Source: Natrialba swarupiae
GTDB lineage: Archaea > Halobacteriota > Halobacteria > Halobacteriales > Natrialbaceae
Length of the DNA: 64,000 nt
Assembly (NCBI RefSeq): GCF_008245225.1
Contig: NZ_VTAW01000009.1
Span: 1 to 64,000, forward strand
Direction: 5' to 3'
Shown: one piece after another, positions 1 through 64,000 of the stretch
How the letters are laid out: each line of letters opens with the position of its first letter
Numbering within the stretch: the first letter of the stretch is position 1
Made by a program: the position numbers and the translations under genes
The notes under the pieces: model-generated
Databases searched by the model: none
Seen by the model: the letters and a program-made list of their open reading frames with translations, nothing else
Told to the model about the DNA's origin: nothing

Positions 1-111
1 CTTGCAGGGTTGTGGCGCTGCTGGACACAGTTTCCACACCCTGCTGCCTTCGTTGAGAACGTTTCTATGACACGCTCGTCGCGAACAATCCGTGAGCGAC
101 AGCAACGTGAT

Positions 112-189
112 GCGAGGCGGTTCGAAGTAGACGAGTCGCGCGCAACGAAGTGAGCACGTCTCGACGTAGTTCGAACCCGCCCGAGCCCA
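112..189 (+). repeat. tRNA 3'-half remnant with inverted T-arm copy
   Basis: Positions 170-189 read as a canonical tRNA 3' half: T-loop TTCGAAC, T-stem strand CCGCC, acceptor strand CGAGCCC and discriminator A. No matching 5' half (GGGCTCG) occurs in the 110 bases before it, so it is not a complete gene in this window. GGCGGTTCGAA at 116-126 would be the missing 5' T-stem plus loop, but it is separated from the 3' half by about 43 bp containing AACGAAGTGAGC. The arrangement resembles the repeat beside tRNA-Ile at 23.4 kb. It is probably an attachment-site-type or duplicated tRNA end whose parent lies left of the window. Confidence 0.5.
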
Positions 190-337
190 TATTTCTGTGG
201 CGAACAACACCACGAGCGGGTCGTATCGCGTCGACGGTAGTAGCATCGAAGTCATCCGGATGGCGGAAAGCGACGATACGACCGCATATTGGGCCGAGTC
301 GGTTTACTACCCGGCTCCCGGCGGACTGGATCGAGTC
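190..337. other. intergenic, no supported gene
   Basis: This stretch separates the tRNA-like remnant from the convergent lipoprotein gene. A forward frame opens with GTG at 197 and is free of stops through this stretch, reading into the antisense of the lipoprotein gene. The part before 340 has plausible codon use, so it could be the tail of a decayed gene. I see no start signal or recognisable domain. Confidence 0.3.
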
Positions 338-979
338 CTAGAGTTCGATACACTCTCCCTCGGGGCTGTCGATCGGGTCGGTGTCGCCCCACGAGTGGAA
401 GGTTACCGTCGCGACGTCCGTCTCGAGTTGAGCGGGGTACCCGGTCTCGGTGTCGACGTACCAGCGGGCGTCCTCCTCTGGGTGTTCGTACACCTCGACG
501 GAGTCGCCGTTCAGGGTCGTCGTTTCGGTGGCTTCGAGCGAGTCCTGGACGCCCTGTGGGTTCTCGATGTCTGGCACGGAGGTTTCCGCCGCCGGATCGT
601 CCGTAATGACGCAGTTCCCCTCGACGATCCCGTACGTCTCGCCGTCGACGTGGTATGACTCGACCACCTCGCCGTTGCCGAACTCGGTGCGAGTGTAGTG
701 GTCTCCCTCGTAATGGGTCTGAGAGATCTCCGGAGAGCCAGCTTCGTGGAGGTCGATCTCTGAGACGTAGGACTCTCCGTAGTTGATGTCGCCTCCGGAT
801 CCGGTTCCGTGCTGGCCAGGTGCGTCGTCACCCTCGTCGGTCGAGCTGTCTGCATTGCCGTTTCCGTCGTCGCTGGTATCGCCGTCACTCCCGTCGTCGC
901 TCGTACATCCGGCCAGTCCAGTGGCGACGCCGACTCCGGAGAGGATCAGCAGTCGACGCCGCGTCAGTCGCTCGCTCAT
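338..979 (-). CDS. haloarchaeal lipoprotein, function unknown
   Basis: A 213-residue secreted lipoprotein. The N-terminus has a twin-arginine-like RRR followed by a short hydrophobic stretch and the lipobox LAGC (Cys about residue 25), the usual way haloarchaeal lipoproteins are Tat-exported and lipid-anchored. A low-complexity Asp/Ser/Gly linker (about 27-60) follows, then a globular domain with alternating YES/YHVDGETYG-type strands, reminiscent of bacterial LolA/outer-membrane lipoprotein carrier folds. That resemblance is only an impression. Its ATG overlaps the stop of the upstream beta-propeller gene by 4 bp, so the two are almost certainly cotranscribed and may act together at the cell surface. 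Confidence 0.75.
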   Translation of the reverse strand: MSERLTRRRLLILSGVGVATGLAGCTSDDGSDGDTSDDGNGNADSSTDEGDDAPGQHGTGSGGDINYGESYVSEIDLHEAGSPEISQTHYEGDHYTRTEFGNGEVVESYHVDGETYGIVEGNCVITDDPAAETSVPDIENPQGVQDSLEATETTTLNGDSVEVYEHPEEDARWYVDTETGYPAQLETDVATVTFHSWGDTDPIDSPEGECIEL

Positions 980-2493
980 CGCTCGCTCTTCGTCGTCCCA
1001 CGTCGGGCCAGCAGATACGACACTCCACCGATGCTCGCGAGCGCGCTGGCGACGCCGAGACCGGGCAAGCTGTCGTCCGAACCGGACCCAGCTGTGCCGT
1101 CGTCCGTGCTGTCTGGGTCGTCGGCCGAGCCATCGTCGTCTCCGGACCCACCGCCGACGTCGCGCGGCTGATGGATCTCCTCGAGTGAGGGTCTGTCGGC
1201 CGCCGCCGCTGTCTCCGCCCAGGTGTCGTGGTGACCGAGTGTTCCGTACTGCATCCGCGATCCCGCACCCGAGCCAGCAATACCCGCATCGATGGCGTAC
1301 ACCGTCGTATCGTTCGAGAAGTAGACGATACCGTCGACGACGGTCGGAGACGGCGCGTGCTGCATCAGACCGATCGGAGTCTCGGTATCGAACCGCCAGT
1401 CGACGTCGCCGCGTTCTGTATCTATCGCGTACAGGTATCCGTCGTCACTGAAGACGAAGACGAGCCCATCCGCGACGGTTGGGGACGAACGCACTCGTTC
1501 GCCATCGCCTCGCGTCGCACGTGCCTCGTCGGTCACGTCGAGTGTCCACCGTTCGCTCCCGTCCTCGGCGTCAACTGCGTACATATAGCCTTCCCAGTCG
1601 CCGACGTAGACGGCCCCATCGGCTACGGTCGGCGAGGCGCTGACCTCGGACGACTGGAGCGAGTACTCCCACGACAGGTCGCCGTCCTCGGCATCGATCG
1701 CAAGCAGTCGACTTCCGACCTCGCCGACGTACACTGTTCCGTCTGCGATGGTTGGCGAGGAACGAATCGGTCCGTCTGCCGCGAACGCCCACTCCGCCTC
1801 GCCCGTCTCGGCGTCGATCGCGTAGAGGTGGGCATCGTCGCACCCGACGTAGACGATCCCGTCGGCAACGAGTGGCGTCGAGGCGACGCTATCGTCGGTT
1901 TCGAAGAGCCACTCGCGTTCACCCGTCCACGCGTCTAGGGCGTAGACGACGCCGTCGTCGCTTCCGAGATAGATCATCCCGTCGAAGACGACCGGCTGTG
2001 TGCTGGGGGCGTACTCCACGTCGACGCTGTAGAGCCGATCGTCGGTCGCCGCGTCGTAAGCTTCCACGGCGGCGTCTCCGCCGTCCTGGGCGACGAAGAG
2101 GACGTCGTTGACGACGGTCGCTGCATTGACCGGCCGATCCTGGAAGATCGCCTCCCGGTGGTCGCCGGTCGCCGCATCGATTGCGTGCACTCGATGGCTC
2201 GGTTGTTCCGACATCCCCACGTAGACCGTCCCGTCGACGACCGTCGGTGCAGTCCGGGCCCGCTGATCGGCTTCGTAGGTCCACTCGATAGTCCCGCCTG
2301 CAGCCGCTGTCTCGGTAGCCCCGGCGACAGCGACACCCGCCATCGCCACTCCGACACTCGCCCGGAGAACGTCCCGTCGAGTCGAACCCGACCGGCCTTC
2401 CGTCGCGTCTTCTAAGTTCCTCGGTCGGGTTCTACGAAGAGCCCCCCACCGACTATTACGTTGATCGTCGCGTTCACGCGCCCTCAGTTCCAC
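976..2493 (-). CDS. Tat-exported PQQ-type beta-propeller protein
   Basis: About eight repeats of the pattern SPTVADGTVYVG...YAIDAETG fill residues roughly 70-400, the signature of a BamB-like (PQQ-like) eight-bladed beta-propeller. A twin-arginine signal (STRRDVLRASVG) lies at about residue 37, so translation may start downstream of the first Met; the stretch before the signal is arginine-rich and unlike mature protein. The C-terminus has an Asp/Ser linker, then LPGLGVASALASIGG followed by a hydrophobic segment and LLARR, resembling a PGF-CTERM sorting tail (processed by archaeosortase in haloarchaea). It is likely surface-anchored and organises a complex or binds a ligand; no catalytic role is visible. 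It is cotranscribed with the downstream lipoprotein. A decayed relative lies at 26.6-26.8 kb. Confidence 0.85.
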   Translation of the reverse strand: MELRARERDDQRNSRWGALRRTRPRNLEDATEGRSGSTRRDVLRASVGVAMAGVAVAGATETAAAGGTIEWTYEADQRARTAPTVVDGTVYVGMSEQPSHRVHAIDAATGDHREAIFQDRPVNAATVVNDVLFVAQDGGDAAVEAYDAATDDRLYSVDVEYAPSTQPVVFDGMIYLGSDDGVVYALDAWTGEREWLFETDDSVASTPLVADGIVYVGCDDAHLYAIDAETGEAEWAFAADGPIRSSPTIADGTVYVGEVGSRLLAIDAEDGDLSWEYSLQSSEVSASPTVADGAVYVGDWEGYMYAVDAEDGSERWTLDVTDEARATRGDGERVRSSPTVADGLVFVFSDDGYLYAIDTERGDVDWRFDTETPIGLMQHAPSPTVVDGIVYFSNDTTVYAIDAGIAGSGAGSRMQYGTLGHHDTWAETAAAADRPSLEEIHQPRDVGGGSGDDDGSADDPDSTDDGTAGSGSDDSLPGLGVASALASIGGVSYLLARRGTTKSER

Positions 2494-2598
2494 AATATCG
2501 ACGCGTTGGCCGGGGAACGCTTGACTGTTAGCTACGATCGAAGTAACTCATACGCCTACTTCGAAGTAACCCAGTTGAGAGATGGACGGCAGACCGGC

Positions 2599-3183
2599 TT
2601 ACGCCGGTGCGTACCGGTCGGCGGCTCGAGCAGCCAGTCGCGCGACACGGATGGGTTCGGGGCGGCCACCCGAGTGGGTAAACGCCTCGAGAACCTCCGT
2701 GGCCGTCGTGAACTCACAGCCGACGGCCCTGGCGTAGACGGTGTCGTCGCCGAGTGACAGCGCCCGCCGTTCGGGAAGGTCGTGGTACGCCTCGAGGCGG
2801 TGTTCGAGGGCCGCGCCGTCGAACGCCTCGCGAATGCCGTCCTCGAGACCATCGCTCGCCTCGAACGTGACCGCGATCACGGGACGGTCACACCGCTCGT
2901 GGATCGTCGAGAGCTCGAGAACGTTGTACCAGGCTGGAGCGACGGCACCGACCAGGACGTACCGGGCGTCGGGCCGCGCTGTGTCGTCGACGAGCGACGT
3001 GACTGCGTCGGTTGCATCGGTGCCGCCGACGGTGCACGAGCCGTAGGCGAGTCCGTCTACGACGCCGTCGGCGCGTACGACGGCGCCGTCGGCGCGTACG
3101 ACGGCGCCGGCGAGCGTGCTCTGGCTCCGGTTGCTCTGGTACGATTCGGCGATGCCAAGCGCCCGCGTTCCTGGTTTCGTCAC
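2599..3183 (-). CDS. DUF99 (UPF0215) family protein, endonuclease V-like fold
   Basis: 194 residues. The family hallmarks are visible: an N-terminal LGIAESY, an internal VDGL...TVGGTDATDAV, and a hydrophobic strand before PAWYNVLELSTIHE, ending in PVIAVTFE. DUF99 proteins are archaeal relatives of endonuclease V with no firm biochemical role. The start is GTG at 3183, overlapping the TGA of the upstream small-protein gene (GTGA), so the two are translationally coupled. Residues about 27-41 contain the 7-residue unit AVVRADG twice, encoded by a perfect 21-bp tandem duplication at 3064-3105. Confidence 0.8.
   Translation of the reverse strand: MTKPGTRALGIAESYQSNRSQSTLAGAVVRADGAVVRADGVVDGLAYGSCTVGGTDATDAVTSLVDDTARPDARYVLVGAVAPAWYNVLELSTIHERCDRPVIAVTFEASDGLEDGIREAFDGAALEHRLEAYHDLPERRALSLGDDTVYARAVGCEFTTATEVLEAFTHSGGRPEPIRVARLAARAADRYAPA
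3064..3105. repeat. 21-bp in-frame tandem duplication
   Basis: GCCGTCGGCGCGTACGACGG plus C occurs twice back to back (3064-3084 and 3085-3105), and the match continues for three more bases. It duplicates seven codons (AVVRADG) in the N-terminal beta-strand region of the DUF99 gene without shifting the frame. The two units are identical, which suggests a recent slippage event. Confidence 0.9.
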
Positions 3184-3356
3184 TCCGTGTCGTCTTTGAT
3201 CTCTTTCAACCGATCGAGTAGCTCGTCGCTGGATGCGCCGTTCTCGAACTCGATCGTCCCCTCGTGACTATTCTGTCCGGATTTGACTCCGTCGTCTTCG
3301 TCAAAATCAGCGTCAACGTCCTGTTGCTCGGATTCGTCGTAGCTCCCGAATCCCAT
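3180..3356 (-). CDS. small acidic haloarchaeal protein (DUF5786-type)
   Basis: 58 residues beginning MGFGSYDESEQQ, with the ATG at 3354-3356. A longer frame reaches 3491 but its extra N-terminus is basic and unlike haloarchaeal protein, so the shorter start is preferred. MGFGSYDESEQ followed by an acidic spacer, HEGTIEF and a C-terminal SSDELLDRLKEI helix is the pattern I associate with the DUF5786 family. Function is unknown; there is no membrane segment or metal motif. The stop overlaps the GTG of the DUF99 gene by 4 bp, giving a two-gene unit. Confidence 0.75.
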   Translation of the reverse strand: MGFGSYDESEQQDVDADFDEDDGVKSGQNSHEGTIEFENGASSDELLDRLKEIKDDTE

Positions 3357-3489
3357 ACGTGGTAACACACGGGTCCCTAGTTGAAAAGTTCCGCGGTGAT
3401 AGCTGTATCCTCTGATATCGTGAAATAAACACCAGCGGAACCGTTCGGACGACGCCACCGTTTTGACGCCGGAACGCGAGCGTTCGGTC

Positions 3490-4101
3490 ATGGAGGTTCA
3501 TCACGTCACCGAGGATGCGGAGACGTTCACCTGCAACGCGTTCCTGGCGGTCAGCGCGGAGACGACGCTCGTCGATGCGGGAGCCTGGGACGGCGTCGTC
3601 GAGGAGATTCGATCGCACACCGACCACGTCGATGCGGTCGTCGTGACCCATCAACACGGCGATCACGTCTCACAGCTCGAGGCGGTCGTCGACGCGTTCG
3701 ATCCCGACGTCTACGCCTACGCCAATCACCCGGCTCGGACGCACCCACTCGCGGACGGCGACGAGGTGACGATCGGCGACGAGACGTTCGACGTCGTCTC
3801 CACGCCAGGCCACGCCGACGATCACGTCTCGTTCGTCTCCGATCGCTCGCTGTTTTCCGGCGATGTCGTCGTCCACGACGACGGCGCGTTCGACTACGGA
3901 AGCTTCGGCCGAACCGACATGGCCGGCCAGTCCCGCGAGCGGCTCATCGAGAGCATCGAGGAGCTGCTCGAGCGGATGCCCGATGGCGTTTCCCGGATGT
4001 ACGCCGGCCACGGCGGTGTCTTCGAGGGCGACGTCCGCGACGTCGTCGAGACGGCCCTCGAGCGCGCGGAGAAACGCGAGCCGAAGTACCCCGACGAGTA
4101 G
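3490..4101 (+). CDS. metallo-beta-lactamase fold hydrolase
   Basis: 203 residues from the ATG at 3490. The binuclear metal signature THQHGDH follows a VDAVVV strand, and later metal ligands are visible as STPGHADDHVSF, LFSGDVV and MYAGHGG. The compact size matches glyoxalase II-like or generic archaeal MBL hydrolases. The substrate cannot be predicted. An upstream in-frame ATG at 3463 would add nine basic residues; I prefer the ATG at 3490, where the conserved MEVHHVTED sequence begins. It is divergent from the DUF99 unit and convergent with the MscS-like gene. Confidence 0.85.
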   Translation: MEVHHVTEDAETFTCNAFLAVSAETTLVDAGAWDGVVEEIRSHTDHVDAVVVTHQHGDHVSQLEAVVDAFDPDVYAYANHPARTHPLADGDEVTIGDETFDVVSTPGHADDHVSFVSDRSLFSGDVVVHDDGAFDYGSFGRTDMAGQSRERLIESIEELLERMPDGVSRMYAGHGGVFEGDVRDVVETALERAEKREPKYPDE

Positions 4102-4119
4102 TCCGGTCTGGGCAGGGCG

Positions 4120-4866
4120 CTAGTCGTCGCTCGTTGCGGCCGGCGATTCGTGAGCGACCTGTTTCGAGTTCTCGAGCCAGTTCTCGATGTTCTCGGCGAC
4201 GTAGTCCTTTCCGCCCCAGCCAAAGGCGATGCCAACTGCGAGCGCGACGGCCAGCCCCACGCCGTAGGCGATGCCCTGGGCGAACGTATGCAAGATCGTT
4301 ACGTCGACACCCATCGTATCGAGACCGATGACCAGGACGACGAAGTACAGCATCATCTTCGTCCCACGGGCGAGCGCCGGCGAGAAACCGGTCCCTTTCG
4401 CAACCGGCGACTGTCGGACCTGATCGGCGGCGTGACTGGCGAGATAGAAGCCCAGAAAGAGAACGACGGTCCCCATGAGAATCGGCGGGACGTAGCCGAA
4501 GAACTCGACCGCCCAATTTGAGATGAACCTCGTGGAAACCGACGCATATCGGTGGATGAGCCACTCTATCGCCACAAAGAACGTGACCAGCAGGACGTAG
4601 TACCTGGCGAGCAGTCCGAACGTCCGCGAGACGGCGACCTCCCCGTCGGAAAACAGCGCGTCGAAGGGGGTCCGGCGGACCTTCTCGTCGAGTTCGATCC
4701 GCCGGCCGAGCGTCGTAACGATCGGTTGGACTTTGCTCGCGACGACGGCTCCGAGCAACAGAATGAGCCCGAAGACGAGGAGAATCGGAAAGAACTCGAC
4801 GAGGCCGACGACGTGGCCCTCGAGAGCGTTTCGAATCCCGTCGACGAGCAACGGATACGAGTACAT
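4120..4866 (-). CDS. MscS-related membrane protein (conserved TM-helix repeat family)
   Basis: About 248 residues with five predicted transmembrane helices: near the N-terminus, around 80, around 125, around 170, and a last Gly/Ala-rich helix (GIAYGVGLAVALAVGIAFGWGGKD) like the pore-lining TM3 of small-conductance mechanosensitive channels. The cytoplasmic beta domain of true MscS is absent; the protein ends soon after the pore-like helix. The ATG at 4866 is preceded by GGAGGTGA at 4873-4880 (6-nt spacer), better spaced than the in-frame GTG at 4869. Likely an osmotic-stress or ion-permeation membrane protein. Confidence 0.75.
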   Translation of the reverse strand: MYSYPLLVDGIRNALEGHVVGLVEFFPILLVFGLILLLGAVVASKVQPIVTTLGRRIELDEKVRRTPFDALFSDGEVAVSRTFGLLARYYVLLVTFFVAIEWLIHRYASVSTRFISNWAVEFFGYVPPILMGTVVLFLGFYLASHAADQVRQSPVAKGTGFSPALARGTKMMLYFVVLVIGLDTMGVDVTILHTFAQGIAYGVGLAVALAVGIAFGWGGKDYVAENIENWLENSKQVAHESPAATSDD

Positions 4867-4872
4867 CACTGC

Positions 4873-4880
4873 TCACCTCC
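4873..4880 (-). promoter_or_regulatory. Shine-Dalgarno GGAGGTGA
   Basis: A full anti-16S match, GGAGGTGA on the minus strand, sits 6 nt before the ATG at 4866 and only 3 nt before the alternative GTG. It decides the start of the MscS-like gene. Strong SD sites are uncommon in haloarchaea, where many transcripts are leaderless. Confidence 0.6.
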
Positions 4881-5105
4881 CGAGAGTCGCTCACGTTCGT
4901 CTGTCAATCGTTCGCGTTCCTCCTGTTTCATACCGCAATTTCCTTCGAACATCTCATTCGGTAATTAAACGGAGGAAAGATAGTATTTTTGATTAGAAGT
5001 TGGGCCAGAATCTGTTCGAGGAAGTCGGAGACGGCTCGTTCGATTCGGAGTGAAGCGGCTACTCGACCTGGAATACGCGGAAGAAACCGGACCGCAGGCG
5101 GTCGA

Positions 5106-5255
5106 TTACGCCGCTCGAGCTTCCTTCGCCTTCGGGCGGAGGTTCCCGTAGCCACACTTGCGGCAATTGTCGGCATCTTTCGGGTTGCGTGCGTTACAGC
5201 GCATACAGATCATCTTCTCGAGCGTCCGTTTCTCTGCGGCGTCGAAGCTGGCCAT
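5106..5255 (-). CDS. rpl40e: 50S ribosomal protein L40e
   Basis: 49 residues starting [20 protein letters not shown]. The zinc ribbon is formed by CMRC and CRKC (about residues 17-34), with the typical [19 protein letters not shown] core and a basic tail. Archaeal L40e is about 50 residues. A longer frame to 5381 would add a threonine-rich non-native N-terminus, so the ATG at 5253-5255 is the start. It lies 25 bp downstream of tsr3 on the same strand; both act in ribosome assembly, so cotranscription is likely. Confidence 0.95.
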
Positions 5256-5280
5256 ATCGGGCCGTTGGGCCGACGTCCAT

Positions 5281-5826
5281 TTAACCGCTGTGATCGCTCC
5301 GTTCGTCCCCCTCGTCGTGGTCGTCCCCGTCGTCGGCGAGATAATCGTCCTGGACGGCGACGATATCAGTCGAGTCCGCACAGTCGCGGTACCGGCGCAA
5401 GGGTTCCTCGTTGAGCGTCAAGAATGTCTCGCCCCACCGAAACGGCTCGAGAATTTCGGCCGCACGCTCGGGCTCGCCAAGGATGGAGAGCGCGCCAGCG
5501 AGCGCCTCGACGGTAGTGAGCTGGAACGGGCGACCGTAGTTGACCGGGTTCGCGGCGACGAGAAACGGGAGGGCACGGTGGACGCCGTTCATCCGGAACG
5601 AGGCAGCCTCCGCGGACTCCCAGGAGCAGTCGAGCGCGACGAGGGTACCGAGGCCGTCCTCGAGATCCGCCGGCGAGAGCGCTTGCTCCGCGTGGGGGTT
5701 GAGAACGATCCCGTACGGAACCTGTTCCATCCGTCGGTAGAGGATCGCCTCGTCGAACTGCTCGAGGCGACGCGCCGTACACTTCTTCGGATCGTCGTCG
5801 CCCTCGTAGTAGACGTGACACTCCAC
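5281..5826 (-). CDS. tsr3: Tsr3 rRNA aminocarboxypropyltransferase
   Basis: 181 residues from a GTG at 5824-5826 ([18 protein letters not shown]). Tsr3 (formerly DUF367) transfers the 3-amino-3-carboxypropyl group of SAM to a hypermodified base near the decoding site of small-subunit rRNA. Family features visible are the N-terminal [34 protein letters not shown], and [25 protein letters not shown]. The C-terminus is a haloarchaeal Asp/His-rich tail. No ATG fits the domain boundary, so GTG is preferred. It precedes L40e by 25 bp on the same strand. Confidence 0.9.
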
Positions 5827-5876
5827 GGGTGGTCGTACGAACGACCGGAAGAAAAGCACCGCGGACCGGTGCCGTA

Positions 5877-7736
5877 TTATCCCTCGTGGATCGCCTCGCC
5901 TCGATTGAGCCGCGTAGCGATGGTGAACGTCTGCTCGGCCTCCCGTCGCGTCGGGAAGTGGGCGGACATGTACCGGGCGGTCGCGATCAGTGGAATTCGA
6001 CGGCGCGACTCGAGCGCACTCCCGACGTCGACGCCGTCGGCGCGATCCCCACGAGCCGCGGCCTCCGCCGTGGCGAGGTCGTACTGTCGGAACGCGGCCT
6101 CGAGGTTCTGGAGTGTGTGGAAGCCGGCGTCCTCGCACAGGAGGCTGTGGCCCAGCGTTCGCCTCAGGTCGGCGGACTTGCCCCCACAGTCGAGGAATTC
6201 GGCCACGAGCCGTCCGGATTCGTTCACCTCGCCGTCGACGTCGAACGTTTCGCGCAGGTCTTTGAGGATGGCGTCCGGGTCCCGGCCGGTGTCCTCCTCG
6301 CCAGCGTCGGGAATCGGTGCCGGTGGCGTGTTGAGAAAGCGATCGAGGTAGACCGAGATGCCGGCATCGAAGACGCCGCGGTAGAGTTCGACGGCGTCGG
6401 TTCGCCGCGTCGCTACGTGGACGGCGTTGGCGTAGGTGAACGTGTGATGAACCGTGTTCCAGTCGCCGAACTCGTTGGCGGTGCCAAACTGGGCGACCCG
6501 CGTCGCAGCGGCGTGGGCGACCTCGGCTGCGAGTTCTTCGCTCGTCGCCCCCTCGGCCGCCGCGTCCGCGAGCGCGTCGACGATCGCCTCGGGATCGTCC
6601 GCGAGCAGGGCCGATCGGAATCCGTCGGGGCGAGACCACGACGTCCCCGCCCCTTCTTCGACTAGCTCCTCGAGCCCGCTCGTCTCGGAGACGTCGCCGC
6701 CGTAGACGTCCTCGAGCAGGGCGATCAGGTCGATCGGCTGGCGCCACGCCGAGCGTTCGTCGCTTCGCGCCGCGGTCCTGATCGGTTCGACGACCGCGGC
6801 GAGGGCGTCGCCAGCGATCGGCTCGTTCCCTCGGCCGCTCACATCACCGGAATCGTCGAAGCCGTCGACGTGCTTGAGCGCCTCGAACGCCGTGTTCGCG
6901 AAGTCGAGGAGGTGGCCGTCCGAGAGGTAGGGATGGTCGGTCGCCGCGGCGAAGACGAGTTCAGCGAGTTCCGCTTCGGAGCGACCGGTTGCGACGGCAG
7001 TGCGCAGACAGCGTTCCGCGCCGGCCCGATCGCGCACCTCGACGCAGTCACGAAACCAGGATTTCAGCCGATCGAACGGGACCGCGTCGGTCGAAAACGA
7101 CGGCTGGTCGAAGTTCACCGACTCGCCCGCACAGTCGTCCGCGACGTGGCGAACACCGGTGTACAGCGCTCGCTTTCGATCCTCGGGTGAGAGGTCGCCG
7201 ATCACGTTCGCCATACAACCGAGTATCGTCAACCCCGATCCCCAGCCGGAGTCGTTGTACCGAGTACCGAAGAAAAGCGCCGTCTCGACGGGGTCGCGGA
7301 AGTCGATGCCCGCGTCGAGTAACCCGATCGTCGATTTGGCGACGACCAGTCGGAGGTTCTCCTCGAGTCCGGTCTCTAACCGTTCGGCCCAGTGTTCGTC
7401 GGGTGGCAGGTCCCGCGGCGGGTTCGGGTTCACGTAGACCGTTCCATCGCGGACCTCGACGGGGTACGTCGGCACGTCGTCGGCCCACGGGTCAAACGTG
7501 TCGCCACAGGAGAGTTCGAACCGCGCGTGGTGCCAGTGGCAGGTGAGGATGCCGTCGTCGACGGTGCCCTCGACCAGCGGAAAGGCCATGTGCGGACAGC
7601 GGTTGTTCACGGCCCGGATCTCGCCCTCGTGGGCGAAGATCGCGATCGGCGTTCCCTCGACGCTCGCCAGTTCGCGGCCGGACGCCTCGACGTCCTCGAG
7701 TGACGCGACCGCGTGGAAATCATCAGCTGTTGGCAC
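5877..7736 (-). CDS. Rieske [2Fe-2S] protein fused to a long helical domain
   Basis: 619 residues. The first ~105 residues are a Rieske ferredoxin domain with both cluster motifs, CPHM (Cys47, His49) and CHWHH (Cys66, His69), as in ring-hydroxylating dioxygenase ferredoxins or NirD. The remaining ~500 residues are alpha-helical and probably soluble, with a segment [16 protein letters not shown] whose His/Tyr pattern recalls Baeyer-Villiger questin-oxidase-like proteins. That resemblance is weak and from memory. A redox enzyme fed by its own Rieske domain is a reasonable inference; the substrate is unknown. The gene is separate from tsr3 (50-bp gap) and divergent from the NTF2-like gene. Confidence 0.8.
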
Positions 7737-7869
7737 GGGTCGTCGAACGCCGTCCGACCGTGTAAGCGTTTGCTGAATATGGGTTGTGTGTGGAAATAGA
7801 TATATCCGCCACCTCGAGCGTACCCACCGAGTACCAGACTTTTTACGACAGCGACGAAACGTCTTTCCG

Positions 7870-8193
7870 ATGGATTCGAGGTCGGTCGTTCGGCGGTACT
7901 ACGACGCACTCGACGACCACGAGTACGACGCGCTCGAGGACGTGCTCGCCCCGGGATTCGTACAACGGCGTCCCGACCGGTCGTTCCCGGACCGCGAGTC
8001 GTTCGTCCGGTTCATGCGCGAGGGCCGTCCGAATCCGAACACGACTCACGAACTGGTTGCCATCGTCGGCCAAGGTGAGACGGTCGCGGCTCGCGGCCGC
8101 GTCCTCGATTCGGACGACCCCCTGTTCGAGTTCGCCGACTTCTTCGAACTCGAGGACGGGCGAATCGTCGAACTCGAGACGTACTCCAGGTGA
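7870..8193 (+). CDS. SnoaL/NTF2-like protein
   Basis: 107 residues starting MDSRSVVRRYYDALDDHEYDAL, the opening helices of the NTF2/SnoaL cone fold, then a beta-rich half ending FADFFELEDGRIVELETYSR, which is diagnostic of this superfamily. Members are small-molecule isomerases, hydrolases or binding proteins; no specific catalytic role can be assigned. A longer frame begins at 7786 but adds sequence unrelated to the fold, so the ATG at 7870 is chosen. It is divergent from the Rieske gene, with an A/T-rich stretch (ATAGATATAT) between them that may hold a promoter. Confidence 0.75.
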   Translation: MDSRSVVRRYYDALDDHEYDALEDVLAPGFVQRRPDRSFPDRESFVRFMREGRPNPNTTHELVAIVGQGETVAARGRVLDSDDPLFEFADFFELEDGRIVELETYSR

Positions 8194-8381
8194 TCCTCTC
8201 GACCGGCTCTGTTCCGAACGCGAGGACCCCACCCAACGGACTCGAGACTATATCGGTTCACTGAGTAACACACCCAAACTGGGCACGTGCCACGATACCA
8301 TTTCTCTCTGAATTTGGGACACACACCCTCTATAGCGACGGATCTAAACTCACAAGTACCCGGGAGACCGTAACGATATAA

Positions 8382-9431
8382 ATGAACGTGAACAGAGACG
8401 TTTTCCTCTTTGCCGCGCTCGCGGTTGCCTGGGGGACGGCGTTTACGGCGATCGAGATCGGACTCGAGTCGCTTCCGCCGATTCTCTTTGCCGCGTTGCG
8501 ATTCGACGTCGCTGCGGTCGTGTTTGCAGGTATCGTCCTCGCGATGGGGCTGGAGTGGCGACCGCGGACGAACGCCGACTGGATCGCGATCGGCGTCGGC
8601 GGCGGGTTGCTCGTCGGCGCGCACTTTGCCCTCCTCTTTCTCGGCCAGTCGTACGTCTCGAGTGCGGTCTCGGCTATCGTCATGAGCCTGATCCCGATCC
8701 TGACGCCGCCACTCGCACTCGCGGTGTTGCCACGGGCCCGCGTTCGAGCGCCGGCCGTCCTCGGATTGGTCGTCGGTCTCGCGGGGATCGTCGCCATCGC
8801 CACCGCAGGAGGCTCGCTCGACGGACAGGCACTCGGCATCGGATTGCTGCTCGCGGCCGCGCTCTCGTTTGCGGTCGGCTCCGTGATCCTCGAGCGAACC
8901 GAGAGGACGCTGTCGACGATGTCCCTGCAGGCGTGGGCGATGGCCGTCGGTGCCGTGCTCTTGCACGCGCTGAGCCTCGCCCACCCGGGCGAGCACATCG
9001 CGAGCATGTCGGCCGCGACACCGGCGACGGTCGGTGCGATCGCATATCTCGGACTCGTCTCGACTGCCGGTGGGTTCCTGTTGTACTTCGCTCTGCTCGA
9101 GCGGGTGGGGGCAACCGAAGCCAGTCTCATCAACTACGCAGCGCCGGTCGTCGCGGTGGTGGTCGGTTGGGTGGTTCTCGGGGAAGCGGTCACGCTCACG
9201 ACGATCGTCGGCTTCGCGTTGATCCTCGTCGGATTCGCACTCTGCAAGATCGACACCCTCTGGAAGACGGCCGGACCGGTCGTCGGCTACGGCCCCTCCC
9301 GCCCACCAGTATCGGGCGTCGTACCCGCAGATCCGTGTGCCGAAAACGGAGTCGTCGTCGACGGAGACGGCAACGTCTTCGTCGCGGTACCCTCCGCTGA
9401 CACCCGTTGTGGGGCACCAGCCGCCGACTGA
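8382..9431 (+). CDS. EamA/DMT-family transporter
   Basis: 349 residues. Ten hydrophobic segments make two EamA repeats: the first opens LAVAWGTAFTAIEIGLESLPP, the second has FAVGSVILERTER...AYLGLVSTAGGFLLYFALLERVGATEAS and ends with WVVLGEAVTLTTIVGFALILVGF. The drug/metabolite transporter superfamily exports amino acids, purines or drugs by secondary transport. A hydrophilic tail of about 65 residues after the last helix contains two Cys (CAENG, CGAP) and is unusual for the family. The ATG follows an A/T-rich promoter-like region. Confidence 0.85.
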   Translation: MNVNRDVFLFAALAVAWGTAFTAIEIGLESLPPILFAALRFDVAAVVFAGIVLAMGLEWRPRTNADWIAIGVGGGLLVGAHFALLFLGQSYVSSAVSAIVMSLIPILTPPLALAVLPRARVRAPAVLGLVVGLAGIVAIATAGGSLDGQALGIGLLLAAALSFAVGSVILERTERTLSTMSLQAWAMAVGAVLLHALSLAHPGEHIASMSAATPATVGAIAYLGLVSTAGGFLLYFALLERVGATEASLINYAAPVVAVVVGWVVLGEAVTLTTIVGFALILVGFALCKIDTLWKTAGPVVGYGPSRPPVSGVVPADPCAENGVVVDGDGNVFVAVPSADTRCGAPAAD

Positions 9432-9531
9432 CCGCCGTTCACTCGACTGCGCTGAATACGACTCGTTGTTCGAGCGCCACCAAAAGTACCATACTCTTTC
9501 GTGATACAGTACTCTCTACTTAGGTGGTTCC

Positions 9532-10644
9532 GTGACCAAGAAACGCGAATACAGGGACGACTATCCCGACAAGACGCTGTACATTCCAGGTCCAACCGAG
9601 GTCCGCGAGGACGTCATCGACGAGATGAGCCAGCGGATGTTCGGCCACCGGATGGACCGGATGACCGACCTCTACACGACCATCGTCGAGGACACCAAGG
9701 AGTTTCTCGACACCGACAACGACGTCATCGTTCTGACGGGGTCGGGCACGGAGTTCATGGAGAGTTCGATTCTGAATCTCGTCGACGAGAACCTCCTCGT
9801 GACGACCTGCGGGAGCTTCAGCGAGCGCCAGGCCAACGTCGCCGAACGCCTCGGCAAGGACGTCGACACCCTCGAGTACGAGTGGGGGCAAGCGGTCAAA
9901 CCCGGCGACGTCCGCGAGGTGCTCGAGCGAAGCGACACCGAGTACGACGTCGTCACGTGCGTGATGAACGAGTCTTCGACCGGCGTCCGCAACCCAGTCG
10001 AGGAGATCGGTGACGTCGTCGCCGAGTATCCGGACACCTACTTCGTCGTCGACGCCGTCTCCGCGCTCGGCGGCGACTACGTCGATATCGACGAACACAA
10101 CATCGACGTCATCTTCACCTCGGTGCAGAAGGCCTTCGCCATGCCGCCCGGCCTGGCCGTCTGTGTCGTCAGCGAGGACGCCTACGAACGGGAACTCGAG
10201 TCCGACTCGGCCTCGTGGTACGGCGGCTTCCAGCGCACGCTCGACTACTACGACCGGAAGGGCCAGACTCACTCGACGCCCGCCATCCCGGTCATGCTCG
10301 CCTACCGAAAGCAGATGAAACACATGCTCTCCGAGGGCCACGACGCCCGCGACGCGCGCCACCGCGAGATGGCCGAATACACCCGCGAGTGGGCCAACGA
10401 GCACTTCGAGATGTTCCCCGAAGGGGGCTACGAGTCCCAGACGGTCAGTTGCATCGAGAACACCCAGGGGATCGACGTCGCGGAAACTATCGACGCCGTC
10501 AGCGAGGAGTACGACTTCGTCTTCTCCAATGGCTACGGCTCCGCACTCGGCGAGAAGACGTTCCGTGTCGGTCACATGGGCGAACACGACCTCGAGTCGA
10601 TCCAGGCGTTGACAGACGCCATCGAGGACGTCGCCGGGCTGTAG
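9532..10644 (+). CDS. class V PLP-dependent aminotransferase (alanine/serine-glyoxylate type)
   Basis: 370 residues from GTG at 9532. YIPGPTEV at the N-terminus and MFGHRMDR fit the alanine-glyoxylate/serine-glyoxylate aminotransferase branch, as do VVDAVSALGGD (Asp for the PLP ring N) and SVQKAFAMPPGLA with the Schiff-base Lys at about residue 200. The tail has the conserved FRVGHMGEHDLESI. It probably transfers amino groups between alanine or serine and glyoxylate or another oxo acid. It is a single gene, convergent with the subtilase. Confidence 0.88.
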   Translation: MTKKREYRDDYPDKTLYIPGPTEVREDVIDEMSQRMFGHRMDRMTDLYTTIVEDTKEFLDTDNDVIVLTGSGTEFMESSILNLVDENLLVTTCGSFSERQANVAERLGKDVDTLEYEWGQAVKPGDVREVLERSDTEYDVVTCVMNESSTGVRNPVEEIGDVVAEYPDTYFVVDAVSALGGDYVDIDEHNIDVIFTSVQKAFAMPPGLAVCVVSEDAYERELESDSASWYGGFQRTLDYYDRKGQTHSTPAIPVMLAYRKQMKHMLSEGHDARDARHREMAEYTREWANEHFEMFPEGGYESQTVSCIENTQGIDVAETIDAVSEEYDFVFSNGYGSALGEKTFRVGHMGEHDLESIQALTDAIEDVAGL

Positions 10645-10698
10645 TCACCAGCGACACCTCGGTCCCCCGGCCGTTGTGCGTGTAGCGGGCGGACTTGC

Positions 10699-12078
10699 CT
10701 ACCGACCCAGCCCGCGAACCCACTCGAGAACGCCCGTGATCGCGTCCGAAACCCACTCGAGTGCCGTTCCGGCCCGGCCGACGAGCCCGCCATCTTCGCT
10801 CCCATCCGTGGACGTACTACCCTCTCCGCTATCCGCGAGCGAGTCGTCGCCGTCCGTCTCCGCCTCGAGCGCTGCCCGAGCGTCGACGAGCCCGTGGCCG
10901 TCCTCGCAGCTCTCGAGGACCGGCTCCACGGTTTCGGTGATTGTCCGCCGAACTGCCTCGTTCGAACCCGCCCCATCGGCTTGCTCGCGCTCCCAGACCA
11001 GCGCCGCGACGCCGGTGACGAACGGACAGGCGATGCTGGTTCCGCTGGCCTCGGCGTACTCGTTGCCGGCGAACGTCGACTCGACGTCCGTCCCCGGCGC
11101 CAGCAGATCGACGGCGTCGCCGACGCTGCTGTACGATGCCAACGTGTCGTCTTCGTCCATCGCCGCGACCGCGAGGACGTTCTCGTGGGTCGCCGGATAG
11201 GTCATCGTTTCCGCCTCACAGGAGCCGTTCCCCGGGTTCCCCCCGTTTCCGGCCGCCGAGAGCAGCAGGTGGCCGGCGGCGTGTGCGGTCTCGATCGCCT
11301 CGGCTACCGTGGCGCTCTCGGTTTCGCCGCCGAGGCTCATCGAGATGAGTTCGACGTCGTTCGACAGACACCAGTCGATGCCGGCGATCAGTTCGCTGTA
11401 CCGCCCGTTTCCGTCGTCGTCGAGCACTTTCACGGCATAGAGGTCCGCGTTCGGCGCCGTCCCGACGACGCCGAGGCCGTTGTCGAGCGCACCGGCGATA
11501 CCGGCGACGTGGGTCCCGTGTCCGTGGCGATCCTCGTAGTCACCTGGCGATCCAAAGCCCGTGAAGTTCCGACCGCCCGCGACCTCGAGGCTACAGTGAT
11601 CGGTCTGAATCCCCGTATCGAGAATGCCGACGTCGACGCCGGCGCCGTCCGCGTCGACCTCGTCGGCACCGATCCGCTCGAGGCCCCACGGCGCTCGCTG
11701 GTCGGAGTGAGTGGAACAGTCCGAACGATCCGGCCCCAACAGAAACTCCAGGAGCGACGGTGACCAGCCGTCGGGAATTTTCGTCTCGCCGTCGTCCTCG
11801 ACGAACGCGACCGCCGGCGCGTCCGTGAGCTCCTCGAGGCGGTTTGACGGAACCTCCACGACGACGAACTCGAAGTTGTCGTACTCGAGGAGCGTCCGGC
11901 CACCGACGGCCTCGACCACGTCGAGGAGGTCGCCGAGCAGCCCGTTCCGCGGGTGGACGAACACCCTTCGAGTCTCCGTCGTCGACGCTGGCGGCGACGC
12001 CGATACCGGGTTCCCGACGGTTGCGAGGGTAACCCCGGCGCCGACACACTGGAGGAGCTGACGACGGCTGAGAGTCAT
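10699..12078 (-). CDS. Tat-exported subtilisin-like serine protease (halolysin type)
   Basis: 459 residues. A Tat signal SRRQLLQ near residue 5 is followed by an I9-like propeptide (about 35-95; VEVPSNRLEELTDAPAVAFVEDD). The peptidase S8 domain has catalytic Asp154 (ILDTGIQ), His187 (HGHGTHVAG), oxyanion Asn278 (SAAGNGG) and Ser348 (GTSIACP). A linker rich in Asp/Ser/Gly (about 405-435) leads to a short amphipathic tail, as in haloarchaeal halolysins. Six Cys in the mature part are unusual for a haloarchaeal protein and suggest extracellular disulfides. Secreted protease for peptide nutrition or surface processing. Confidence 0.93.
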   Translation of the reverse strand: MTLSRRQLLQCVGAGVTLATVGNPVSASPPASTTETRRVFVHPRNGLLGDLLDVVEAVGGRTLLEYDNFEFVVVEVPSNRLEELTDAPAVAFVEDDGETKIPDGWSPSLLEFLLGPDRSDCSTHSDQRAPWGLERIGADEVDADGAGVDVGILDTGIQTDHCSLEVAGGRNFTGFGSPGDYEDRHGHGTHVAGIAGALDNGLGVVGTAPNADLYAVKVLDDDGNGRYSELIAGIDWCLSNDVELISMSLGGETESATVAEAIETAHAAGHLLLSAAGNGGNPGNGSCEAETMTYPATHENVLAVAAMDEDDTLASYSSVGDAVDLLAPGTDVESTFAGNEYAEASGTSIACPFVTGVAALVWEREQADGAGSNEAVRRTITETVEPVLESCEDGHGLVDARAALEAETDGDDSLADSGEGSTSTDGSEDGGLVGRAGTALEWVSDAITGVLEWVRGLGR

Positions 12079-12265
12079 GGAACCTGGACTATGAAGCTGA
12101 AGAATAAGTCTTCTGTCTGGGCTGCTCTCGCGTCGGTGACCTCGAGCGTGTCATAGCAGGTTCGCGTGAGTTTCGACACGACGCCGAGGTTCACCCGGGC
12201 AGGCCGGAACGGCCGAAGAGGCGTCCGACTCCCGGACTTTCGTCGTATCCGACGGGTCAGATCCG

Positions 12266-12272
12266 TAATAAA
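12266..12272 (+). promoter_or_regulatory. candidate TATA element of the ferredoxin gene
   Basis: TAATAAA lies 33-39 nt before the ATG at 12305 in an otherwise G+C-rich region. This would place transcription start within about 10 nt of the start codon, as for typical leaderless or short-leader haloarchaeal mRNAs. Support is positional and compositional only. Confidence 0.35.
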
Positions 12273-12304
12273 GAGTTTTAGTCCGGTCCTCCGTAGCGAC
12301 TCGC

Positions 12305-12637
12305 ATGACTGAGTACACCATCGAGTTCGTCGGGACGGGGGAGACGATCACCTGCTCGGAGAAAGAAACCATTCTCAGCCGGTGTCTCGAGGAGGGAATC
12401 GCCCAGGAATACTCCTGTCGCGTCGGGATGTGTCTGGCCTGTTCAGCCGAAGTCCTCGAGGGGGAGGTCACCCAGCCGGCCGCACGCGGCCTCACGGAGG
12501 AGGAAGCCGAGAACTACGCCCTGACCTGTATGGCCCGCCCACAATCCGACCTGAGACTCGAGCGCGGCGTCTACCCGCCGAGCATCGAAAGCGACCTCGA
12601 GGCCGAAGGCGGCGAGACGGCGGCGGCCGACGACTGA
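12305..12637 (+). CDS. plant-type [2Fe-2S] ferredoxin
   Basis: 110 residues. Cluster ligands are Cys38, Cys43 and Cys46 in SCRVGMCLAC plus Cys75 in YALTCMARP, the CX4CX2C...C spacing of plant-type ferredoxins. It lacks the long N-terminal acidic insertion of the classical haloarchaeal ferredoxin, so it is a second, shorter type. The role is electron transfer to an unidentified partner. It is monocistronic. A copy of the dispersed palindromic repeat begins at its stop codon. Confidence 0.92.
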   Translation: MTEYTIEFVGTGETITCSEKETILSRCLEEGIAQEYSCRVGMCLACSAEVLEGEVTQPAARGLTEEEAENYALTCMARPQSDLRLERGVYPPSIESDLEAEGGETAAADD

Positions 12638-12692
12638 CCGATCGCCGACCGTTCTGCGATCCGCTGGAACCGACTCATCGCAGGCCGTATCG
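12632..12692 (+). repeat. dispersed intergenic palindromic repeat, copy 1
   Basis: Shares TCTGCGATC, GGAACCGAC, CATCGCAGGCCGTATC and a GACTGA(C/T)(C/T)G start with the copies near 23.7 and 49.2 kb. It starts at the TGA of the ferredoxin gene. Order and spacing of these blocks match the other copies, so this is a family rather than chance similarity. The function is unknown; hairpin formation near the mRNA 3' end is plausible. Confidence 0.55.
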
Positions 12693-12875
12693 TACGTCCC
12701 GCTGTTGACGTCGAGTATCAACGTGTCCCGAGATCCATCAAGCGGTCAACCGAGAGTGACGTCAGAAAATATGTGATATACTTTTTATTTTGGGTTAAAT
12801 GAGCGTTCCTAGAGTAGTCTGAGAGACAGAAGTTTAACGGTATCGGGATGTCTCCCTCCAACTCGAGGGAAGAAC

Positions 12876-13700
12876 GTGAAAAATGAAACGACCCCACTCG
12901 ATGTGACCACTCGAGGTCCGGGAGAGCCGGAGGTTGTGGTTGTTGGTGGTATCCACGGCGACGAGACCGGCGGCGTCCGTGCAGTACGCCGTTTGCGGGA
13001 GGCGGACCTCGACCTAAAGCGGGGTGTCGCGTTCGTCGTCGCCAATCCGGCCGCAGTCGACGCCGGTGAACGATATCTGGACTCGGACCTCAATCGTGCC
13101 TTCCCTGGCAACCCAACCGGTGATCGTGAGCAACGACTCGCCGCTCACCTCCGAAAGTTGGTTCAGGACCGTACGACACTCTCACTGCACGGTACCCACT
13201 CCCAGCCCACACCGTTTGCACTCATCCACCGTTCTCAGCCCCGCCAGTTCGATCTTGCAGCGCGGATGCCCGTCCCACACGTCGTCGACCACTGGGGTGT
13301 AAACGAGGGGGCGATCACGTCCTGTGGACTCTCCGTCGAAATCGAAGTCGGTCCACAGGGCACAGAGGAAGCGGCCGTGGCCGCCGAACACCAAGCCGAA
13401 GCGTTTCTCAAGCTAGTGGATGCTCTGCCTGGTGAACCACCCACCGCAGACCCGAATTTCTTCCATATGGCCGACCCGATTGGAAAACCGTCCGGGGTAT
13501 CCTACGAGGTTCACGTCACGAATTTCGAATCAGTCCCAGCGGGGACGACGTATGCAAGCGTCGATGGACGGGGACTGATCACAGATGACCCGTTTCACCC
13601 GATATTGATGTCAGCTGATGGATACTCGGAGATCTTCGGCTACAAGGGAGCCAAAATAGCGGACTCACTCGAACGGGTTCGAGAGATATTGCTCAATTAG
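12876..13700 (+). CDS. AstE/AspA-family deacylase (zinc carboxypeptidase-like)
   Basis: 274 residues. Zinc motif GGIHGDETGG (His, Glu), the substrate-binding SDLNRAFPG, LSLHGTHSQPTPF (third zinc His) and SVEIEVGPQGT (catalytic Glu) are all present, so it should be an active member of the succinylglutamate desuccinylase/aspartoacylase group. These enzymes remove an acyl group from an N-acyl amino acid or act on small peptides. The start ATG follows an A/T-rich leader, unlike its neighbours, and base use is less G+C-rich than the surroundings. It lies 18 bp upstream of the GCS2-type ligase, which suggests a synthesis/hydrolysis pair acting on one metabolite. Confidence 0.85.
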   Translation: MKNETTPLDVTTRGPGEPEVVVVGGIHGDETGGVRAVRRLREADLDLKRGVAFVVANPAAVDAGERYLDSDLNRAFPGNPTGDREQRLAAHLRKLVQDRTTLSLHGTHSQPTPFALIHRSQPRQFDLAARMPVPHVVDHWGVNEGAITSCGLSVEIEVGPQGTEEAAVAAEHQAEAFLKLVDALPGEPPTADPNFFHMADPIGKPSGVSYEVHVTNFESVPAGTTYASVDGRGLITDDPFHPILMSADGYSEIFGYKGAKIADSLERVREILLN

Positions 13701-13718
13701 GAACGAGGTGCGATCACC

Positions 13719-14822
13719 ATGAGCCATAGTCAGAAGGATAACAAATCGATGCAAAAAAGCATAGAAGTAGAGTACTGGGTCGTCGATCAGGACGGCGCGC
13801 TCGCGGATCCAGGGGAGCTCACGGAGTATTCGGCGTTCGTCGAGGAGGAGTTCGTGTATCCGCTACTCGAGGTGAAAACCCCACCATGTGAGACGTATTC
13901 GGCACTGAGATCGACGTTCGTCGAACTACTAGACGAGCTCCTCCTCAAAGCCGACGAACTCGACAAAATGCTCGTCCCGCTCGGGACGCCACTCAATAGT
14001 GAATCGATCGAGGTTCGACCCAGCGAACGAAGCCGGATACAAAAGCGTGTGCTCGGCGATAACTTTGCCTACGCGAAACACTGTGCCGGGACGCATCTCC
14101 ATTTCGAGAAGCGAAACGTCACAGATCAACTCAACGTACTTGCCAGCCTCGATCCGGCGCTATGCCTGTTGAATTCCTCTCCGTACTTCCAGGGGGAGCG
14201 GGTTGCAAACAGTGCTCGCGCATATATTTACCGGAAGAAGTGTTATGAATACTTCCCCCTACACGGCCAGCTTTGGGATTACGTCAATACCGTCGGACAG
14301 TGGGAGAGACAACTCGACCGGCTCTTCGATTCGTTCAAACGAGCGTCCATGAACGAGGGAGTCGAAGAAAACGATATCGATGCCAGTTTCTCCCCACAAG
14401 ATATCGTGTGGACGCCAGTCAGATTACGTGACGAGATGCCAACCGTCGAGTGGCGCGCACCCGACACGTCGCTTCCGAGCCAGATTCTCCGTCTAGCCGA
14501 GGAAATCGGTACCATAATGGAGCAGCTCCATCACGCAGAAGTTCGTATCGAAGGCGCCACCGGTAACGTGACAGAAGAGAGAATCACGATTCCCGAATTC
14601 GATGCCGTACTTGACTACGTCGAGGAAGCGATACACGATGGGAGAGAGTCATCAGAGCTCTCTGCGTACCTCGAGCGAATGGGGTTCGACGTTCGGGAAT
14701 ACGAGCCACTCACACAGAAAATTGACGGGCACGAGTACGTCAGTCTTGACGAAGCCCGTGAAATTCGCCTTCGATACGGGAGACGACTGCGACGAGACGT
14801 GGATGACTTAACGAGAAGTTGA
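13719..14822 (+). CDS. GCS2-type glutamate-cysteine ligase family protein
   Basis: 367 residues. The start IEVEYWVVDQDG is the ATP/Mg strand of the glutamate-cysteine ligase family 2 (YbdK-like) fold. LLEVKTPPCETYSAL, AGTHLHFEK and VEWRAPDTSLPSQ are further family motifs. Haloarchaea use gamma-glutamylcysteine as their main thiol and its synthetase belongs to this superfamily, but several paralogues exist and another carboxylate-amine pairing is possible. It is translated 18 bp after the deacylase gene. Codon use is less G+C-rich than average here. Confidence 0.8.
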   Translation: MSHSQKDNKSMQKSIEVEYWVVDQDGALADPGELTEYSAFVEEEFVYPLLEVKTPPCETYSALRSTFVELLDELLLKADELDKMLVPLGTPLNSESIEVRPSERSRIQKRVLGDNFAYAKHCAGTHLHFEKRNVTDQLNVLASLDPALCLLNSSPYFQGERVANSARAYIYRKKCYEYFPLHGQLWDYVNTVGQWERQLDRLFDSFKRASMNEGVEENDIDASFSPQDIVWTPVRLRDEMPTVEWRAPDTSLPSQILRLAEEIGTIMEQLHHAEVRIEGATGNVTEERITIPEFDAVLDYVEEAIHDGRESSELSAYLERMGFDVREYEPLTQKIDGHEYVSLDEAREIRLRYGRRLRRDVDDLTRS

Positions 14823-15007
14823 TGTTTTCTACCATCTGTACACGCTCACTTGTGTGACAGACATCCGATATATGATCCGAAACTGCGCCGGAGAACAGGG
14901 ACGCTCGGGACGACGCCAGCAGGCGTTCGCTGTGCCCGTCGGTGATGGTGTTCGTCTCGCCGGAAGTGGCGATCCCAAAGCCGGGTAATGGACTCTGAAC
15001 GTAACTC

Positions 15008-16153
15008 TCAGTCGACGAAGTCGATGTCGTCGCCCATCTCGGGCTGGACGGCCTCGCCCTCCGGCCGGCCGTAGATCTGGGGCGACTGGACGCCGGTGAC
15101 GACGATCATCGTGCGCATGCTGCCCTCCAGGGTCTCGTCGATCGAGGTTCCCCAGATGATACGAGCGTCGGGATCGATCCGGTCGTAGATCTCCTCGACG
15201 ACGCCTTCGGCCTCCTCGATGGACATATCGTTGCCACCGGTGACGTTGACGAGCGCGGAGCTCGCACCCGAGATGTCGACGTCGAGCAGCGGCGAGCGGA
15301 GCGCGGTCTTCACCGAATCTTCGGCTTTCGCTTCCGAGTCGGACTCGCCGAGACCGATCATGGCGACGCCGCCGCGTTCCATCACCGTGCGAACGTCGGC
15401 GAAGTCCAAGTTGACGAGGCCGGGTTTCGTGATGAGTTCGGTGATGCCTTTGACCGAGCGCATCAGGACTTCGTCAGAGACTTTGAACGCCTGGCGAACG
15501 GGCAGTTTGCCGACGGAGTCGAGCAGGCGGTCGTTGGGGACGACGATCACCGTATCGGAGACGTCACGAAGCCGTTCTAAGCCCGCCTCGGCGTTCGTCC
15601 GCCGGACCTCGCCTTCCGCTGTAAACGGCGTCGTGACGATCGAAATCGTCAGCGCGCCGGCCTCGCGAGCAGCCTTGGCGACCACGGGAGCGGAACCGGT
15701 GCCGGTGCCACCACCGAGTCCCGCCGTGACGAACACCATGTCGGAGCCATCGATCGCGTCGTAGATGTCCTGTTGGCTCTCGAGGGCGGCCTCCTCACCC
15801 ACCTGTGGCAGGGAGCCAGCGCCGCGGCCGCCGGTTTTCTCTTCACCCATCAGGATCTTCGTGTCGGCTTCGATCTCGACTAAGTGCTGGACGTCGGTGT
15901 TGGCGGCGACGAGTTTCGCGCCGTGGATGCCCTCCTCGTCCATGCGGTCGATCGTGTTACCGCCCGCACCGCCACAGCCGACGACGGTGATGTCGGTCTG
16001 GAGATCCTGAAGAACGTCCGCGAGTTCCTCGTCGGTCATCGTCCCCGATTCTCGGCCGCTCGCTGACTCGTCCGCCGACTGGCCGTCCTCGAGAGCCTCC
16101 GCCGGCTCTCCGTCCTCGGCCTCGTCGATGGCGTCGTCGATGAGTGAGTCCAT
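15008..16153 (-). CDS. ftsZ1: cell division GTPase FtsZ, FtsZ1-like
   Basis: 381 residues. An acidic N-terminal extension (about 1-45) starts [14 protein letters not shown]; then come the T1 loop [15 protein letters not shown], the tubulin signature [12 protein letters not shown] (about 146-157), and T7-loop residues [12 protein letters not shown], so GTP binding and hydrolysis should be intact. The short C-terminal peptide ends DDIDFVD. Haloarchaea carry FtsZ1 (ring scaffold) and FtsZ2 (constriction); the N-terminal extension and synteny with dtdA suggest FtsZ1. It lies downstream of dtdA on the same strand with a 159-bp A/T-rich gap that may hold its own promoter. Confidence 0.92.
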
Positions 16154-16312
16154 TCTTGAGACCTTCTAAAGGGCGAAGCATAATTACCTTTCCCCTACAC
16201 GTCAGCCGTGTGTCTGACACATTATTATTCGATTACGTATACAACATATATCTATTCGATATCTCGTCGCAGTCACTTGGTATCTGAACATTACCACCAG
16301 GTCTCTGTCAGT
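16154..16312 (-). promoter_or_regulatory. ftsZ1: A/T-rich region upstream of ftsZ
   Basis: The spacer between dtdA and ftsZ1 contains TATTATTCGATTACGTATAC and ACATATATC at 16222-16252, plus GGTAATTATG close to the ATG, far more A/T-rich than the surrounding DNA. It is a likely promoter region for independent transcription of ftsZ1. I cannot pick a single TATA box. Confidence 0.4.
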
Positions 16313-17695
16313 TTATAGCTGGAACCGATGCGTTCGATCGACGTGAACGCTCTCGGGCGTGATACGTTCGTCATCGACGGTGACCGCCTCGCCGTTCGCG
16401 AGTTTGCCAAACGCAGGTCCCTCCGAAACGCCTGCCTTCCTCGCTAGTTCCGGATCGAACGCCGCCTCCGCCGCGACGACAGTGCCATCCTCGACGGTGA
16501 CGGAATCGAACGTCGAGGCGAGGACGTCCGCGAGCGCCTCGCCGATGGCGATCCTCGAGTCGGTATCGCCTTGGGGAACCGCCGCGCGAGCCCCGACGCG
16601 ACTACCGCCGTTTTCGGTCGAGAACGCGACGGTGTGGGACGTGACGATCTCGCGCACCCGGTCGGCGTCGATCCCCTCCGCGACGTCGACGAGGTCGGTC
16701 GGCAGATCGATCACCGCGACCGAGGGTGCGATTCGCTCGCCGAATCGAATCCCGTCCTCGACAGTTCCCAGACGGCTCTCGACCGTTTCGACGACCTCGA
16801 GGGGCCGGTCGCCGACCTCGCGAAGCCAGGTCTCGCTGACGATCCGGTATCCCAGTTCCTCGATCGTCTCCGCGAGAACGGGTCGGTCGTCGTCGATCAC
16901 CGCGAGTTGCGTCCCGCTCGCCGCGAAGACGGCCTCGAGGACGTCCGCGTGTGCCGACGGATGGCCCAGTTCCGCGAGCGCCCAGTCGGGGACGACGTGG
17001 CCGACGGCCCACGGTGTCTCGCGGACGATTCGCTCGAACCTGGGGGCGTAGTGGTTGCCGCCGAAGCCGACGATCTGCCGGCGGAAAGTCGGGTCACCAT
17101 CCCCGCCACCCGTCGACCCGGCCCCGATCGGCTCGGCGTGAGGCGAGACACCCCGAAGTTCGAGGATCGCGCGAGCGACTGCCTCCGCGCCGTCGGGGTC
17201 GTCCCACTGCTCGTCGTCGCTCCCGAGTTCGGCGAACAGCGACGGACAGCCGACGTCGGTCGGCCCGTGGTGGGTACACTCCATTCCCACGTCGTAGCCG
17301 TCGGGCGCGTACTCGTCGAACGCCTCGAGCAAACGGACGAGCGCGTTCGGGCAGGCCTCGGCGACGGCGAAATCGTCGCCGCCGTACTCCGCCGGGCCGA
17401 CGTTACCAGTAAAGTGTCCCGTCAGGAGCGGGCCGGTGTCGCCGGCGTGACGCGAGGCGAAGACGAGCAGATCGGGTTCGCAGTCGAAGGCCGCAGCGGA
17501 GGTCTCGAGTTCGAGATGCAGATCCGCGAACGAGCGGAGTTCGAACCCATCGGTCCAGTAGTACGTTCCGCCGCCATCGGCGTCCGGACGGCCCCCGTCC
17601 GTCCGTTCCGTCCAGGACTCGAGGTCACGAAGCCGATCGCAGATGTGCGTCGACGCGCGGTCGGCCCGGCTCTCGACGATCGCGATGTCAGTCAT
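16313..17695 (-). CDS. dtdA: D-aminoacyl-tRNA deacylase DtdA
   Basis: 460 residues. Archaeal DtdA (GEK1-like) hydrolyses D-aminoacyl-tRNA. Family features: N-terminal IAIVESRADRAS, LVFASRHAGDTGPLLTGHFTGN (zinc/His region), GYDVGMECTHHGPTDVGCPSLFAELGS, and VGFGGNHYAPRF. Haloarchaeal members carry the extra C-terminal half seen here, with a DUF-like duplication (SVAVIDLPTDLV...EAAFDPELARKAGVSEGPAFGKLA). Cytoplasmic translation quality control. Upstream neighbour of ftsZ1 on the same strand. Confidence 0.93.
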   Translation of the reverse strand: MTDIAIVESRADRASTHICDRLRDLESWTERTDGGRPDADGGGTYYWTDGFELRSFADLHLELETSAAAFDCEPDLLVFASRHAGDTGPLLTGHFTGNVGPAEYGGDDFAVAEACPNALVRLLEAFDEYAPDGYDVGMECTHHGPTDVGCPSLFAELGSDDEQWDDPDGAEAVARAILELRGVSPHAEPIGAGSTGGGDGDPTFRRQIVGFGGNHYAPRFERIVRETPWAVGHVVPDWALAELGHPSAHADVLEAVFAASGTQLAVIDDDRPVLAETIEELGYRIVSETWLREVGDRPLEVVETVESRLGTVEDGIRFGERIAPSVAVIDLPTDLVDVAEGIDADRVREIVTSHTVAFSTENGGSRVGARAAVPQGDTDSRIAIGEALADVLASTFDSVTVEDGTVVAAEAAFDPELARKAGVSEGPAFGKLANGEAVTVDDERITPESVHVDRTHRFQL

Positions 17696-17785
17696 ATCCG
17701 GTTTCGGTGACCGACCGCGTTAAATCGCCGGATTTCGGACGGGACGGTCCGGCGCAGTTGCCCCGGAGTCGCGAGGCTAGCTGTG

Positions 17786-18730
17786 TCAGGGTATCAGCAG
17801 GTAGACAAAGACACCGTAGCCGGCGACGAGGATCGCGCCGTCGATCCGCGAGAGTCGACGACCGTAGCCCATCATCGCGACGAGAACGAGCGTGAAGACG
17901 ACCAGGAACGGGAACTCGAATCGGAGCGTTTCGGGGGCGATCGAAATGGGGGTGATGATCGCGACGATGCCGAGGACGGCCAAGACGTTGTAAATGTTCG
18001 AGCCGACGACGTTGCCGATCGCGAACGCCGTCTCGCCGCGGACGGCACCGACGACCGACGCCGCGAGTTCGGGAAGCGAGGTACCGAGGGCCAACACGGT
18101 GAGTCCGACGAACAACTCGGAGAAACCGAGCGCGAAGAGCAGATCGCTCCCGCCGGCGACGAGCCATCGCGAGCCGACCACGAGCGCGAGTAATCCACCG
18201 AGGACAAGCATGACGTCCCGCCCCCGGATTCCCTCGCCGGCATCGGGTTCCTCGGCGATAGGTGCCGGATCCGCACCCACATTGTACACTAGATACGCCG
18301 TGAATCCAGCCAGGACGAGCAGAAAGATCACCCCCTCGAGGCGTCCGATCACACCGTCGGCCCCGAGGACGACGAGTAGGAGGGCGGCGAACACCATGAA
18401 CGGGACGTGTCGTCGCATGACCCGTTCGGTCACCGAGAGCGGTTTGACGAGCGCCGCGACTCCGAGGACGAGTCCGATGTTGGCGACGTTCGAGCCGAGG
18501 ACGGCACCGAGCCCCAGGTCCGTCGAGACGTCGAGCGCGCCGATCGTCGCGACGAACAGTTCGGGCGCGGTCGTCGCGAACGCGATCACCGTCACGCCGA
18601 CCGTCGCCGCGCGGAGTCCGATCCCCAGCGCGAGCCGACCGGCCCCGGCGACGAGTAGCTCGGCTCCGGCGTAGAGTGCGACCGCGCCGGCAGCCAGGAA
18701 GACGAGGGCGCCGGCCGTCCCGGAGAGCAT
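17786..18730 (-). CDS. calcium/sodium antiporter (CaCA family)
   Basis: 314 residues. Two inverted repeats of five helices, each with an ion-binding alpha repeat: AFATTAPELFVATIGAL...GSNVANIGLVLG in the first half and ALGTSLPELAASVVGA...GSNIYNVLAVLG in the second. These are the acidic-residue motifs of the Na+/Ca2+ exchanger family, as in the archaeal NCX_Mj. A hydrophilic loop (about 155-170) joins the halves. It exchanges Ca2+ for Na+ at the membrane, important for ion balance in brine. Confidence 0.93.
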   Translation of the reverse strand: MLSGTAGALVFLAAGAVALYAGAELLVAGAGRLALGIGLRAATVGVTVIAFATTAPELFVATIGALDVSTDLGLGAVLGSNVANIGLVLGVAALVKPLSVTERVMRRHVPFMVFAALLLVVLGADGVIGRLEGVIFLLVLAGFTAYLVYNVGADPAPIAEEPDAGEGIRGRDVMLVLGGLLALVVGSRWLVAGGSDLLFALGFSELFVGLTVLALGTSLPELAASVVGAVRGETAFAIGNVVGSNIYNVLAVLGIVAIITPISIAPETLRFEFPFLVVFTLVLVAMMGYGRRLSRIDGAILVAGYGVFVYLLIP

Positions 18731-18983
18731 GGAGGCGTCTACTCGAGAGCGGCCTAAAAGCGGTCCGGAACGTCGTCACTCGGCACGAAACGACCTCGAG
18801 AATCGACCGTTCTTCCGTCGTATCTTCACCTTGTGACCAGAAGCACTTAAAGGAACTCGAGTGGTCGGTCGACGGACGCCGCGTCTTCAGCCGAGGTTCG
18901 CCTCGAGCACGGACCGCGACTCTCCTTTCCGTCGAGGTGCCCCTTCCGAAAGGCCTAATCGGCCGCTTGCCCGAGTACGGGCA

Positions 18984-19916
18984 ATGAGTCACCAGCTTCC
19001 GGACGTGCAGGCGACCTCGCCCGACGTCACCGTCGGTCTGAGTCAGGTCGGCGTCACCGGCGTCGAAAAGCTCGTCAAGATCGCCCGCGAGGACAAGCGC
19101 CCGCTCGTCTTTACGGCGGAGTTCGAGGTCTTCGTCGATCTGCCCGCCTGGCGCAAGGGCGCGGACATGAGCCGCAACATGGAGGTCATCGACGAGATCT
19201 TAGAGGACGCGACCCGCGAGGAGGCCTACCGCGTCGAAGAGGTCTGTGGCGACGCCGCCGAACGCTTACTCGAGAAACACGACTACACGTCGAAAGCCGA
19301 GGTGTCGATGACAGCGGAGTTCATGCGCCGCGAGCAGACGCCGGCGACCGACCGCGAGACCCAACACACCGTCGACATCGTCGCCGCCGCGACGGCGACC
19401 GACGAGGGCACCCGCGAGGAAATTGGTGCCGAGGTGACGGGGATGACCGTCTGTCCCTGCTCGCAGGGGATGTCCGCCGCGCGAGCAAAAGAGACGCTCG
19501 AGAATCTCGAGGTCGACGAGGAGACGATAACCGAGTTCTTAGAGGAAGTTCCACAGCCGGGTCACTCCCAGCGGGGCCACGCGACGCTAACCGTCGAGGC
19601 GGCCGGCGATCCGGACGTCGATTTAAACGACGTGATCGACATCGCCCGCGACGCGATGAGCGCACGCATCTACAACCTCGCGAAACGCCCCGACGAGGAT
19701 CACATGACCTTCGCGGCACACTCGGACGCGAAGTTCGTCGAGGACTGCGTGCGCTCGATGGCCGAGGGGGTCGTCGACGAGTTCGACCATCTCGCGGACG
19801 ACGCCGTCATCACGATGAAACAGTCGAACGACGAGTCGATCCACCAGCACAACGCCCACGCCGAGCGCGTCGTCGAGATGGGACGGCTGCGCGAGGAAGT
19901 CAACGGCGAGAGTTGA
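18984..19916 (+). CDS. mptA: GTP cyclohydrolase IV (MptA/FolE2)
   Basis: 310 residues starting [29 protein letters not shown], typical of haloarchaeal MptA. It catalyses the first step from GTP toward tetrahydrofolate and methanopterin-type pterins, using a metal (FolE2 superfamily). [11 protein letters not shown] contains the conserved Cys ligand; [20 protein letters not shown] and [12 protein letters not shown] are also family-conserved. An upstream in-frame ATG at 18861 would add 41 non-conserved basic residues, so the ATG at 18984 is used. Convergent with the TrmB-like regulator. Confidence 0.93.
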
Positions 19917-19985
19917 TACCGACTTCGCTGGGTCCGTGCCGTCCGATCACAGGCAGGCGATCGACCGACAATCGGTCATCGCAGA
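19915..19985 (-). repeat. dispersed intergenic palindromic repeat, copy 4 (inverted)
   Basis: Read on the minus strand it contains TCTGCGATGACCGATTG, CGGTCGATCGCC, GATCGGACGG and ends with GGTATCA, matching the block order of the copies at 23.7 and 49.2 kb. It fills the gap between the convergent mptA and trmB-like genes. More diverged than copies 2 and 3. Confidence 0.45.
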
Positions 19986-20005
19986 CACCCTCTCAGTGAG
20001 CCTGC

Positions 20006-20809
20006 TCAAAACGTCAGCGGCTCCGCGTTTTCCCACCGCGGGACGAACTCCTCGCGGACGTTCGCGGCGAACTCCGGATCCTTGAGGTCGATCATCCCGA
20101 ACGCGTCGCCCGAGGAGAGCGGGTTCGGGACCTGAATGCAGACCTCGATATCGTCGATGAGGTTGAACGAGCCGGTTACGTCGTCGGTCGTCCGAACGTC
20201 GAATTCGGCCCGGTTTTGGAGGACCCCCCGGTACCGCTCGCCGACCTTCTCGGAGAGCGACGACACCAAATGCCTGGTCATCAACACGTCGATCGAGACG
20301 CCGCGGTCCAGGGCGTCCTCGAGTTCCGCGGTGACGTCCTCGCTGACCGCCTGGATGTCCCGCTCGGGGACCGGATCGGCGGCGACCATCACGATCCGGT
20401 CGTCGGCCGCTGCCAGCCGCTCTAACAGGAGATCGGTCGTCTCCTCCGGACCGACCGCGGCCGTCCAGAACTGATCTTCGACCGGCTCGGCCGCGTCGAG
20501 TTCACTCGAGAGATCGTCGACGATCGACTCGTACTGGTCGGCCTTCTCCTCGAGTTCGCGTTTCTTGTCCTCGAGCAGACGGTCGAGCGCGGTCTGGGGC
20601 TCGACTGCGACGTACTTTTTCGGTCGACTCGCCGTCTGACTCCGGACGAGGTTGTACTGCTCGATGTTGTTCAACACATCGTAGATCCGTCCCATCGGGA
20701 CGTCGCTCGCACGAGACAACTCCTTGGCCGTTGTGGGGCCGGTCTGTAGTAGCGACCGATACGCCCGCGCTTCGTACTCCGAGAGTCCGAGATCCCTGAG
20801 ACTGGCCAT
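20006..20809 (-). CDS. TrmB-family transcriptional regulator
   Basis: 267 residues. An N-terminal winged helix (LRDLGLSEYEARAYRSLLQTGPTTAKELSRASDVPMGRIYDVL) is the TrmB DNA-binding domain. A coiled coil (about 85-110) follows, then a C-terminal effector domain with PLD-like DRIVMVAADP. TrmB proteins sense sugars or other metabolites. The target is unknown; it is not adjacent to a transporter and faces away from the DUF255 gene. Confidence 0.85.
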   Translation of the reverse strand: MASLRDLGLSEYEARAYRSLLQTGPTTAKELSRASDVPMGRIYDVLNNIEQYNLVRSQTASRPKKYVAVEPQTALDRLLEDKKRELEEKADQYESIVDDLSSELDAAEPVEDQFWTAAVGPEETTDLLLERLAAADDRIVMVAADPVPERDIQAVSEDVTAELEDALDRGVSIDVLMTRHLVSSLSEKVGERYRGVLQNRAEFDVRTTDDVTGSFNLIDDIEVCIQVPNPLSSGDAFGMIDLKDPEFAANVREEFVPRWENAEPLTF

Positions 20810-20890
20810 ATCGTGAGAGGAGCCACCGGAGAAATATAAACACTGTGGTAGTTTTGTGCGGCCGTGTGCAACTGCGGTCCAGAGTCGCTA

Positions 20891-22546
20891 TCAGTCGAGA
20901 ACGTCTCGGACGCGCTCACTCAACTTCTCGGGAGTTTCGACAGCCGCCGACGTGCGTTCGTTCAACTCGACGCGGGCCATCCCCAACTCGAGGTCGTCGG
21001 TCGCCGCCGGGACGACGACCTTCTCGTGGTCGGCCATGCGCAACGCCGCCCGGTGGAGGTCAGATCCGGGGCTGTCGCCGACCCGGATCACCAGCGGGCC
21101 CTCGAGCAGCCGCGACACCGCCGTCGCATACCGGGCGATCTGGACGCCGAACCGATCGCTCGCGCCGGCGAACGACTCGAGCGTTTCGCGCGCGACGGTC
21201 CGGTAGCGATCCTCGCCGGTGAGGACGGCGAGATCGACCAGCGCGTCCGCGAACGCGACGTTCGAGTCGAGCGGTCGCAGCGGGCGCTCGAGCAAACCGA
21301 CACCCGACGCCGGTCCGTCGAGAAACGAGTCTCCGTCGCGGAGTCGGTCGATCGTCGCGTCCGCGACCGACGTCGCGTCTGCGAACGCGTCCGTCTCGAG
21401 GACGCTCCCGGCAGTCGTCAGGGCGGACAGCGCTCGCGCCTGGGTCGCGAGCAGACACGTCGGCTCGGCCGACTCGCCGTCGTCCGCCACGGCCCGGCCG
21501 TGGACGTGTCGAACGACGCCGTCGGCGAGGAGTTCAGCCCGGAGCGTCTCGAGTGCGCGCTCGGCGTACCGGCGGGCGCGGTCGTCGTCGGTGTAGGCGT
21601 AGTACGTCAGGAGCCCCTCGATCGCGAGCGCGTTCGGGCCGCCGAAGACGCCGTCGTCGATCGGCGGCTCGGGTGCCGTCGCGCGGTCGGTGGCGTCGAG
21701 CCCGTGGGCGGCGTCCTCGCAGGGTGCCTGGCTGTTGGCGAAGGCGTCGACGTCGTCGTTCCACAGCGTCGTCGTCAGGAACTCGATCGTTCGCTCTGCG
21801 GGCTCGCGATACTCCGTGCCACCGGTGTGGAGATACGCGTTCGCGAACGCGCGGACCAACGCGGCGTTCGAGTCGAGCAGCTTCTCGTAGTGGAGTCCCG
21901 ACCAGTCGCGCTCGGTCGCGAACCGGTAGAATCCCCCGTCGTACTCGTCGAGGAGGTTCGCGCTCAGCGCGTCGAACGACCGAAGCGCCATCTCTCGATC
22001 GCGCTTGAGTGCGAACTCGAGGGCGTCGGGGAGCGGAAACTTCGGGCTCCCGCCCCAGCCGCCGGCGACCTCGTCGTAAGTCTCGGTCAGCTGACCGAGC
22101 ATTGCAGCTTCGACGTCGGGCGAGAGGTCGCCAGCCGGCGGATCGTCCTCGCGCAGCGACCGCGGGACGCGGGCCGCACCGTCGCCTTTGGTCTGCCACA
22201 TCGTACGCACGCTATCGAGCACCTGCCGCATGCCGTCGGGGCCGAGATAGCCCGCGCCCGTCAGCACCCGGCCGTCGGGGGCGAGAAAGACAGTCGAGGG
22301 GAACCCACCCATGTTGTACCGGTCTCGAACACGGGGTCGGCGGTCGACGTCGACGCGGATCGGAACGAAGCTGTCGTTGACGTTCGCTGCGATGCGTGGC
22401 TCCGCGTACGTCTCCGCGTCCATCTCGTGGCAGTGATCGCACCACGTCGCGGTGAGCGAGAGTAACACGGGGACGTCGGCCTCGGCCGCCTCGTCGAACG
22501 CCGCTTGGCCCCACTCGCGCCACTCGACGCGTGTCTCGTCGTTCAT
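20891..22546 (-). CDS. thioredoxin-domain protein, DUF255 (YyaL/SPATA20 family)
   Basis: 551 residues from ATG at 22546 (MNDETRVEWREWGQAAFDEA). The N-terminal thioredoxin-like domain has TATWCDHCHEMD (CXXC-type pair, about residues 37-41) followed by VDVDRRPRVRDRYN and GGFPSTVFLAPDG. The rest is an (alpha/alpha)6-barrel-like domain as in N-acyl-glucosamine epimerases, with YDEVAGGWGGSPKFPLPDALEF. This architecture is widespread and its physiological role is unsettled. A longer upstream frame is arginine-rich and not conserved in character. It is shorter than typical bacterial members (~650-700 aa), which may reflect a compact barrel region. Confidence 0.87.
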   Translation of the reverse strand: MNDETRVEWREWGQAAFDEAAEADVPVLLSLTATWCDHCHEMDAETYAEPRIAANVNDSFVPIRVDVDRRPRVRDRYNMGGFPSTVFLAPDGRVLTGAGYLGPDGMRQVLDSVRTMWQTKGDGAARVPRSLREDDPPAGDLSPDVEAAMLGQLTETYDEVAGGWGGSPKFPLPDALEFALKRDREMALRSFDALSANLLDEYDGGFYRFATERDWSGLHYEKLLDSNAALVRAFANAYLHTGGTEYREPAERTIEFLTTTLWNDDVDAFANSQAPCEDAAHGLDATDRATAPEPPIDDGVFGGPNALAIEGLLTYYAYTDDDRARRYAERALETLRAELLADGVVRHVHGRAVADDGESAEPTCLLATQARALSALTTAGSVLETDAFADATSVADATIDRLRDGDSFLDGPASGVGLLERPLRPLDSNVAFADALVDLAVLTGEDRYRTVARETLESFAGASDRFGVQIARYATAVSRLLEGPLVIRVGDSPGSDLHRAALRMADHEKVVVPAATDDLELGMARVELNERTSAAVETPEKLSERVRDVLD

Positions 22547-22681
22547 ACCGAATCGTCCGGGCGTCCCAGGCGTAAGCCCTTCGCTCACGGGTCGACAGCG
22601 ATCACGCCGCCGGTCCGACGGCGGCAACTGAACCTGACTCGAGAGTAAAGGGTTTTGACCCTCGGTCGGCTATACCGGGGC

Positions 22682-23302
22682 ATGCTCCGGTGGATCTTCG
22701 CGCTGTTGCTCATCCCGTTTCTGGACGCGGTGATCCTCGCGATCGTCGTGAGCCAGACCGAGGTACTCGGCTGGATCGGGATGGTTCTGCTCGTCGTCCT
22801 CACTGGATTGATCGGGATGTTGCTCGTGCGCGCCGAGGGTCGGCGGACCCTTCGCAAGATGCAACGAACGCTCGCCCAGGGCGAGCCGCCGACGAACGAG
22901 TTGCTCGACGGCGGGCTCTTGATCGCCTCCGGCGCGTTCTTGCTCACGCCCGGGCTCGTGACCGACCTCATCGGCTTCCTGCTCGTGCTCCCGCTTACCC
23001 GAATCCCCATCCGTGCGGGCCTCAAGCGGTTCGTGATCGTCCCCTACGCGGACAAGAAGACCGACGGGCTGGTCAGCGGTACCGTCTGGACCTACGGCTT
23101 CCCGGAGGGCGAGGGCGTCGGACAGGCGGGCTCGAGCGCCAGCGCGAACGCCGGCTCGAGTGACACCAACACGTACGACCTCGGCGAGGATGCCTACAGC
23201 GTCGACAACGGCAGCGACTCGTATACGATCGACTTCGGCGACGACGCCTCGAGATCATCGGACACGAAAGACGACGATGAGCGCGATCGCCACGCTCGCT
23301 AG
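22682..23302 (+). CDS. FxsA family membrane protein
   Basis: 206 residues. Starts MLRWIFALLLIPFLDAVILA; helices at about 5-25 and 30-55, then RTLRKMQRTLAQGEPP, ELLDGGLLIASGAFLLTPGLVTDLIGFLL, the FxsA signature. The C-terminal 80 residues are Ser/Asp-rich and hydrophilic. Bacterial FxsA affects phage exclusion when overexpressed, but its normal role is unknown, so no defence role is claimed. The ATG at 22682 is preferred over the one at 22655. Confidence 0.85.
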   Translation: MLRWIFALLLIPFLDAVILAIVVSQTEVLGWIGMVLLVVLTGLIGMLLVRAEGRRTLRKMQRTLAQGEPPTNELLDGGLLIASGAFLLTPGLVTDLIGFLLVLPLTRIPIRAGLKRFVIVPYADKKTDGLVSGTVWTYGFPEGEGVGQAGSSASANAGSSDTNTYDLGEDAYSVDNGSDSYTIDFGDDASRSSDTKDDDERDRHAR

Positions 23303-23369
23303 CGGTTCTCACGGCATCCACGGAAAGAAACGCTTAAACGTACCACCCAGCAACTATTCAGTGCAGAGC

Positions 23370-23443
23370 GGGCCAATAGCTCAATTAGGTTGAGCGCCAC
23401 TCTGATAAGGTGGAGGCTCTCGGTTCAAATCCGAGTTGGCCCA
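23370..23443 (+). tRNA. tRNA-Ile (GAT)
   Basis: 74 nt folding into a standard cloverleaf: acceptor GGGCCAA/TTGGCCC, D arm GCTC/GAGC, anticodon stem CCACT/GGTGG with loop CTGATAA (anticodon GAT), T arm CTCGG-TTCAAAT-CCGAG, discriminator A. No intron and no encoded CCA. Its 3' end is duplicated 106 bp downstream and its T-arm occurs inverted in between. Confidence 0.97.
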
Positions 23444-23487
23444 TATTCTGGTGGCGAGCATATTCGCGAGCCACCGGTATGGAACTC

Positions 23488-23572
23488 AACTCGGATTTGA
23501 GCCCTAGAAGTCACAGCCCGCGAGCGAAGCGAGCAGGAACGTCTTCTTTCGGTTCAAATCCGAGTTGGCCCA
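23488..23572 (+). repeat. tRNA-Ile 3'-end direct repeat with inverted T-arm copy
   Basis: The last 24 bases of tRNA-Ile (23420-23443, T-arm through discriminator A) recur exactly at 23549-23572. The 13-mer AACTCGGATTTGA at 23488-23500 is the exact reverse complement of the tRNA T-arm segment 23425-23437. Between the inverted and direct copies lies CCCGCGAGCGAAGCGAGCAG. This is the kind of repeat left by site-specific integration in a tRNA gene, but no element of any size is left between tRNA and repeat. Confidence 0.85.
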
Positions 23573-23884
23573 CTCAGCTTGTGAACGTGGGTCGCCTCCG
23601 TCCAGGAATTCCGATTAGGTCAAACGGTTGTCCGAGTGATGATTACCCTCGATACAGTTCCGGAGCGGGAGTAGACTCACCGCTCAAATACCACACACGG
23701 CCTGCGATGACTGATTGCCGGTCGACCGTCCGCCGGTCTGCGATCGGCCGGAACCGACGCATCGCGGTCCGTATCAAGATGCGTCGGGCGGCTGGTAGGG
23801 TACTCGCTCCGAGAGGCCGTCATCGGTAGCTCTGACCGTGTCGTCGCCCTCGAGAACGTTCGAAGCCGATATGCTTTTTACCGT
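23573..23884. other. intergenic between tRNA-Ile repeat and PAP2 gene
   Basis: About 310 bp without a supported gene. It holds repeat copy 2 (23701-23775) and, near 23870, an A/T-rich stretch (GATATGCTTTTTACC) just before the PAP2 start that could be its promoter. Nothing else recognised. Confidence 0.6.
23701..23775 (+). repeat. dispersed intergenic palindromic repeat, copy 2
   Basis: Blocks CTGATTGCCGGTCGAC, GCGATCGGCCGG, ACCGACGCATC and CGGTCCGTATC are shared with the copy at 49161-49241 with few differences. Inner arms GCCGGTC/GATCGGC and outer arms TGCGATGA/GCATCGC are inverted, so the element can form a long imperfect hairpin. No coding potential is evident. Confidence 0.65.
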
Positions 23885-24856
23885 ATGTCCTCCTGTATCC
23901 GTGCTGTGAAGGGATCTGTCTTTCTCTGGGATCCGTCGACCAACGAGTGGGTTCGTGGGCTCGTCGAGCCACTTGCCTCCGTGTTTGCCGCACTCACACA
24001 TCTCGGTGACGGCGCGCTGTTGCTCGTCTTGGGTGTACTCATTTACTGGTTTGGCGCGCTCGAGAGCCGCCGGGACCGAGTGTTCGTGATCGCCGTCGGG
24101 GTCGCGGCCCTGGCCCTGTCGGCTGGACTGAAAGGTGTCGTTCAGTTACCCCGTCCGGAATTGGCGTTTGCGCCGGAGGGGTATCCTGGGTATTCGTTCC
24201 CGAGTGCCCACGCGATGGGCAGTTCGGCGTTTTACGGGGCGCTAGCGGTGACGGTGGAGTGGAGTACCCGCCTCCGACGCTATCTTCTGGCCGGGAGCGT
24301 AATCGTGATCGTCGCGTTTTCACGGGTCGTGATGGGCGTTCACTATCTCGGTGACGTCGTCGTCGGCGTTGCACTCGGGCTCGCGCTGGTTGCCATCGGC
24401 GTCTGGACACGCGACGAAGGGCTGTTCGAGCCTGGCCCGATGTTTGCACTCGCGGTCGTCATCGCTGTTGTCGCGGCACTGCTTGGTTCCCGTGTCTTTC
24501 TGACGTTGACACTGGGCGCATCGATCGGCGGCTTGGTCGGCTGGCACTACATCGAGGATCGGTCGACCACCCAAAGCGGGGCTGCAGTCTTGGTACTTGG
24601 GTCCGTCACCCTCGTCGGTATCGCGGTGCTTCGTCTCGTCTCGATACTGGTTGGGGTTGCAGCCACTGACGGGGCGTTTACGCCAGTGGCTTTCTTCGGG
24701 GAAATCGTTGGATACACAGTGCTCACTGCCGCGGTGTTGTTGCTTCCGTGGGTCGCGATTACGATCGAGGATCGACCGCTCGTCAGACGATTGCAGTCAC
24801 AGCTTCCCTTTAGTAAGCGTACAGTCAACGTCGAGACGACACAACGGAGCGATTAA
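23885..24856 (+). CDS. PAP2 superfamily phosphatase, membrane-bound
   Basis: 323 residues. The three PAP2 catalytic motifs are intact: KGVVQLPRP, PSAHAMG and SRVVMGVHYLGDVV, about residues 80-160. Several transmembrane helices follow, including a C-terminal multi-helix extension. Such enzymes dephosphorylate phosphatidic acid, polyprenyl pyrophosphates or related lipids on the outer membrane face; in archaea a dolichyl/polyprenyl pyrophosphate carrier is a likely substrate. A DedA gene follows 83 bp downstream on the same strand. Confidence 0.88.
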   Translation: MSSCIRAVKGSVFLWDPSTNEWVRGLVEPLASVFAALTHLGDGALLLVLGVLIYWFGALESRRDRVFVIAVGVAALALSAGLKGVVQLPRPELAFAPEGYPGYSFPSAHAMGSSAFYGALAVTVEWSTRLRRYLLAGSVIVIVAFSRVVMGVHYLGDVVVGVALGLALVAIGVWTRDEGLFEPGPMFALAVVIAVVAALLGSRVFLTLTLGASIGGLVGWHYIEDRSTTQSGAAVLVLGSVTLVGIAVLRLVSILVGVAATDGAFTPVAFFGEIVGYTVLTAAVLLLPWVAITIEDRPLVRRLQSQLPFSKRTVNVETTQRSD

Positions 24857-24939
24857 ACCGAGCTCTTGCGCCCACATCTCGAATCGCGCGCGTCGACAGG
24901 TGGTATTATCCTCTCTCAGCCAAAGTAGTACAGACCCCG

Positions 24940-25446
24940 ATGCTCGAGACGCTTGTGGACGTGCTGTTTGCCGTTCTCCTGTACGTGGGCTTTCCAGCCC
25001 TGTTCGCGGTCTTCGTGTTGAAAGGCGCGTTCGTCGGGAAACCGCTCCCGACATCGGTTATTCTGCCCGGATACGTGTTGGCAATCTCTGCGAACCGCAT
25101 CGAAACCGCGGGTATCGTTCTCGTTTCGAGTGCCGGCTACGTCATCGGCCAACTGCTCATCTACTATCTCGCACGGCGCGAGGGACTGTCGTCGATCCAG
25201 TCGTCATCGCGGATACACATCCCGCCCGACCGGATCGACCAGGCGGAACGGTGGCTCGAGCAGTACGGCGGCATCGGTGTGTTCGTCACGAACTTCGTTC
25301 CGTATCTCCGTGGGCTGATCTTCGTCCCAGCAGGGATAGCGCGCTACCCGGTTTCGCCACTCGTGTTCTTTGCGTTCACGTCGACGGTGATCTATCACAC
25401 GGCCATCGTCGCCGTCGCGGTTGGGGCAGTGCGGACGATATTCTAG
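24940..25446 (+). CDS. DedA/VTT-domain membrane protein
   Basis: 168 residues with hydrophobic segments at about 5-30, 45-75, 115-145 and 145-168. The VTT motif region is VTNFVPYLRGLIFVPAGIARYPVSPLVFF, matching the F/Y-x-R-G...P-a-G pattern of DedA proteins. DedA-family members have been shown to flip polyprenyl phosphate carriers back across the membrane. Together with the PAP2 phosphatase just upstream this suggests a lipid-carrier recycling pair. It is slightly shorter than typical DedA (~200 aa). Confidence 0.82.
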   Translation: MLETLVDVLFAVLLYVGFPALFAVFVLKGAFVGKPLPTSVILPGYVLAISANRIETAGIVLVSSAGYVIGQLLIYYLARREGLSSIQSSSRIHIPPDRIDQAERWLEQYGGIGVFVTNFVPYLRGLIFVPAGIARYPVSPLVFFAFTSTVIYHTAIVAVAVGAVRTIF

Positions 25447-25764
25447 TATTCGATCGCCAGTGATGTTCCGTAACCGCCTAATCGGGCGCTCTCCGCACGG
25501 ACTCGAGACCGCACTGAGAAAGACGAGTGCGTCCCTGATGAAGGCTGCTGGCCTCGAGTACGTCGGAAACCGACGAATCGGACTCTACCGCCGGGTTCGA
25601 CGACTCGATGTCGGGGGCGTTCGATTTTCTGTCTAGGTAATTCATACGGACAACAGACCGTGTCACACCGTTACGATGGGGGGCCTACCGGTTACGACCG
25701 AGTAATCTACGGGATGGACGGAGAGTAACCTGAACGTTAGGAACGCTGCGTGTGTGAGTTGCGT
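25447..25764. other. intergenic, no supported gene
   Basis: About 318 bp between dedA and the lipoprotein gene. A forward frame (25421-25636) overlaps the end of dedA and has a basic, low-acid composition unlike haloarchaeal proteins, so it is not called. No RNA-like structure or repeat was recognised. Confidence 0.5.
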
Positions 25765-26529
25765 ATGGATTTTTCGAGACGAACGACGGCGAATCGACCG
25801 ATAGGGAGACGATCGCTGGTACGAGCGTGTGGTGTGGTCGGCATCGCCGGCATAGCGGGATGTCTCGGCGACGACGACGACACAAACGGTGGCGAGAACG
25901 CCAACGGTGGGACCGACGCGAGCGATCCAGCCGGTGACGAGGGAACTCAAACCGAGGCCGAAAGCGCAGGTGAGGGTGGTGGCGAGTCGATTCGACTCGA
26001 GTCCGAAGATGGGTGGACAGATCCCCACGACGGTGTCGAGATACCGGATGATCCGGGGACGGCGATCATGACGGTCGGCGACGAGACGGTGGAGTTGTCC
26101 GGGATCGCAAGCGGGGGCGAGCTATCCGAGGGGGACGTCAGTGCGACGGGTGCACAACGGTTCGAGATTCAGGGCACGTTCCGTGGCGGCCAGTACCGTG
26201 ACTACGGACTCGAGGTCAACGTCACGCGTGTGATCGGTGTCGAGGACACGACGGGGCGGTGGGCGGAGTCCGATTCGTTCGGTTTCACCCGTGACGACGG
26301 TATTCGGCTCGGAAACGTCATCTATCGACTGTACGAGGACGGTCGCCTCGCGGACGACGAGATCGCGGGCGAACTCGACGGTCGGCGGTTTACCGACGAG
26401 CCGTTCGTTCACATCGACCGGGACGGAATCCTGACGGTCGTCGAGGAGATCGACAGCCACGAAGACGAGTCGTTGAACGGCCGCTTCGAGTTCGGCGCTC
26501 GACTTCCGGACGGCTGGAACGAGATGTAG
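25765..26529 (+). CDS. haloarchaeal lipoprotein, function unknown
   Basis: 254 residues from ATG at 25765. RRSLVRACGVVGIAGIAGC is a Tat signal with lipobox IAGC. A Asp/Gly/Asn/Glu-rich linker (about 30-75) follows, then a beta-rich domain with ESEDGWTDP, MTVGDETVELSG, RFEIQGTFRGG. No known catalytic motif. It lies directly upstream of a decayed fragment related to the PQQ-type gene at 1-2.5 kb, which also neighbours a lipoprotein gene. Confidence 0.72.
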   Translation: MDFSRRTTANRPIGRRSLVRACGVVGIAGIAGCLGDDDDTNGGENANGGTDASDPAGDEGTQTEAESAGEGGGESIRLESEDGWTDPHDGVEIPDDPGTAIMTVGDETVELSGIASGGELSEGDVSATGAQRFEIQGTFRGGQYRDYGLEVNVTRVIGVEDTTGRWAESDSFGFTRDDGIRLGNVIYRLYEDGRLADDEIAGELDGRRFTDEPFVHIDRDGILTVVEEIDSHEDESLNGRFEFGARLPDGWNEM

Positions 26530-26599
26530 GGAGGGAACGACACCGCGGCGAGAGCTGACCTCGTCGACGTTCCGCCACTCGCTGTGTCGTCGTCACCGA

Positions 26600-26810
26600 C
26601 CTGGCGCTCGAGTCGCGTTCCTGTTCGGCCTCCTCGAGCGACGGTCTGTCGGCTGGCGAGGCGGATTCGACCCAGTTGTGGTCGTGATCGAGCGTTCCGT
26701 GCTGTACCCGTTCCCGGTTCGTGGATATCGGCGTCGACTACGTAGACGGTAATGTCGGTGGCGAGGGAGACGACATCGTCGACGCCGTCGGGACAGTTCG
26801 TGCTCGTTCG
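26600..26810 (-). pseudogene. decayed C-terminal fragment of a PQQ-type beta-propeller gene
   Basis: On the minus strand, two frames together encode DVVSLATDITVYVVDADI and then VQHGTLDHDHNWVESASPADRPSLEEAEQERD. These align with VYFSNDTTVYAIDAGI and MQYGTLGHHDTWAETAAAADRPSLEEIHQPRD of the intact propeller at 976-2493. A frameshift separates the two halves, no upstream blades remain, and the fragment has no start. So a second PQQ-type gene once stood here and has been mostly deleted. Confidence 0.75.
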
Positions 26811-26850
26811 TTGGCTTCGGACACCCACTCATATGAATCCTTGTCGCGTG

Positions 26851-26913
26851 TTACCGGTGACTGGTGACCTCATCCGAGCGATCACCGGCACCGACGACAA
26901 CGGTCCGTATCAG
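26851..26913 (+). repeat. dispersed intergenic palindromic repeat, copy 5
   Basis: Contains GTGACTGGTGACC, GAGCGATCACCGGCACCGAC and ACGGTCCGTATCAGGA, aligning with the order of blocks in copy 2 (GACTGATTGCC, GCGATCGGCCGGAACCGAC, GCGGTCCGTATCAAGA). Left arm shortened. Confidence 0.5.
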
Positions 26914-27351
26914 GACTCGCTTTCGGATCTAGCACTGGTTATCCCGCCGCCCTCGCGGAGACTGGTCCAGCCACGGTGCTGTCCCAACCTGGCCGCTGTC
27001 TCGCCCCATCGCGACCGACTGTCGTCGAACTCCGGCCGGCTCGAGTTGCTTCTGAGAATATAGTTTCTGAATCATACACTTACCTCGAGTATAGTGGGTA
27101 GGTTACATTGGAGTAATCCTATAGAAGGGGTTCCAGAATTTCGGCAACGGTCAACCGATCGTGTCGGAGCAGTAGCACAGGATGGTAAAATACGGGTCTT
27201 TAGCATCTATAACAGAGATATTAGGGAGGATCGAATTCACACCGAGTCGGTTTAGGAATTCCGATCAGTGAGCCGTTGTCGAAGGGGGCGGCGTTTCTAT
27301 GCTTTGCCCGATCCGCCCATTATTTGGCAGTATGATTACATAGGCTATATT

Positions 27352-28008
27352 ATGTTGGAGTTTGAGTATGTTGGTATGGGAGCTGATCCAGACATGAGGG
27401 AAGCACAGCAAACGTTAGAAGAGACGGAGCCATCCCGTGGGTTGACAAACCAGGTTCCGCCGGACGAAGAGGTTCAGTGGGTTGCCAAACAAGACTTACG
27501 GACGGCGTGGTTGAGCCTCGTCTTGCACAAATTGAAGACTGTCGCCATCATGTTCATCTTCGGAATCGTCGCCGCAGTCTTCGCGATAGGTGCGTTAGAC
27601 GGAATTCTCTGGGGATTTCTCGCGTTTCTCGCCGTCGGGATCGTCGCTCCGATCGGGTGGGTCGGCTACAAATACTACTACCTGAAAAATACCATCATCG
27701 AATACGCGGCTACGGACCAACAGTTCGTCAAGTACAAGGAGACGCCATCGACGACCAGAAGCGAGAGTCTTCCCGTCAACCGTGCCAAGGACGCCTCCTA
27801 CAGACAGGACCGGTGGGACAAGTTCCTCGATACCGGAGATATCTACATTCAGGGGATCGGCAGGGCCGGGAGCATGAGGATCAAAAACATCCCCCATTCG
27901 GAAGCAGCACACCGGATGATCCAACAACAGATCGCGAACTCGGAGCAAGTCGACGACATGGGCGGGATGCAACAACGCAATGCCCGACAGGGTAACGTGG
28001 CCCACTAA
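27352..28008 (+). CDS. bacterial-PH-domain membrane protein (YdbS-like)
   Basis: 218 residues from ATG at 27352; an ATG at 27376 (MGADPDMREAQQTLEE) is an alternative. Two transmembrane helices (about 60-85 and 90-110) are followed by a bPH2-type beta domain: a strand starting NTIIEYAATDQQFVKYKE, then RAKDASYRQDRWDKFLDTGDIYIQG and a final IPHSEAAHRMIQQQIA helix. Upstream DNA is A/T-rich and codon use is less G+C-biased, so recent acquisition is possible. Function unknown. Confidence 0.7.
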   Translation: MLEFEYVGMGADPDMREAQQTLEETEPSRGLTNQVPPDEEVQWVAKQDLRTAWLSLVLHKLKTVAIMFIFGIVAAVFAIGALDGILWGFLAFLAVGIVAPIGWVGYKYYYLKNTIIEYAATDQQFVKYKETPSTTRSESLPVNRAKDASYRQDRWDKFLDTGDIYIQGIGRAGSMRIKNIPHSEAAHRMIQQQIANSEQVDDMGGMQQRNARQGNVAH

Positions 28009-28122
28009 ACCAGCGACGAGTCGAATGGCGGCGTAATCCGGCATCCCCCTCGTTCAGTCTCCACACACTCTTTCAAAGAAATCAATAGTTACTTAGCGAC
28101 GAACAATCCTTGTTCGGGTACC

Positions 28123-28392
28123 ATGTCGGTCCTCTCGACAGAAGACGAAGGAAAGTTCCTGATGGACGTCAGGGGCGAACAGATTGGAATCGTCACCGAG
28201 ATCGATCCGATCGAACAGGTCGCCTACGTCGACCCCGAGCCGAGCCTCACGAACGCCTGGATCCAGAGCCTCGGCCGCGGCAGCGCCGGCGAGGACGACC
28301 TCGAGGTTCCGGCCGACAACATCGAGACGATCACCGATTCGGAGGTTCGCGTCGACGCGAATCTCAGTAGCGACGTCGAGCCCGATTCCTGA
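28123..28392 (+). CDS. small PRC-barrel-like protein
   Basis: 89 residues. EDEGKFLMDVRGEQIGIVTEIDPIEQVAYVDPEPSL gives the short beta-strands of a PRC barrel, and DNIETITDSEVRVD the closing strand. Similar small PRC-barrel proteins are common in haloarchaea and their role is not known. Monocistronic, between the PH-domain gene and cofG. Confidence 0.65.
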   Translation: MSVLSTEDEGKFLMDVRGEQIGIVTEIDPIEQVAYVDPEPSLTNAWIQSLGRGSAGEDDLEVPADNIETITDSEVRVDANLSSDVEPDS

Positions 28393-28504
28393 TTCGGACG
28401 GCGCTTCGACGCCGACCGAATGTCTTGCCAGCCCGAGGTGAATCGCTCGGGCCGTCGCACCGAGAAGTAAGCGCTTATATGGACGGCGACGACACTGCGA
28501 GACG

Positions 28505-29707
28505 ATGATCTCCGGTGTGACCGACTACGGCGTCGACCTTTCGATTCACCCGAGCGACGTCGACGACCTCCTGTCCGTCGAGCCTGCTGACGTCGAGGCG
28601 CCGTCGGAACTTACCTTCGCGCGGAACGTGTTCGTCCCGTTGACGACCGCGTGTCGGTACACCTGTACTTACTGTACCTACTTCGACCCGCCGGGACAGG
28701 CCTCGTTACTCTCGCTCGAGGAGGTCCGCGAGATCTGTCGCCAGGGTGCCGATGCTGGCTGTACGGAGGCGCTGTTTACCTTCGGTGACGATCCGGACGA
28801 CCGCTACACCGAAATCTACGCACAACTCGAGGAGTGGGGCCACGACTCGATCCACACCTACCTCCGGGCGGCCTGTGAGGTCGCTCTCGAGGAAGGCTTG
28901 CTGCCACACGCGAACCCGGGTGACCAGACGATCGAGCAGATGGAGACGGTCGCGGGCGTCAACGCCAGCATGGGCGTGATGCTCGAGTCGACGGCCGAGG
29001 TCGACGCCCACGCGGGTCCGCGTCGGAAGGAGCCGGCTCAGCGGCTGCGGACGATCGAAAACGCGGGGAAGCTCGACGTGGCCTTCACGACGGGCATTCT
29101 CGTCGGTATCGGCGAGACGTGGCGCGACCGGGCCGAGAGCCTGCTCGCGATCCGTGAGCTACACGACCGGTACGATCACGTCCAGGAAGTGATCGTCCAG
29201 CCGGTGGTGGACAACGAGCGCTGGTCCGGCGGAACCCCCGACACGGAGACGATGCGACGGGTGACGGCGATGGCCCGCGCCGCCTTACCCGAGGAGGTAT
29301 CGGTACAGGTGCCGCCAAATCTCGCGCCCGCTCGAGAGCTGATCGACTGCGGGGTCGACGACCTCGGTGGAGTCTCACCCGTGACGGACGACCACATCAA
29401 CCCCGAGTACGCCTGGCCGGCCCTGCGGGAACTCGAGGAGATCGCCGACCACGCAGGCGTGCCACTGGGCGAGCGGCTGCCGGTGTACGAGCGGTTCCTG
29501 CCGGCAGATCTGCGAACCGACGGCTTCGAGGGCGTGCCGGCGGACGGGACGGACGATCCGTCGACCGGCGGGGCGAACGACGCGTCGGCCGAGAACTCGA
29601 ACAGTGGTGAGGAACGCGAGTGGATCTCGCCGACAATCCGGACGGCGCTGACGGCGGACGACGAGGCGGGACGGCGCTATCGGGGCGTCCTCGAGTCGGA
29701 CGTGTGA
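28505..29707 (+). CDS. cofG: FO synthase subunit 1, CofG
   Basis: 400 residues. A radical SAM enzyme that with CofH forms 7,8-didemethyl-8-hydroxy-5-deazariboflavin (FO), the chromophore of coenzyme F420 and of some photolyases. The iron-sulfur ligands are Cys50, Cys54 and Cys57 (CRYTCTYC). ALFTFGDDPDDRY, EGLLPHANPGDQ, MGVMLESTAEVDAHAGPRRKEPAQR and TTGILVGIGET are CofG-characteristic. A haloarchaeal insertion rich in Asp/Ser/Gly precedes the final helix (about 340-375). cofH is not in this window. Confidence 0.94.
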   Translation: MISGVTDYGVDLSIHPSDVDDLLSVEPADVEAPSELTFARNVFVPLTTACRYTCTYCTYFDPPGQASLLSLEEVREICRQGADAGCTEALFTFGDDPDDRYTEIYAQLEEWGHDSIHTYLRAACEVALEEGLLPHANPGDQTIEQMETVAGVNASMGVMLESTAEVDAHAGPRRKEPAQRLRTIENAGKLDVAFTTGILVGIGETWRDRAESLLAIRELHDRYDHVQEVIVQPVVDNERWSGGTPDTETMRRVTAMARAALPEEVSVQVPPNLAPARELIDCGVDDLGGVSPVTDDHINPEYAWPALRELEEIADHAGVPLGERLPVYERFLPADLRTDGFEGVPADGTDDPSTGGANDASAENSNSGEEREWISPTIRTALTADDEAGRRYRGVLESDV

Positions 29708-30027
29708 GGACGAGACGAAAAACGCCTACATCGGCACGATAGCCGACGTTCTCGACGATTCCGTTCTGACCGCCAGCCCGGTCGACTTCGAGACGTTTGG
29801 CACACCCGCCGAAACGTACCGACGATCCCCCGCTCGTCGTGAGCGGTCTCTACTCTCGTTCGAGCGGCTGACTACGACAGTACGATTGGACCGCGAGTGT
29901 GGGGACGTGACAATCTTCGAGTACTCGGACGCAGTGCCCGTCTCGAGGCGGGTATCGTTCGTTCGCCGGCCCGAGAAATCGTCGTTAGGGACCAGCGCTA
30001 TCCCCGTTAGGAACTAACGTCTAGCGT
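29708..30027. other. intergenic, no supported gene
   Basis: 320 bp between cofG and a small membrane protein gene. No start codon with plausible downstream coding, RNA fold or repeat was found. The sequence TCCCCGTTAGGAACTAACGTCTAGCG just before the next ATG contains a short inverted repeat (GTTAG/CTAAC). Confidence 0.5.
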
Positions 30028-30558
30028 ATGAGACTCGCACACGCACAGTCACTCGAGGAGTTCGGTACGCGGTCGCTCGTCGTCCACGGGATCATGGTGA
30101 TCACGTTCGCAAACGCCGTACTGGCCGGGTTGTTCGTCGGCGGCGAGATCGGGCTCGTCTCGTTCGTCGCCTTGCTCAACCTCACCGCCGGGCTCTGGAT
30201 CGCTCACTCGATTCACTCGCTCGGGAACGTCGGCCCGGACGCCGAGTACCGGGGAGTGATCAACGAGTTGTTCGAAACGAGCGAGGGACACGAGGATGGG
30301 TTCGATACCGGCCGGTTCGGACGCCTGCTCGCGCTGATCGCCGCCGTAACCGCCATCGCGCTCCTGACGTCGGCACAGGTGCTCTCGGGAGCGATTTTCT
30401 CGATCGCCGTCGTCGCAGTCGGCGCGGTCGCGGTCGTGACCGCGATCGTCGGCTTCCTCATCGCGCTCGGGGCAGCGTACGACGACGCCGAGCGGGCGAC
30501 ACTCGCCAGCGCTCCTGACGATCGGAACGCGGATAGCCGACCAGTCGCCGATCGGTAA
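30028..30558 (+). CDS. small membrane protein, function unknown
   Basis: 176 residues with about four transmembrane helices (roughly 20-42, 44-66, 105-127, 127-150) and a short acidic loop between pairs (SEGHEDGFDTGRFGRL). No known motif. The helices are Val/Ala/Gly-rich as in haloarchaeal membrane proteins. Convergent with serS. Confidence 0.65.
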   Translation: MRLAHAQSLEEFGTRSLVVHGIMVITFANAVLAGLFVGGEIGLVSFVALLNLTAGLWIAHSIHSLGNVGPDAEYRGVINELFETSEGHEDGFDTGRFGRLLALIAAVTAIALLTSAQVLSGAIFSIAVVAVGAVAVVTAIVGFLIALGAAYDDAERATLASAPDDRNADSRPVADR

Positions 30559-30625
30559 CTCGGAAGATTATCAGCAGTTACGCCCGCACTCTGTCGTGAG
30601 AGTTGTGCGAGTTCTCGAGCGCGTC

Positions 30626-32005
30626 TCACTCCCGCTCGCCCGCACCTAACGCCGCTTCGCCGACCTTTTCGTGGCCCTCGATGACTTCTTTTCCGCCCAT
30701 GTACGGCCGCAGCGCCTCGGGAATCGTGACGGTGCCGTCTTCGTTCTGGTAGTACTCGAGGATCGCCACCATCACCCGGGGGAGCGCGAGGCCGGAGGCG
30801 TTCAGGGTGTGCAGGTACTCCGCCGACTCGTGGCGCTCGGGGCGGTATCGGAGCCCGGAGCGTCGGGCCTGGTAATCCTCGAAGTTAGAAGCACTCGAGA
30901 CCTCGAGCCAGCGTCCGCCTTCCTCGGGGCCGTCCTCGAAGTCGTCGCCCGGTGCCCAGACCTCGATGTCGTAGGTCTTCGCGGAGGCGAAGGTGAGGTC
31001 GCCGGTACAGAGTTCGAGGATGCGGTAGGGGAGCCCGAGCCGTCGGAGGACTGCCTCGGCTTCGTCGAGGAGTCCCTCGAGGCGGTCGTAACTCTCCTCG
31101 GGTTCGACGAAGTTGACGAGTTCGACCTTGTTGAACTGGTGGACGCGGACGATACCGCGAGTCTCGGTGCCGTGTTCGCCGGCTTCACGACGGAAGTTCG
31201 GCGTATAGGCCTGGTGTTTGAGCGGAAGATCGTCTTTCAACAGGATCTCGTTTGCGTACATGTTGGTGACGGGGACCTCCGCAGTGGGACAGAGCCAGAG
31301 ATCTTCTTCCTCGTAGGAATCGTCGTTGCTGGCACCGAGACGGTAAGCGTCGTCGGCGAACTTTGGCAGCTGACCGGTCCCTCGCATCGACGCGCTCTTG
31401 ACGGGGATCGGCGGGAAGAGATCGACGTACCCCTGTTCTCGGTGGACATCCATCATGAACTGGACCAGCGCGTGCTCAAGTCGGGCGCCGTCGCCTTTGA
31501 GGAAGTAGAAGCCGGATCCGGTGGTCTTGGCGGCGCGTTCCTCGTCGATGACGTCGAGATCTTCGCCGAGTTCGTAGTGGGGGACGACGTCGTCGGGAAG
31601 TTCGCGCAGGTCGTCGAACCCCCAGCGTCGGTCTTCGACGTTGTGACGCTCTTCGAGCCCGAGGGGAACGCTCTCGTGGGGGACGTTCGGGACCTCGAGG
31701 AGCCGTTCCTGGAGTTCGTCGTGAAGTTCGTCGGCCTCGGCCTCGACGGCCTCGATTTCGTCTTTGAGCTCCCTGGATCGTTCGATCGCCTCCTCTCGCT
31801 CGTCGTCTTTTCCCTCGGCGACCAGTTTTCCGATCTGCTGGGTGATCTCGTTGCGATCGTGGCGCAGGTCGTCGCCGCGGGCTTTGAGTTCCCGCCATCG
31901 CTCGTCGATCTCGAGAATCTCGTCGAGGTCGACGTCCGCACCCCGATTCTCGAGGGCGTCGCCTACCTCATCGGGATTCTCGCGCAGGTAAGTCCGGTCG
32001 AGCAT
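30626..32005 (-). CDS. serS: seryl-tRNA synthetase
   Basis: 459 residues starting MLDRTYLRENPDEVGDALENRG at ATG 32003-32005. N-terminal long coiled-coil arm (about 30-105) binds tRNA-Ser; class II motif 2 is FRREAGEHGTETRGIVRVHQFNKVE, motif 3 near the C-terminus ASNFEDYQARRSGLRYRPE...HTLNASGLALPRVMVAILE. This is the bacterial/eukaryal-type SerRS used by haloarchaea rather than the methanogen type. Essential for translation. An upstream frame to 32095 adds a basic non-native tail and is rejected. Confidence 0.95.
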   Translation of the reverse strand: MLDRTYLRENPDEVGDALENRGADVDLDEILEIDERWRELKARGDDLRHDRNEITQQIGKLVAEGKDDEREEAIERSRELKDEIEAVEAEADELHDELQERLLEVPNVPHESVPLGLEERHNVEDRRWGFDDLRELPDDVVPHYELGEDLDVIDEERAAKTTGSGFYFLKGDGARLEHALVQFMMDVHREQGYVDLFPPIPVKSASMRGTGQLPKFADDAYRLGASNDDSYEEEDLWLCPTAEVPVTNMYANEILLKDDLPLKHQAYTPNFRREAGEHGTETRGIVRVHQFNKVELVNFVEPEESYDRLEGLLDEAEAVLRRLGLPYRILELCTGDLTFASAKTYDIEVWAPGDDFEDGPEEGGRWLEVSSASNFEDYQARRSGLRYRPERHESAEYLHTLNASGLALPRVMVAILEYYQNEDGTVTIPEALRPYMGGKEVIEGHEKVGEAALGAGERE

Positions 32006-32136
32006 TTGCCGGGGATTCACTGCGCCCAGCCAAAACCGTGTCGGAAGGCGGCGTCTCCGAGGCGTCACGCAATCCCCCCGTCGGGGACGGACCACGCGGG
32101 AAACGTTTTTTTCGACGCGGGACGCTGGTTTCGAGT

Positions 32137-33345
32137 ATGGACCCGCTCGAGGGGGAGGCGTCGTCGGTATCGGTCGAGTACGAGCCCGTGAGTGTCAAAG
32201 AGATCCTCATCGAGATGAAAGACACTGCGGAGTTGCTGATCGATCTCTCCTATTCGGCGGTGTTACACCGCAACGAGGACCTCGCGAGGGAGGTGCTTCG
32301 TCTCGAAGAGCGGATGGACGTCCTCGAACTCAAAGGGCGGATGAGTCTGATGATGGCCGTCCGCAACCCCGGCGACGCCGAACAGCTCGCACCGGTGCTG
32401 GGCATCGTCACCGCGGCCGACGACATCAGCGACGCTGCCGGCGACATCGCGAAGATCGTCTTAGAGGAGATGGGACTGCCGGAGGCGATGCGCGCGGCGC
32501 TCCCCGAGGCGACCGAGACGCTCGTCCGGGGCGTCGTCGACGTCGATTCGGCACACGCCGGCCGGACGCTCGAGGAGATCGACCTCGAGTCCGAGACCGG
32601 CGTCCGCGTCATCGCGCTCCGCCGGGGCGACGACTGGTTGCTCAATCCCGGCCCGGAGACGACTATCGAACCGGAGGATGTCGCGTTCCTCCGCGGCCCG
32701 GATCCGGCAATCGAGGGCGTCTACGAGTCGTTGACCGGCGACACCTACGAGTTGCCAGTCGTCGACGCACCAGACGTCGCTGATCTGGAGCGTGCCGTCG
32801 ACACCATCGTCCACATGAAGAACCTCTCGGAACTCGCGGTCGATCTCGCCTACAGCAGCGTGCTGTTCGATAGCGAGAACTTAGCCGAGGAGGTGAGAAA
32901 CCTCGAGGTCGAAGTCGACGCCCTCGAGTCGCGATTCGAGGCCTGGACGCTGCGGGCGGCCGCGGACGCCGAGGATCCGATCTCGCTACGCGGGCTGATC
33001 CGGCTTGGCAGCAGTACCGAGGTGATCAGCGACGCCGCAGTCGACATCACCGAGGGCGTGCTTCGCGACCTCGACGTTCACCCGGTCGTCCAGCTTGCAG
33101 TCCAGGAAAGCGACGAGATCATCACGAGCGTCGAAGTCGAAGCGGGAAGCGAACTCGACGGCACCGCGGTGACCGGCGGCGTCCCCGACGCGGAATCGAC
33201 TATGTCGGTAATCGCCATCCGCCGGCCGGGCGACGGCTGGCTACTGGTCGGCGACTCGGACGTCGAACTCCAGGCCGGTGACGTCCTCATCTCGAAAGGG
33301 ACTCGGACGGCCGGCGAGGCGTTCGACGCGCTCTCGGCGGCGTGA
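32137..33345 (+). CDS. PhoU/TrkA-C tandem protein, potassium-channel-associated type
   Basis: 402 residues made of two similar halves. Each half has a PhoU-like helical bundle (MKDTAELLIDLSYSAVLHRNEDL and MKNLSELAVDLAYSSVLFDSENL) followed by a TrkA-C (RCK_C) ligand-binding domain (AGRTLEEIDLESETGVRVIALRRGDDWLLNPGPETTIEPEDV; DGTAVTGGVPDAESTMSVIAIRRPGDGWLLVGDSDVELQAGDVLISKG). Such proteins regulate cation transport, probably by binding cyclic di-AMP or nucleotides, though I cannot see the ligand. ATG at 32137. Divergent from serS. Confidence 0.85.
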   Translation: MDPLEGEASSVSVEYEPVSVKEILIEMKDTAELLIDLSYSAVLHRNEDLAREVLRLEERMDVLELKGRMSLMMAVRNPGDAEQLAPVLGIVTAADDISDAAGDIAKIVLEEMGLPEAMRAALPEATETLVRGVVDVDSAHAGRTLEEIDLESETGVRVIALRRGDDWLLNPGPETTIEPEDVAFLRGPDPAIEGVYESLTGDTYELPVVDAPDVADLERAVDTIVHMKNLSELAVDLAYSSVLFDSENLAEEVRNLEVEVDALESRFEAWTLRAAADAEDPISLRGLIRLGSSTEVISDAAVDITEGVLRDLDVHPVVQLAVQESDEIITSVEVEAGSELDGTAVTGGVPDAESTMSVIAIRRPGDGWLLVGDSDVELQAGDVLISKGTRTAGEAFDALSAA

Positions 33346-33532
33346 TCGTCGTCGGTCCCGTTCGGCCGTCGCCACCGGTGCACTCGAGTGAGAGATTTAC
33401 CGGCTCTCGACTCGACGGTGCGGTCAGAAGCCGGCGAAAACGGTGACCATTCGTGCCGTAGGAGAGACGTAACTCCGGGACGAGCCTCATAGCGATCGGA
33501 TACTTTTCATCCTCCTTGGAGGGGCCACTGTC

Positions 33533-34759
33533 ATGGATTCGGACGGGCCGTCGGTACTGGTCCTCGACGGCGATTACGATACGTCGCTGGTGATCGCGAG
33601 GGAGTTGACCGAGGATCTCGACGCAACGGTGGTTGGAACGGGGACGACGCGACACAGCCGGCTTCTTCGGTCGACGTACTGCGATTACGGCGCGGTCGTC
33701 CCGCCGTCGGACGATCCGGCCTACGCCGACGCGGTGGCCGGGGTGATTCGTTCGGCTCGCCCCGACGTGGTCTTGCCGGTCGGCTACGAATCGATGGCGA
33801 GCGTCGACGGGATCCGGTCGGCGATCCCCGAGGACGTCTCGCTGTGTCTCCCGCCGTCGGACTCGTTCCGGGCCGCCGTCGACAAGGCGGAGACGCTCCA
33901 ACAGGGGAGTCAACTCGGGATCGAGACACCGGTCGACTACTCGAGACGCGTCGCAGATCTCGCGGCCGACGGTCGGCCGGACGTCTCGGATCACCTCCCG
34001 TTTCCGGTGTTTCTCAAGGCGCGTCGGGAGAACGGCTCGGCGACCACGTCACCCGTTTCCGATCCCGAGGCGTTCTGGGAGAGCTACGACCGGATCGCGG
34101 CGGCCGCGCCACGCGGTGACGTTCTCGTCCAGGAGTACGTCGATGGCTCGGATTCGACGTACGGCTGTGGCGTGCTCTGTTTCGACAACGCGGTCGAACT
34201 GACGTGCGTTCACGAGGAGGTTCGGTCGGTGCCACGTCACGGCGGGAGCGGAACTCATCTCCGCCTCGAGTCCGAGGAATCGGTCGCTCGAGACGCCACG
34301 CGCCTGCTCACGACGATCGGCTGGGACGGCGTCGCCCTCGTCGAGTTCAAGCGCCGCGCCGACGGAACGTTCGTCCTCATGGAGATCAACCCGAAGTTCT
34401 GGGCGTCCTACGCACTGGCCAGCCGATTTGGCTACCGGTTCGCCTCGACGATCGTCGCGGATCGTCTCGATCTGGCGGTCGAGACGCCGGTCGGCTCACC
34501 GGCCGAGCGCGGCGAGATGGTGTTTCCACTCCGCGAGTTGCAGTTCCAACTCGAGAATCGAGAAGAGGCCTCCCCCGCTGAGTACGCGGCGACCGTCTGC
34601 AGGCGAACCGCGGCCTGGGACGTCGACCACCGAGATCTGGGTGCCTGGCTGGTTCCACCGGTGTCGCTTCTGGCGAAGCTTCCGACTATCGACGTTTCGT
34701 CCCCGACGAGCGATACTGTATCAACCGTGCGGGACGAACGGAAGGGGGTCGAGGCGTGA
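33533..34759 (+). CDS. ATP-grasp domain ligase
   Basis: 408 residues. Rossmann-like N-terminal VLVLDGDYDTSLVIARELTED, then ATP-grasp features: FPVFLKARRENGS (Lys for ATP phosphates), VLVQEYVDGSD (Glu), ALVEFKRRADGTFVLMEINPKFWASY (Glu-x-Asn metal-binding end). This is the carboxylate-amine/thiol ligase family (pyrimidine/D-Ala-type relatives). Substrate unknown. The GTG of the next gene overlaps its stop by 4 bp. It is first in a three-gene cluster with a barrel protein and a FemAB-like transferase. Confidence 0.82.
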   Translation: MDSDGPSVLVLDGDYDTSLVIARELTEDLDATVVGTGTTRHSRLLRSTYCDYGAVVPPSDDPAYADAVAGVIRSARPDVVLPVGYESMASVDGIRSAIPEDVSLCLPPSDSFRAAVDKAETLQQGSQLGIETPVDYSRRVADLAADGRPDVSDHLPFPVFLKARRENGSATTSPVSDPEAFWESYDRIAAAAPRGDVLVQEYVDGSDSTYGCGVLCFDNAVELTCVHEEVRSVPRHGGSGTHLRLESEESVARDATRLLTTIGWDGVALVEFKRRADGTFVLMEINPKFWASYALASRFGYRFASTIVADRLDLAVETPVGSPAERGEMVFPLRELQFQLENREEASPAEYAATVCRRTAAWDVDHRDLGAWLVPPVSLLAKLPTIDVSSPTSDTVSTVRDERKGVEA

Positions 34760-36042
34760 GCCGGTTCTCGAGTCTCCCTCGGCTGGGCCGGTCGGCGGAT
34801 CACGACTCCGGCGGCGAGCGAGTCGATTCCGGGAGTCTGGAGACACTCGAGTCGGACCCGTACTACTGGCTCTGTCGAGACGCGCTCCGCTACGCGAGCG
34901 AGCGCGAGTACACCGGCTGGGACTACGCGGACGGGCTCAGCAGCGCCCTCGTTCGGTCGCTTCCGTTCGAACACAGGTACCTGAACCTCGCCGTCCAGGA
35001 GACGATCAAGCGCGCGCCAGTCAACCTCCGGCCGCTGTTTCTCGTCGGACAGCGGCGAAACTACAAGGGGGCGGCCCTGTTCGCCCTCGCGAACCTCGAA
35101 CTCTACGCGCTGACCGGCGAAGCCGAGTACGCCGGCGACGCCGAGGAACTACTCGAGTGGCTGCTCGCCGAGTCGAACGACTGGTGTTCGGGCTTCGGCG
35201 GTGGCGGCCACCGCCACCCACTGCAGGACCTCTCGAGTGCGACCGCCTCGACGCCGGGGGAAGTCTCCGGGGTCGTATCGACGACGTACGCCGTTCGGGC
35301 GCTCCTGCGAGGGGCCGACGTCCTCGCCGAACCCCGGTACGCCGACGTCGCACGGACCGCCCGCGCGTTCGTCCTCCGTGACCTCGAGTACACCGACATC
35401 GACGAGGGCGCGCGGATCAACTACACCGCCTCGCGGGACGGCTCAGCGGGCGGGGGCGAGTCGTATACGTTGAATGCGAACGCGATCGGGGCCCGCCTCT
35501 TGCTCGAGTTGGCGGACCGCTTCGACGATCAGCGATCGCTCGAGGCGGCGACGGCGATCCTCGACTACGTCGCGAGCACGCAGACGGCCGTCGGCGGCTG
35601 GATGTACACCGATCCGCCCACCGCCTCTCACCTGTCGATGGACAACTTCCACAACGGGTTCATCCTCGAGTCGTTCCTGCGCTACCGTGAGGTGACCGGC
35701 GACGACCGCTACGCCGTAACCCTCGAGCGCGGTCTCGAGTTCTACCGCGAGCGGCTGTTCGACGGCCCCGCGCCGCGGTGGGACGAGTCGAGTACCTACC
35801 CAAGAGACGTCCACGCGGCCGCACAGGGGATCGTCCTCTTTGCCGAACTGGGCGACCTCGAGTTCGCCCGCCGGATCGTCGACTGGACGCGCGAGGAACT
35901 ACACGCCGGCGGCGGCCGGTTCTACTACCAGAAACGCCGGTTGTACACGAAGCGCTTTACCCTGATGCGGTGGTGTCAGGGTTGGATGGCGTTTTCGCTC
36001 TCGCGGTATCTCCGGCGCCGGTACGAACTCGAGCGGGCGTAG
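34756..36042 (+). CDS. (alpha/alpha)-barrel glycan-enzyme-like protein
   Basis: 428 residues from GTG at 34756, overlapping the upstream stop (GTGA). Helix pairs with conserved aromatic and glycine turns (FGGGGHRHPLQ, GVVSTTYAVRALL, YTLNANAIGARLLLELA, MYTDPPTASHLSMDNFHNGFILESFLRY, GLEFYRERLFDG, FYYQKRRLYTKRFTLMRWCQGWM) suggest a six-hairpin glycosidase, epimerase or lyase fold. It has no signal peptide, so the substrate may be cytoplasmic or lipid-linked. The clustering points to cell-surface glycan or glycoconjugate work. Confidence 0.72.
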   Translation: MSRFSSLPRLGRSADHDSGGERVDSGSLETLESDPYYWLCRDALRYASEREYTGWDYADGLSSALVRSLPFEHRYLNLAVQETIKRAPVNLRPLFLVGQRRNYKGAALFALANLELYALTGEAEYAGDAEELLEWLLAESNDWCSGFGGGGHRHPLQDLSSATASTPGEVSGVVSTTYAVRALLRGADVLAEPRYADVARTARAFVLRDLEYTDIDEGARINYTASRDGSAGGGESYTLNANAIGARLLLELADRFDDQRSLEAATAILDYVASTQTAVGGWMYTDPPTASHLSMDNFHNGFILESFLRYREVTGDDRYAVTLERGLEFYRERLFDGPAPRWDESSTYPRDVHAAAQGIVLFAELGDLEFARRIVDWTREELHAGGGRFYYQKRRLYTKRFTLMRWCQGWMAFSLSRYLRRRYELERA

Positions 36043-36132
36043 TTCGCCCACTGGCTCGAGGCCAGTAAGGCGACTGTACGCTGGGAAGCCAGTTCGTAAT
36101 TATGGTGTCGTCTCTCGAACCGCCCGCACTAG

Positions 36133-37149
36133 ATGGGGCTCGACGTTCGTCACGTAGACAGTATCGAGACGGTCAACCGAAATCAGTGGAACAACGTCGT
36201 CGACCAGTCGGATCTCAGCTGCGTCTATCATCGCTACGAGTGGCTTCGGGCAGTCGAGGAGGGACTCCCTCACGAGCCAAAACACCTCGTCGTCTCGAAA
36301 CGCGGGAACCCGATCGCCGTCTTCCCGAACTTCGTCACCGACCTCGGGCGGATCAACCGGCTGAGTTCGATCAGGCCCGGCTACGGTGGGCCGGTCACGA
36401 TGACCGACGAGGAGGAGGCACTCGAGTTGCTCCTCGACGCCGTCGAGGAGCTGTGCACGGGGCGGATCCTCTTCGACGAGATCAGGGCGTACGACCAGAA
36501 CTACGTCCGCTATCACGAACTGCTCGAGGCCAAGGGGTACCGACCGACGATCCTCACCTGCCGATTCACGCTGGATCTCTCGCGTGGCTGGGAGACGCTG
36601 TTCTCCGAGATGGACGGAGAACGCAGGCGGGGGATCAGACGCGGCCACGACTCCGACTTCGAGGTCGTCGAGGAGGATCTCGACGGGCGAACACTCGAGG
36701 AGTTCTACCACGATTACGCGGCGGTGGCCGACCGCGTCGGCCTGCCGACGCATCCGCGATCCTTTTTCAGGGAGCTACACGAGTTCGACGACCGGATCGT
36801 GGTGTTCTCGCTCCGTGTCGACGGCGGAACGCAGGGCAGGTACATGTACCTGTTAGACGACGAACAGTCGACGCTCCAGCACCTCTTTACGGCCGTTACG
36901 GAGGACCACTTCGAGTACCACGCCCCGGAGTTGCTCCACGAACACGCGATCAAGTGGGGAATCGAGGAGGGCTACGACACCTACGAACTGCGCGGATCGC
37001 CGCCGGATTTCCGAAACGGCGTCTTCCGGTTCAAGGAGTACTTCGGGGCCGAGACGATCCCCCTTCTCGTCTACGAGCGCGGCCACCCCGCGCCCGCCCT
37101 GCCGGTATTGAACGCCGGGCGGACGATCTCGAGACGGCTCGAGTCCTGA
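36133..37149 (+). CDS. FemAB/GNAT-like aminoacyl or acyl transferase
   Basis: 338 residues. N-terminal NQWNNVVDQSDLSCVYHRYEWLRAVEE and the C-terminal GYDTYELRGSPPDFRNGVFRFKEYFGAETIPLLVYER form the two GNAT folds of FemX/FemAB-type (peptidoglycan bridge and GNAT-like) transferases. Bacterial members add amino acids to lipid-linked precursors using aminoacyl-tRNA; archaeal members are of unknown substrate, as archaea lack murein. It is separated by 90 bp from the barrel gene on the same strand. Confidence 0.78.
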   Translation: MGLDVRHVDSIETVNRNQWNNVVDQSDLSCVYHRYEWLRAVEEGLPHEPKHLVVSKRGNPIAVFPNFVTDLGRINRLSSIRPGYGGPVTMTDEEEALELLLDAVEELCTGRILFDEIRAYDQNYVRYHELLEAKGYRPTILTCRFTLDLSRGWETLFSEMDGERRRGIRRGHDSDFEVVEEDLDGRTLEEFYHDYAAVADRVGLPTHPRSFFRELHEFDDRIVVFSLRVDGGTQGRYMYLLDDEQSTLQHLFTAVTEDHFEYHAPELLHEHAIKWGIEEGYDTYELRGSPPDFRNGVFRFKEYFGAETIPLLVYERGHPAPALPVLNAGRTISRRLES

Positions 37150-37158
37150 AGTCGGCGG

Positions 37159-37413
37159 TCAATCCGCACCATTGGTTAGTTCCAGACCGTCTCGATTCCC
37201 GCATCGCGGATGATTTCGTCCGTCGTGATGATCGCATCCGTCTCTCACGTTCGAGACGTACCCACCCGTTCTCGTCGAGTCCCCGCCGACTTCGTCGGCG
37301 ATTCGGATTTGGGGCTCGCCGTCGGCTGTGTATTCGTCCACCGGCTCGAGTCTCTCGATTTTACCGTCCGCTGCTCGAATGTGTTGCTGACATTGACGAG
37401 GTCGATCATCAGG
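37159..37413 (-). pseudogene. degenerate open frame, unidentified
   Basis: On the minus strand a frame (about 37330-37240) encodes VDEYTADGEPQIRIADEVGG and a second frame continues ETDAIITTDEIIRDAGIETVWN before a stop at about 37180. The codon use fits haloarchaeal coding, but a frameshift joins the two parts and there is no clear start. I do not recognise the family; the last stretch is helix-strand-like, as in small PIN or HTH domains, but that is a guess. Confidence 0.3.
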
Positions 37414-37740
37414 CTACGAGAATAGTTGTTCTACACCACCGTCCGAGATCTGGACGAGGAAGAAGAGTATCAGGATAAGGGCGTACGCTATCACCACGAT
37501 TCGAAGGATCCCAGCCGCTCGCTGGTGACGTTCGGGGAGTAGTTCCGGGACTCCCTGCAATATCCACAGTATCCCGAGGAGAAGCGCCGTATTCCCGAGA
37601 CCGTAGCCCAAACCAAAATAGACGTACAGAGCAAAAAAGGGAAGGCTGACAGCAATGTAGCTCAGTCCCGTCCAGATCCCGTCGGGTTCTCTGAACAATC
37701 TCGTTTTCACTCGTTCCGTCGCTGATCGGTCGGTTGACAC
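37414..37740 (-). CDS. small membrane protein, function unknown
   Basis: 108 residues with three transmembrane helices (about 26-46, 48-66, 78-98) and a basic N-terminus. Glycine-rich turns (LGYGLGNTALLLG). No motif recognised. It lies immediately upstream of the toxin-antitoxin region, so it may be part of the mobile segment or the original neighbour of the FemAB gene. Confidence 0.55.
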   Translation of the reverse strand: MSTDRSATERVKTRLFREPDGIWTGLSYIAVSLPFFALYVYFGLGYGLGNTALLLGILWILQGVPELLPERHQRAAGILRIVVIAYALILILFFLVQISDGGVEQLFS

Positions 37741-37840
37741 GAGACACGTCGGTGGTGACTACACGTTCACATATAGTTTCCGACCCGTAACTCTCGAAGA
37801 ATGCGCTGTGTGAAAGCGGATCGACGAACTCACCTTGAAC

Positions 37841-37895
37841 CATCACGACACTCGATTGCCGGGAATCACCGTCTCGCCCACCGCTCGAGTACCCA
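37841..37895 (-). pseudogene. duplicated 3' end of the proline dehydrogenase gene
   Basis: On the minus strand it encodes RAVGETVIPGNRVS followed by TGA, almost the same as RAVGGTVIPGNRVS plus stop at the end of the proline dehydrogenase gene. 43 of 49 bases match between 37841-37889 and 38729-38777, in the same orientation. Nothing else of the gene is present here. The two copies bracket the vapBC pair. Confidence 0.85.
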
Positions 37896-37970
37896 CCAGT
37901 CTTGATTCGCTCACGAAACGTGGGCCACATGCAGCCCAACATGTATTGCACAGCGGCCCATAAGTTAACT

Positions 37971-38240
37971 ATGGCAGCCGAGAACGTCCCCGAGTCGACG
38001 ACCGTCAGCGATCGAGGGATGGTCACGATTCCGGCATCGTTGCGCCGGCGTCTCGACATCGAGGCGGGCGACAAAATTCGGTGGGACCTCGACGAGGACG
38101 GGAACCTTACGGTGGAAGTCGTCAAGCAGCGACACGGTGCGTTCGACGATTTCGATCCCGTTTCGATGGGCGGCGATGGGCTAGAAACGCACGATCTGGC
38201 AGGTCACGAATCCGACTCCGCGCGCTCGGAGGATTCGTAA
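37971..38240 (+). CDS. vapB: AbrB-type antitoxin VapB
   Basis: 89 residues from ATG at 37971. TVSDRGMVTIPASLRRRLDIEAGDKIRWDLDEDGNLTVEVV is a SpoVT/AbrB swapped-hairpin DNA-binding domain. The acidic C-terminus probably binds the toxin. The stop overlaps the start of the PIN gene by one base (TAATG), typical of toxin-antitoxin operons. It likely represses its own promoter. Confidence 0.85.
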   Translation: MAAENVPESTTVSDRGMVTIPASLRRRLDIEAGDKIRWDLDEDGNLTVEVVKQRHGAFDDFDPVSMGGDGLETHDLAGHESDSARSEDS

Positions 38241-38668
38241 TGCGAGTCGCGGCCGTCGATACGGCGGTTCTCGTCGGGATGGTCGATGCCGACGACCGGA
38301 ACCACGCCCCCGCGACGGAGATCGTTCGAGCGATGGACCACGGTGACCTCCCGGTGGGACGTGTGATCGACTACGTCATCCTCGAGACGTTGAACTGGAT
38401 CCACAGCCGCCACCGTCACGAGAAAGCACACGAGACCTACGCTCGCCTGAACGAATCGGCCGGATTCGAGATCCACCACACAGCACAGAAGGACTTCCTG
38501 CGAGCACTCGAGCTATTCGAAACCCATGAGGGACTCTCATTCGGCGACGCATCGATCGTCGCGTACATGGAACGTGAAGGAATCGAATACGTCTATTCGT
38601 TCGACGACGACTTCGATGCCGTGGACGGAATTACTCGGTTGGACACTCCACATAATCCGTTCGGGTGA
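38240..38668 (+). CDS. vapC: PIN-domain toxin VapC
   Basis: 142 residues starting MRVAAVDTAVLVGMVDADD. Conserved acidic residues Asp7, Glu49, Asp103 and Asp122-124 fit the PIN nuclease active site, with LSFGDASIVAYM as the third motif. VapC toxins cleave tRNA or rRNA. It is coupled to vapB by TAATG. Both genes sit between two copies of the proline dehydrogenase 3' end. Confidence 0.88.
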   Translation: MRVAAVDTAVLVGMVDADDRNHAPATEIVRAMDHGDLPVGRVIDYVILETLNWIHSRHRHEKAHETYARLNESAGFEIHHTAQKDFLRALELFETHEGLSFGDASIVAYMEREGIEYVYSFDDDFDAVDGITRLDTPHNPFG

Positions 38669-38728
38669 TGGCGTTCGCAGCGATGTAGTCACCTCGACCG
38701 ATGGACTGTAGCCGGCGATGAACCAGGA

Positions 38729-38777
38729 CGTCACGACACACGATTCCCGGGAATAACCGTCCCACCCACCGCTCGAG
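38729..38777 (-). repeat. direct repeat at the 3' end of the proline dehydrogenase gene (right copy)
   Basis: 49 bp, 43 identical to 37841-37889 in the same orientation. It covers the last codons and stop of the proline dehydrogenase gene plus 2 bp beyond. With the left copy it frames the vapBC locus, like attL/attR left by an element that targets a gene 3' end. Confidence 0.8.
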
Positions 38778-39585
38778 CGGCTAATCCGACGTTTCGCCTT
38801 CCTCGATTGAGGACCCATCGCTTCCAGCGCTCGCCGTAGGGGACGAACTGTGCGACGTCGTGTTCGCGTGCCAGGTCGCGCTGGGCGGCCGGTCGGACGC
38901 CCATCAACATCTGAATCTGGAAGTCGGTATCGTGTCGGCGGGCCAGCCTCTGTGCGTGGTCGATCATCGCGGGGTCGTGAGTCGCGACGGCGATGGCGTC
39001 TCCACGCCGTCTGAACGCCCGCTCGAGGAGGGTTCGGTACGCGCGATCTCGCCGATCAGGATCGGTGTACGCGATCGCCTCCGGCCGGGGGTAGGCACCA
39101 CCCTTGACGAGTCGCAGGGCTGCGTCGGTGTCGGCGAGTCGATCGAAGTCCTCTCGAGTGCGATAGAGGTCAGCCTGCAGGCAAACGCCGATTCCGTCCC
39201 CGTACGCCGCGGCGAGGTCGACGGTCGCCTCGAGCGTCGCCTCGACAGTTCCGTGTTCTTCCATGTCGAGCCAGACGAAGACGTCGCGGTCGCGGCCGCG
39301 TGAGACGATCCGCTCGAGTTCGCCTCGAAAGACGGAGTCATCGAGATCGAGTCCGAGCTGGGTCGGTTTGACCGAAATCGCGGCCTCACCCTCGAGCGTG
39401 GCGAGGCGGTCGGCGAGCGCGCGATACTCAGCGGCGTCGGCGCGGACGCTCGCCCTGTCGTCGTGGTGAGAGCCAAGCAGGTTCACCAGTGGGACGACTC
39501 CGTCGCGGTCGAGCCGGCGTGCGTACTCGAGCGCTTCGATCGCTCTCTCGCCAGCGACGAAACGGTTCGCGACGGGCGGGATCAT
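38731..39585 (-). CDS. proline dehydrogenase
   Basis: 284 residues, the single-domain PRODH type. TIM-barrel features: VNLLGSHHDD, ISVKPTQLGLD, VWLDMEEHGTVEATL, GVCLQADLYRTREDFDRL, RLVKGGAYPRPE, AVATHDPAMI, FQIQMLMGVRPAAQRDLA, VPYGERWKRWVLNRG, matching the FAD and proline binding sites of the family. It oxidises proline to pyrroline-5-carboxylate at the membrane. The partner P5C dehydrogenase is not in this window. Confidence 0.9.
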   Translation of the reverse strand: MIPPVANRFVAGERAIEALEYARRLDRDGVVPLVNLLGSHHDDRASVRADAAEYRALADRLATLEGEAAISVKPTQLGLDLDDSVFRGELERIVSRGRDRDVFVWLDMEEHGTVEATLEATVDLAAAYGDGIGVCLQADLYRTREDFDRLADTDAALRLVKGGAYPRPEAIAYTDPDRRDRAYRTLLERAFRRRGDAIAVATHDPAMIDHAQRLARRHDTDFQIQMLMGVRPAAQRDLAREHDVAQFVPYGERWKRWVLNRGRRNVGLAARAVGGTVIPGNRVS

Positions 39586-39714
39586 AGCGGACGGACCACC
39601 CTCGAGCGGTTAGTTAGGGTGTCGTTTCGGGGTCGCCGTCTCGGTGGTCCTCGGTGCTCATCGTCTCGGCACCATCCCGCGATCTATGAGAGATGTAAAC
39701 AATCCACACGAAGA

Positions 39715-40436
39715 AAAATTTATCTGCTCGGATACGGGAACGTCCTCGGTGGCTACGTCCCGCCACCGATCGGATCGGTTCTCGGCGATGCCGAGGTCGA
39801 GCGCCGGAAACTCGAGCAACTCGCGTCGGTGATCGATCGCGAACGCCCCGACGTGGTGTCGCTCCTCGAGATCGATCGGGGCTCACATCGGACCGTCACC
39901 GACTGCCAGTTTCGAACTCTCCTCGAGTCACTCCGGGAACGCGGACTTTCCTACGGCGGCGGCGTCGCCAACAAGTACAGCAACGGCGGGCTCGTCGAGT
40001 CGGTGCCGTTTTTCGGCCACCTCGCGAACGCTGTTCTCTCGCGGTCGGATCGACCGACGACGGCACACTATCTCTCAGCAGGTCGAAAGCGCCTCGTCCT
40101 CGAGGTCGACCTCGCCGCCGACGCGGTCTTGTTCGCCGTCCACCTCTCGCTTGGTGCCCGGAGTAGGGACGTCAGCTCCGCGAACTCGCCGAGCTGGTCG
40201 CCAGCCAGGCCGACGGGCGGGACGTGATCGTGACGGGCGATTTCAACACGTTCGACGAGACGGGTGAACTGGCCGACTTCGCGGATCGGACGGGACTCGA
40301 AATTCGCGTTCCCGGCGAAACCGTTCCGAAACGGCCCCTAGACGAGTTTTTCGTCGAGTCGCGAACGCTCGATCTCTTCCTGTGTTCGCCGACGATTGCC
40401 GTCGAGCGCTGTGACGTCCTCGAGACGGGACGCTGA
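39715..40436 (+). pseudogene. endonuclease/exonuclease/phosphatase-family gene, frameshifted
   Basis: The first frame encodes LERPDVVSLLEIDRG-like EEP core (ASVIDRERPDVVSLLEIDRG...), NKYSNGGLVESVPFFGHLANAVLSR and AVLFAVHLSLGARSRD; at about 40168 the reading frame shifts and the second frame continues QLRELAELVASQADGRDVI then VTGDFNTFDETGELADF to the stop. So one base is missing or the gene is broken. The usual N-terminal MRVATYN-type strand is also absent. Members are Mg-dependent phosphodiesterases. The catalytic Asp/Asn (GDFNTF) lies in the second frame. A sequencing error cannot be excluded for the frameshift. Confidence 0.75.
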
Positions 40437-40555
40437 TCGGGCGGTCGCGAGACGGCCGGAACCCGGCGCGTTCTCGAGGGAGAGCCTGTTTCGACTCGTC
40501 TAAATCGGATGGATCTCCCGGTCTGGAGCCGACCTCGAGCGGGGCCCACGAGCGT

Positions 40556-41137
40556 TCAAAAGCCGAGAACGAGCGCCGAGACGCCGATGAAGATCACCAT
40601 TCCGAAGACGTCGACGACGTTGGTGACGATCGGAATCGTGGTGTCGTCAGGGTCGATCCCCAGTCGGTAGGAGCCGTAGGTCGCTAGAAAACTGAAGACG
40701 ATCGCGATGACGGCGACGGACATCCCGCTGACCAGCGAGATCACGAGCAACTGCGAGAGCGGGAGCGGCGAACCGATGACGATACCGAGCCCGTACGCGC
40801 CGACTGCGAGCGCCGAAAAGATCGTCGCCGCGAGCGCGAGGATGGCCGCGACGTTCGCCCACAGCACTCGATCGGACGGATCGAGTTCGGTCGTCCCCAG
40901 GTGAAAGCGCGTCGAGAGCCGCGAACTCAAGATCGCACCGAGGTTGCCGCCCATGTCGACCATCGTCGGCACCATCACGGCGAGGATCGCGTACTGGTTG
41001 AGCATCTCCTCGGCGCCCTCGAGAGTGATGCCAGCCCAGAGGACGATGATCGAGAGGACGATCAGCAACGGGAACATGTTCCCGACGATGCGCTTCCAGT
41101 TCCACGTGCCAAGCGAGCCGCCGCCGCCGACGACCAT
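40556..41137 (-). CDS. MgtE-type magnesium channel half, C-terminal unit
   Basis: 193 residues with five membrane helices. MVPTMVDMGGNLGAILSSRLST and IPIVTNVVDVFGMVIFIGVSALVLGF are the pore and terminal motifs of the MgtE/SLC41 membrane domain. Cytoplasmic N and CBS domains of bacterial MgtE are absent. Its ATG overlaps the stop of the upstream half (TGATG), so the two probably assemble as a heterodimer. Confidence 0.82.
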   Translation of the reverse strand: MVVGGGGSLGTWNWKRIVGNMFPLLIVLSIIVLWAGITLEGAEEMLNQYAILAVMVPTMVDMGGNLGAILSSRLSTRFHLGTTELDPSDRVLWANVAAILALAATIFSALAVGAYGLGIVIGSPLPLSQLLVISLVSGMSVAVIAIVFSFLATYGSYRLGIDPDDTTIPIVTNVVDVFGMVIFIGVSALVLGF

Positions 41138-41706
41138 CAGACGATCACCTCGACGAACCCGATCGCGAACAGCATGAACACCATGCCGAAGATATCACCG
41201 AGCGTCGTCACGATCGGTCCGACGAGGTTGTCGGGGTCGTAGCCGTACGTGTAGCCGGCGAAGATCAGCGTGAGCAAGCCGAAGATCAACACGACCGACG
41301 TCAACGCGCCGGCGACCAACATAATGGCGACGAGTTCGTACAGCGCCGCGACCTCCCAGCCGAGTATCAGGAGGGCGAGCCAGGTGACGACGCCGATGAC
41401 GATCGAGATACCGATCCCGTTGACGAACGAGGCGAGGACGGCGTTGACGAGTCGGTCGTCCCACCTAAAGCGCGGTTCGATCAGCCCCTGGTGGAGGCCG
41501 CTCGCGATACGTCCGCCGAGTGCGCCGTAGACGTTTCCTCGCGTGGCCAAAAACACGGGAATCATCACGAGTAGGCCGGGAAATCGCTCGACGCTCTCGA
41601 TCATCCCCTCGAGTACCAGTCCGGCGAACAGTCCGCCGCCGAGTGCGACGAGCAAGACCGGTATCGCCTCCCGATAGATCGACCAGAAGTCACGCCGAAC
41701 GCTCAT
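41137..41706 (-). CDS. MgtE-type magnesium channel half, N-terminal unit
   Basis: 189 residues, about five helices. VMIPVFLATRGNVYGALGGRIASGLHQG and DPDNLVGPIVTTLGDIFGMVFMLFAIGF parallel the motifs of the downstream gene, so the pair are paralogous halves of the SLC41/MgtE membrane domain. Split MgtE-like pairs lacking regulatory domains are seen in haloarchaea. Likely Mg2+ or other divalent transport. Confidence 0.82.
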   Translation of the reverse strand: MSVRRDFWSIYREAIPVLLVALGGGLFAGLVLEGMIESVERFPGLLVMIPVFLATRGNVYGALGGRIASGLHQGLIEPRFRWDDRLVNAVLASFVNGIGISIVIGVVTWLALLILGWEVAALYELVAIMLVAGALTSVVLIFGLLTLIFAGYTYGYDPDNLVGPIVTTLGDIFGMVFMLFAIGFVEVIV

Positions 41707-41763
41707 ACGGGTGAATCATCCAGTCGACTGTTAAGTTTACCGGGACGATCCCACGTTAGTGCG

Positions 41764-41955
41764 AGGAGACGCTCGAAACCGAACTCGTCGCTGGCGAGCC
41801 GACGCGAACGATCGTCGACTACGCCGAGGAAGGCGACGTCGACCACGTCGTCATCGGCAGTCATGGACGAGGGAATCGCACGCTACCTCCTCGGGAGCGT
41901 CGCGGAGGGGGTCGTTCGGCGCTCGCTCGTGCCGGTGACGGTCGTTCGTCCGTGA
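41764..41955 (+). pseudogene. universal stress protein (UspA) C-terminal remnant, frameshifted
   Basis: First frame: LVAGEPTRTIVDYAEEGDVDHVVIGSHGRG; after a shift at about 41877 the second frame reads GIARYLLGSVAEGVVRRSLVPVTVVRP and stop. Together these are the last ~65 residues of a UspA domain, including the GSHGR...G...LGSVAE ATP-binding end. The N-terminal two thirds are missing, so it is non-functional. Confidence 0.82.
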
Positions 41956-41996
41956 GATCGTTAACGAAATTACGGCCCGGCGTCTAGTCAGCGAAA

Positions 41997-42470
41997 ATGA
42001 GCGTATCGCGCCGCTCGGTCCTCGGCGTCCTCGGCGTCGGTGCCCTCGGCGGACTCGCCGGGTGTACGATGCTCGACCAGACGGTTTCCCTCCGCCAGCT
42101 GGTGCTCGCGAACGAAGCGGACGACGAACGCGCCGTCAATCTCCTCGTCGAAGCGGACGGCACACTGGTCCACTGGGCGACAGAGACGGTTCCACCCGCG
42201 GACGGGACCGTTCCCGGCACCATCCAGATCGGCTGCACCTGGCCAGTCGACGTCCCGAGTTACCGGCTGTCGGCCCGACTGGACGGCGAATCGGAGTGGG
42301 AGAGCTGGGAGATCGACGCCACAGCGGTCCACGACGACGGCGAACTCTGTCGACGCGTCACGATCGACGACGACGGCGAGATCAGCGAGCAATCGATCAC
42401 CCCGTGTCCGAGCGATCCGTCCGGCCTCGAGGCGATCGAGTTCACGTGCGACGATCGGTCGGCCAGATAA
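41997..42470 (+). CDS. haloarchaeal lipoprotein, function unknown
   Basis: 157 residues. SRRSVLGVLGVGALGGLAGC is a Tat signal with lipobox LAGC (Cys about 23). The mature part has strands VSLRQLVLANEADDERAVNLLVEADG and a Cys-containing end (LCRRV, TPCPSD, FTCDD), suggesting a small immunoglobulin-like domain with disulfides. Lies beside the convergent fluoride-channel genes. Confidence 0.7.
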   Translation: MSVSRRSVLGVLGVGALGGLAGCTMLDQTVSLRQLVLANEADDERAVNLLVEADGTLVHWATETVPPADGTVPGTIQIGCTWPVDVPSYRLSARLDGESEWESWEIDATAVHDDGELCRRVTIDDDGEISEQSITPCPSDPSGLEAIEFTCDDRSAR

Positions 42471-42487
42471 CCTCCTCGAGAGAGCGC

Positions 42488-42910
42488 TCAGAGCGAGACA
42501 ACGGCGACGACGAGCCAGGCGACACCGATTCCGGCGAGCGAGAGGACGAGGTTGCCCGCCGCGTTTACGACCGCGAGCCGGCGGTCACCGCGTTCGTACA
42601 GCTGGACCGTCTCGACGGAAAACGAGGAGAACGTCGTGAACGCGCCACAGGCGCCGATCCCGAGCAACTGGATGGTCGACTCGCCAGCGCCGGCGAAGAT
42701 CGCCAGCGCGAAGACGAAGCTGCCGATCACGTTCACCGCGAGCGTCGGCCACGGGAATCGCTCGCTCGAGAGGTGGAGATAGATCCCGTGGCGCAACACG
42801 GCACCGATGGCGCCGCCGGTGCCGACGACGTGGGCGGGTTCGGGATCGAACGCGACGAACTCCGAGAGAAGCGGGAGAGCCACGAGGGCAGCGCCGACAC
42901 CGGAGATCAC
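42488..42910 (-). CDS. crcB: fluoride exporter CrcB/Fluc, subunit 2
   Basis: 140 residues, four helices. GGAIGAVLRHGIYL, NVIGSFVFAL and the pore motif GAFTTFSSFSVET are CrcB/Fluc signatures. Fluc channels are dual-topology dimers that let F- leave the cell; in pairs like this one the two subunits have opposite fixed orientation. Starts within the end of the upstream crcB gene (4-bp overlap). Confidence 0.9.
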   Translation of the reverse strand: MISGVGAALVALPLLSEFVAFDPEPAHVVGTGGAIGAVLRHGIYLHLSSERFPWPTLAVNVIGSFVFALAIFAGAGESTIQLLGIGACGAFTTFSSFSVETVQLYERGDRRLAVVNAAGNLVLSLAGIGVAWLVVAVVSL

Positions 42911-43335
42911 GCCGTCTCACCGCCGTTTTCCGCAGTCGCGGTCGAGCCGCCGGTTACCCGGCGTGCGAGCGTTCGACTCGCGAGGACGCCCGCGAACCCG
43001 AGCCCGTAGTTACCCAGGACGATAGCGACGAGTACGAGCGGTTCCGCGGGACCCGCGGTGATCCCGGTCTGGATCGCGAACGTGCTGTAGGTGGTCAGCG
43101 AGGAGAGGAATCCGGTCGTAAAGACGATGCGGGACGTTCGGTCGACGAGGCCGGTGTACTGGGCCTCGTAGACGAAGAATCCGAGTGCGAAACTGCCGAG
43201 GATGTTGACGAGCAAGACGGCCAGAACGTCAGGAAAGACGCCGAGTGCGAAAAACCGGAGGTTAGCACCGGCGAAGCCGCCGATAGCGATCAGTGCGAGC
43301 GTCTCGAGTCGAACGAGGGGGTGGTCGTCTGCCAT
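42907..43335 (-). CDS. crcB: fluoride exporter CrcB/Fluc, subunit 1
   Basis: 142 residues, four helices. IGGFAGANLRFFAL, VNILGSFALGF and TGFLSSLTTYSTFAIQT are the Fluc motifs, with the Asn of NILGS and Thr/Ser/Phe of the pore. First of a two-gene unit. No fluoride riboswitch-like structure was recognised upstream. Confidence 0.9.
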   Translation of the reverse strand: MADDHPLVRLETLALIAIGGFAGANLRFFALGVFPDVLAVLLVNILGSFALGFFVYEAQYTGLVDRTSRIVFTTGFLSSLTTYSTFAIQTGITAGPAEPLVLVAIVLGNYGLGFAGVLASRTLARRVTGGSTATAENGGETA

Positions 43336-43586
43336 GGCTGGTGGTCACAGGGACCGTCAGCCGCCCTCGCGGTCGTCGAGACGTCGACGTGGCGACACCG
43401 ACGGGACGTCTCGCCACAGAGGAAGTCGGCAGTTGGGTCGGGCGGGCCCCATCGCCCGGATATCGCAGGGTTCTCGAGGAACCCGTATCAGAATTTCGGA
43501 ACGCGAATCGACCGGGTCGGATCTGGGCTCCGACTCCGTCGCGCCGAAGGAAAAGACCCAAGTTTAGACTGACTCTAATCGGTGAC

Positions 43587-44495
43587 ATGGTCGACGACGC
43601 CGCGGACGGGAGAGGCGGGTTCGTTCGAGCCTCGTGGGCGAACGTCCTCGGCAACGCGGTGAAGATTCTCGTCGAGGGTGCGGCCGGACTCGCCTTCGGG
43701 AGCGTCGCCCTGGTCGCGGACGCGGCACACTCCGTCGCCGACCTGGTCGCGAGCGTCGTCGTGCTCGTCTGGGGACGGAGTTCCTTCGAGGAACCCGACG
43801 ACACGCATCCACACGGTCACGACCGGATCGAACCGTTGACGGCGCTGTTCGTCGGCGCGGTGATCGCAGTACTCGGGCTGTATCTGTTCTACGAATCCGT
43901 CCAGGGGCTCGTCTTCCCGGACCCACCCGCGGCCAGCCCGCTGTTGCTCGGCGCGCTCGGCTTTGCGATCGCCGATATGTACCTCGTCTACCGCTACACG
44001 GAGTACGTCAACGCCGGTCTCGGCTCGACCGCTCTCGAGGCGCTCGCGACGGACTGTCTGAACGATATCTACACCTCGTTCGCGGCGGTCGTCGGCGTTT
44101 TCGGCGTTCTGTTCGGTCACCCGGTGCTCGATCCGCTCGCCGGCGCACTCGTCAGCGTTCTCGTCGTCTACCAGGGCGTCGAGATCGGCCGCGAGAACGT
44201 CGAGTACCTCACCGGCGCCGCCGCGGACGCCGACCAGCGCGCCGAGATCACGGGAGCGCTTCGGGACCACCCCGCGGTCGAGGGCGTCCACGATCTAACC
44301 GTCTTCTACGACGGCACCGTCCTCGAGGTCGAGGTCCACGTGGAAGTCGACGGCGACATGCCGTTCCGGCGGGCCCACGACATCGAATCCGACCTCATCG
44401 ACCGCCTACGGGGACTCGAGGACGTCGGCGACGCCCACATCCACCTCGATCCGTCGGGGATCGGCGAGTGGAAAGACCGGGACGACAACCGGTGA
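43587..44495 (+). CDS. cation diffusion facilitator transporter
   Basis: 302 residues from ATG at 43587. Helix II motif ALVADAAHSVADLVASVVVL (Asp pair for metal), HPHGHDRIEPLTALFVG and helix V TDCLNDIYTSFAAVVGV carry the transport-site residues of the CDF/ZnT family. The cytoplasmic C-terminal ferredoxin-like domain (GVHDLTVFYDGTVLEVEVHVEVDGD...DAHIHLDPSG) is complete. Exports Zn2+, Mn2+ or Fe2+. An upstream frame to 43293 overlaps the divergent crcB promoter and is rejected. Confidence 0.9.
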   Translation: MVDDAADGRGGFVRASWANVLGNAVKILVEGAAGLAFGSVALVADAAHSVADLVASVVVLVWGRSSFEEPDDTHPHGHDRIEPLTALFVGAVIAVLGLYLFYESVQGLVFPDPPAASPLLLGALGFAIADMYLVYRYTEYVNAGLGSTALEALATDCLNDIYTSFAAVVGVFGVLFGHPVLDPLAGALVSVLVVYQGVEIGRENVEYLTGAAADADQRAEITGALRDHPAVEGVHDLTVFYDGTVLEVEVHVEVDGDMPFRRAHDIESDLIDRLRGLEDVGDAHIHLDPSGIGEWKDRDDNR

Positions 44496-44637
44496 CGCCC
44501 CGTCTCGCCCAGTGGACGTTTCCAGAGCTTCTGTTCGCGCGTTTCCGCTTTCCGACCGAACCAGAGCGTAGGCGAAATTCGTGACGCGAATCCGAGCCAC
44601 GCTGACGTGGCGCGCCGATTGCGCTGGTCGTCCTGAG

Positions 44638-45822
44638 CTACGGCCCTTCGACGGCCGATTCGTCGATTCGTCGCCCCTCGAGGGCCGCCTCGCCGGTGGT
44701 GGTACTCTCGTCTCGGTCGGCCGAAACTGGTGGCCGGGGGAGCGTTACGACGACCGTCGTCCCCGCCGGGCCAGTTTCGGCGAGCTCGACGGAGCCCCCG
44801 TATCTGTCCGCCAGGATCCGGACGAGGTAGAGCCCGAGCCCGTGATTTCGTGACTTTCGGTCGAACAGCGATCCGCGCCACTGTTCCGGAATGCCCGGAC
44901 CATCGTCCGAGACGGCAACGGTTGCCGCCTCCGGCGTCGTCTCGACGCTCAGATCGACGTGGGGCCTCTCCGAGTCGTTGTGGACGATCGCGTTCTCGAG
45001 GAGATTTTCGAAGATTCGCTCGATGCCGTCGTTGCCGACGACGACCGCAGTGTCGGGCAGAGACGTATCGATTTCGGCGTGGGCGTGCTCGTCTCGAGCG
45101 GCCGAAACCGTGGCCTCGAGCAGTTCCGCGAGGTCGACCGTCGACAGTCGGTCGGGACACTCGTTCGCGTCGAGCAGAAGTCGAACGTCCTCGACGACGG
45201 CCGTGAGCGCATCGCTCTCCTGGCTGATCGCCTCGAGTCGCGTTCGCGTTCGGTCGTCCCGGCTTCCATCGAGGAGCATCGTCGCGTGACCGCGGACGAT
45301 CTGAACGCTGTTGAGCACCTCGTGTCGCAAGAGATCGTTCAGATAGCGAAGCAGTTCGCGCTCGTGTGCGAGTCGGTCGGTGTGGGCGGCGTTGGCGGCC
45401 GCATCGGCCTCGCGGCGGATCGCTCTCGCCTCGTGGACCCCGACGGCGACCCCGCCGAACGCCCCGGCGGTGACGACGACGTGAACCCAGACGACGGCCC
45501 GGAAGCGATCGACCGGGGTGAAGAGACCGAGTGCGAGGGCGCCGACAAGTAACAGGACGAGGGGACCGGCGAGACACCAGCCAGCGATTCGACCGTATCG
45601 GTCAGGCCCGAGAGCACTCCGCTCGAGTCGCCACCCACCCCAGAGCAGGCCCAGAGTCAAAAGAGCGATCGTCCCCGCGCCGAGTGCACCCTCGACACCG
45701 AGGGTCGATCGAAACGCGACGAGCCAGGACAGGAGGACAACACCGGAGAGCCCACCGAATGCACTAACGGCGTACGGGAAGCGGTGGTCGATCGTGCGGC
45801 GGGTCGGCGGTTCTCCGATCAT
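44638..45822 (-). CDS. membrane histidine kinase
   Basis: 394 residues. Four N-terminal helices (about 20-40, 47-65, 80-102, 108-130) form a sensor; then a HisKA-type dimerisation helix with His167 in LLRHEVLNSVQIV, and an HATPase with N-box FENLLENAIVHN, G1 DDGPGIPEQ and G2 NHGLGLYLV. No response regulator is adjacent, as is usual for haloarchaeal kinases, so partner and signal are unknown. Confidence 0.9.
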   Translation of the reverse strand: MIGEPPTRRTIDHRFPYAVSAFGGLSGVVLLSWLVAFRSTLGVEGALGAGTIALLTLGLLWGGWRLERSALGPDRYGRIAGWCLAGPLVLLLVGALALGLFTPVDRFRAVVWVHVVVTAGAFGGVAVGVHEARAIRREADAAANAAHTDRLAHERELLRYLNDLLRHEVLNSVQIVRGHATMLLDGSRDDRTRTRLEAISQESDALTAVVEDVRLLLDANECPDRLSTVDLAELLEATVSAARDEHAHAEIDTSLPDTAVVVGNDGIERIFENLLENAIVHNDSERPHVDLSVETTPEAATVAVSDDGPGIPEQWRGSLFDRKSRNHGLGLYLVRILADRYGGSVELAETGPAGTTVVVTLPRPPVSADRDESTTTGEAALEGRRIDESAVEGP

Positions 45823-46034
45823 CGTCCACTACCGGCGGTTCGCGCCGTGCGGTAATCGGGCGTCCCTACCGCCCTTTACAAACTGAGACGTGAAGTCTGT
45901 ACCGACTTGTCACGGTCTCGCACGGTCCGGTGTAACGTGATCGTGCCCTCGTTTACTTCCCAGTGATCGATCGGCCGCGGACGGGCGACCTGGCCGACGC
46001 CAGCCTTTAACCCCTCCGACGATGGGCTACTGGT

Positions 46035-46958
46035 ATGGAATCAGGTTCCGTCCGAGCGGTTACGGCCGGCGACTGTACGGACCTCTACTACCTCGATACC
46101 GGGATGTACGACGCCGACGGCTACGGCGCCGTCTACGTTCTCGACGACGACGACCGCCCCGTCGTCGTCGAAACCGGGATCGGCACCAACCACGAGCGGA
46201 TCCTCGAGGCGCTTACCGAACTCGACATCGCTCGCGACGAACTGGCGGCGATCGCGGTCACCCACGTCCATCTGGACCACGCCGGCGGCGCGGGGTTTCT
46301 CGCACGAGCGTGCCCGAACGCGGACGTCTACGTTCCGGCAGTGGGTGCGAGTCACCTCGCCGATCCCTCGGCGCTGGTCGCCGGAACGAAAGCCGCCGTC
46401 GGCGACCAGTGGGAGTTCTACACCGAACCCGAGCCGGTCCCCGAAGATCGGGTCGTCGAGATCGAGGACGGCGACGTGATCGACTTCGGCGATCACGAAC
46501 TGCGCGTCCACGAGGCACCCGGCCACGCCTTCCACCAGGTCGTCTTCGCGGATCCCGAAAACGACGCGGTCTTCACCGGCGACGCCGCAGGTCTCTGGGC
46601 CCCCGAGCACGAACGGATCGTCGAGACCTCTCCGCCGTCTGACTTCGACCTCGAACAGTGTCTCGCCGACCTCGAGACGATCGCCGAGATCGATCCCGAC
46701 GTGCTCTGTTACACCCACTTCGGTCCCCGCGAGGTCGGTGACGACCTCGATCGCGCCCTCGAGGAGTACGCGACCGTCCTCGAGGAGTGGGTCGCCGACG
46801 TCGCGGCGGCCCGCGAGGAGTGCGAAGACGATGAGGCGGTCGTCGAGCAGTTCGCTGCGTCCACCGACCTCGGGGAGGTCTGGAACGAACGCAAGGCCAG
46901 CGCCGAGGCGGCGATGAACGCCCGCGGCGTACTCGGCTACCTCGACGATCGGGACTGA
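46035..46958 (+). CDS. metallo-beta-lactamase fold hydrolase
   Basis: 307 residues. THVHLDHAGGAGFL is the metal-binding motif; EAPGHAFHQVVF, FTGDAAGLWAPE and CYTHFGPREVGDD provide the remaining ligands. The C-terminal helical extension (about 235-307) fits the archaeal MBL family that acts on thioesters or phospho/sulfur compounds. Not related closely to the MBL at 3.5 kb. Divergent from the histidine kinase gene. Confidence 0.88.
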   Translation: MESGSVRAVTAGDCTDLYYLDTGMYDADGYGAVYVLDDDDRPVVVETGIGTNHERILEALTELDIARDELAAIAVTHVHLDHAGGAGFLARACPNADVYVPAVGASHLADPSALVAGTKAAVGDQWEFYTEPEPVPEDRVVEIEDGDVIDFGDHELRVHEAPGHAFHQVVFADPENDAVFTGDAAGLWAPEHERIVETSPPSDFDLEQCLADLETIAEIDPDVLCYTHFGPREVGDDLDRALEEYATVLEEWVADVAAAREECEDDEAVVEQFAASTDLGEVWNERKASAEAAMNARGVLGYLDDRD

Positions 46959-47142
46959 TCGCTCGAGGAGAACCGCCAGTCGCACGGACGGCGACGACCC
47001 AACCGATCGGAGTAAGCCGATCGTTTCCGTCGGAGACGTGGTCTCGTTACCGGTCGACCGACGACGGTCACAACAATAAACGGTGTTGGCTCGGTTCCAC
47101 GTTTCATCACGTTTTATCGTACGGGACCTGTTCACATACGGT

Positions 47143-49134
47143 ATGGACTGGCGGGAGGCAGAACGGGAGTACGACGATGAGGTGATCGGCGAGACGACGC
47201 TCGGTCGGATGTTCGAGGACGCGGCCGAACGACACAGAAATCGACCAGCACAGCGGTACAAGGGTGGCGTCTACGATCGGTCGCTGACCGACGACGTCGT
47301 CCCCCCCGCGACACCTGGCGCGTTCGGGGCGATCTCCTACGCCGAGATGCGCAGTATCGTCCGGACGCTCGCGGCGGGGTTTCGCGACCTCGGCCTCGAG
47401 ACCGGGGACCGGGTTGGACTCTTCGCCGATACCAGAATGGAGTGGGCACAGTGTGATTTCGCCCTGCTCTGTGCGGGCGGCGTCGTGACGACCGTCTACA
47501 CCGGCTCGTCGTCCGATCAGGTCCGGTATCTACTCGACGACCCTGGCGCCTCCGGCGTCGTCGTCGAGAACGAGGACCTTCTCGAGACCGTCCTCGAGGT
47601 CGAAGACGACCTCGATCTCAAGTTCGTCGTCTCGATGGACGAACTCGAGGGGTACGACGACCGCGAGGACGTGTTGACTCTCGGCGACCTTCACGAGCGC
47701 GGCGAGGAGGCACTCGATCTCGAGACGTATCAGGGGTGGGTCGACGAGCCGAAGATGGACGACCTGGCGAGTCTGATCTACACGAGCGGAACGACTGGAC
47801 AGCCAAAGGGAGTCAAACTCACCCATCGAAACTTCCGGGCGAACGTCAACCAGATTCGCAAACGGTACGGGCCGCGCCCGGACAAGGACGACGGCCTACC
47901 CACGATCGACGAGAGCGTCCAGTCGGTCTCGTACCTGCCCCTAGCACATGTCTTCGAACGGACCGCAGGCCACTTCCTCCTCTTGGCCAGCGGCGCCTGT
48001 ATCGCCTACGCCGAAGATCCGGACACGCTTCAGGACGACTTCGAGGCAGTCGAGCCGAACACGGCGACGAGCGTCCCCCGCGTCTACGAGAAGATTTACG
48101 ACGCGATCCGCGAGCAAGCCAGCGAGTCGTCGATAAAACAGCGGATCTTCGAGTGGGCGACCGACGTCGGCGTCGAGTATCAGCGGGCGGAGTCGCCCGG
48201 ACCGGTTCTCTCGGCCAAGCGGTCGGTCGCCGACAGGCTGGTCTTCTCGACGGTTCGTGAGGCGCTCGGCGGAAACATCGAGCTCCTGATCAGCGGCGGT
48301 GGAAGCCTCTCGCCCGAACTCTGCCAACTCTATCACGCCATGGGATTGCCGATCTACGAGGGGTACGGACTCACCGAGACCGCGCCCGTCGTCTCGGTCA
48401 ATCCGCCGGAGGAGCCGAAGATCGGGACGATCGGCCCGGCGCTGCCCGGCGTCGAGATCGAGATCGACGAGAGCATCGTCGACCAGGAGGCGTTCGACGA
48501 TCCCGGCGACGTCGGCGAACTCCTCGTTCGCGGACCGAACGTCGCCGACGGCTACTGGAACAAGCCCGCCGCAACCGACCGCGCCTTTACGACGGATCTC
48601 CGGGCCAGCGACGGAGGGGAACTGACCGAACACACCGGTGACGGCCAGTGGTTTCGCACCGGCGACGTCGTCCACCGCCGCGAGGACGGCTACCTCGAGT
48701 TCCGCGAACGGACGAAACAGATCATCGTCCTCTCGACGGGCAAGAACGTCGCACCGGCACCGATCGAGGACGCGTTCGCCGCCAGTGAGGTCGTCGAACA
48801 GTGTATGGTCGTCGGTGACGAACGAAAATTCATCGGCGCGTTGCTCGTCCCGAACACGGATCACGTTCGAGAGTGGGCCGAGACCGAGGGGATCGAACTC
48901 CCCGACGATCCGGCGACACTCTGTGAGAACGAGCGCGTCCGCGAGTACGTCGGTGAGGAAGTCGAACGCGTCAACGAGGAGTTCGAGCGCCACGAGACGA
49001 TAAAGCGGTTCGAACTCGTCCCGCGAGAGTTCACCGAGGAAAACGACATGCTCACGCCGACGATGAAGAAGAAACGCCGCGTTATCATGGACCGATTCGC
49101 CGATCGAGTCGATCGACTGTACGACGAACAGTGA
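47143..49134 (+). CDS. long-chain fatty-acyl-CoA synthetase (AMP-forming)
   Basis: 663 residues from ATG at 47143. P-loop LIYTSGTTGQPKGVKLTH (about 211-228), adenylate motif GYGLTETAPVVSVN, QWFRTGDVVHRREDGYLEF and the catalytic C-terminal domain KQIIVLSTGKNVAPAPIEDAF, as in FadD/ACSL enzymes. Activates fatty acids for beta-oxidation or lipid modification. Convergent with atpB; a copy of the dispersed repeat lies between the two 3' ends. Confidence 0.93.
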   Translation: MDWREAEREYDDEVIGETTLGRMFEDAAERHRNRPAQRYKGGVYDRSLTDDVVPPATPGAFGAISYAEMRSIVRTLAAGFRDLGLETGDRVGLFADTRMEWAQCDFALLCAGGVVTTVYTGSSSDQVRYLLDDPGASGVVVENEDLLETVLEVEDDLDLKFVVSMDELEGYDDREDVLTLGDLHERGEEALDLETYQGWVDEPKMDDLASLIYTSGTTGQPKGVKLTHRNFRANVNQIRKRYGPRPDKDDGLPTIDESVQSVSYLPLAHVFERTAGHFLLLASGACIAYAEDPDTLQDDFEAVEPNTATSVPRVYEKIYDAIREQASESSIKQRIFEWATDVGVEYQRAESPGPVLSAKRSVADRLVFSTVREALGGNIELLISGGGSLSPELCQLYHAMGLPIYEGYGLTETAPVVSVNPPEEPKIGTIGPALPGVEIEIDESIVDQEAFDDPGDVGELLVRGPNVADGYWNKPAATDRAFTTDLRASDGGELTEHTGDGQWFRTGDVVHRREDGYLEFRERTKQIIVLSTGKNVAPAPIEDAFAASEVVEQCMVVGDERKFIGALLVPNTDHVREWAETEGIELPDDPATLCENERVREYVGEEVERVNEEFERHETIKRFELVPREFTEENDMLTPTMKKKRRVIMDRFADRVDRLYDEQ

Positions 49135-49160
49135 CGGACCACTCGCGGTCGTTCGACATG

Positions 49161-49241
49161 TGATACGGTCTACGGTAACTGATTGCCGGTCGATCGCCCG
49201 CCGTTTCGCGATCGGCCGGTACCGACGCATCACGGTTCGGA
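49161..49241 (+). repeat. dispersed intergenic palindromic repeat, copy 3
   Basis: Best-preserved copy. Left end GATACGGTCTACGG is inverted relative to the right-end CGGTCCGTATC of copy 2. The core shares CTGATTGCCGGTCGA, GCGATCGGCCGG, ACCGACGCATCACGGTTCGG with copy 2. Fills the gap between the convergent acyl-CoA synthetase and atpB genes. Confidence 0.65.
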
Positions 49242-49278
49242 CGAACCGCCATCGAAAAAACGGAAGTCGTTGTCGGAA

Positions 49279-50694
49279 TCAGTCGGCGGCCGCTTCGACC
49301 GTCTCGCCGTCGTCTTCGCGGTAGTGTTCCTCGATGAGATCCTCGCCGATACGGTTGAGTTCCTCCTTTGGCAGCATCGACAGCAGGTCCCAGCCGATCT
49401 CGAGGGTCTCGTCGATCGATCGGTTCGTGTCGTACCCCTGCTCGACGAACTCCTCTTCGAAGCGGTCGGCGAAGTCGAGGTACTTGTTGTCACGCTCGCT
49501 GAGTGCCTCGCGACCGACGATGTTCACGAGGTCGCGGAGGTCTTTCCCCTCCGCGTAGGCGGCGAACAGCTGGTCTTTGACGTCGGCGTGGTCGGCACGG
49601 GTGAGTCCCTCACCGATCCCGTCGTCCATTAGCCGCGAGAGGCTGGGTGAGACGTTGATCGGCGGCTCGACCCCCTGACTGTTCAGATCCCGATCCATCA
49701 TGATCTGGCCTTCGGTAATGTAGCCGGTCAGGTCAGGAATCGGGTGCGTGTCGTCGTCGCCGGGCATCGTCAGGATCGGAATCTGTGTGACCGATCCCTC
49801 GCGGCCTTCGATTCGACCCGCCCGCTCGTAGAGCTGGGCCAGGTCCGTGTACATGTATCCGGGGTAACCACGTCGACCCGGAACCTCCTCGCGTGCGGCA
49901 CCGATCTCTCGCAGTGCCTCACAGTAGTTGGTCATGTCAGTCAGGATCACGAGCACGTGATACCCTTTCTCGAAGGCGAGATACTCCGCCGTCGTCAGCG
50001 CCATCCGCGGCGTGACCGTCCGCTCGACTGCGGGGTCGTCCGCGAGGTTCATGAAGACGACCGAACGCTCGAGTGCGCCGGTGCGTTCGAAGTCGTCCAT
50101 GAACTCGTTTGCCTCCTCGGCGGTGATCCCCATCGCGCCGAAGATGACCGCGAACTCCGAGCCCTCTTCACCGTCCTCTTCTTCCTCCGGGACGGTCGCC
50201 TGTCGGGCGATCTGGAGTGCGAGGTCGTTGTGTGGGAGCCCCGAGCCCGAGAAGATCGGGAGCTTCTGACCGCGAACGAGGGTGTTCATGCCGTCGATCG
50301 CGCTGACGCCCGTCTGGATGAACTCCTCGGGATACTCCCGGGAGTAGGGGTTGATCGCCGCGCCGACGATGTCCTGGCGTTCTTCCGGAACGATGTCCGG
50401 GCCGCCGTCGATCGGGTTCCCGGAGCCGTCTAAGACCCGCCCGAGGAGGTCCTCGGTGACGGGCATCTTCATCGTCTCGCCCAAGAACCGAACCGAAGCG
50501 TTTCGATCGATACCGCCGGTGCCTTCGAACACCTGAATCGAGACGAGTCCGTCACTCGACTCGAGTACCTGTCCGCGCAAGGTGTCGCCCTGTGGCGTCT
50601 CGATTTCGACGATCTCGTCGTAGCCGATCGGCTCGTCGACTTCGGCAAACACCAACGGACCGCTGACTTCCGTAATTGTCTGATATTCTTTCAT
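49279..50694 (-). CDS. atpB: A/V-type ATP synthase subunit B
   Basis: 471 residues starting [22 protein letters not shown] at ATG 50692-50694. Regulatory, non-P-loop B subunit: [55 protein letters not shown]. Forms the A3B3 head with AtpA. A longer frame to 50760 overlaps atpA and is rejected. Last gene of the operon present here; no atpD follows. Confidence 0.96.
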
Positions 50695-50696
50695 GG

Positions 50697-52460
50697 CTAG
50701 TAGAGCTCCCTGATCTGGGACTCGAGAGAGTCCTCGATGTCGTCGATGAACTCGTTCCACTCCTCGGCGACGCCGATACGGTTGAGCCGCGGGGCGGCGT
50801 CGACGTCAGCGATCTCCTCGACCGGCACACCGGCGTCGAGTGCGTTGAACGCTTCGTCGTTGAACGTCTTGATCGCCTGGAGCATCCGGTACGTTTTCTC
50901 CGGTTCGCAGTAGGTGTCCGTGTCGTTGAACGCGTCCTGTTGGAGCCACGCCTCGCGGATGTACCGAGAGACCTCCAGCGTCAGCTGCTGGTCCTCCGGC
51001 AGCGCGTCCTTGCCGACGAGCTGAACGATCTCCTGGAGTTCGGCTTCCTCGTCCAGAACGTCGACCGCCCACTGGCGGATCTCCGGATAGTCCTCCGCGA
51101 CGTTCTCTCGGTACCAGGGATCGAGCTGTTGGCTGTACAGTGAGTACGACTCGTTCCAGTTGATCGACGGGAAGTGGCGTTTCTCGGCGAGGTCCGCATC
51201 CAGCGCCCAGAACGTCTTGACGATCCGCAGGGTGTTCTGGGTCACCGGCTCGGAGAAGTCGCCGCCGGGCGGCGACACTGCGCCGACGACCGAGATCGAA
51301 CCCACGTCGCCGTTGAACAGCTGGAACAGTCCCGCTCGCTCGTAGAACTCCGAGAGCGACGCGGCGAGATACGCAGGATAGCCCTCTTCGCCGGGCATCT
51401 CCTCGAGTCGACTCGAGATCTCGCGCATGGCCTCTGCCCACCGCGAGGTGGAGTCGGCCATCAGCGCGACGTCGTAGCCCATGTCTCGGTAGTACTCCGC
51501 GATCGTGATCCCGGTATAAATACAGGATTCGCGGGCTGCGACTGGCATATTCGACGTGTTCGCGATGAGACACGTCCGGGCCATCAGCGGGTTCCCGGTC
51601 TGTGGGTCCGGCAGTTCCGGGAAGTCCTCGATGACTTCCGTCATCTCGTTGCCACGCTCACCACAGCCGATGTAGACGACGATGTCGGCGTCGGACCACT
51701 TCGCGAGTTGCTGTTGCGTGACGGTCTTGCCGGAGCCAAAGGGTCCGGGAATCGCCGCCGTCCCACCTTTCGCGAGCGGGAAGAGGCCGTCCTGGATTCG
51801 CTGGCCCGTCACCAGCGGATCGGTCGGCGTCATCTTGTCGCCGGCGGGCCGAGCCTCACGAACCGGCCACTCCTGGTGCATCGAGATCTCCTCGCCGCTG
51901 GAGAGTTCGACGACCGTCTCCTCGACGGTGAACGATCCCGCCTCGATGGAGACGACCTCGCCACCCTCGTAGTCGGGGGGCACCATCACTTTGTGCTCGA
52001 TCGTGACCGTCTCGGGGACCGTCCCGACGACGTCACCGGGCTCGACCGTCTCGCCTTCCGAGACCTCGGGCGTAAACTCCCAGCTCTTCTCGAGGTCGAT
52101 GCCGGGTGCGTCGACGCCCCTGTCGAGGAACGCCGACCCCATCTTCGACTCGAGGACGTCGAGCGGACGCTGGACGCCGTCGTAGATGGAGTCGAGCATT
52201 CCGGGTCCGAGGTCGACGCTCAGGGGTTCGCCCGTGTTCTGGACGGGTTCACCCGGGCCGACGCCGGACGTCTCCTCGTAGACCTGAATCGTGGTCAGGT
52301 TCCCTTCGATCTCGATGACCTCGCCCATCAGCCCTTCGTCGCCGACGTAGACGACGTCGTTCATCCGGGCGTCGAGGTCCGTGGCGGTCACGACGGGACC
52401 GCTCACGCTTTCGATTACACCGTCTTCGTCGACGGATTCGATGTCTTCTGCCTGGCTCAT
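50697..52460 (-). CDS. atpA: A/V-type ATP synthase catalytic subunit A
   Basis: 587 residues. Walker [11 protein letters not shown] at about 239-248, [14 protein letters not shown] (catalytic Glu), the A-subunit insertion (about 110-200), [18 protein letters not shown], and [17 protein letters not shown]. Hydrolyses or makes ATP at the A/B interface, coupled to Na+ or H+ flow. The stop is 2 bp before the atpB ATG. Confidence 0.97.
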
Positions 52461-52463
52461 AGT

Positions 52464-52802
52464 TTACTCGTTGTCTTCCTCGTCCTCTTCCATGAGGTCG
52501 ATACCGATCGCGCGTTTGATCTGATCGCGCAGTCCGCCGCCACCCGTACCGGAGCCGATGGTGACGACGACCGGTTCGACGCTCGTTTCGACGTCCTGTC
52601 TGACGTTCCGCGAGAGGTGCTCGAGGTCGTCGTCGTGCATCACGACGATGCCGACGCCCTCGTCGTCTAGAACCGTCGTGACGGCGTCGTCTAACTCTGT
52701 CCCTTTCTGCTCGTCGGCGACGTTCTCGAACCGGCGAACGCCGGCGAGTCTGAATCCGGTCGTAAACTCGGGGTCGCCGACGACTGCGATCTCCTGGCTC
52801 AT
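52464..52802 (-). CDS. atpF: A/V-type ATP synthase subunit F
   Basis: 112 residues. EIAVVGDPEFTTGFRLAGV and DDEGVGIVVMHDDDLEHL are the Rossmann-like strands of subunit F, part of the central stalk. The start overlaps the atpC stop by 4 bp. C-terminal Glu/Asp tail. Confidence 0.93.
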   Translation of the reverse strand: MSQEIAVVGDPEFTTGFRLAGVRRFENVADEQKGTELDDAVTTVLDDEGVGIVVMHDDDLEHLSRNVRQDVETSVEPVVVTIGSGTGGGGLRDQIKRAIGIDLMEEDEEDNE

Positions 52803-53875
52803 AGGATCACCAACTCCTCTTCGATCTCGCTCTCTGAAAGGCCGACCTCCCGGCCACGAGCGATCGCACGGATGTTCTCGACCTCGCGTTCTTTCGCGAG
52901 AATGTACGATAAGACGGCCGACACCGATACCGGATAGATACTCGAGAGCGTATCCGAGTACTCGAGCAACGCCGCGTCGAGTGCGTGTTCGAACTGGATG
53001 AGACTCTCGGCCTCGCGCAGTCGAGTAAGGGCACTCGAGAGTCGGTCACCGTAGCGTTTGCTCTCGGCGATATGGTCGACGAGTTCGTCGTAGTCGGTGA
53101 CGAGTCGCGAAAGCTCCGAGCGGTCGAAGAGAACGCCTCCTTCGATGTAGTACTCGGTGGGCTCGAGGTCGGCACCGCTTCGGGCGAGGCGCAAGGCGTT
53201 CCGGGCGTTCCGGAAGTCGATCTCGGCCTGCAGGAACTCGACGTAGAGCGCTTCCGGACCGGACTGTGGCTCGGTGAACGACAGATCGTACGATCCACTC
53301 AGGTCCTCGATGAGGCGTTCGTAGAACTCCCTGTCGAGGGCGTTCTCGAGTGGAACCAGCGCGCCGCTTTCCTCGTACTCCTCGTAGGCCGACTCGAGTG
53401 CGTCGTGGAAGATCGTCCGATTGAAGATCTCGACGACGTCCTCGACGGTATCCGCCTCGAGTGCACGATCGAGCGTCGCGTCGTCGATCTCGCCGGCCCG
53501 GATGAGATCGGTTTCGATCTCGTCGGCCGGCGTGTCGGTGTAGACGCCGCGAATGATCGTCTTGATGTTCCAGACGTCGAACTTCCGGAGGTAGCGGGCG
53601 ATGAGGTCGTAGAGTCGACCCTCCGACCAGTCCAGTAAGTCGTCGAAGTGCTTCGCGAGATTCTGATTCAGCGCGTACTCGATCAGGTCGACTCCCGAAA
53701 ACCGCGTTCCGAGCTGGTTGATCTCGCGTTCGTACTCCGATTCCTCCATGAACCGTGCGATCCCGCTTGGCCCCATCCGGATCAGCTTGCGGTAGTCCTC
53801 GTCCGCGAACAGCGACGCTCGACGCGACCGAACGCGGCCGTTGACGTACTCCGGATTCGAGGCACCGAAACTCAT
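52799..53875 (-). CDS. atpC: A/V-type ATP synthase subunit C
   Basis: 358 residues, helical. The repeats RLYDLIARYLRKFDVWNIKTIIRG and FLQAEIDFRNARNALRLARSG are typical of the AtpC (V-type d) funnel that sits on the membrane ring. Overlaps atpF and atpE by 4 bp on each side. Confidence 0.93.
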   Translation of the reverse strand: MSFGASNPEYVNGRVRSRRASLFADEDYRKLIRMGPSGIARFMEESEYEREINQLGTRFSGVDLIEYALNQNLAKHFDDLLDWSEGRLYDLIARYLRKFDVWNIKTIIRGVYTDTPADEIETDLIRAGEIDDATLDRALEADTVEDVVEIFNRTIFHDALESAYEEYEESGALVPLENALDREFYERLIEDLSGSYDLSFTEPQSGPEALYVEFLQAEIDFRNARNALRLARSGADLEPTEYYIEGGVLFDRSELSRLVTDYDELVDHIAESKRYGDRLSSALTRLREAESLIQFEHALDAALLEYSDTLSSIYPVSVSAVLSYILAKEREVENIRAIARGREVGLSESEIEEELVIL

Positions 53876-54459
53876 TGGTCGAAGAGGCGGTTGCTGATCT
53901 CCCGGAGGTTCTCTTCCCAGACGTCCTCGAGGACCGAGTCGAACGTGTTGTTGACCCGGACTCGGGATTCCTCGCTCTCGACGACGACGCCGCCGAGACA
54001 GTCGTAGGGACCGGCGTACTCGTAGTCGGCGTACTCCTCATCGGAGAGGATCGACTCGATCAGCTCTGCGTCTCCCTCGCGACCGTAGACACTGACGTCG
54101 TCGCCCGCTTCGAACTCGACGCTCGCGACGTCGAGCAGCTCACGAGTGAGCTGTTCACGCTCCTCGTCCTCGAGCGTCGCGAGTTCGTCTTCGACTGCTT
54201 CACGGACGTCTCCGAGGACGTCACGCCGGGCCTCCAGGCGTTGTTGTTTCGCCTCCAGTTTCGCACTGGAGAGTCGCTGTTCGCGAAGCTGTTCGATCTC
54301 GCGATCGACCTCGCGCTCCGCGCTCTCGAGGATCTCGTCGGCATCCGCTTCGGCCGCGTCGACGATCTCCTCGGCGCGGGTTTCACCCTCTGAACGGATG
54401 TCTTCCGCACGCGCGCGGGCCTCGTCTCGAATGTCTTCGACGACTGTGTCCAAACTCAT
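53872..54459 (-). CDS. atpE: A/V-type ATP synthase subunit E
   Basis: 195 residues. Long N-terminal coiled coil (about 10-100; ARAEDIRSEGETRAEEIVDAAEADADEI) and a globular end with YDCLGGVVVESEESRVRVNNTFDSVLE. Peripheral stalk subunit, pairs with AtpH. Downstream of atpK by 15 bp. Confidence 0.94.
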   Translation of the reverse strand: MSLDTVVEDIRDEARARAEDIRSEGETRAEEIVDAAEADADEILESAEREVDREIEQLREQRLSSAKLEAKQQRLEARRDVLGDVREAVEDELATLEDEEREQLTRELLDVASVEFEAGDDVSVYGREGDAELIESILSDEEYADYEYAGPYDCLGGVVVESEESRVRVNNTFDSVLEDVWEENLREISNRLFDQ

Positions 54460-54474
54460 TGTGGGACGGTTGGG

Positions 54475-54762
54475 TTACCCAACCAGGAAAATAACGACGA
54501 TCGCGAAAATGACGAGCGTTTCGGGTAACACCGTCATAACGATCCCGGGAACGAACATATCATCGTCCTCGGCGATAGCGCCGACGGCGGCCGCACCGAT
54601 CCCCCGCTCGGCGTAACCGGATGCGAGCGCGGCGAGACCGACGGAGATCGCCGCCGCAGCCTCGGCGTAGTTCTCCGCGACCGCGACGTCAGATTCGTTC
54701 GTCTCAGCGGCCTCCGCCGCCTGCAGTGCAATATCAGCGAGCTCGGGTGCGTTTTCGATCAT
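54475..54762 (-). CDS. atpK: A/V-type ATP synthase proteolipid subunit K (c-ring)
   Basis: 95 residues from ATG at 54760-54762 (MIENAPELADIALQ). Two helices: AEAAAAISVGLAALASGYAERGIGAAAVGAI and PGIVMTVLPETLVIFAIVVIFLVG, with the ion-binding Glu in LPETLVIFA. Some N-terminal residues may be cleaved. The open frame upstream of this start has no stop and contains a remnant of the AtpI C-terminus, but the conserved c-subunit starts here. Confidence 0.93.
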   Translation of the reverse strand: MIENAPELADIALQAAEAAETNESDVAVAENYAEAAAAISVGLAALASGYAERGIGAAAVGAIAEDDDMFVPGIVMTVLPETLVIFAIVVIFLVG

Positions 54763-54784
54763 GATTAGTGCGATATGCGGATTG

Positions 54785-54870
54785 GATTTCTCCGAACAGG
54801 CGTATCTGTCGCTGCTCCCCTCATAAAACTCTCGAAAGAATTCGACATAGCTAAACCGTATCAACAGATT
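54785..54870 (-). pseudogene. remnant of an AtpI C-terminus between atpI and atpK
   Basis: The minus-strand frame continuous with atpK encodes LIRFSYVEFFREFYEGSSDRY, aligning with MLRLEYVEFFQKFYQGGGEEY at the end of AtpI. The AtpI gene proper ends at 55050, about 180 bp earlier in transcription order. DNA identity is only moderate, so the duplication is old. The copy is not followed by a stop before the atpK ATG. Confidence 0.7.
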
Positions 54871-55049
54871 TCGCCCGATCGTGCTACAAATTGGCAAAGA
54901 TAGTTCCTGACGGGTTCGAGACAGTATCGGCTGAAACGATCGACGGACCGAATCCGTTCGCTCAGGTGGTGTCGAGCCGAGACCGGTGTACGAGTCCACA
55001 GTGGGACTCGAGTCAAGCGACAACGGCGCGGAAAAAGACGAAGCGTCGA

Positions 55050-57362
55050 TCAGTCGGCCGGCTGGACCGTCTGCTCCTCACCGAACGGCTCGTACTCCTC
55101 GCCGCCGCCCTGGTAGAACTTCTGGAAGAATTCCACGTACTCGAGACGTAGCATCTGGATCCCTGCTGCGGTGATGCCGAGCAGGAGGACCAGGATGTGC
55201 CCGAGGACGAAGACGACGATGGCGGCGATGATCGCGATCGCCGAGACCAGGATACCGTCGCCGGCGTGGACGAGACCGACGAATTCGGGCGAGAGCTCTC
55301 CGTACTCGTACCCCGAGATCTCGGTAATGTGCAGTCCGGGGTAGTTGAAGTACGTGTAGCCTGCCTCCGTCTCGTAGGCGCCGAAGACCAGCAGATTGAC
55401 CGCGAACGCCATCCCACCCTTTGCGAGCAGGACCGCGACCATCCGCAGGTACGAGAGGACGTGGCCGAACGCCCACGCCGGAATCTCGAAGACGCCGGCG
55501 ATCCCCTCGCCGACGCCGACCATCACGCTGCCGACGAGGAACATCGCGATGCCGAGAATGCCGACGATCTCCGGAAGGCCGGCAAAGCCGAGGAACTCGT
55601 AGAGAACGGCATCAGGGCCGGTTCCAACGAGGAACTCGGGTTTCGTCTCGCTGAACGCGAGGTCAGCGGGCAACGCGGCGATACCGTGTTCGATGCTCCC
55701 GGCGTCGCCGTGAGAGAAGATCCAGATGAACAGCCCGTTCATCGCGAGGATCCACGACAGTCGCTCGTAGACGGCCGCCTTCAGCCCGTGGCTGAGGTCG
55801 TTGACGAAGCCCAAGATGAGGCCGATGTTGAGGTGGATGATCCCGAACAGGATGCTCAGGATGATCCACAGCAACGCCCACTCCGAGAGCTGGAGGCCCT
55901 TCGAGAGCGAGCCGGCAAGCGGCAGGAAGCCGAGTCCCACGTCCGCCATGTGGATGCCGAAGATGTCGTCGTACAGGTAGCCGAAGACGACGGTGAACGC
56001 ACCGGCCCAGATGCCGATCGTTCCGAGCGCCTTGCCGGCGTCGGAGTCGAAGTACTTCCAGCAGCCATAGCCCATCAGCATGTAGAGGATCCCGTAGCCG
56101 ATGTCCCCGATCATGAACCCGAACGCGAACGGGTAGGTCAGAAACACCAGCAACGTGGGATCGAGTTCGCTGTACTTGGGCTGGCTCACCATCTTCACCA
56201 GCAGTTCGAACGGCTTCGCCGGCGTCAGGTTGTCGAGGATAACCGGCGGATCCTCGTCCATCGTGACGGCACCGCTCGAGCCGGCGGCGCCGGCCGCCCC
56301 GGTCGTCCCGCCGTCAGTCGCGGCCTTCTGACGCGCCGGCTGTGACGCTTCGGCGTCGTCTGCGTCATCGTTGCCACCGTCGCCGTCACCGCCGCTGCCC
56401 GTGTGGGCCTCGGCGCCGTGTTCGTGTTCCTCGTACTCCGCGACCTCGAGCTGTTCGATCTCGACGCTATCGCCGACGGCGTCGGTGACGGCGTCGACGA
56501 ATCGGTCGTACTCGGAGGCGGGAATCCAGCCCTCGGCGATGAAGGCGTTGTCCGTCGTCGCGAACTGCAACGGTGCCTCCGCGCGCTGGACCTCGATGCT
56601 CAGCTCCTCCTCGAGGCGCACGAGGAAGCCGCCGTCGTCGAGTTCGATCTCCTCGAGGTCGGCGTCGATCCGGTCGAGTTCGTCCTCGAGGTCGCGTTTC
56701 TCGTCGGTGAGTTCGCGGACGTACTCCTCGGGACTCTGTTCGGTCTCCGGGACCGGGTGGCGGGTGAACTCGATTCCGACGAGCGCATCGTCGACGAGTC
56801 CGTCGGTCGACTCACCCTCCGCAGGTGCGGCGACGATCGCGACGACGTCGCCGCCGGTCAGGATCTCGTACGCGCGGATCTCGTCGGCCGCCTCGAGGGC
56901 CGATTCGACCTCGGCGTAGGAACCCTCACCGACGAGGACGTCGACGCTGTCGTACCCCGAGAGCAGATCGGGATCGATCCCGAGTTCGGCGAAGGGGTCG
57001 ACGCGATCGATCTTCTCCTCGACCAGACGTAGCTCCTCGCGGGCCTCGGAGTGTTGGTCGTCGAGTTCGTTTACCCGCGTCCGGATCTCCTCGAGTCGCT
57101 GCTCCCAGTTGTCGTCGACCGTTCCGGCGGCCGTCTCCTCACCGGAGATATCGAGCGTGCTCTCGAGGGCGCGGACGGTCACCAGCTTCTCGGAGGCGTC
57201 GTCGGCCCCCTCGATCGGGTTACCGTTGTCGAACCCCTCCCAGGAGCCGTCGTAATCCGAGAGATGAACCAGGTTCAACTCGTGGATCGTCTCGATGACC
57301 GTGGGCATGACGCCCTTCGAACCGGCCATCGAGACCTTGCTCATCTGCTCAGGTCTGAGCAT
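55050..57362 (-). CDS. atpI: A/V-type ATP synthase subunit I
   Basis: 770 residues. The N-terminal half is a cytosolic arm with coiled coils (about 85-115, 210-245) and a haloarchaeal insertion rich in Gly/Asp/Ala (about 325-365); the C-terminal half has about eight transmembrane helices with FAFGFMIGDIGYGILYMLMGYG, IAGVFEIPAWAFGHVLSYLRMVAVLLAKGGMA (the essential Arg of the ion half-channel) and LEYVEFFQKFYQGGG at the end. Stator of the membrane motor. Overlaps atpH by 14 bp. Confidence 0.95.
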   Translation of the reverse strand: MLRPEQMSKVSMAGSKGVMPTVIETIHELNLVHLSDYDGSWEGFDNGNPIEGADDASEKLVTVRALESTLDISGEETAAGTVDDNWEQRLEEIRTRVNELDDQHSEAREELRLVEEKIDRVDPFAELGIDPDLLSGYDSVDVLVGEGSYAEVESALEAADEIRAYEILTGGDVVAIVAAPAEGESTDGLVDDALVGIEFTRHPVPETEQSPEEYVRELTDEKRDLEDELDRIDADLEEIELDDGGFLVRLEEELSIEVQRAEAPLQFATTDNAFIAEGWIPASEYDRFVDAVTDAVGDSVEIEQLEVAEYEEHEHGAEAHTGSGGDGDGGNDDADDAEASQPARQKAATDGGTTGAAGAAGSSGAVTMDEDPPVILDNLTPAKPFELLVKMVSQPKYSELDPTLLVFLTYPFAFGFMIGDIGYGILYMLMGYGCWKYFDSDAGKALGTIGIWAGAFTVVFGYLYDDIFGIHMADVGLGFLPLAGSLSKGLQLSEWALLWIILSILFGIIHLNIGLILGFVNDLSHGLKAAVYERLSWILAMNGLFIWIFSHGDAGSIEHGIAALPADLAFSETKPEFLVGTGPDAVLYEFLGFAGLPEIVGILGIAMFLVGSVMVGVGEGIAGVFEIPAWAFGHVLSYLRMVAVLLAKGGMAFAVNLLVFGAYETEAGYTYFNYPGLHITEISGYEYGELSPEFVGLVHAGDGILVSAIAIIAAIVVFVLGHILVLLLGITAAGIQMLRLEYVEFFQKFYQGGGEEYEPFGEEQTVQPAD

Positions 57363-57681
57363 GAACGTCCTCCTGGAACAGGTCGACGACGTGGTCGGTT
57401 ACTTCCTCGACCCGTTTTTCGGCGCGCTCGGCGAGCGCCGCACGCTCCTGTTCGCCCTCTTCGAGGACGCGCTCACACTCCTCATCGATCTCGTCGCGGG
57501 CCTCCTCGAGGCGTCGCTCTTTGAGATCGCGCGCTTCCTCTTCCGCGTCCGTGCGAATCTCCTCGGCACGTTTCCGGGCCTCGGCTATTCGCTCGTCGCG
57601 GTCATCTTCTGCCTCTGCGACGATGTCGTCGGCATCGTGCTCCGCCGACTGAATTCGTTCGAGAACCTCTGGCCTCGGCAT
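57349..57681 (-). CDS. atpH: A/V-type ATP synthase subunit H
   Basis: 110 residues, almost all a charged coiled coil (AEHDADDIVAEAEDDRDERIAEARKRAEEIRTDAEEEARDL). First gene of the operon; AtpH with AtpE forms the peripheral stalk. The upstream 57682-57835 gap is shared with the divergent methyltransferase and probably holds the operon promoter. Confidence 0.9.
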   Translation of the reverse strand: MPRPEVLERIQSAEHDADDIVAEAEDDRDERIAEARKRAEEIRTDAEEEARDLKERRLEEARDEIDEECERVLEEGEQERAALAERAEKRVEEVTDHVVDLFQEDVHAQT

Positions 57682-57835
57682 ACTCTAAGCAAACGAACGT
57701 TTGCGACAGCGCGTATATGGTAGTTGCGAAAGTCCGCCACGACACAGACGCTTTGCGAACGCAGTAGTCCCGGATTAGCACGGATCGTCGAACAGAACAG
57801 TAGACATATCCCGGTCGGCGCGAAACGTGCGTTCA

Positions 57836-58459
57836 ATGGGAGTTCTGGAACACAAGGCCCGTGCCCGGCTGTTCTACAAGTATCTCTCCAGGGTCTACGA
57901 TCGAGTCAACCCGTTTATTTGGACCGAAGAGATGCGAACGGACGCGCTCGGCCTGCTCGACCTCGAGCCGGAGATGACCGTCCTCGACGTCGGCTGTGGC
58001 ACCGGATTCGCCACGGATGGGCTACTCGAACACGTCGACGAGGTGTACGCACTCGACCAGAGCGAACACCAACTCGAGCAAGCCTACGCGAAGTTCGGCA
58101 AGCGAGCGCCGCCGGTGACCTTCCACCGTGGTGACGCCGAACGACTGCCGTTCGCGACCGACACGTTCGACGTCGTCTGGTCCTCCGGTTCGATCGAGTA
58201 CTGGCCGAACCCGATTCTCGCCTTGCGGGAGTTTCGCCGCGTGTTGAAACCCGGCGGCCAGGTACTCGTCGTCGGCCCCAACTATCCCGACAGCTTCCTC
58301 GCCCGCAAACTCGCGGACTCGATAATGCTCTTTTACGACGAGTACGAGGCCGATCGGATGTTCAAACGCGCCGGCTTCGAGGAGGTCAAACACGCCTTTC
58401 TGGGCCCCGCCTACGATCCGGACGTTGCGATCACGACGATCGGCCGCGCGCCGGAGTGA
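57836..58459 (+). CDS. SAM-dependent methyltransferase (UbiE/MenG-like)
   Basis: 207 residues from ATG at 57836 (MGVLEHKARARLFYKYLSRVYDRVNPFIWTEEMR). Motif I VLDVGCGTGFATDG binds SAM; motif II SSGSIEYWPNP and motif III VLKPGGQVLVVGPNY follow. The start resembles methyltransferases of menaquinone or phytylquinol biosynthesis. Probably methylates a respiratory quinone, which fits the ATP synthase neighbourhood. Confidence 0.82.
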   Translation: MGVLEHKARARLFYKYLSRVYDRVNPFIWTEEMRTDALGLLDLEPEMTVLDVGCGTGFATDGLLEHVDEVYALDQSEHQLEQAYAKFGKRAPPVTFHRGDAERLPFATDTFDVVWSSGSIEYWPNPILALREFRRVLKPGGQVLVVGPNYPDSFLARKLADSIMLFYDEYEADRMFKRAGFEEVKHAFLGPAYDPDVAITTIGRAPE

Positions 58460-58571
58460 CCTCGGGCGCGTGACGGTCCCGATCGAACGACCACCGTCTC
58501 GAGGCGTTCGGCGACCATCCCCGTCCGTCAGACTGTGATCGTCTCGAATCGTCAGGCGAGGTCGTCCAAAC

Positions 58572-59114
58572 TCAGGTCGCAATCGTCTCGAGGGTCGCAA
58601 TCGTCCGGTCGTCGACCGCGAGTCGGACCGTCACCGTGTCGCCCGCAGTCGGCACTGGGTCGTTCGTCTCGGCGACGAAAACGCTCGCCCGCTCGCCGCT
58701 TCGCCACTCCGGATCGGCCTGCTCGTTGAACGGCCCCGTCGGCGTCCCGTTGAATCCGCTCGCGCCTGCGACCGGAACGGGCGGCTGTTCGGCTAGCCCC
58801 TCGCCGTCGACCGCGACGACGACCGAGAGCTCCCGAACGTCGATCGGATCGCCCGCCACGTGGTCGATCGCGATTTCGACGTCTTCGGCGTCCGTGTCGA
58901 CCGAGAGATCGAACGCGGCGTTCGGCCCCGTCGACTCGAGCGACCACGTGGCCACGCCAACTGCGACGACACCGGCCAGACAGACGGTAATCGCGAGCAA
59001 CGCGACGACGCCGACGAGTGGACTGAGAGCGCGCCCGCTCTCGCGGCTCCGACTGCCGCCGAACAACGACGACCCGTCGGTCGGCGTCACCGATCCTCGG
59101 TCGGTCCCAGTCAC
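58572..59114 (-). CDS. type IV pilin-like secreted protein
   Basis: 180 residues. An N-terminal hydrophilic leader ends with GRALSPLVGVVALLAITVCLAG, the haloarchaeal pilin motif with a prepilin peptidase (PibD) cleavage site before ALSPLVG and a hydrophobic assembly helix. The head domain is beta-rich and acidic (AIDHVAGDPIDVRELSVVV). Likely a minor pilin. No other pil genes are adjacent. Confidence 0.8.
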   Translation of the reverse strand: MTGTDRGSVTPTDGSSLFGGSRSRESGRALSPLVGVVALLAITVCLAGVVAVGVATWSLESTGPNAAFDLSVDTDAEDVEIAIDHVAGDPIDVRELSVVVAVDGEGLAEQPPVPVAGASGFNGTPTGPFNEQADPEWRSGERASVFVAETNDPVPTAGDTVTVRLAVDDRTIATLETIAT

Positions 59115-59236
59115 GCACCTCCCTGGCCGCGCCTTCCAATATAAACGCCCGGCTTCTCGCCCCCGCGTTACGTCTGTCGCTGTCCTTTTCGGAAACGAGT
59201 AATAAGCGAGACGGGAGCCGCGGCGTCTGTCGTCCG

Positions 59237-60478
59237 TCAGTACTGCCAGTTGCCGTCGACCGTCGCTTCGACGGTTCCCGAGTCGGTCTCCGCGATCAGT
59301 TCGTAGTTGTCGTCCGGCGGGAGAATCCAGCGGCTCCCGTCCACGCCGGTCTGTCCGACCTCGTGGTCGTCGATCGAGATCGTCGCCGGGACCGGATCGC
59401 CCGTCGACTCGTCCGTGACGACGACTTCGGCCGGCCCGTTCGCCGGCGTCTCGTTGAGCGTCATCTCGAGTCCGTCGTTGGTCCAGCTCTGAGAGGAATC
59501 GACCGGCAACGAGCTGACCGATAGCTCCTGAAGTTCACGGTGGACTTCGCCGGAGCCGCCGTCGAGGTAGATCTCGAGGTGGTGGTCGTCGAGGACGAGG
59601 CGGACGAGGTGGGGACCTGACCCGAGCGGATAACTCGGACTGCCGCTATCACTTGCCCACGGATACAGTTCCTGACCGCGCTCGAAGGCGGGGTTCGTCT
59701 GGTCTTCGATCTCCGCGAACTGATCCGACGAGTGCGGTTCGCGATTGTCGAACCGTGTCGTCTCGGAAACGTAGGTCGATCCGTCGAGGATCGAGACTCG
59801 ATATCCGTGCTGGGACGTTTGCAGGCGAATGTCGTACTCGGTGTTCGGATCCACTCGCTCGCTCGCCAGAGCGAGATTCGTCCGTATCGGCGTCCTGTGG
59901 AATCCGAGCGTCGCCTCGGTTGCATCCCGTTGCTGGTTCGACAACGAGTACCCCGGTACCATATCCGCGTGCTGATTCAGGTCGTCGAGTGCGTTTTGCA
60001 ACGCGACTGCTTCGTTGTAGTTTCGCAACAACATCCGGACGGCTTCCCCGTCCGATCGCTCGCCGTTCGCGTGGCCGCGGATGATCTCCTCTTCGCGCTC
60101 CTCGAGTTCGAGTGCGCGCTCTTCGATTCTATCGTGTGCGTCCTCGATCATCGCCGCCTGCTCGTCCGGAGAGGCAGTATCGAACTCGCGTTCAGCGATC
60201 ACGTACTGTTCGTGGTCGATTCGCAACTCGTCGTCGCTGCTCGCGAGAACTGTGCCGAGATCGGTTCCGACGTGTGTGTAGCTGGTGCCAGCGTCGCCGA
60301 TCGGCAGGCGGTTTGTCGTTCCATCCACCTCGACCGGCGTTTGTTGTGGGGACTGGTCCTGTACGCTTCCCGACGACTCGAATTCCGCGAGACCGCTCGA
60401 ATCCGCGGCGACGAGCGTCATGGCGGGAAGCGAGCAGACGAGAAGCAACGCGAGGAGGGCGGCAGTCGCGCTGTTCAT
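59237..60478 (-). CDS. secreted haloarchaeal protein, coiled-coil and beta-domain
   Basis: 413 residues. Signal peptide LLALLLVCSLPAMTLVAADS, a Ser/Gln-rich linker, then a helical segment (about 90-165; ERALELEEREEEIIRGHANGERSDGEAVRMLLRNYNEAVALQNALDDL), a concanavalin-like beta region (VRLVLDDHHLEIYLDGGSGEVHRE) and a final beta-sandwich-like domain (AEVVVTDESTGDPVPATISIDDHEVG). No enzyme motif. It is divergent from the membrane helix-turn-helix gene, with which related families are often paired in haloarchaea. Confidence 0.65.
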   Translation of the reverse strand: MNSATAALLALLLVCSLPAMTLVAADSSGLAEFESSGSVQDQSPQQTPVEVDGTTNRLPIGDAGTSYTHVGTDLGTVLASSDDELRIDHEQYVIAEREFDTASPDEQAAMIEDAHDRIEERALELEEREEEIIRGHANGERSDGEAVRMLLRNYNEAVALQNALDDLNQHADMVPGYSLSNQQRDATEATLGFHRTPIRTNLALASERVDPNTEYDIRLQTSQHGYRVSILDGSTYVSETTRFDNREPHSSDQFAEIEDQTNPAFERGQELYPWASDSGSPSYPLGSGPHLVRLVLDDHHLEIYLDGGSGEVHRELQELSVSSLPVDSSQSWTNDGLEMTLNETPANGPAEVVVTDESTGDPVPATISIDDHEVGQTGVDGSRWILPPDDNYELIAETDSGTVEATVDGNWQY

Positions 60479-60635
60479 CGGGCCACGGTACGCGTTCCTG
60501 ATACAAAAGCGGGTCGCACTCGAGACGGGCGCTACCGAACGATTCTCGGACGGCGAGACCGGCTACGACGCGCAGTAACGCCGTATTTTTGTATGGAAAG
60601 TGTTTTTTCCCCCGGGAAACCACCCGTTGTTAGGT

Positions 60636-61883
60636 ATGCGGTTATCCACCGCTGTCACAGTCGCCCTCACAGCCCTCCTCGTCACCTCGATGCTCGGGAT
60701 GGCGGCCGTCTCGCCGTCGGCCGCACTCGAGTCCGAGCCCGACCCGGCGGTCGCTGTCGATCCAGCGACGGCGTCCGTCGCCGAACCAGGTGACCGCGTG
60801 AGCGTCCAGCACTCTCCCGCGTCGACCACCGCCGACGGGTCGCCGCTCTCACCCGCGGATCCCTACCAGGTGATCCGGATCAACCTCACCGACGACGGCG
60901 ACGCCCGCTGGTCGATCGAAACGCGGTTTCTCATCACCGACGACGAAGACGAAACCGTCTTCGAGGAGTACGCCGCCGAGGTTGCCGCCGGCAACCGTGA
61001 CGTCGGCTACGAGAGTACACAGTTCGACGCCGTCGTCGCCGACGTCGCCGCCTCGAGCGGACGCGAGATGAGGATCGAAGACGACGGCTGGGATCAGCCA
61101 CGAATCGAAGAGCCCGAAGACGAGTACGACGACGATGTCCGCATCGGCGTCATCTCCTACTCGTTCACCTGGACGGAGTTCAGCCGGGTCGACGAAAATC
61201 GAATCTACTTCGATGATACGCTCCAGGCGGACAATGGCTCCTGGCTGGATCTCGGCGACGGCCAACGGCTCGTCATCGAGTCTCCGTCAGGCTACTTCCT
61301 CGAGACGCCCACCGACCTCGAGTGGGACGGGCCACACGAGTTCGAGGAAGGCGAACTCGACATCATCTTCGTCCAGGGCTCGGGCCCAGCTGGACTCTCG
61401 CTCGAGTACCTGCTGGCCGGTCTGATCATCGTACTCGTCGGCGGATTCGTCCTCTATCGCGTCTGGCAGTCCGCCGACGAGGAGCGGCTCCCGGACTGGC
61501 TTCCCGCCTCTGCTCCGTCGAGCGCGGAGAGCAGTTCGTCTGCATCCACACCGACGGACTCGGGCGGTGGACAGACGGTCCCGGACGACCGTGCGGACGG
61601 AGATCTCGCGGGCCCGTCGTCCACCAGTATCGAGTTCAACGAAGAGATCGACGACGACGTCGATCCGGAACTGTTGAGCGACGAGGAACGGGTCCTCAGG
61701 ATGCTCAAACAAAACGGCGGCCGAATGAAACAGGCGAACATCGTCAAAGAAACCGGCTGGTCGAACGCCAAGGTATCACAACTGCTCTCACAGATGGACG
61801 ACGACGAATCGATCGAGAAACTCCGAATCGGTCGCGAGAATCTCATCACTCTGCCGGAAGTCGATCCGACGGAGATCGATTAG
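60636..61883 (+). CDS. membrane-anchored protein with C-terminal winged helix
   Basis: 415 residues from ATG at 60636. Signal or membrane segment at the N-terminus, an extracellular domain (about 55-240) with VIRINLTDDGDARWSIETRFLITDD, a transmembrane helix LAGLIIVLVGGFVLYRVW (about 265-285), a Ser/Asp linker, and a cytoplasmic winged helix with DEERVLRMLKQNGGRMKQANIVKETGWSNAKVSQLLSQM. It looks like a one-component regulator that senses an outside signal and binds DNA from the membrane. Target is unknown; the divergent secreted protein gene is a candidate. Confidence 0.75.
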   Translation: MRLSTAVTVALTALLVTSMLGMAAVSPSAALESEPDPAVAVDPATASVAEPGDRVSVQHSPASTTADGSPLSPADPYQVIRINLTDDGDARWSIETRFLITDDEDETVFEEYAAEVAAGNRDVGYESTQFDAVVADVAASSGREMRIEDDGWDQPRIEEPEDEYDDDVRIGVISYSFTWTEFSRVDENRIYFDDTLQADNGSWLDLGDGQRLVIESPSGYFLETPTDLEWDGPHEFEEGELDIIFVQGSGPAGLSLEYLLAGLIIVLVGGFVLYRVWQSADEERLPDWLPASAPSSAESSSSASTPTDSGGGQTVPDDRADGDLAGPSSTSIEFNEEIDDDVDPELLSDEERVLRMLKQNGGRMKQANIVKETGWSNAKVSQLLSQMDDDESIEKLRIGRENLITLPEVDPTEID

Positions 61884-61944
61884 CTCTCCGTTCTGTCGGA
61901 AGGCGGTGTGTCGCCGCCGGAGCACACGACATCCGTTGACCTCC

Positions 61945-61966
61945 TCCTCCGCGTAAACGCGGAGGA
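61945..61966. repeat. right-end hairpin of the IS200/IS605 element
   Basis: Perfect 9-bp stem TCCTCCGCG / CGCGGAGGA with TAAA loop. TnpA of this family recognises such terminal hairpins on single-stranded DNA for strand transfer. It is the strongest palindrome in this area. Confidence 0.6.
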
Positions 61967-62047
61967 ATCCCACCATGGGATTTCAGGCCCAGCGTTGTGG
62001 CCTGTTGGTTTCAAGACGCATACGTTCCACACGTCTCTTGCTGGGTT

Positions 62048-62533
62048 TCAGCATCGGTGTGGCTGTCTTGCGGCCCGGTCAAAGAGGTCGTTCGAAAGGC
62101 GTGAGTTCTGGCAACGGTCGATGTAGTTCTCGACAGTTTCGGTGGAGACGTGCCCGGCTGTTCCGGCGTAGTAGCCGCGTGCCCACCGGATTTTCTCGCC
62201 GTCGTGGTCGGCATGGCGGTGGTTGTACTTCCGCGAGGAAATGCCCTTGAACCAGTTGGTAAGCAGTGCCGGACTGTGCTTGGGCGGGCTACTGACGAAC
62301 AGGTGAACGTGGTCGGGCTGAACAGTCAGGTTTTGAATTTCTAACCCCTTCTCGTCGGCAATTTCGTGGAGGATGGATTCCACACGGTCGGCAACCTCTC
62401 CCGTCAGTACCGCGTTGCGGTATTGAGCGGACCCTTGGTCCGCGATATCCGCAGAACCGTCGGTTCTGCGAGACTTCGGGAGCCACACGAGGTGGTAATT
62501 GAGGTTGTAGGTTGCGTGCCGTGTGGTCTTCAT
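62048..62533 (-). CDS. tnpA: IS200/IS605-family Y1 transposase TnpA
   Basis: 161 residues. LNYHLVWLPK start, HUH motif DHVHLFVS (His75, His77), NWFKGISSRKYNHR and GTAGHVSTETVENYID with the likely catalytic Tyr137. So the HUH single-strand transposase is probably intact. About 17 residues (roughly 23-38) between SRR and NAVLTGEV look extra compared with the compact family; they are encoded by two perfect hairpins (62427-62443 and 62451-62469). The C-terminal extension after residue 140 is also atypical. Confidence 0.85.
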   Translation of the reverse strand: MKTTRHATYNLNYHLVWLPKSRRTDGSADIADQGSAQYRNAVLTGEVADRVESILHEIADEKGLEIQNLTVQPDHVHLFVSSPPKHSPALLTNWFKGISSRKYNHRHADHDGEKIRWARGYYAGTAGHVSTETVENYIDRCQNSRLSNDLFDRAARQPHRC

Positions 62534-62724
62534 CCGTGCTACATACTATGATCATGTAATGGCAAATATATTGCGAAATCGGTGGGAAATCCAGCCCTGC
62601 AATAGAACTGTGGATTATCACACTATCTGTCTGCTCGACCCCCGCCTGTTCGTTTCTCGGTTCCGACAGAGCGTCGGAACAATCGTCACTCACGGGAAGG
62701 CGGGGGTATGCGCTCGTATCTCTA

Positions 62725-63201
62725 TCACGTGAACGTCGCGAGGACGACACTCCCGACGACGAGAACCAGATACAGACCGAGAACTGTCCGCGAGGACGGA
62801 TAGACATCGAAGCGCCTCTCGAGTCGTCGACGGATTGCTGGAATCGCCACGATGCCAGCCGCGGTCCACGAAACTCCGATAATCCACCCACCGAGGAGCA
62901 ACGTCCCGTAGTGGAAGCCACCGAGTACCAGCAACGACGACCCCCCGAGAAACGTGAGCGTGCCCACGACATATGCGAGCACGCCCAGCCCCGTGATCCC
63001 GCGGTTGGCATCGCGGACGATCTGCCACGACTCTCGCTCGTCGATCTCCTGGCTGTCCGCGACGTCCTCGACCGCCGACAAACGCATCGAGCCACAGTCG
63101 TTACACGGTGGATTGTTCCGGTTGTGGACCCGACCGCAGTCCTCGCAGACGAACGAAACGCTCGTCGCGCTCTCGACTTCCACTTCCTCAGCGAGACTCA
63201 C
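62725..63201 (-). CDS. zinc-ribbon membrane protein, function unknown
   Basis: 158 residues. N-terminal CEDCGRVH...PPCNDCGSMRL (Cys19, 22, 34, 37 approx.) is a zinc ribbon; it is followed by three transmembrane helices (about 72-92, 92-118, 138-157). Such proteins are common in haloarchaea without known function. Next to the IS element. Confidence 0.7.
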   Translation of the reverse strand: MSLAEEVEVESATSVSFVCEDCGRVHNRNNPPCNDCGSMRLSAVEDVADSQEIDERESWQIVRDANRGITGLGVLAYVVGTLTFLGGSSLLVLGGFHYGTLLLGGWIIGVSWTAAGIVAIPAIRRRLERRFDVYPSSRTVLGLYLVLVVGSVVLATFT

Positions 63202-63511
63202 ACAGACCTCCTGACCGGTTTCGTATCAGACATCCATACGCACCCACTGGCATTAATGTTTCAACAGAAGGTAATAATTTATCGGTTCTATCAAACGATA
63301 GATCACTCGTCGATCGACTCTGCTGACTCGAGACAGAACGACAAAACACCCCTCACTCGCTTCGCTCGCTCGCGGTCGAACCACTAGGCCAACGGCGTCC
63401 GCTCGACCACTTGCCACGTGCACCTTTTTCTGCACCGGTTCGTTCCCGCCGGTCACTCACCCCTCGCGCAAAAATCTGCACCAAAAAGGCCGCTCGCTTC
63501 GCTCGCGGCAC
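63202..63511. other. intergenic with duplicated gene end
   Basis: About 310 bp without an intact gene. It holds an A/T-rich stretch (GTAATAATTTATCGG at 63268-63285) possibly the promoter of the zinc-ribbon gene, and from 63340 on the repeat structure described under the radical SAM duplication, including two sets of TCGCTTCGCTCGC and inverted CTGCACC/GGTGCAG-like segments. Confidence 0.6.
63388..63418 (-). pseudogene. duplicated 3' end of the radical-SAM-like gene
   Basis: On the minus strand it encodes QVVERTPLA followed by TAG; the gene itself ends QVVERTPLA followed by TAA. 22 bp (63394-63415 and 63522-63543) are identical and in the same orientation. No other coding remains in between. 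Each copy is followed, in sense direction, by a sequence containing GCGAGCGAAGCGAG. Confidence 0.85.
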
Positions 63512-64000
63512 TTATGCTAGTGGCGTCCGCTCGACCACTTGCCCGTCGTAACTCGGATACTGTTCGACGATTTCGCCCTCCTCGAGGTCGCCCTCATCGA
63601 TCATCTCCTCTAAGAGCCACCAGGCGACCTCGACGTGGTTCGTCTTGACGGTGTAGAACTCCTCGGGGACGCCGAGTTCGGCGAATCGCTCGGGATCCAC
63701 AGAGGTCTTCCCGTAGACGAGCGTGCCGTCGTCGGTGACGTCGTCGAACTCTCGGCGGACGTTGCGAGCCATGCGTTTGAGTCGGCGGCGGTGTTGGGCT
63801 GCGTCTTTGAAGACCGAGGTACAGAAGTAGACGCGCTCGTGGTCGCCCATCACCTCGAGGATTTCCTCGCGGGTGCCGCCGACCGCGCTCATGTGGTCCT
63901 CTTTGAGTTCGAACCCGTTTTCCTGCATCCGGCGGTAGTTCCCCTGGGACATCTCGAACTCGTTGACGTTACAGAACTCCGCTGCACCCTCGTCTAAGAA
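63512..64000 (-). CDS. probable radical SAM protein, C-terminal part (runs off window)
   Basis: At least 162 residues; the frame continues unbroken past 64000, so the N-terminus with any CX3CX2C motif is not visible. NVNEFEMSQGNYRRMQENGFEL, MSAVGGTREEILEVM and VYFCTSVFKDAAQHRRRLKRMARNVRREFDDVTDDGTLVYGK match, from memory, an archaeal radical SAM family. A Met at 63952 is internal, not the start. Its 3' end is duplicated downstream (63388-63418). Confidence 0.6.
   Translation of the reverse strand, partial: FLDEGAAEFCNVNEFEMSQGNYRRMQENGFELKEDHMSAVGGTREEILEVMGDHERVYFCTSVFKDAAQHRRRLKRMARNVRREFDDVTDDGTLVYGKTSVDPERFAELGVPEEFYTVKTNHVEVAWWLLEEMIDEGDLEEGEIVEQYPSYDGQVVERTPLA

Follow-up and report, generated by a model that had tools for sequence, protein, structure and literature searches.

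The ATP-grasp, (alpha/alpha)-barrel and FemAB-like gene trio of Natrialba swarupiae, a candidate tailoring module for haloarchaeal surface glycans

A stretch of 64,000 nucleotides from Natrialba swarupiae (contig NZ_VTAW01000009.1, positions 1 to 64,000; hereafter the window) encodes an ATP-grasp protein, an (alpha/alpha)-barrel protein and a FemAB-like protein in one cluster (Table 1). We read this trio, at roughly even odds (probability about 0.5), as a module that tailors a surface polysaccharide or a lipid-linked glycan of haloarchaea, one with amino sugars and/or (di)amino-uronic acids. An earlier note had described three genes of these types, the first two overlapping and the third following after a short gap, and coordinates, codon statistics, profiles and models all agree with this description; all three open reading frames were backed as genuine genes by codon statistics. 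The GTGA overlap suggests that the ATP-grasp and barrel genes may be translationally coupled. A PhoU/TrkA_C gene lies upstream, across an intergenic region which is presumed to be the promoter of the trio, and the gene downstream is convergent; because of this upstream gap and the convergent neighbour, the trio is a candidate for a self-contained transcription unit. Neither a membrane or hydrophobic segment nor a signal peptide was found in the three proteins, which are therefore expected to be cytoplasmic and to act before export. A seryl-tRNA synthetase (SerRS) gene in the window was considered as a dedicated tRNA charger for the FemAB-like protein and rejected: since the genome has no second match to the SerRS N-domain, its product is probably a housekeeping enzyme.

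Table 1 The trio and associated features in the window
Feature	Position	Strand	Remarks
Intergenic region upstream of the trio	33346..33532		187 bp; putative promoter
ATP-grasp gene (gene 1)	33533..34759	+	408 aa, ATG start
GTGA overlap, gene 1 stop / gene 2 start	34756..34759	+	4 bp
Barrel gene (gene 2)	34756..36042	+	428 aa, GTG start
Gap between barrel and FemAB-fold genes	36043..36132		90 bp
FemAB-fold gene (gene 3)	36133..37149	+	338 aa, ATG start
SerRS gene	30626-32005		probably housekeeping

That the three genes belong together, as the note had supposed, is borne out in relatives. The trio is adjacent in 6 of 61 related genomes from three genera: each of the four Natrarchaeobius genomes that were searched has it, and so do genomes of two additional genera. 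Because adjacency is kept in these genomes, the gene order is not due to chance. Identities to the trio of the window are 66-80% for the first two proteins and 75-92% for the FemAB-like protein. Pairs of ATP-grasp and barrel genes were seen again in other families, and barrel paralogues (~50-55%) occur throughout the haloarchaea. A FemAB gene lies within 4 kb of a barrel gene at 23 of 32 sites (17 of 21 genomes), compared with ~0.2 expected naively, a count that comes from related genomes and hence not from independent ones. In a wider set, whose relationships were taken from a quick tree, a FemAB gene was found within five genes of 63 of the 91 barrels and a deacetylase gene within five genes of 47.

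The barrel sites are often polysaccharide islands with genes for UDP-GlcNAc 2-epimerase, UDP-sugar dehydrogenase, NodB-like deacetylase, glycosyltransferases and a flippase. In Haloferax, the island operon runs from a hexapeptide acyltransferase, a DegT aminotransferase, a Gfo/Idh protein and a UDP-sugar dehydrogenase to UDP-GlcNAc 2-epimerase, NodB-like deacetylase, barrel and two FemAB genes. With acyltransferase, DegT, Gfo/Idh, dehydrogenase and 2-epimerase genes beside barrel and FemAB genes, such relatives resemble the Wbp-type operons for UDP-2,3-diacetamido-uronate, but these genes are not next to the trio of the window. There, no glycosyltransferase, dehydrogenase or flippase gene adjoins the trio, which is thus a satellite, and a NodB-type deacetylase is encoded elsewhere in the genome. 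The glycan decoration proposed in the note thus gains a context in the polysaccharide islands, while the transfer of an amino acid stays a prediction and the trio itself is without a glycosyltransferase neighbour. The missing glycosyltransferase and flippase would also suit a different product: genes recruited from glycan islands might make a small peptide-like or amino-sugar metabolite (cf. streptothricin, dehydrophos), as FemAB-type enzymes do occur in natural-product pathways and the nearest FemAB structures stem from antibiotic pathways. We regard this as quite improbable, since genes for a window-type ATP-grasp protein and a FemAB protein lie near a flippase gene in a related genus, two more genomes have a FemAB gene alone in such a position, and in Halapricum the uronate operon of the Haloferax type extends up to a window-type ATP-grasp-barrel pair.

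FemAB enzymes are known from bacterial murein and a few antibiotics, and the FemAB and GNAT folds include acetyl-CoA-dependent enzymes as well. The window protein scored above the cut-offs of two Pfam families, Acetyltransf_6 (41.3 vs 22 bits) and FemAB (36.3 vs 24 bits). Its AlphaFold model, of moderate confidence (pLDDT 75, lowest at about residues 289-301), is a FemX-like double GNAT fold whose top PDB matches were Sba18/Sbb17 and FemX (E 1e-15 to 1e-17). These are aminoacyl-tRNA-dependent enzymes, and acetyl-CoA GNATs came out behind them by several orders of magnitude. K301, aligned with Lys305 of FemX, is conserved without exception in 34 homologues. Double GNAT fold, Lys305 position, size and best structural matches thus link the protein to the FemABX enzymes (Weissella FemX, Orf11 of BD-12, Sba18/Sbb17); it differs from them in being archaeal, where there is no murein, and in being partnered by an ATP-grasp enzyme and a sugar barrel, with its donor and acceptor predicted only. 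Fold, conserved Lys and nearest solved relatives would fit the transfer of an amino acid to an amino sugar. An ordinary N- or O-acyltransferase using, for example, acetyl-CoA would also have a place in a glycan module, with the ATP-grasp protein carrying out a simple amidation and no amino acid being attached. This reading draws on the Acetyltransf_6 match, on the tandem GNAT acetyltransferases that also appeared in the fold search and on the fully N-acetylated polymer quoted for Haloferax denitrificans below; the lead of the tRNA-dependent structures and the invariant Lys speak against it, and we hold it to be unlikely, though well worth keeping in mind.

The best NCBIfam match of the FemAB-like protein was TIGR03019, the FemAB-type protein of XrtA/PEP-CTERM exopolysaccharide systems, which is likewise tied to polysaccharide genes, with a score of 52.7 bits that is far below the equivalog cut-off of 260.35. 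The window protein represents a divergent subfamily, ~20-25% identical to the FemAB proteins of the islands, and relatives from other genera, at 40-46% identity, are often encoded apart from recognised glycan genes. No paper joining FemAB with haloarchaea was found in the open-access literature. A precedent on an amino-sugar antibiotic is Orf11 of BD-12, which catalyses the Gly-tRNA-dependent aminoacylation of streptothrisamine (PMC12945691).

For the barrel protein, the question raised by the note of whether it has an active-site cleft was answered favourably by a confident sugar-enzyme fold and a ring of conserved polar residues. AlphaFold modelled it as an (alpha/alpha)6 barrel (pLDDT 91), and a fold search returned sugar epimerases (Z 32 over 339 residues) and GH76 (Z 31); the whole-chain fold is shared with structures of the AGE/cellobiose 2-epimerase superfamily and of GH76 at 10-14% identity. 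Invariant or near-invariant residues are Y52, D59, N102, H154, Q157, N240, Y284, H292, D296, H299, D351, H353, R405 and W406. As to the catalytic His pair of AGE, the barrel has H299 at an inner-helix N-terminus but R405/W406 in its last helix, as judged by secondary-structure register only; on this register, a catalytic His pair or Asp pair like those of AGE and GH76 is not clearly recognisable.

Profile searches gave a similar picture. No Pfam family matched the window barrel above its cut-off (GH76, 18.3 vs 25.9 bits), and searches of PDB sequences with barrel profiles yielded a weak GH76 match (E 0.02, first alignment) or chance matches only. Among 54 barrel members, weak Pfam matches were found to pectic lyase (24), GH88 (8) and C5-epimerase (6; C5-epim_C, best E 0.0012), and GlcNAc_2-epim was matched by one member (best E 0.0018); the window barrel matched neither of the latter two. 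The barrels form a large family that Pfam does not cover, and its members may modify uronates. If the barrel were a glycoside hydrolase or lyase in the trimming or recycling of the glycan, and not an epimerase, this would account for the GH76 fold match and for the weak GH76, GH88 and pectic-lyase profile matches. Such a role appears doubtful, as the barrel is without a secretion signal and its gene is co-directional with biosynthetic genes, and the paired Asp residues typical of GH76 are absent at the equivalent inner-helix N-terminus, by helix register only.

Another conceivable role is protein N-glycosylation, with the barrel as the iduronate-forming enzyme of the Agl pathway. Halobacterium has such an archaeal enzyme, the D-glucuronyl C5-epimerase Agl32, whose fold belongs to the same class (PMC13308652). 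Both this Agl32 and the AglQ of Haloferax are, like the barrel, helical-barrel sugar enzymes of haloarchaeal glycan assembly. In Natronorubrum bangense, however, an Agl32 homologue is encoded in the aglB island on C1 and the single match to the barrel profile is on plasmid C3, far from aglB; the candidate barrel gene beside aglB had no convincing similarity. By this test the window barrel belongs to another family, and its identity with Agl32 was rejected. A WWDYG-type protein was found in none of 100 loci, giving no link to aglB. A search for the Agl32-like candidate L134:14391-15509 found no match in its own genome; it had no positive control and is hence uninformative. We consider the Agl role very improbable. 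The neighbourhoods, which the note had wanted searched for Agl or exopolysaccharide genes, thus point to islands of the exopolysaccharide type and not to Agl.

The product of gene 1 is, by its profile matches, an ATP-grasp protein resembling carboxylate-amine ligases. It reached the cut-off of Pfam CPSase_L_D2 (20.2 vs 19.8 bits) and matched NCBIfam PRK12767 (E 2e-16); with PRK12767-type proteins it shares the signatures of the ATP-grasp fold, but it reaches no equivalog cut-off. K162, E271, E284 and N286, at positions of ATP/Mg ligands, are invariant in 14 island homologues.

From these data a pathway can be proposed for the tailoring module, which would act on glycans linked to nucleotides or lipids, in the cytoplasm and prior to export. 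First, as the operon and the motifs suggest, amino-uronic sugars would be made and a NodB-type deacetylase would free an amine of the presumed substrate. Second, the barrel would, to go by its fold, alter the configuration of the uronate in the glycan or process it otherwise; the predicted chemistry would most likely concern the C5 proton and resemble that of uronyl C5-epimerases and of pectate lyases with an (alpha/alpha) barrel. Third, the FemAB-like protein, given its fold and Lys, may transfer an amino acid, possibly glycine, from a putative aminoacyl-tRNA donor to the free sugar amine as likely acceptor. Fourth, the ATP-grasp protein, with its active-site positions in place, could form a second amide, e.g. 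between amino acid and uronate carboxyl.

Surface glycans have been described for two carriers of these genes. Haloferax denitrificans carries the island operon, and its exopolysaccharide is built of 2,3-diacetamido-glucuronic acid, which, as quoted in a review, is N-acetylated and gluco-configured only, the quoted description naming no amino acid and no C5-epimer (PMC3191746). In Halococcus morrhuae, the barrel and FemAB genes are ~4 kb apart, a stretch of ~7 kb takes in both of them and a glycosyltransferase gene, and a diamino-uronate operon is located elsewhere in the genome. Its wall contains glycine and gulosaminuronic acid, and N-glycyl-glucosamine was reported (PMC4187196), the chemistry dating from 1979; gene work on this compound was not found in the open-access literature searched. 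More tentatively, and rather against the odds, tRNA-dependent aminoacylation of amino sugars in surface polysaccharides by FemAB proteins could be widespread in archaea, together with a hitherto unnamed uronate epimerase family of (alpha/alpha)6 barrels and sometimes an ATP-grasp enzyme, and could make the N-glycyl-glucosamine and gulosaminuronic acid of Halococcus. If true, decoration of surface sugars driven by aminoacyl-tRNA would exist in Archaea as well, the barrel and FemAB genes would be the first candidates for the N-glycyl-glucosamine of Halococcus, and the idea would be directly testable in Haloferax and Halococcus.

The cluster of ATP-grasp, barrel and FemAB genes described in the earlier note was recovered at exactly the same positions, with a 4-bp GTGA overlap between the first two genes and a gap of 90 bp before the third, and family scans confirmed the ATP-grasp and FemAB assignments. 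A hydrophobic segment was found in none of the three proteins (0/3) and, therefore, they should act in the cytoplasm. The seryl-tRNA synthetase gene close to this trio keeps its position in several relatives; since it holds the only SerRS N-domain match in the whole genome, its predicted product is probably a housekeeping enzyme. The gene directly upstream of the trio was not called at matching places in two related genomes (G001, G017), and a type II toxin-antitoxin pair follows immediately downstream. Another amide-forming/cleaving gene pair lies where the GC content of the window is lowest (0.56) and was possibly acquired.

Positions of the trio, its neighbours in the window and features at related barrel loci
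Feature	Position	Strand	Remark
Aspartoacylase-like gene, then GCS2-type glutamate-cysteine ligase gene	12876-14822	+	
Seryl-tRNA synthetase gene	30626-32005	-	
Duplicated PhoU-TrkA_C protein gene	32137-33345	+	
ATP-grasp gene	33533-34759	+	family scans
Barrel gene	34756-36042	+	no Pfam match above cut-off (family scan)
FemAB gene	36133-37149	+	family scans
MazE/AbrB-type antitoxin gene, then PIN-domain (VapC-like) toxin gene	37929-38668	+	
DUF354-like glycosyltransferase, barrel, two more glycosyltransferases, UDP-GlcNAc 2-epimerase	L127:1414-7264		Desulfobacteraceae MAG
Second, divergent barrel subfamily	L044:15847-17046, L045:3537-4730, L075:8562-9821		33-36% identity to window protein
Secreted protein family beside barrels	L045:9787-12972, L093:6796-8235		PGF-CTERM motif in scanned copy L045:9787-11268

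Among 61 related genomes, the three genes stay together in all four that belong to Natrarchaeobius and in two further genera of the Natrialbaceae (G016, G017); beyond those the cluster breaks up into pairs. ATP-grasp followed by barrel also occurs in Halostella, Halapricum and a Natrialbaceae MAG (L120), and in G042 this pair has flanking genes identical in kind to those of Halostella. In two genomes of one genus (G005, G032) ATP-grasp and FemAB genes lie ~5 kb apart, close to a flippase gene and without the barrel; G024 and G035 have FemAB alone, close to flippase and methyltransferase genes, and most of the FemAB relatives that other genera encode at 40-46% identity lie away from recognised glycan genes. 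In a quick tree, the window barrel groups with those of Natrarchaeobius, G016, G017 and Halapricum in a seven-member clade that has support, and a second Natrarchaeobius paralogue falls in the large Natrialbaceae clade.

When 84,980 species genomes were scanned with a barrel profile, 126 relatives came up, and 79 of these loci were retained; the named relatives come from haloarchaea, apart from a few unclassified archaea and a single Desulfobacteraceae MAG, whose barrel gene is flanked by glycosyltransferase and UDP-GlcNAc 2-epimerase genes, a cluster that suggests transfer between domains. By gene calling and clustering, 63 of 91 barrels have a FemAB-superfamily gene no more than five genes away, 47 have the NodB-like deacetylase nearby and 18 have ATP-grasp nearby (12 adjacent). 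In an independent genome-wide count, 23 of 32 barrel sites (17 of 21 genomes) had a FemAB start no more than 4 kb away, compared with 0.21 expected if ~3 FemAB copies per genome were placed randomly; the 32 sites are phylogenetically non-independent. The divergent second barrel subfamily is encoded in the same polysaccharide islands, close to the main barrel, and the secreted family possibly serves at the surface as a protein that carries or binds the glycan.

The Haloferax operon comprises, in this order and with several 4-bp overlaps, genes for a hexapeptide acyltransferase, a DegT/PseC-like aminotransferase, a Gfo/Idh oxidoreductase, UDP-sugar dehydrogenase, UDP-GlcNAc 2-epimerase, a deacetylase, the barrel and two FemAB proteins. 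The deacetylase weakly resembles VimE, a UDP-2,3-diacetamido-glucuronate deacetylase, and, like NodB-type deacetylases, has HDVD, HGSYH-type and LWHPR motifs. In Halapricum, the same type of operon, with an added glycosyltransferase, extends to a window-type ATP-grasp-barrel pair (barrel 63% identical to the window barrel), thus linking the window trio to the island sugar chemistry. In the window genome, a single deacetylase match lies ~4 kb from the second barrel, and a single UDP-GlcNAc 2-epimerase is encoded at a separate place; the trio seems to be a satellite of the main islands and has a FemAB subfamily of its own.

Haloferax denitrificans ATCC 35960 carries this operon, and its exopolysaccharide is reported to be made up of galactose and residues of 2,3-diacetamido-2,3-dideoxy-glucuronic acid (PMC3191746). 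This structure is in favour of the sugar pathway, but no amino acid and no C5-epimer appear in it. Glycine and gulosaminuronic acid are present in the wall of Halococcus morrhuae CCM 859, for which Steber and Schleifer reported N-glycyl-glucosamine in 1979 (PMC4187196). In the genome compared, that of strain DSM 1307, the genes for barrel, DUF354-type glycosyltransferase and FemAB share a stretch of ~7 kb, and a separate locus has a UDP-sugar dehydrogenase-Gfo/Idh-DegT-hexapeptide run together with a flippase and another FemAB.

Over its whole chain, the model of the barrel (pLDDT 91.4) aligned with cellobiose 2-epimerases (Z 32), GH76 mannanases (Z 31) and unsaturated glucuronyl hydrolase (Z 27). 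Weak Pfam signals in 54 members came mostly from barrels that act on sugars and uronates (pectic acid lyase 24, GH76 16, GH88 8, C5-epimerase 6); of these, the window barrel gave GH76 only. Conserved polar residues would, in the model, be found at the N-termini of the inner helices or immediately ahead of them, the usual place of the active site in (alpha/alpha)6 barrels. Uronate C5-proton chemistry is a tentative and rather doubtful assignment for the barrel. An identity with the D-glucuronyl C5-epimerase Agl32 was considered, whose homologue in Natronorubrum bangense lies inside an aglB island (PMC13308652). The only N. bangense match to the barrel profile belongs to a plasmid contig and is distant from the sole aglB, and the candidate barrel-like protein beside aglB had no convincing similarity to the window barrel (BLASTP E 0.007, hhalign probability 19%). 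Of the two kinds of link that the earlier note proposed to look for, exopolysaccharide-type islands were indeed found around barrel and FemAB relatives across haloarchaea, but the Agl link was not.

The FemAB model (pLDDT 75) matched Sba18 and Sbb17, aminoacyl-tRNA-dependent peptide synthases with structures solved with streptothrisamine, followed by FemX, FemA and MprF. The equivalent of FemX Lys305, K301 in the window protein, is invariant in 34 sequences. The functional precedent is Orf11 from the BD-12 pathway, which is Gly-tRNA-dependent and glycylates streptothrisamine (PMC12945691). FemAB may be a tRNA-dependent N-aminoacyl transferase acting on an amino sugar, at slightly less than even odds, and the chances are even that an amide with an amino acid is the product of the ATP-grasp enzyme.

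All trio proteins are members of known superfamilies. No description of their combination, its haloarchaeal spread or the barrel family was found in the open-access literature searched. The pairing of FemAB and barrel is well supported by context to serve surface glycans (probability about 0.8), and by homology the window trio itself would have such a role.

Follow-up and report, generated by a model that had tools for sequence, protein, structure and literature searches.

A vapBC Toxin-Antitoxin Pair Enclosed by Two Copies of the Proline Dehydrogenase 3' End in Natrialba swarupiae

In the haloarchaeon Natrialba swarupiae, an intact vapBC toxin-antitoxin (TA) pair lies directly behind the gene for proline dehydrogenase (ProDH), and the last 47 nt of that gene are found on both sides of it. 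The bracketed pair is plainly an insertion scar, and scars of this general type are already known. The explanation favoured here, which is held tentatively, is that a horizontally acquired vapBC was inserted behind ProDH by one recombination event that also brought in the 3' end of a related haloarchaeon's ProDH. Positions are those of the window, the whole 64-kb stretch of DNA analysed, and the features are collected in Table 1.

Table 1. Features of the ProDH-vapBC locus
Feature	Positions	Strand	Description
Remnant of an unrelated PIN-domain (VapC) toxin	37182-37245	-	ETDAIITTDEIIRDAGIETVW; 21 residues of the C-terminus, frame broken upstream
Small ORF	37414-37740	-	108 aa; no Pfam or NCBIfam match; part of the same lineage-specific interval
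R1	37843-37889	-	Detached distal copy of the ProDH 3' end (47 nt, stop included)
Inserted DNA, R1 to operator	37890-37925		Not conserved at other vapBC loci, whose homology begins at 37926
vapBC operator-like element	37928-37948	+	Around ACATGCAGCCCAACATGTAT; two ACATGY/ACATGT half-sites
vapB, AbrB/MazE-fold antitoxin	37971-38240	+	89 aa; PF04014 2.7e-10; TIGR01439 3e-9
vapC, PIN-domain toxin (predicted RNase)	38240-38668	+	142 aa, intact; PF01850 5e-15
Inserted DNA, vapC stop to ProDH stop	38669-38730		No significant homology to the R1 flank or to relatives
R2	38731-38777	-	Repeat copy that is the true 3' end of ProDH; derived codons
ProDH	38731-39585	-	284 aa, intact; PF01619 (Pro_dh) 5e-15

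The repeat at the 3' end of ProDH

The first-pass annotation described 49-bp direct repeats with 43 identities, enclosing a frame that contains only vapB and vapC. Both statements are correct. With those limits (37841 to 37889 and 38729 to 38777) 43 of 49 positions are identical; the 47-bp core used here, R1 and R2, matches at 42 of 47 positions with a spacing of 888 bp; and nothing else recognisable lies in the 841 bp between the copies (37890 to 38730). On the minus strand, R1 reads RAVGETVIPGNRVS-stop and R2 reads RAVGGTVIPGNRVS-stop. By the scores of an ungapped scan, the bracket is not due to chance, since R1 and R2 score 32, whereas no score exceeds 16 at 29 other vapBC loci or 13 in the sequence downstream of about 75 other ProDH genes. 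Nor is one repeat an assembly copy of the other, because the two differ at five sites. When R1 is used as the query, R2 is the sole match in its own genome (E 2e-11), and the single ProDH end is the sole match in Natrarchaeobius chitinivorans AArcht4T (E 1e-10), the nearest named relative used for comparison.

Relatives of ProDH were found in 83 of the 100 genomes searched. There is no sign that the gene was replaced wholesale in its own genome, as its divergence from N. chitinivorans (75%) is in line with how fast ProDH evolves in general. The R1 junction falls at CTCGAG. Only one hexamer is more frequent in the window than this one, which is present in 236 copies versus about 22 expected from base composition, or about 11 times more than predicted. 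Within R2, positions 38743 to 38754 form a perfect 12-bp palindrome, ATTCCCGGGAAT, which neither R1 nor N. chitinivorans has intact; it is possibly the dyad of a recombination site, or chance.

The vapBC unit

The pair has the makeup of a type II VapBC system: a PIN gene is preceded and overlapped by an antitoxin gene (by 1 nt, TAATG), the PF01850 and PF04014 matches are above cut-off, and the pair is conserved in relatives. VapC aligns over its full length with 15 relatives, has the conserved acidic PIN positions, and finds its nearest solved relative by sequence in VapC20 (PDB 5wzf, E 3e-5). An ACATG-N7-ACATG element, which also precedes vapB in 9 of 15 homologous loci, is a likely operator, that is, a predicted autoregulatory site. 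From its sequence, the pair should be an ordinary autoregulated type II TA system, in which an AbrB-type antitoxin restrains a PIN RNase. It resembles other haloarchaeal vapBC pairs of the AbrB type in gene order, 1-nt overlap, ACATGT operator-like element, and PIN residues; however, bracketing by a repeat of a neighbouring gene is seen in only the ProDH-adjacent copy described here.

Homologues with about 70-73% identity are scattered over the order in several families, and some are carried by plasmids or by secondary replicons in Natrinema, Haloarcula, and Haladaptatus. Thus, horizontal acquisition of vapBC is well supported. The homologous units occupy unrelated places, and the ungapped scan detected no repeats flanking the 29 other vapBC loci. 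A comparison with 125 genomes of the family matches the bracket only within 37926 to 38668, from the operator to the vapC stop, plus the single ProDH end of N. chitinivorans, indicating that vapBC and the repeat have separate histories. On these matches, vapBC moves without carrying the repeat, which goes with the insertion at the ProDH end.

Empty sites and other acquired genes

The order GH-like gene, FemAB, ProDH, and mgtE is syntenic in six relatives, N. chitinivorans among them (G001, G002, G003, G059, G016, and G017). Three of these are congeners, and the remaining three belong to other members of the family. In all six, the gap between FemAB and ProDH is short (tens to about 300 bp) and contains one ProDH end and no vapBC. 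The first-pass annotation had predicted such an empty site, with one repeat and no vapBC, and these genomes support its proposal that something was inserted at the 3' end of ProDH. No donor genome with vapBC adjoining ProDH was found; the vapC of genome G018, considered as a possible donor arrangement, lies 10 kb from ProDH, which is too far.

The interval between FemAB and R1 contains further genes. The PIN remnant is identical at 14 of 21 residues to a PIN protein of genome G007 (tblastn E 8e-8 in 3 kb), which is preceded by its own AbrB-type antitoxin. Homologues of the 108-aa ORF, with 30-49% identity, are scattered across haloarchaea and are missing from the locus in congeners. The G+C content is 55% in this interval and 59% in the insert, versus 63% in the window. 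Together, the absence of the ORF in relatives, the unrelated PIN remnant, and the lowered G+C indicate that the interval has probably acquired foreign DNA on two or more occasions, TA genes among it. Other candidates were rejected. A third, decayed ProDH end within 37150 to 37842 reached a best local score of 22, where shuffles put the 95% limit at 20; with six comparisons, this is within the multiple-testing range. A vapB-like inverted match at 37265 to 37292 is attributed to chance, as is a DNA match on contig C82 that falls in a gene reading, from its sequence, like arginyl-tRNA synthetase.

Which copy is native

R1 and R2 differ at 5 sites, R1 and the N. chitinivorans ProDH end at 6, and R2 and N. 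chitinivorans at 9. The codons GGC, GAG, and GGC are common to R1 and N. chitinivorans and are changed in R2; all three polarisable sites place the change in R2, including an E-to-G replacement at a position where glutamate is kept in four relatives (N. chitinivorans, G001, G059, and G016). This polarity, which comprises three sites of a short repeat (p about 0.125 under equal rates), leans towards R1 as the displaced resident end and R2 as, probably, an imported end that closes the gene. Four of the five differences between R1 and R2 are synonymous, suggesting that the divergence arose mostly under coding constraint. Synonymous changes in R2 alone would also follow if R2 is the functional end, and the five differences between R1 and R2, fewer than either copy shows against N. 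chitinivorans, would also fit a duplication in place. Beyond the two stop codons, similarity of the flanks to each other or to N. chitinivorans is not significant against real-sequence nulls. The flanks are unalignable, as expected between orthologues of two species.

Origin of the insertion

The favoured explanation is a homology-assisted, one-sided illegitimate recombination. The incoming DNA, from a related haloarchaeon, would have carried a ProDH end followed by vapBC. A homologous join with the resident ProDH would have formed within the shared 3' end or a short way upstream of it, and the other end of the incoming DNA would have been joined illegitimately within the 47-bp end of the resident gene, directly after CTCGAG. 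The gene would then be closed by the imported end R2, with the resident end R1 displaced 888 bp downstream. Both the identity of the imported copy and the mechanism of joining are what we infer from this anatomy. Recombination between R1 and R2 would delete vapBC, and the toxin would select against it; the suggestion of the first-pass annotation that the TA pair helps to stabilise the segment is plausible.

Such an event explains the anatomy and requires no missing enzyme, and the identity would end at the stop codon because conservation between donor and recipient would be limited to coding sequence. It would also explain why the other edge, that of R1, falls at the abundant hexamer CTCGAG; a product of this kind should have one homologous join and one at a microhomology. 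Homology-facilitated illegitimate recombination is rare, and no literature report of it in haloarchaea was found. A similar mechanism leaving displaced 3' ends has been proposed for Vibrio T6SS effector-immunity arrays (PMC5361080). As in those arrays and in Rhs C-terminal displacement, a new module arrives with a replacement gene end and the old 3' end is pushed downstream. In the Vibrio and Rhs cases, however, the module includes the replaced effector domain, whereas at ProDH an unrelated TA pair sits behind a metabolic gene whose product is unchanged.

Homology-assisted recombination is placed slightly ahead of a second explanation, the scar of a site-specific element, which is possible but unproved and is considered somewhat unlikely. 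Here a tyrosine integrase would have joined an attP containing a substitute ProDH 3' end to attB, the gene's own end; the element would later have shed all but vapBC, or would have been mobilised in trans, leaving R1 as attR and R2 as attL. Archaeal integrated elements with a tyrosine integrase target the 3'-distal part of protein-coding genes (PMC6563490, PMC8371274), as does virus BJ1, which is integrated in the HMG-CoA reductase gene of Halorubrum (PMC8371274), and integrated elements without an integrase have been reported (PMC8371274). The length of the repeat and its site in the 3' end of a coding gene are typical of such elements; likewise, ProDH is restored, the distal copy looks resident, and the interval has carried other foreign genes. 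The locus thus shares with integrated elements a duplicated coding-gene 3' end, an intact gene, an att-sized repeat, and empty sites. Unlike them, it has an insert of only 841 bp that holds vapBC alone, with no integrase or element relatives found.

The direct repeats at the ends and the single copy at the empty site are what an integrated element should show, but an encoded or linked recombinase is missing. No PF00589 integrase is present on the 142-kb contig (one of 99 in the assembly), none lies within about 35 kb of the homologous vapC genes checked, and no full site with an integrase, as the first-pass annotation had envisaged, was found. Collections of viral contigs, plasmids, and phages yielded no att-like copy of the repeat such as an attP-bearing free form would carry, homologous vapBC units are without flanking repeats, and a full-length relative of the element was not found. 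Of the original proposal that a small element integrated and restored the gene, the insertion is upheld by the empty sites. The integrating element is not, given the lack of an integrase, of att-like copies, and of repeats at sister vapBC units, and to claim one exceeds the evidence. A tiny non-autonomous unit, consisting of vapBC and an att-like host gene end and placed in the 3' ends of metabolic genes by a host or viral integrase acting in trans, would be a very improbable source.

Less probable than an integrase scar is a local duplication made at the time of insertion, in which a vapBC fragment was captured at a long-overhang break in the ProDH end, or by template switching there, and 47 bp of the target was doubled, the copies being identical at first and then drifting. 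This would produce the same anatomy without a donor ProDH, and R1 and R2 are indeed nearer to each other than to N. chitinivorans. However, the non-coding R1 would be expected to drift most, yet the polarisable changes sit on the gene's own R2; with fewer changes in the detached copy than in the one that ends the gene, such a duplication is less likely. That the repeat ends at the stop codon, with flanks beyond it lacking significant similarity, would also be a coincidence. Finally, an ancient tandem ProDH duplicate that vapBC replaced except for its end, the alternative raised in the first-pass annotation, would leave a detached gene end as its expected leftover, but it is highly improbable, as none of the relatives compared has a second ProDH gene in the FemAB-ProDH interval, the second ProDH genes of some genomes are located elsewhere, and no ProDH sequence from upstream of the last 47 bp is left at R1.

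Implications

This is a single case with a 47-bp repeat, and it does not settle the mechanism. The scar is nevertheless readable: a TA pair can enter the chromosome without breaking its neighbour when a second end closes the gene and the old end stays behind. Similar scars could reveal how vapBC, which is abundant in archaea, spreads without an obvious mobile element.
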